Shown: positions 1 to 12,688 of the stretch, one piece after another
How positions within the stretch are numbered: position 1 is the stretch's first letter
Layout of the letters: each line of letters begins with the position of its first letter
Origin: Melioribacteraceae bacterium
GTDB taxonomy: Bacteria; Bacteroidota; Ignavibacteria; Ignavibacteriales; Melioribacteraceae
Assembly (NCBI GenBank): GCA_015494845.1
Contig: WGAL01000142.1
Span: 1-12,688 of the forward strand
Direction of reading: 5' to 3'
DNA: 12,688 nucleotides
Translations under genes and position numbers: made by a program
The notes under the pieces: model-generated
The model's database searches: none
What the model saw: only the letters and a program-made list of their open reading frames with translations
Told to the model about the DNA's origin: nothing

Positions 1-61
1 GAGTAGAAATTTTTAATCGTTAAATTTGTAAATTACCAAATAAAAAAATAGGAATGACGTT

Positions 62-1519
62 TTGAAATTAAAAGTTGCATTTGTTTCGAGCGAAGTTGTG
101 CCTTTTTCCAAAACCGGCGGATTAGCCGATGTCGCCGGCGCGCTTCCTATTGAATTAAGAAAACTCGGCGTGGAAATTATTGTGTTTACGCCTTTTTATA
201 AAAGCATTGAAGAAGGCGACTTTCTCTATGCGCGAATCGATATGGGCGATAATCTAAAAATTTCCGTTGGCGGAAGAGAAATTGATTACCGCCTTTACGC
301 CTCTTTGTTACGGGGAGACAGAGTAACTATTTATTTTATCGACGCGCCGGAGTATTTCCACAGAAAAGAATTTTACACGCAAGACGACGACGAGGCAGAG
401 AGATTTGTTTTTTTCCAAAAAGCGTTAATTGATGTTTTGCAACGAATGCAATGGAAAGGCGACATTATTCACATAAATGATTGGCAAACAAGTTTGATTC
501 CTTATTATTTAAAGACAATCTACGCTTGGGATAAATTATTCGAAAATACGAAAACCGTTTTTACAATTCACAACATTGGCTATCAAGGGACTTTCCCGGC
601 GGAAAAACTTCCCGTAACGGAAATTTTGCCGGAACATTTTTATCCCACCGGTCCCGCCGAGTTTTACGGAAAAATAAATTTTATGAAACTCGGCATTTTG
701 TTTTCCGATAAAATTAACACCGTAAGCGAAACTTACGCGAAAGAAATTCTAACGCCTGCGTTTTCCGGTGGTTTGGACGGCGTTCTGAAACAACGCGAAA
801 AAGATTTAAGCGGAATTCTCAACGGCGTGGATTATTCGCAATGGAGCCCGCAAAAAGACACGTTAATTCCGGTAAATTATTCGTCGCAAAAAATTGCGAG
901 AAAAGTTGAAAACAAAAAGGCGCTTGCCTCGGAAACCGGACTTAAATTTTCGGAGAACACGCCTGTAATGGCGATAATCTCGCGACTTGTTTCGCAAAAA
1001 GGTTTTGATTTGTTTTTGGACTTGTTCGATTTCTTTATTGAAGCGGACGCGCAACTGGTTGTTTTGGGAAGCGGCGACGAAAAATACGAGTCTTTTTTCC
1101 GTAAACTCGCCTTCTACTCGGAAGGAAACATTAAAGTTCACATCGGCTATAACAACAAACTCGCGCATTTAATTGAAGCCGGCGCGGATATTTTCCTGAT
1201 GCCTTCCCTTTACGAACCTTGCGGTTTGAACCAAATTTATTCGTTAAAATACGGAACAGTTCCGGTTGTAAGAAAAACCGGCGGACTTGCCGATACGGTG
1301 AAAGATTGGGACGAAACGCCGGATGAAAAAGGGAACGGCTTTGTTTTCGGGAAATTCGATTCGCGCGAATTTGCAAACGCCATTGAACGTGCGTTAAATT
1401 ATTACAAGGATAAAAGAATTTGGAAGAAAATCCAGCGGAACGGAATGAGAGAAGATTTTTCGTGGAGGAAATCCGCTAAGAAATATTTGGAACTTTACAA
1501 TAAAGCGCTTGGAAAATAA
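62..1519 (+). CDS. glgA: Glycogen (starch) synthase, GT5 family
   Basis: GlgA extends alpha-1,4-glucan chains using ADP-glucose (some relatives use UDP-glucose) in cytoplasmic glycogen synthesis. At 485 aa it has the usual length for bacterial GlgA. Seen in the sequence: the N-terminal substrate loop KTGGLADV at residues 17-24, HINDWQT at 137-143, HNIGYQG at 170-176, the nucleotide-sugar site SRLVSQKG at 307-314 with R308 and K313, the catalytic acid region YEPCGLNQ with E385, and a second KTGGLADT at 405-412. These are the known signatures of the two Rossmann domains, and all key residues are present. The start is TTG: AGGA at 50-53 lies 8 nt upstream, and the nearer ATG at 54 is closed by TGA after three codons. 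The next gene begins 3 nt after the stop, so the two are probably co-transcribed. No other glycogen genes are in the window. Confidence 0.95.
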   Translation: MKLKVAFVSSEVVPFSKTGGLADVAGALPIELRKLGVEIIVFTPFYKSIEEGDFLYARIDMGDNLKISVGGREIDYRLYASLLRGDRVTIYFIDAPEYFHRKEFYTQDDDEAERFVFFQKALIDVLQRMQWKGDIIHINDWQTSLIPYYLKTIYAWDKLFENTKTVFTIHNIGYQGTFPAEKLPVTEILPEHFYPTGPAEFYGKINFMKLGILFSDKINTVSETYAKEILTPAFSGGLDGVLKQREKDLSGILNGVDYSQWSPQKDTLIPVNYSSQKIARKVENKKALASETGLKFSENTPVMAIISRLVSQKGFDLFLDLFDFFIEADAQLVVLGSGDEKYESFFRKLAFYSEGNIKVHIGYNNKLAHLIEAGADIFLMPSLYEPCGLNQIYSLKYGTVPVVRKTGGLADTVKDWDETPDEKGNGFVFGKFDSREFANAIERALNYYKDKRIWKKIQRNGMREDFSWRKSAKKYLELYNKALGK

Positions 1520-1522
1520 GCG

Positions 1523-2071
1523 ATGAATTTCCGGTTCGGAATAAAAATATTTTTTGCAATTTTTCTTTCTTTCAGCGCAATTTTTTATCCGCAAACGACA
1601 AAAACCAATCTGAATTTGTTTTTCGAATTGCTTTCCGATTATTCTTCGAATTTTGAAAAAAGCGGGAAAAGAGTAGTTGCCGAAAAGTCAAAACCCGAAT
1701 ACAAAACGCTGGAGAATTTTATCAACAACTACAATTTATCAAAAAAATACGATGACACATTACACGTTAAAATCGATACGGCTTTTGTGAAATACGCAAA
1801 AATTTACCGCGACGGATTTTTTGGAGATTATTTTTTGGTAAGAACCGCAAATATTGCGCTCGGCGAAAATAACGGCGTTGAGCGAAAATTATCTTTAACC
1901 GACACGCTGAAGTTATCGGAGTATCCGGAAATAGAAACAGCCGGCTTACCTTTTACAAAATGCGAATTGCCGGAAGAACCGCTATTGCAAAGCATAATCG
2001 AGCCAGTAGTTTTTGTGGTAACTGCAACGGCTGTGGTTTTTACATTGTTTTTTAAGAGGAGTAAGGAATAA
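1523..2071 (+). CDS. Unrecognised small exported, membrane-anchored protein
   Basis: I do not recognise this 182-aa protein. It begins with a basic and hydrophobic stretch (residues 1-24, ending FYPQ) that looks like a signal peptide or N-terminal anchor. A polar, lysine- and tyrosine-rich middle follows (about 25-155), then a second hydrophobic helix at about 158-177 (IIEPVVFVVTATAVVFTLFF) with a positively charged tail KRSKE. By the positive-inside rule the middle would lie in the periplasm and the short tail in the cytoplasm. One cysteine (C147) is visible and there is no lipobox. The ATG is 3 nt after the glgA stop, and GGAAA inside the end of glgA could serve as the ribosome site, so translation may be coupled to glgA. 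A functional link with glycogen metabolism is not shown by the sequence. Confidence 0.75.
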   Translation: MNFRFGIKIFFAIFLSFSAIFYPQTTKTNLNLFFELLSDYSSNFEKSGKRVVAEKSKPEYKTLENFINNYNLSKKYDDTLHVKIDTAFVKYAKIYRDGFFGDYFLVRTANIALGENNGVERKLSLTDTLKLSEYPEIETAGLPFTKCELPEEPLLQSIIEPVVFVVTATAVVFTLFFKRSKE

Positions 2072-2134
2072 ACAATTTTTCGGGAACAAAATATTTTTCT
2101 CGGATTTTAAAATGAAAAAAAACACGAGTGCGTT

Positions 2135-2701
2135 ATGAAAATAACCGATGAAGAAAAAATATTTTTATTAAGATTAGCGCGAAAAGCAATAGAACACGAA
2201 TTAAATCCGGAAGTTGAAATTCCTAAGCCGGATTACGAAAAATACCCGATATTAAACTCGCGCGCCGGCGCATTTGTTACTTTGAACAAAAACAAAATGT
2301 TGCGCGGTTGTATCGGCTACATAATCGGTTTTGGCCCGCTTTACGAAACCGTAAAAGAAGCCGCAATTCAAGCGGCGTTCGGCGACCCGAGATTTCCGTC
2401 TTTAATAAAACCCGAATTAAGCGAAATTGAAGTAGAAGTTTCCGTTTTGTCCGAACCTTTCCCGATTTATAGTTACGACGAAATTGAAGTGGGAAAGCAC
2501 GGATTAATTTTGGAAGATTTCGGAAGGCGCGCGCTTTTGTTGCCGCAAGTTCCCGTTGAGCACGGAATGAATAAAGAAGAATTTTTGAGCGCGCTTTGTC
2601 AAAAAGCAGGATTACACGGAAATTGCTGGCGCGAAAAACAACTAAACTTAAAAGCGTTTACGGCGGAAGTTTTTGACGAAAAAGAAATGGGTTTACTATG
2701 A
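2135..2701 (+). CDS. amrA: AmmeMemoRadiSam system protein A (AMMECR1 domain)
   Basis: This 188-aa protein is a single AMMECR1 domain, the family of human AMMECR1 and archaeal homologues. Seen: the hallmark LRGCIG at residues 56-61, followed by DPRFPSL at 84-90, FGRRALLLPQVPVEHG around 129-144 and a cysteine/tryptophan-rich end (C154, C164, W165). The biochemical function of the family is not established. In many bacteria it is encoded beside a MEMO-like protein and a radical SAM enzyme. Here it overlaps the MEMO-like gene by ATGA (2698-2701), indicating translational coupling. The ATG has only a weak upstream SD (GAG at 2126-2128). An 8-codon reading frame (2112-2138) ends on the start codon, but nothing shows that it is translated. 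The family call is firm; the role is unknown. Confidence 0.92.
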   Translation: MKITDEEKIFLLRLARKAIEHELNPEVEIPKPDYEKYPILNSRAGAFVTLNKNKMLRGCIGYIIGFGPLYETVKEAAIQAAFGDPRFPSLIKPELSEIEVEVSVLSEPFPIYSYDEIEVGKHGLILEDFGRRALLLPQVPVEHGMNKEEFLSALCQKAGLHGNCWREKQLNLKAFTAEVFDEKEMGLL

Positions 2702-3519
2702 AAGTAAGAAAACCTGCAGTAGCGGGAATGTTTTATCCCGCAGATAAAAATGAATTGTTGTATTTATTAGATGCTTTATTCCGTTCGGCTGAAGAAATGG
2801 CTGAGAAAAGAGATTTGCCTGTAAGCGGAATAATTGCGCCGCACGCAGGTTATGTTTATTCAGGCAAAACGGCGGCGTATGCTTACAATACGGTTCTCGG
2901 CAAATCTTTTGATACGGTTGTAGTCGTTTCGCCTTCGCACAGAGAATACTTCCCAGGCATTTCAATTTATGACGGCGACGCTTTTGAAACGCCGTTGGGA
3001 ATAATTGAAATTGATGAAGAGAAACGGAAAGAACTGGTTTACAACAGCAAATATATTTTTAGCGCCGAACAAGGTCACCGCGGCGAGCACGCTTTGGAAG
3101 TGCACTTGCCCTTTTTACAATACGCTTTGAAAAATGATTTTAAATTATTGCCAATAGTAATGGGTGACCAAAAAGGCGGATACATCGATGAACTTGCCGA
3201 AAAACTTGCTGGAATTTACGACAAAAATACCTTGTTTGTCGCAAGCACGGATTTGTCGCATTATTATCCGCGCTCAATTGCCGAAGAGTTAGACTCGAAC
3301 GTAGAAAGAAGAATAAATAATTTCCAATTTGAAGAATTGAGGAAAGATATCGAAAGAAAATTAAGCGAAGCGTGTGGAGCAGGTCCTACAGTCGCAGTAA
3401 TGAAAGCATTACACAAAGCCGGGAAGAGAAATGCCGAGGTTCTGTACAGAACTGATTCAGGAGAAATAACAAGAGATTTTTCCGAAGTGGTAGGGTATTT
3501 ATCCGCAATTATTTATTAA
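2698..3519 (+). CDS. amrB: AmmeMemoRadiSam system protein B (MEMO family)
   Basis: This 273-aa protein belongs to the MEMO family, which shares a fold with extradiol-type dioxygenases. Human MEMO1 binds metal (copper or iron) through histidines and a cysteine. Seen: KPAVAGMFYPAD at 5-16, the motif APHAGYVYSG at 47-56 with H49, SPSHREYF at 78-85 with H81, GEHALEVHLPFLQ at 129-141, STDLSHYYP at 183-191 with H188, and C226 in EACGAGP. These positions correspond to the metal and active-site residues known for MEMO1 (H49, H81, H192, C244), so the site looks intact. It is coupled to the AMMECR1 gene by a 4-bp overlap. The radical SAM partner usual for the system is absent here. The substrate and reaction are unknown. 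The next gene's sigma-28 promoter starts 9 nt after the stop. Confidence 0.92.
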   Translation: MKVRKPAVAGMFYPADKNELLYLLDALFRSAEEMAEKRDLPVSGIIAPHAGYVYSGKTAAYAYNTVLGKSFDTVVVVSPSHREYFPGISIYDGDAFETPLGIIEIDEEKRKELVYNSKYIFSAEQGHRGEHALEVHLPFLQYALKNDFKLLPIVMGDQKGGYIDELAEKLAGIYDKNTLFVASTDLSHYYPRSIAEELDSNVERRINNFQFEELRKDIERKLSEACGAGPTVAVMKALHKAGKRNAEVLYRTDSGEITRDFSEVVGYLSAIIY

Positions 3520-3527
3520 ATTAAGAC

Positions 3528-3554
3528 TAAACACTTCAAAAGAACTTCCGATAA
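3528..3554 (+). promoter_or_regulatory. Sigma-28 (FliA) promoter of flagellin A
   Basis: TAAACACT (3528-3535), an 11-nt spacer and TCCGATAA (3547-3554) fit the flagellar sigma-28 consensus TAAAGTTT-N11-GCCGATAA. Spacing is exact and the -10 matches at 7 of 8 positions. Transcription would start near 3560, giving a leader of about 70 nt that holds the hairpin at 3580-3603. Confidence 0.85.
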
Positions 3555-3579
3555 TCTAAATACAAAGTAAATAATTCAT

Positions 3580-3632
3580 AAATCAAGTAGGGAGACTTGA
3601 TTTAATTAAAAACAAATTACAAGGAGGTAGTT
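3580..3632 (+). promoter_or_regulatory. Flagellin A leader: GGA-loop hairpin plus perfect SD
   Basis: AAATCAAGT (3580-3588) pairs perfectly with ACTTGATTT (3595-3603) around the loop AGGGAG (3589-3594). In this copy a tenth T-A pair (3579/3604) can form. An A-rich single-stranded stretch follows, then TTACAAGGAGGT (3617-3628), containing an 8-nt perfect SD (AAGGAGGT) 4 nt before the ATG. The loop carries GGA, and the SD region matches the CsrA consensus RUACARGGAUGU at 10 of 12 positions. Known precedent: CsrA represses flagellin (hag) translation in Bacillus through a GGA hairpin and an SD-overlapping site. CsrA binding here is inferred. A simple mRNA-stabilising 5' hairpin is the alternative. 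Confidence 0.6.
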
Positions 3633-3640
3633 ATGCCATT
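3580..3640 (+). repeat. 61-bp perfect direct repeat, copy 1 (flagellin leader)
   Basis: Positions 3580-3640 are identical to 7368-7428. The repeat spans the leader hairpin, spacer, SD and the first 8 nt of each flagellin gene. Identity ends inside codon 3, where silent differences begin. Upstream, the promoters are similar in motif but not in sequence. Confidence 0.9.
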
Positions 3641-4490
3641 TAAGGTAAACACAAACATTAACGCGCTAAAAGCGTATTACCAATTGGCAAAGGTTAATGC
3701 GCAAACTACGAAAGCCCAACTGCGTATGGCTTCCGGGAAAAGAATTCTCCAAGTAGCCGACGATACGTCCGGGTTTAACGTAGGAACTTCCCTTAAAGGG
3801 AAAGTTGCCGTAATGCAAGGCGCGCAAAATAACATTGCGGCTGCAAAAAATATGTTGAGTACGGCAGAAGGAGCTTTGCTTGGCGTTAACGATTTGTTGG
3901 TAACGATAGAAGGAAAACTTTCCGACGCAACAAATCCGACAAACGACAGAACCGCTTTGGCAAGCGATATTCAGGCTCTTGCAAAAGAAATTGACGCTAC
4001 GTTGAAAAACACGAAGTTCAACAATACTCATTTGTTGTACTCTGCCGCCGGAAGCGGATTTACTTTCCAAGTCGGCGAAGCTGGCGACACGATCAATATT
4101 GATTACGCCGATTCTATTGCGGATGGTTCCAATAACGGTTATCAAAGCGGTGTTTCAACATCGTTGTACAGCTTTATTAATGTAAGTGCAACAACCTTGA
4201 CTTCGTCCGACGGCATTGCGAACTTGCAGACTTACTTAACGAGCTTGAAATCGGCGGTAACGGACGCATTGGGAGATATCGGTAACTTTACTCAAAGACT
4301 CGATATTAAATCCGATACGTTGGACGTAGCAATAACAAACGCACAAGCAAGCATAAGCCGTTTGTTCGACGCCGATATGGCAATGGAACAATTGAAAGCA
4401 ACTCGCGGACAAATTATTGGACAAGCAGCGACGGCGATGTTGGCACAATTGAACATGGCGCCGCAACAAGTATTGCAATTATTCGGTTAA
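3633..4490 (+). CDS. Flagellin A (filament subunit, short form)
   Basis: This is the structural subunit of the flagellar filament, exported by the flagellar type III apparatus. At 285 aa it is a short flagellin, close to the D0/D1 core with only a small variable insert. Seen: the N-terminal flagellin domain (about 1-135) with ASGKRILQVADDTSGFNVGTSLKGKV around 33-58; a variable region rich in Ser, Thr and Asn (about 150-200); and the C-terminal flagellin domain (about 200-285) ending in the helix AMLAQLNMAPQQVLQLFG. It has no cysteine, as is usual. It differs from flagellin B (7421-8287) mainly in the middle; the first ~85 and last ~80 residues are almost the same. It has its own sigma-28 promoter and a very strong SD. 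A weak hairpin after the stop may let some transcripts continue into fliS. Confidence 0.96.
   Translation: MPFKVNTNINALKAYYQLAKVNAQTTKAQLRMASGKRILQVADDTSGFNVGTSLKGKVAVMQGAQNNIAAAKNMLSTAEGALLGVNDLLVTIEGKLSDATNPTNDRTALASDIQALAKEIDATLKNTKFNNTHLLYSAAGSGFTFQVGEAGDTINIDYADSIADGSNNGYQSGVSTSLYSFINVSATTLTSSDGIANLQTYLTSLKSAVTDALGDIGNFTQRLDIKSDTLDVAITNAQASISRLFDADMAMEQLKATRGQIIGQAATAMLAQLNMAPQQVLQLFG
4263..4351 (+). repeat. 89-bp perfect direct repeat, copy 1 (flagellin 3' part)
   Basis: Positions 4263-4351 are identical to 8060-8148, within the C-terminal flagellin domain, while both flanks carry silent differences. The uneven pattern of identity suggests past gene conversion between the two flagellin genes; selection on nucleotide sequence is an alternative. 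Confidence 0.85.
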
Positions 4491-4515
4491 TAATCTGCAA
4501 TGAATTATTTACTAA

Positions 4516-4542
4516 ATCCGCCAGGGAAATTCTCTGGCGGAT
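4516..4542 (+). terminator. Hairpin after flagellin A; weak or partial terminator
   Basis: ATCCGCCAG (4516-4524) pairs with CTGGCGGAT (4534-4542), extended inwards by a G-U and a G-C pair around the loop AAATT. The stem is stable, but only a short broken T run (ATATTTCG) follows. It may therefore act as a partial terminator or as a 3' end protector, allowing reduced read-through into fliS. Confidence 0.6.
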
Positions 4543-4569
4543 ATTTCGAAAAAAACATGGGTAAATTAA

Positions 4570-4923
4570 ATGGTTGGTCAAGCGTACAAATATAATTCGA
4601 ATATAAAAACGGCAGGCAGAAAATCGAATCCGTATTTAACGAAAGAAATAATGGAAGCGTCTCAAGAAAAACTTTTGTTAAAAACTTACGATTTCGCGAT
4701 TGTGCATTGTAAAAAAGGCGATCACAGAAAAGCTAATCAAGCTATTGACGTTTTAATGAACGGTCTTGACCTGCAATATGAGATTGCCCGTGAACTTTAC
4801 AGTTTATATGTTTTTTGTAAAGAACAAATGGTAGAAGGCAATCATGAGATTGCCTGCGAAATTTTGACGTCGTTGAAAGAATCGTGGATAACTGCTTTCA
4901 ATAAAGAAAAGATAGCAGTGTGA
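4570..4923 (+). CDS. fliS: Flagellar export chaperone FliS
   Basis: FliS is a small helical cytoplasmic chaperone that binds the C-terminal helix of flagellin and keeps it unpolymerised until export. This 117-aa protein has the family pattern: an N-terminal Tyr/Asn segment (AYKYNSN), then EASQEKLLLKTYDFAIVHCKKGD around 28-52 in the place of the usual 'SPEKLILMLYDGAI', a middle helix, and a final helix ending TSLKESWITAFNKEK. Its position between flagellin and fliD supports the call. The ATG at 4570 is the first possible start, because TAA lies in frame just before it (4567-4569). The ribosome site is poor. No separate promoter was found, so it probably depends on read-through from flagellin A. 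The stop is 8 nt before fliD. Confidence 0.9.
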   Translation: MVGQAYKYNSNIKTAGRKSNPYLTKEIMEASQEKLLLKTYDFAIVHCKKGDHRKANQAIDVLMNGLDLQYEIARELYSLYVFCKEQMVEGNHEIACEILTSLKESWITAFNKEKIAV

Positions 4924-4931
4924 GGTAAAAA

Positions 4932-6719
4932 ATGAGTAACTCGGTTTTATCAACAAGTTGGATTGAGTCGGCGGTTGCAAGTTATACCCAGGTTCAAACA
5001 GAAAAAAGAATTCAGCCGATACAAACCAGAAAGACGCGTTATGAAAATCTTTCTACAGCTTGGAGTAATGTAAGCACAAAACTTACGTCTCTCCAAAGTA
5101 TTGTAAACTCGCTAAAAATTTCATCTTCCAGTTCAATTTTCAATTCCAGCACAGCCGAGCTTTCAACCGATGAGTTCTTTTCCGTAACGGCGTCCTCAAA
5201 CGCGACTCAAAGTTCTTATACCATGCGCGTGGAGCAACTTGCAAAAAGCGATCTAGCTGTTTCCAATACGATGGACAGTTCAACTTCAGTTACGTCAATG
5301 GCTGGTACTCACCGAATAAAAATTCAAAGCGGCGATTATGTTTCTTATGTGGATGTGGAACTGACGAGTTCCGAAACGAACGAATCCATTATGGAGGAAA
5401 TTCGCGATGCAATAAACAACGATTACGCGGTGGTGGAATCGGCAAAAATGACGCCAACGGACACATATACCGGGAGCGGGAGTTTTGTAATTAACGTTAA
5501 CGGAACCGAAACTACTATTAATTATGATTATTCTTCCGGCGGTTACACTTACGATGATGTAGTTGATGATATTATCAATAAAATTAACTCCGATGTTGAC
5601 GGTGTTACGGCAGAAAAAGAAACGGATGCTTCCGGGAATGTCGGTTTTAAAATTACAGTTGATAATAAAGACCAATATATTACCATAAATAAATCGGACG
5701 ATACCGGAACGCTGTTGGATTCGTCGCATTTTAACATTGACGTTCAAAATGAAAAATCGGCAAACGCGCTGGCAACGGCTTCCGTATTTTCTCCGCTTTC
5801 TGATAAATCAAAATTTTCAATTACGGCAAAAAATTCCGGTTATGAAAACAGATTAATAATGTCAGACGAAAGCGGTTCCGCATTAAATTTTTTGGGATTA
5901 ACTTCGACGATTTTAACAAATCACACACAAACCACAAATGATACCGACGCTGGTTTTATGTACTCGGCAAATAGTTCAACGGACAATGAATTAGATGCCG
6001 TTGTCGAATTTAACGGAATTACCGTAAGGCGCTCCTCGAATACTATTACCGATCTTGTGGATAATTTAACGTTTAGTCTCCGAGCGACAATGGAATCGTC
6101 CGATTCTGACGTAAATATTACCGTTACAAATGACGTTGATACAATAGAAGAAAAAATCGAAGATTTTGTTACAAAGTTTAATGACGTTTATACTTATATA
6201 AAAAACAATTCGTATTCCGGGGAGTCCGGACGAGGAATATTTACAGGAAACTCCACAGCGTCTTCGCTTTTAACTACTTTACGCACGCTTGTAACAAGTG
6301 AAGTTGAAGGGATTCCTGACGGAAATCTTTCTTATTTAAGCGATATTGGTATAAGTTTTGACTCTTCGAGTGGATTGAGTATTTCCGATTCATCGAAATT
6401 GGAGGATGCAATATTAAACAAAGTTGATCAGGTTGCGGATTTATTCAACTCTACAAATGGAATTGCTACGCAAATGTATGATATGATTGACGATTATATT
6501 GGCGCGGACGGAACTATTACCAACACAATCAATACAATTGACAACAATGTAAGTTATCTGAACGATAGAATTGAATCGATTAATGAAAGTATTGAAAAAA
6601 GCGCCGAGAGTTTGCGCGAGCAATATCACCGGCTCCAGGAACAATTGGCGCAATTATTATATGCTCAACAATATTTTAATTCTATGTTTAGCAGTATGAT
6701 GGGAGGAAACCTATATTAG
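4932..6719 (+). CDS. fliD: Flagellar filament cap protein FliD (HAP2)
   Basis: FliD forms the cap at the filament tip that folds arriving flagellin into place. The 595-aa protein is longer than the ~470 aa of enteric FliD, because of a bigger variable head. Seen: the FliD N-terminal domain (about 8-105) with a coiled-coil start (QTEKRIQPIQTRKTRYENL); a Ser/Thr/Asp-rich middle (about 110-350) containing a flagellin-IN-like segment near 184-245 (FVINVNGTETTINY, then DDIINKIN); and the C-terminal domain from about 354 (VVEFNGITVRRSSNTITDLV) to a long coiled coil ending RLQEQLAQLLYAQQYFNSMF. No cysteine is seen, as expected for an axial protein. GAGG 6 nt before the ATG is a fair ribosome site. 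The stop TAG at 6717-6719 overlaps the likely start of the next gene. Confidence 0.93.
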   Translation: MSNSVLSTSWIESAVASYTQVQTEKRIQPIQTRKTRYENLSTAWSNVSTKLTSLQSIVNSLKISSSSSIFNSSTAELSTDEFFSVTASSNATQSSYTMRVEQLAKSDLAVSNTMDSSTSVTSMAGTHRIKIQSGDYVSYVDVELTSSETNESIMEEIRDAINNDYAVVESAKMTPTDTYTGSGSFVINVNGTETTINYDYSSGGYTYDDVVDDIINKINSDVDGVTAEKETDASGNVGFKITVDNKDQYITINKSDDTGTLLDSSHFNIDVQNEKSANALATASVFSPLSDKSKFSITAKNSGYENRLIMSDESGSALNFLGLTSTILTNHTQTTNDTDAGFMYSANSSTDNELDAVVEFNGITVRRSSNTITDLVDNLTFSLRATMESSDSDVNITVTNDVDTIEEKIEDFVTKFNDVYTYIKNNSYSGESGRGIFTGNSTASSLLTTLRTLVTSEVEGIPDGNLSYLSDIGISFDSSSGLSISDSSKLEDAILNKVDQVADLFNSTNGIATQMYDMIDDYIGADGTITNTINTIDNNVSYLNDRIESINESIEKSAESLREQYHRLQEQLAQLLYAQQYFNSMFSSMMGGNLY

Positions 6720-7035
6720 CATTGAAAAAGTTAAACGGTTAAAGAGAGAGCTTGAAGAAATTTCCGGGTTGATTGATGAAGTAACCGACGAGAATTTCTT
6801 TAAGAAATTTGAGCGAATAACTTTTTTAACTAAGAGCGTAAATAAATTACACGAGAGCGTTTTTAGTTCTGAAAATATTAATGAAAATGAGAAAAAAGAA
6901 CTTGAAATTTTAGTTAAACAAATAAAAGAAAAATTCGATAATATGATTACGGAGAAACAAAAGCTCAGTAATGAAATAAAAAAGAAATTAAGTATATTAC
7001 AAAATCAAAAAAAAATTTCAAATTATAGTAGGTAG
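6715..7035 (+). CDS. Small helical FliT-like protein, probable AUU start
   Basis: This is a small, charged and almost entirely helical protein sitting where fliT (chaperone of FliD) is found in other flagellar operons. The length (107 aa from 6715) and the C-terminal pattern EKQKLSNEIKKKLSILQNQKK resemble the FliT/FlgN chaperone class, but no signature residue proves it. Start choice: the first TTG (6769) has no good ribosome site, and the frame stays open upstream to 6700. GGGAGG (6701-6706) lies 8 nt before an in-frame ATT (6715), which overlaps the fliD stop. Starting there gives SIEKVKRLKRELEEISGLID, which continues the same helical pattern. ATT starts are rare (infC is the known case), so the alternative is 6769-7035 (88 aa). 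The gene ends 4 nt before flgM. Confidence 0.6.
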   Translation: MSIEKVKRLKRELEEISGLIDEVTDENFFKKFERITFLTKSVNKLHESVFSSENINENEKKELEILVKQIKEKFDNMITEKQKLSNEIKKKLSILQNQKKISNYSR

Positions 7036-7039
7036 AGAC

Positions 7040-7303
7040 GTGGAAATAAAGGGAATTAACAATAATCAAGCGGCGCAATATTACAAGGCTGTAAATTCTA
7101 ACGCAAAAAAAGAGACCAATGAAATGTCAAAACCAAAGGTCTCCGACAAATTGGATATATCGGATGATGCTAAAAAGCTTTCTGGGGAAAAAGTGGACAA
7201 GGCAAAAATAAATAAAATCAAAAAGCGCGTGGAAATGGGGTTCTATAATTCCAATGCGGTTCTTACTACCGTTGCAGAACGTATTCTTAAAGAAATAGGA
7301 TAA
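7040..7303 (+). CDS. flgM: Anti-sigma-28 factor FlgM
   Basis: FlgM binds and inhibits sigma-28 (FliA) until the hook is complete, then leaves the cell through the flagellar export channel. The 87-aa protein fits the family. It has a disordered, polar N-terminal half that serves for export. The family's entry motif follows as VSDKLDISDDAKKL (34-47). The C-terminal sigma-binding helices come last (VDKAKINKIKKRVEMGFYNS and TTVAERILKEIG); the 'V..G.Y' feature is typical. It starts with GTG at 7040, 4 nt after the previous stop, with AGGTAG just upstream. It lies between two sigma-28 promoters and is likely transcribed from the first, giving negative feedback on the sigma factor that makes it. Confidence 0.85.
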   Translation: MEIKGINNNQAAQYYKAVNSNAKKETNEMSKPKVSDKLDISDDAKKLSGEKVDKAKINKIKKRVEMGFYNSNAVLTTVAERILKEIG

Positions 7304-7340
7304 AGTTTAAGTTTTTTTGAAATTTTGATTAAACTTTTTT
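7302..7340 (+). terminator. AT-rich inverted repeat and T run after flgM
   Basis: AAAGTTTAA (7302-7310) pairs perfectly with TTAAACTTT (7329-7337) across an 18-nt loop, and six Ts end at 7340. The left arm includes part of the flgM stop codon. It could be a weak terminator for the upstream operon. The right arm is also the -35 element of the flagellin B promoter, so the match may partly come from that element. A purely A/T stem with two G-C pairs is not strong. Confidence 0.4.
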
Positions 7341-7356
7341 CGGCTGGTGCCGATAA
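7330..7356 (+). promoter_or_regulatory. Sigma-28 (FliA) promoter of flagellin B
   Basis: TAAACTTT (7330-7337), an 11-nt spacer and GCCGATAA (7349-7356) match the sigma-28 consensus at 7 of 8 and 8 of 8 positions. The expected transcription start, near 7362, falls just before the leader hairpin. It is the better of the two flagellin promoters by match to consensus. Confidence 0.9.
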
Positions 7357-7367
7357 TTAAAATGTAA

Positions 7368-7420
7368 AAATCAAGTAGGGAGACTTGATTTAATTAAAAA
7401 CAAATTACAAGGAGGTAGTT
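7368..7420 (+). promoter_or_regulatory. Flagellin B leader: GGA-loop hairpin plus perfect SD
   Basis: AAATCAAGT (7368-7376), loop AGGGAG (7377-7382) and ACTTGATTT (7383-7391) form the same 9-bp hairpin as in flagellin A. The same spacer and TTACAAGGAGGT (7405-7416) follow, 4 nt before the ATG. Given the promoter position, the hairpin would sit a few nt from the 5' end of the mRNA. Confidence 0.6.
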
Positions 7421-7428
7421 ATGCCATT
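7368..7428 (+). repeat. 61-bp perfect direct repeat, copy 2 (flagellin leader)
   Basis: Identical to 3580-3640. The base just upstream differs (A at 7367, T at 3579), so the identity begins exactly at the hairpin. Confidence 0.9.
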
Positions 7429-8287
7429 CAAAGTAAACACCAACATCAATGCGCTGAAAGCGTATTACCAATTAGCAAAGGTTAACGCTCAAACCACAAA
7501 AGCCCAACTTCGTATGGCTTCAGGAAAGAGGATTCTTCAAGTAGCCGACGATACATCCGGGTTTAACGTAGGAACTTCCCTTAAAGGGAAAGTTGCCGTA
7601 ATGCAAGGTGCGCAAAATAACATTGCGGCTGCGAAAAATATGCTCAGCACAGCGGAAGGAGCTTTGCTCGGAATCAATGACCTGTTAGTAAGTATTGAAG
7701 GTAAACTTTCCGACGCAACAAACCCTACCAACGACAGAACCGCTCTGGCAAGCGATATTCAAGCACTTGCGAAGGAGATTCAAGCGACATTAAAAAACAC
7801 AAAGTTCAACAATACCGACTTGCTCTTCTCTGCTGCGGGAAGCGGATTTACTTTTCAAGTCGGTGAAGCCGGCGATACAATCAATATTGATTATGCGTCT
7901 TCATTGGCAAGCACCGGCGGCGGCGGTTATGCGAGCGGTATCTCAGCGTCTCTTGCAAGTTTTGTTAACGTTTCTGCAAGTACGCTTGAATGCACAACCG
8001 GTTCGACTTCTGTTGCTTCGTTGCAAACGGCTCTCGCAAGCTTGAAATCGGCAGTAACCGACGCATTGGGAGATATCGGTAACTTTACTCAAAGACTCGA
8101 TATTAAATCCGATACGTTGGACGTAGCAATAACAAACGCACAAGCAAGTATAAGCCGCTTGTTCGACGCAGACATGGCAATGGAACAATTGAAAGCAACA
8201 CGCAGTCAAATTATCGGACAAGCAGCAACGGCGATGTTGGCACAATTGAACATGGCGCCGCAACAAGTATTGCAATTATTCGGCTAA
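7421..8287 (+). CDS. Flagellin B (filament subunit, cysteine-containing)
   Basis: This is a second filament subunit of 288 aa, paralogous to flagellin A. The N-terminal domain is the same apart from a few conservative changes (for example GINDLLVS for GVNDLLVT, and KEIQATL for KEIDATL). The C-terminal ~80 residues are the same but for one change (TRSQ for TRGQ). The middle differs (about 150-205): a glycine run (STGGGGYASG) replaces the Asn-rich segment, and the segment STLECTTGSTS brings in a single cysteine, C191. Cysteine is unusual in flagellins. The gene is separately transcribed from a near-perfect sigma-28 promoter and ends at a strong terminator. Two flagellins may build different parts of the filament or be used under different conditions; the sequence does not say which. 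Confidence 0.96.
   Translation: MPFKVNTNINALKAYYQLAKVNAQTTKAQLRMASGKRILQVADDTSGFNVGTSLKGKVAVMQGAQNNIAAAKNMLSTAEGALLGINDLLVSIEGKLSDATNPTNDRTALASDIQALAKEIQATLKNTKFNNTDLLFSAAGSGFTFQVGEAGDTINIDYASSLASTGGGGYASGISASLASFVNVSASTLECTTGSTSVASLQTALASLKSAVTDALGDIGNFTQRLDIKSDTLDVAITNAQASISRLFDADMAMEQLKATRSQIIGQAATAMLAQLNMAPQQVLQLFG
8060..8148 (+). repeat. 89-bp perfect direct repeat, copy 2 (flagellin 3' part)
   Basis: Identical to 4263-4351. With the leader repeat, it brackets a 3.8-kb unit that homologous recombination could delete or duplicate, carrying fliS, fliD, the fliT-like gene and flgM. Confidence 0.85.
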
Positions 8288-8324
8288 TTTTCGAAAAGAT
8301 TGTAATAAAATCGAAAGCCCATTG

Positions 8325-8357
8325 CTCCGTCAGGCAAAACCTGACGGAGTTTTTTTT
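8325..8357 (+). terminator. Strong intrinsic terminator of flagellin B
   Basis: CTCCGTCAGG (8325-8334) and CCTGACGGAG (8340-8349) form a perfect 10-bp GC-rich stem with a CAAAA loop, followed at once by eight Ts (8350-8357). This is a textbook rho-independent terminator 38 nt after the stop codon. Confidence 0.95.
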
Positions 8358-8380
8358 ATATTCGAGAAAGTGTAATAAAA

Positions 8381-8409
8381 AACCGCCGGAATTAATTATT
8401 CCGACGGTT
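8381..8409 (-). terminator. Terminator of the S46 peptidase gene (possibly two-way)
   Basis: AACCGCCGGAAT (8381-8392) and ATTCCGACGGTT (8398-8409) form a 12-bp stem with one C-A mismatch and a 5-nt loop. On the minus strand it lies 29 nt after the peptidase stop and is followed by TTTT. On the plus strand six Ts start 3 nt after the stem, so it can also back up the flagellin B terminator. The two converging transcripts meet here. Confidence 0.75.
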
Positions 8410-8437
8410 AATTTTTTAGAGGGAAATGAATAATTCT

Positions 8438-10633
8438 TTACTTCTCTTTATATTCATCCGGAATTTTTCCGAGTTCCAATTCTTTCGCGATTCTTTTTGC
8501 TTCAAGAATTGTATTTAACAATTCTTTTATTCCTTGCGAGGCGACGCTAACGGTTCTGTTTGCTTTTGGCAAATAAATAAATGTGCCAGGCAAGCTTTCG
8601 ATATTTCCGTCGAAAGCAACACCGACAATTTCACGGTTTTTGTTAATCACCGGACTTCCAGAGTTGCCGCCGACGATGTCGTTTGTAGAAACGAAATTGT
8701 ACGGAGTACTCAATTTCATATTTTCCGGCGGATTTGCCCAACGCTCCGGAAGTGCCCACGGATATTTCTTTTGGTGCGAGTAATATCTGTCGTACAAACC
8801 GTAAAATGTCGTAAACATCGGCGCGAGCGTGCCGTTGTATTCGTAACCTTTCATAACGCCGTCGCTAATTCGCAAGGTAAACGTCGCGTCGGGCGGAATT
8901 TCGGTTCCGTAAACGTCAAAAAGCGCGCGCCCGAGAGCGTTTTCCAGAACCTTTTCCGTTTGCGCGATTTCTTCTTTCTTTTGAGTTAATTTTTTGTATT
9001 CATCTTGAGTTTTGAGAACAAAAGTAATAAACGGGTCGCCGGAATTTAAGATTTTATCCGGTTCTTGTTTTAAGAATGAAATCAAATTTTCTTTGTCGGT
9101 AATTTTGGAATTTTTCAACAGCATTGTTGCCGCTTCTTTGGGCGGAAGATTTTTAAGGATTTCTTTAATTACAAAATTATCGGAAGGCAAAAATCTTTCA
9201 ATTAAAGCGATTTGAACGACAAGTTTTTGGTCTTCAACCGATTTGTCAAAACTTTCCGGATAAAAAGAAGCGAGCGTGGAATCAAGTTCGTCCGCTTGAT
9301 ATTTCGGGTCGCGCTCGTTTTCCGGTAATTTCATTTGTTTTGCGTAAGCGACAATTTTTTGCGCGAGCGGGAAGTAGTATGACGAAACGCGCGGGTCGAT
9401 TTTATACGCTACAAGTTTGTTCGCAAAAGTTTTGTATTCGTTCTGAATGTTATCAATCGCATCCCACAAGTGTCCGTATTTTTCTTTCAGCTTCGGGTTT
9501 TTTTCAACGGCGTTTCTGAAATCGCGTTCAAACGCTTTTTTTCTTGCGATTAAATACGGATCGAGCGCGCCTTCGTAAATTCCTTTTACCGCTTTTGCGC
9601 TGTTTGCAAGGTAAAAAGTAGGACCTTCGAGCTTTTTCTTTTTCTCGGGATGTTTTTCCATTTCCGCTTCAAGTATTTTAACCACGCCGTTTAACGCAAA
9701 CGCCATTGGTCCGTAAACGTAATCCCTTTCGAACAACATTTGCGAAACGGTTTTCAGTCGTTCGGTTCTGCCTGGATTTCCGACAACAAAAAGCGGTTCG
9801 CCAGGCTTTGCGCCGTTCGGGCTCCATTTGAAAAAATTGTCGGTGTGCAAAGGTTCGCCGTTATCGTAAACGCGCAGAAAAGCGAAATCGGCGTCGTAAC
9901 GCGGATAAGTGAAATTATCCGGATCGCCGCCGTAAAGACCGACCGCGCGTTCGTTTACCAAAACCATTCTGACGTCGTTGTAGCGTCGATAGCCGTAAAG
10001 CGAATATTTCCCGCCGTGGTATAATTCGGTAACTTTGCATATTAAACCGGTATCGTCGGAATATTGCTTTTGCAATTCCTTAATTTTTTCTCTTTTCAAT
10101 TTCAATTTTTCTTCGTCGTTTTTCCCTTTTTCAATTGCGGAAAGAACGTCGTCGGTAACGTCTTGAATTAGCACGAGTTGATCGACAAACAAACCCGGAA
10201 CTTTCCGTTCCTCGTCGAGCGTTTTTGCGTAAAAGCCGTTTGCCGCAATATCTTCGCCTTCTTGCTCGATACGTTCGGTAATAAAATCAACGCAATGGTG
10301 ATTTGTCATAACCAAACCGTCGGAAGAAACAAACGAAGCGGAACACCAAGAACCGAATTTTAACGCGGATAATCTGACTTTTTCGAGCCAATCTTCATCA
10401 GGCGTAAAGCCGTAAGTTTTGGTGAAATAATCAACAGGCGGATAATCGAACGTCCACATTTTCCCGATATCGTATTTGCTTGCGTGAACGGTGTCAGGAT
10501 TGAAGGTTATTATCCGGTGAACGTCTTTTTCTTTAACGGTGTAAGTCGTTGAAGAGGTGCATTGTGTAAAGCCAAGCACCGCAAGAACAACGAATACGGA
10601 AGTTTGCAAAAATCTTTTGAATTTCGAATTCAT
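8438..10633 (-). CDS. S46-family dipeptidyl-peptidase (DPP7-like), exported
   Basis: S46 enzymes are periplasmic or surface serine exopeptidases that release dipeptides from peptide N-termini, feeding cells that live on protein. The 731-aa length is normal. Seen: a signal peptide (residues 1-24); the chymotrypsin-type His in MTNHHC (H113); a large helical insert (about 160-200 and 310-560); the Asp in YPRYDADFAFLRVY (D249); and the Ser in GGNSGSPV (S658). In characterised S46 enzymes the residue 18 after this Ser sets the P1 preference: Gly in DPP7 (hydrophobic) and Arg in DPP11 (acidic). Here it is G676 in AFDGN, pointing to DPP7-like use of hydrophobic residues. C25 follows FTQ, a poor lipobox, so a lipoprotein is possible but uncertain. 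The ATG has AGGT 8 nt upstream. The gene stands alone on its strand. Confidence 0.93.
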   Translation of the reverse strand: MNSKFKRFLQTSVFVVLAVLGFTQCTSSTTYTVKEKDVHRIITFNPDTVHASKYDIGKMWTFDYPPVDYFTKTYGFTPDEDWLEKVRLSALKFGSWCSASFVSSDGLVMTNHHCVDFITERIEQEGEDIAANGFYAKTLDEERKVPGLFVDQLVLIQDVTDDVLSAIEKGKNDEEKLKLKREKIKELQKQYSDDTGLICKVTELYHGGKYSLYGYRRYNDVRMVLVNERAVGLYGGDPDNFTYPRYDADFAFLRVYDNGEPLHTDNFFKWSPNGAKPGEPLFVVGNPGRTERLKTVSQMLFERDYVYGPMAFALNGVVKILEAEMEKHPEKKKKLEGPTFYLANSAKAVKGIYEGALDPYLIARKKAFERDFRNAVEKNPKLKEKYGHLWDAIDNIQNEYKTFANKLVAYKIDPRVSSYYFPLAQKIVAYAKQMKLPENERDPKYQADELDSTLASFYPESFDKSVEDQKLVVQIALIERFLPSDNFVIKEILKNLPPKEAATMLLKNSKITDKENLISFLKQEPDKILNSGDPFITFVLKTQDEYKKLTQKKEEIAQTEKVLENALGRALFDVYGTEIPPDATFTLRISDGVMKGYEYNGTLAPMFTTFYGLYDRYYSHQKKYPWALPERWANPPENMKLSTPYNFVSTNDIVGGNSGSPVINKNREIVGVAFDGNIESLPGTFIYLPKANRTVSVASQGIKELLNTILEAKRIAKELELGKIPDEYKEK

Positions 10634-10829
10634 TTTTTTTACCTAATATTTTTGTTGAACATAACTTTTGACGAATCGGAAAATTTTTCGTTTTAAAAAG
10701 TAGTTTAAATTCCGAAAATATGTAGCAAAGAATTTTGGAAAAGCGCGCATTGAGTTGGAAATTTTTACATTGTTTTTCCAAACAAATAAGTAATTTACTT
10801 TTTCATTTCAGAAATATTTTGAGGATGAA
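10634..10829. other. Divergent intergenic region with two inverted repeats
   Basis: This AT-rich gap lies between the divergently transcribed peptidase and the membrane-protein gene, so it should hold both promoters. I could not pick out a convincing -35/-10 pair. Two inverted repeats are visible near the plus-strand gene: TTGGAAA (10755-10761) with TTTCCAA (10775-10781), and AAGTAA-T-TTACTT (10788-10800). They might be operator sites, but in AT-rich DNA such matches also arise by chance. Confidence 0.3.
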
Positions 10830-11336
10830 TTGAAAAGAATATTACCGGCGATTGTCGCAGGCGTTGTTATCGGAATTGTGGAAATTATTCCGTTTATCAA
10901 AAGTTTAAGTTGTTGCATACTTGTTCCTGCTGCGGTCTATTACGCAATGGTTCTTGAAATTAAAGGAAACAAGAAAATTCTTCCTTTTACGCTCGGCGAG
11001 GCGTTAAGATTGGGCGTTTTAACCGGAATTTTCGGCGCGATTTTCTCCGTCTTTTTCGATTCGTTTTTAACTTTTGTTTTAAGAACCAACGATTTCGTCG
11101 CCATTTTTCCGCAAATGCAACAGTTCATACAAGAAATCGGGCTGCCGGAACAGAACAAAAAAGAAGTTCTTACCCTTTTGCAAGGAATGGTTGAAAATAT
11201 CAGAACAACCGGAATTTCGGTTCTTTACTCATTAAGTATGTTTGTTAGTAATTTGTTTTTCGATATTCTGTTCGGACTAATCGGCGCGGCTCTTGCGAGA
11301 AAATTAATTAACAAAAAATATTTTGCCGAGGCGTAA
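10830..11336 (+). CDS. Four-helix integral membrane protein, DUF4199-like
   Basis: This 168-aa protein has about four transmembrane helices: roughly 4-24 (LPAIVAGVVIGIVEIIPFI), 26-46 (with two adjacent cysteines, SCCIL), 61-86 (LGVLTGIFGAIFSVFFDSFL) and 130-158 (the last containing GLIGAALARK). A polar loop of about 40 residues (88-128) lies between the third and fourth helices. The overall shape resembles the DUF4199 membrane proteins common in Bacteroidota, but I cannot confirm family membership by eye and the function is unknown. The start is TTG: GAGG (10821-10824) is 5 nt upstream, while the ATG at 10825 is closed after two codons. The next gene begins 1 nt after the stop, so the two are very likely co-transcribed. 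Confidence 0.75.
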   Translation: MKRILPAIVAGVVIGIVEIIPFIKSLSCCILVPAAVYYAMVLEIKGNKKILPFTLGEALRLGVLTGIFGAIFSVFFDSFLTFVLRTNDFVAIFPQMQQFIQEIGLPEQNKKEVLTLLQGMVENIRTTGISVLYSLSMFVSNLFFDILFGLIGAALARKLINKKYFAEA

Positions 11337-11337
11337 A

Positions 11338-12688
11338 ATGTTTACGGCGGGAAGTTTAGTATTACTTTTCATAACGTTCAGTTTAACTTTCGGACAACAA
11401 TTTGAGAATTACCGGGTTAGCAACGAAAACGCTTACTCGCCGGAAGAAGTAACTATTGCCGTAAATCCGCAAAATCCGGTAATACTAGCCGCCGGTTCCA
11501 ATTTGAATTATTTTTATTCATCGACGGATTTCGGGAGAACTTGGTCGCAAAACAGATTGAGTTCAACCCTCGGCGTTTGGGGCGACCCTGTGGTTCTTTT
11601 TGACGATAGCGGAAATCTTTATTACGTTCATCTTTCAAATCCGAACGACGGCTATTGGATTGACAGAATTGTTATTCAGAAATCGACTAACAACGGCGAG
11701 ACGTTTAACGACGGAACTTACACAGGCGTTTTTCCGCCGCATAATCAAGACAAAGCATGGATTGCCGTTGATTTGACGAACTCGCAATACCGGAATAATT
11801 TATACGTAACCTGGACGGAATTTGACGATTACGGAAGTAGCAATCCGCAAGATAAATCGCGTATTTTGTTTTCGAAATCCACCGACTTTGCAGAAACTTG
11901 GTCGGAACCGGTAAAAATAAACGACGTTGACGGCGATTGTATAGACAGCGACAATACGGTTGAAGGCGCGGTTCCAGCCGTCGGACCGAACGGCGAAATT
12001 TACGTCGCTTGGGCAGGTTCGGTTGGAATTGTGTTTGATAAATCGACCGACGGTGGCGAAACTTGGGGCGAAGATATTTTTGTTTCCGAGCAACCTGGCG
12101 GTTGGGATTACGACGTAAGCGGAATTTACCGCTCCAACGGACTTCCGGTAACTGTTTGCGATACGAGTTCCAATTCGCCGTATAAAGGAAATATTTACGT
12201 TTTGTGGAGCGACCAACGCAACGGCGAAACAAATCCAGACGTTTTTATTTCAAAATCTACCGACGGCGGCGAAACTTGGAGCGATGCGGTTAAAGTAAAT
12301 AACGATGCGGGAGATCGTCCGCAATTTTTTGCTTGGCTTGCAGTTGACCAAACAAACGGAAATCTTTACGCGACTTTTTACGATAGAAGAAACACGACCG
12401 GAACAAACACGGAATTTTGGCTTGCGCGCTCGACCGACGGCGGCGAGAATTGGGGGAATTATTGCGTAACGGACGAACCGTTTCCGACGCAAAGTTCTGT
12501 TTTTTTCGGAGATTACGCAACAGTTGCCGCATACGACGGAAAAATTCATCCGATTTGGATGGAAACCGACGCGGAAGGCAATTTGAGCGTTTGGACGGCA
12601 AACATAAGCGACGACGATTTAACCTATGTTGAAACCAATGAAAACGAAATCCCCTCCCAATTTGTTTTGGAGCAAAATTATCCCAATC
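11338..12688 (+). CDS. Secreted Asp-box beta-propeller protein with T9SS tail (partial)
   Basis: An open frame of 450 codons starts at ATG 11338 and runs off the right edge with no stop. It begins with a hydrophobic signal peptide (about 1-19, LVLLFITFSLTFG, then QQ). Six Asp-box (BNR) motifs of the form S-T-D-G-G-E-T-W follow, at about residues 62, 116, 181, 236, 307 and 365, spaced 54-71 apart. This fits a six-bladed sialidase-type beta-propeller. The second (STNNGETF) and third (STDFAETW) are degenerate. Asp boxes are structural and do not by themselves show sialidase activity; no full arginine triad was identified. The last residues, PSQFVLEQNYPN, match the start of the type A T9SS C-terminal sorting domain (usually continuing PFNP), implying export across the outer membrane. 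It follows the membrane-protein gene by 1 nt. Confidence 0.88.
   Translation, partial: MFTAGSLVLLFITFSLTFGQQFENYRVSNENAYSPEEVTIAVNPQNPVILAAGSNLNYFYSSTDFGRTWSQNRLSSTLGVWGDPVVLFDDSGNLYYVHLSNPNDGYWIDRIVIQKSTNNGETFNDGTYTGVFPPHNQDKAWIAVDLTNSQYRNNLYVTWTEFDDYGSSNPQDKSRILFSKSTDFAETWSEPVKINDVDGDCIDSDNTVEGAVPAVGPNGEIYVAWAGSVGIVFDKSTDGGETWGEDIFVSEQPGGWDYDVSGIYRSNGLPVTVCDTSSNSPYKGNIYVLWSDQRNGETNPDVFISKSTDGGETWSDAVKVNNDAGDRPQFFAWLAVDQTNGNLYATFYDRRNTTGTNTEFWLARSTDGGENWGNYCVTDEPFPTQSSVFFGDYATVAAYDGKIHPIWMETDAEGNLSVWTANISDDDLTYVETNENEIPSQFVLEQNYPN

Follow-up and report, generated by a model that had tools for sequence, protein, structure and literature searches.

The window (the whole stretch of DNA analysed here, 12,688 nt) carries two flagellin genes with the same short leader in front of each, and it raises the question of whether this leader is an operator for the translational regulator CsrA or only a by-product of the way in which the two genes arose. 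The window makes up contig C142; the genome to which it belongs is unfinished (1.99 Mb, 444 contigs, 77.9% complete). Its flagellin has its named relatives in Melioribacter and other metagenome-assembled genomes (MAGs) of Ignavibacteria.

Anatomy of the two flagellin leaders

The flagellar block reads, in order, flagellin 1, fliS, fliD, an ORF without assigned family, an flgM-like gene and flagellin 2. The features concerned are as follows.

3528..3554, + strand: sigma28-like promoter of flagellin 1, TAAA-N17-CGATAA (pattern match)
3580..3603, + strand: hairpin 1 of flagellin 1, putative CsrA site 1, loop AGGGAG (fold, covariation, model match E 4.4e-11, leader used in model)
3615..3632, + strand: second GGA on the Shine-Dalgarno sequence (SD) of flagellin 1, putative CsrA site 2, possible hairpin AATTAC-AAGGAG-GTAGTT (some folds only; inner two pairs conserved)
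3633..4490, + strand: flagellin 1, 285 aa (Flagellin_N 2.7e-21, Flagellin_C 1.5e-13)
4570..4923, + strand: fliS, flagellin chaperone, context (FliS 2.6e-10)
4932..6719, + strand: fliD, filament cap, context (FliD_C 7.3e-46, FliD_N 2.2e-14)
7040..7303, + strand: flgM-like anti-sigma28 factor, context (FlgM 1.2e-4, 22.6 bits, under the 25-bit cut-off)
7330..7356, + strand: sigma28-like promoter of flagellin 2, TAAA-N17-CGATAA (pattern match)
7368..7391, + strand: hairpin 1 of flagellin 2 (fold; model match E 1.4e-11, leader used in model)
7403..7420, + strand: second GGA on the SD of flagellin 2, possible hairpin (sequence and fold prediction)
7421..8287, + strand: flagellin 2, 288 aa (Flagellin_N 9.7e-20, Flagellin_C 2.3e-13)

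The ORF between fliD and the flgM-like gene (6721-7035) showed no Pfam family above its cut-off and, judged by its position, is perhaps a fliT- or flgN-like chaperone. Elsewhere in the window, a 182-aa ORF without Pfam match at 1e-3 (1523-2071) has a starch-synthase-like gene on one side and an AMMECR1-Memo pair on the other, and an ORF running off the contig end (11323-12687) holds five repeated 32-nt units around STDGGETW-like motifs.

The leaders were taken as 3580-3632 and 7368-7420, with presumed transcript ends. Hairpin 1, AAATCAAGT-AGGGAG-ACTTGATTT, has a 9-bp stem and is followed by the SD region TTACAAGGAGGT (3617-3628 and 7405-7416) and by the ATG starts at 3633 and 7421. The sequence-only reading had reported this hairpin with the SD behind it, and both could be read directly in each copy; likewise, each leader was found to have one GGA in the loop and one on the SD, with the hairpin site first, as that reading had it. 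The two GGAs lie 32 nt apart. Its count of 10 of 12 positions shared between the SD and RUACARGGAUGU was also reproduced, and this consensus string occurs in the literature. Folding of the two 75-nt leaders predicted hairpin 1 in each (z -3.59 and -2.93), and none of 200 shuffles folded as well. The commonest loops among relatives are AAGGAU and AAGGAA, closed by C-G; the window leaders deviate from this with AGGGAG and a closing U-A pair, and a G as final loop base was seen in 3 of 108 distinct leaders. A search of the window against 4227 Rfam families gave no match at gathering score.

The SD is able to form a 6-bp hairpin of its own with the hexaloop AAGGAG (3615-3632), which was predicted in 3 of 7 folds (1 of 4 in one fold set and 2 of 3 in the other). 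A competing fold, in which the 3′ part of the SD pairs with the first codons (GGUA/UGCC), wins in most of the folds that include the start codon. Across relatives, the inner C-G and A-U pairs of the SD stem are conserved and the outer pairs covary weakly.

As regards the likeness of the two leaders, the exact identical run was confirmed as 3580-3640 (61 nt; 7368-7428 in the second copy), with mismatches at 3579 and at 3641, the third base of codon 3. It had been claimed that the untranslated part is kept more strictly than the coding part; this holds locally, as the first 80 codons show 24 silent differences and no amino-acid difference, but not over the whole genes, where the 61-nt run is the second longest and the longest, of 89 nt (4263-4351), is coding. 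Further identical coding runs measure 56 and 53 nt. Because the 89-nt coding run is identical too, the 61-nt identity proves little alone, and it was rejected as stand-alone evidence of function. The identity may be explained by duplication or gene conversion, and function is therefore argued below from comparison across genera.

Conservation and covariation of the leader in the order

When 146 genomes of the order (Ignavibacteriales) were searched for flagellin, at least 89 of them had matches. Among the matches listed, 142 flagellin starts had upstream DNA, matches without the N-terminus being left out; 4 of these starts had no GGAG near the start, 19 had no ANGGA in range, and 119 leaders were kept. 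The anchor was an ANGGA lying 15-60 nt upstream of the SD GGA and was chosen without using pairing. Around it, a stem of at least 4 bp was found in 96 of the 119 leaders and one of at least 5 bp in 84, whereas control anchors on other trinucleotides gave stems of at least 5 bp in only 11 of 1945 cases. Of the 96, 87 have their two GGAs 22-33 nt apart. A count of 110 of 142 lumps SD hairpins together with hairpin 1 and was set aside for the anchored and per-genus counts.

When one leader was taken per genus (41 genera), standard pairs at pairs 1-8 made up 100, 95, 93, 88, 85, 78, 66 and 41%, with a mean of 81%. Partners slid out of register gave means of 25-36%, and shuffled 3′ halves a mean of 57% and at most 62%; the observed pairing at the single pairs 1-8 was reached by 0 to 4 of 1000 shuffles. 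Pairs 1-7 are maintained through several pair types. The compensatory stem changes around a conserved loop GGA that the sequence-only reading had proposed to look for do occur in this set of one leader per genus. Covariation was also scored in an alignment drawn from 60 leaders (stems of 4 bp or more, spacing no greater than 36, no more than two leaders per genus, the third flagellin of the source genome on contig C235 excluded), of which 50 were aligned, the 10 dropped belonging to genera with another row. The score was 0.476 in these 50 stem-selected leaders, against 0.174 for shuffled and at most 0.113 for slid partners; the 41-genus pairing test does not rest on such selected rows. Double changes occur in 12 pairs, against a shuffle mean of 10.3; as 50 of 500 shuffles reach this number, it is unexceptional.

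Since the ANGGA is constant by construction in the anchored set, the strongest hairpin with a stem of at least 5 bp was also taken regardless of its loop. Such a hairpin was present in 119 leaders, and GGA was found in the loop in 85 of them, against 51 of 1621 in shuffled leaders (mononucleotide shuffles only). Of these 85 loops, 35 have 6 nt and 46 have 4 nt; in the latter the strongest fold closes one extra pair and leaves no hexaloop.

Several relatives (for example G123, G024, G034 and G056) have an extra hairpin upstream of hairpin 1, GTGAGA...TCTCAT or TTGAGG...CCTCAA, without GGA, which is possibly a 5′-terminal stabiliser; no such further hairpin was seen in the window. A flagellin with an in-frame stop (G046:C315:126550-127390, L193) keeps the leader stem with the loop AATGAA, without GGA. 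The third flagellin of the source genome (G000:C235:555-1424, L168) starts 21 nt after a 1540-aa ORF that, from its sequence, looks like a TPR and glycosyltransferase protein; a 7-bp hairpin with the hexaloop ACGGAT lies inside the end of this ORF, 31 nt before the SD GGA.

Both window flagellins are preceded by TAAA-N17-CGATAA, which we take to be a sigma28-type promoter motif; with 3 matches in the window against 1.22 expected, the pattern is weak alone. Across the order, a looser sigma28-like form precedes 77 of 95 full-length hairpin leaders against 14 of 40 others, and a stop-free run ending about 60 nt or less from the start was found in 13 of the 17 leaders without ANGGA that had enough flank, against 24 of 91 hairpin leaders. 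Because these counts differ between the leader classes, the hairpin leader seems to be associated with flagellin genes transcribed from a promoter of their own.

Occurrence of csrA and fliW and association of the leader with flagellin genes

Both csrA and fliW, for which a search had been suggested, were found in the source genome. The csrA gene lies at C308:408-647 (PF02599, 83.5 bits, C308:408-563), immediately downstream of fliW (C308:12-404, PF02623), and the pair is followed by a response regulator with an Hpt domain, motA and motB. The encoded CsrA retains L4, R6 and R44, which are presumably its RNA contacts, and has an extended C-terminus (79 aa against 61 aa of PDB chain 1y00). According to section 5 of PMC7366521, CsrA proteins with such an extension are reported together with FliW.

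Over the order, csrA and fliW occupy identical sets of genomes (94 of 146) and are adjacent in 93 of the 94. FliF or flagellin was found in 96 genomes, 93 of which have csrA; among the 50 others, 49 lack csrA and fliW; in G104, the exception, a Flagellin_N protein is encoded 2.7 kb from csrA. Neither csrA nor fliW is present in the assemblies of three flagellated genomes that do have leader matches (G015, G121 and G130). G015 is given as 99% complete, yet it is without FliF, and because FliF is missing as well, the absence of the regulator there is possibly an assembly gap.

A covariance model (R1) covering both hairpins was built from the 50-leader alignment, and thus from stem-selected rows, with the two window leaders in its training set. 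In the source genome R1 matched these two leaders (E 1.4e-11 and 4.4e-11), the next match having E 0.8, and 88 of the 146 genomes of the order had a match at E<=0.01. With the training leaders counted in, there are 109 listed matches at E<=4.3e-4, and every one stands upstream of a flagellin start. Coordinates showed this for 104; for the other 5, of which four lie close to a contig end and one ahead of a masked stretch, it was read from the N-terminus. Of the 20 weak matches (7.7e-4<=E<0.01), 7 stand before flagellins, 2 are copies of a flagellin leader truncated by a contig end, and 11 lie elsewhere and were taken as noise. The two-hairpin layout is thus nearly exclusive to flagellin genes, and the proposal of the sequence-only reading that the leader is flagellin-specific holds for this layout as judged by model matches. 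R1 found no second class of targets, and targets of another layout would escape it.

Twelve of the 94 csrA genomes had no R1 match at E<=1e-4, and 8 of these had no flagellin among the matches listed. As for the remaining four, the contig of G001 (L007) bears a leader cut by the contig end, G098 bears the hairpin, G111 has no such hairpin upstream of its flagellin start, and the fourth is G103. By named loci, 32 of 36 had an R1 match, including L007, from a MAG named Melioribacter roseus. In the phylum, 33 of 395 genomes had matches at E<=0.001 under stricter filters, all in the same class. Seven genomes with matches represent other families of this class, and the flagellin tally covers the order. 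The leader is present in more than one copy in several genomes. Contigs stop inside or just before flagellin genes in G065:C3, G085:C15, G113:C173, G011:C178 and L007, and flagellin copy numbers in these MAGs are therefore lower bounds.

The ribosome-binding pattern GGAGGT-N2-8-ATG occurs at 31 sites in the source genome, against 18 for the reversed pattern. Among 21 distinct sites with enough flank, the flagellin form alone has ACANGGAGGT together with both hairpins; one other site has ACANGGAGGT without hairpins.

Proposed mechanism, alternatives and known systems

In our view, both leaders very probably act on their flagellin mRNAs as CsrA operators with two sites. By analogy with Campylobacter and Bacillus, the two GGAs, one in the ANGGAN loop of hairpin 1 and one 32 nt downstream on the SD, would be occupied by a CsrA dimer, which would thereby block the ribosome. 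FliW, encoded beside csrA, would remove CsrA once exported flagellin no longer holds FliW, and this feedback would restrict flagellin synthesis to periods in which the filament has a use for it.

An mRNA can be stabilised by a hairpin close to its 5′ end, and the leader might serve mRNA stability or ribosome access only, independently of CsrA; the extra upstream stems of relatives, which have no GGA and are found among the 34 strongest hairpins with other loops, would suit such a role. Stability does not need a loop GGA, yet GGA sits in the loop far more often than in shuffled leaders (85/119 against 51/1621), its spacing from the SD GGA is confined to 22-33 nt in 87 of 96 leaders, and csrA and fliW track flagella, so that we regard this explanation as very improbable. 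That the leader identity simply records a recent duplication or gene conversion, and is uninformative on function, is in our judgement exceedingly improbable. The identical coding runs of 89, 56 and 53 nt speak for such an origin of the identity itself, but other genera show the layout too, with stems of different sequence, and as regards function this explanation is answered because the stem covaries across genera.

A leader that acts mainly as a CsrA sponge, freeing other CsrA targets as flagellin mRNA rises, would have a precedent in the flaA mRNA of C. jejuni, which titrates CsrA according to parts of PMC4894983, and the presence of two or more leader copies in several genomes fits it. The lack of a second target class in the R1 search, which would miss other layouts, counts against this role, and we find it quite unlikely. 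Within the operator reading, which we prefer, it is a tentative and rather doubtful idea that CsrA of Ignavibacteriales is a dedicated flagellin valve and not a global regulator, with csrA kept only where fliW and flagella are present and flagellin leaders as its sole targets. If true, it would fit flagellin homeostasis as an old role of CsrA. The order is suited to a test of CsrA as a flagellin-dedicated regulator because the distribution of csrA and fliW in it follows that of flagella.

The interpretation first offered from the sequence, a CsrA-type switch on flagellin, is thus supported, with CsrA binding expected by analogy. We conclude that the leader is a real and conserved two-site operator of CsrA type on flagellin mRNAs, on which CsrA would bind and regulate as in the described systems. 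CsrA-FliW control of flagellin in this lineage was not found among the open-access papers listed, as judged by titles and abstract openings, and csrA has no occurrence in the main text of PMC3534657, which reports Melioribacter roseus to be flagellate. The switch described in Campylobacter and Bacillus would extend into Ignavibacteria, with covariation over 41 genera.

The closest known system is the flaA leader of C. jejuni, followed by hag of Bacillus, the likeness being one of described layout in parts of the published accounts and not of aligned sequences. The flaA leader, as described in parts of PMC4894983, has two stem-loops with ANGGA hexaloops, the second over the ribosome-binding site, and CsrA binding was measured there; compensatory changes among Campylobacter species, sigma28-dependent transcription and FliW as antagonist are described as well. 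An upstream hexaloop hairpin of ANGGA type, a second GGA on the ribosome-binding site and stem covariation are shared with the window leaders. The two systems differ in GGA spacing (21 nt in flaA against 32 nt here) and in that binding was measured for flaA whereas it is predicted for the window leaders, in which the second hairpin is also less certain. The hag leader of B. subtilis similarly has two CsrA sites, one overlapping the SD, with antagonism by FliW, and the parts of PMC7652899 that describe it do not mention covariation. At the level of sequence, the window leaders match the features of CsrA-FliW flagellin leaders for which they were tested, the second hairpin being uncertain. The CsrA/RsmA operators of Gammaproteobacteria share the GGA in a hexaloop and the GGA overlapping the SD (parts of PMC7652899 and PMC4894983); their antagonists are sRNAs of CsrB type, whereas in the source genome it is fliW that is linked to csrA.
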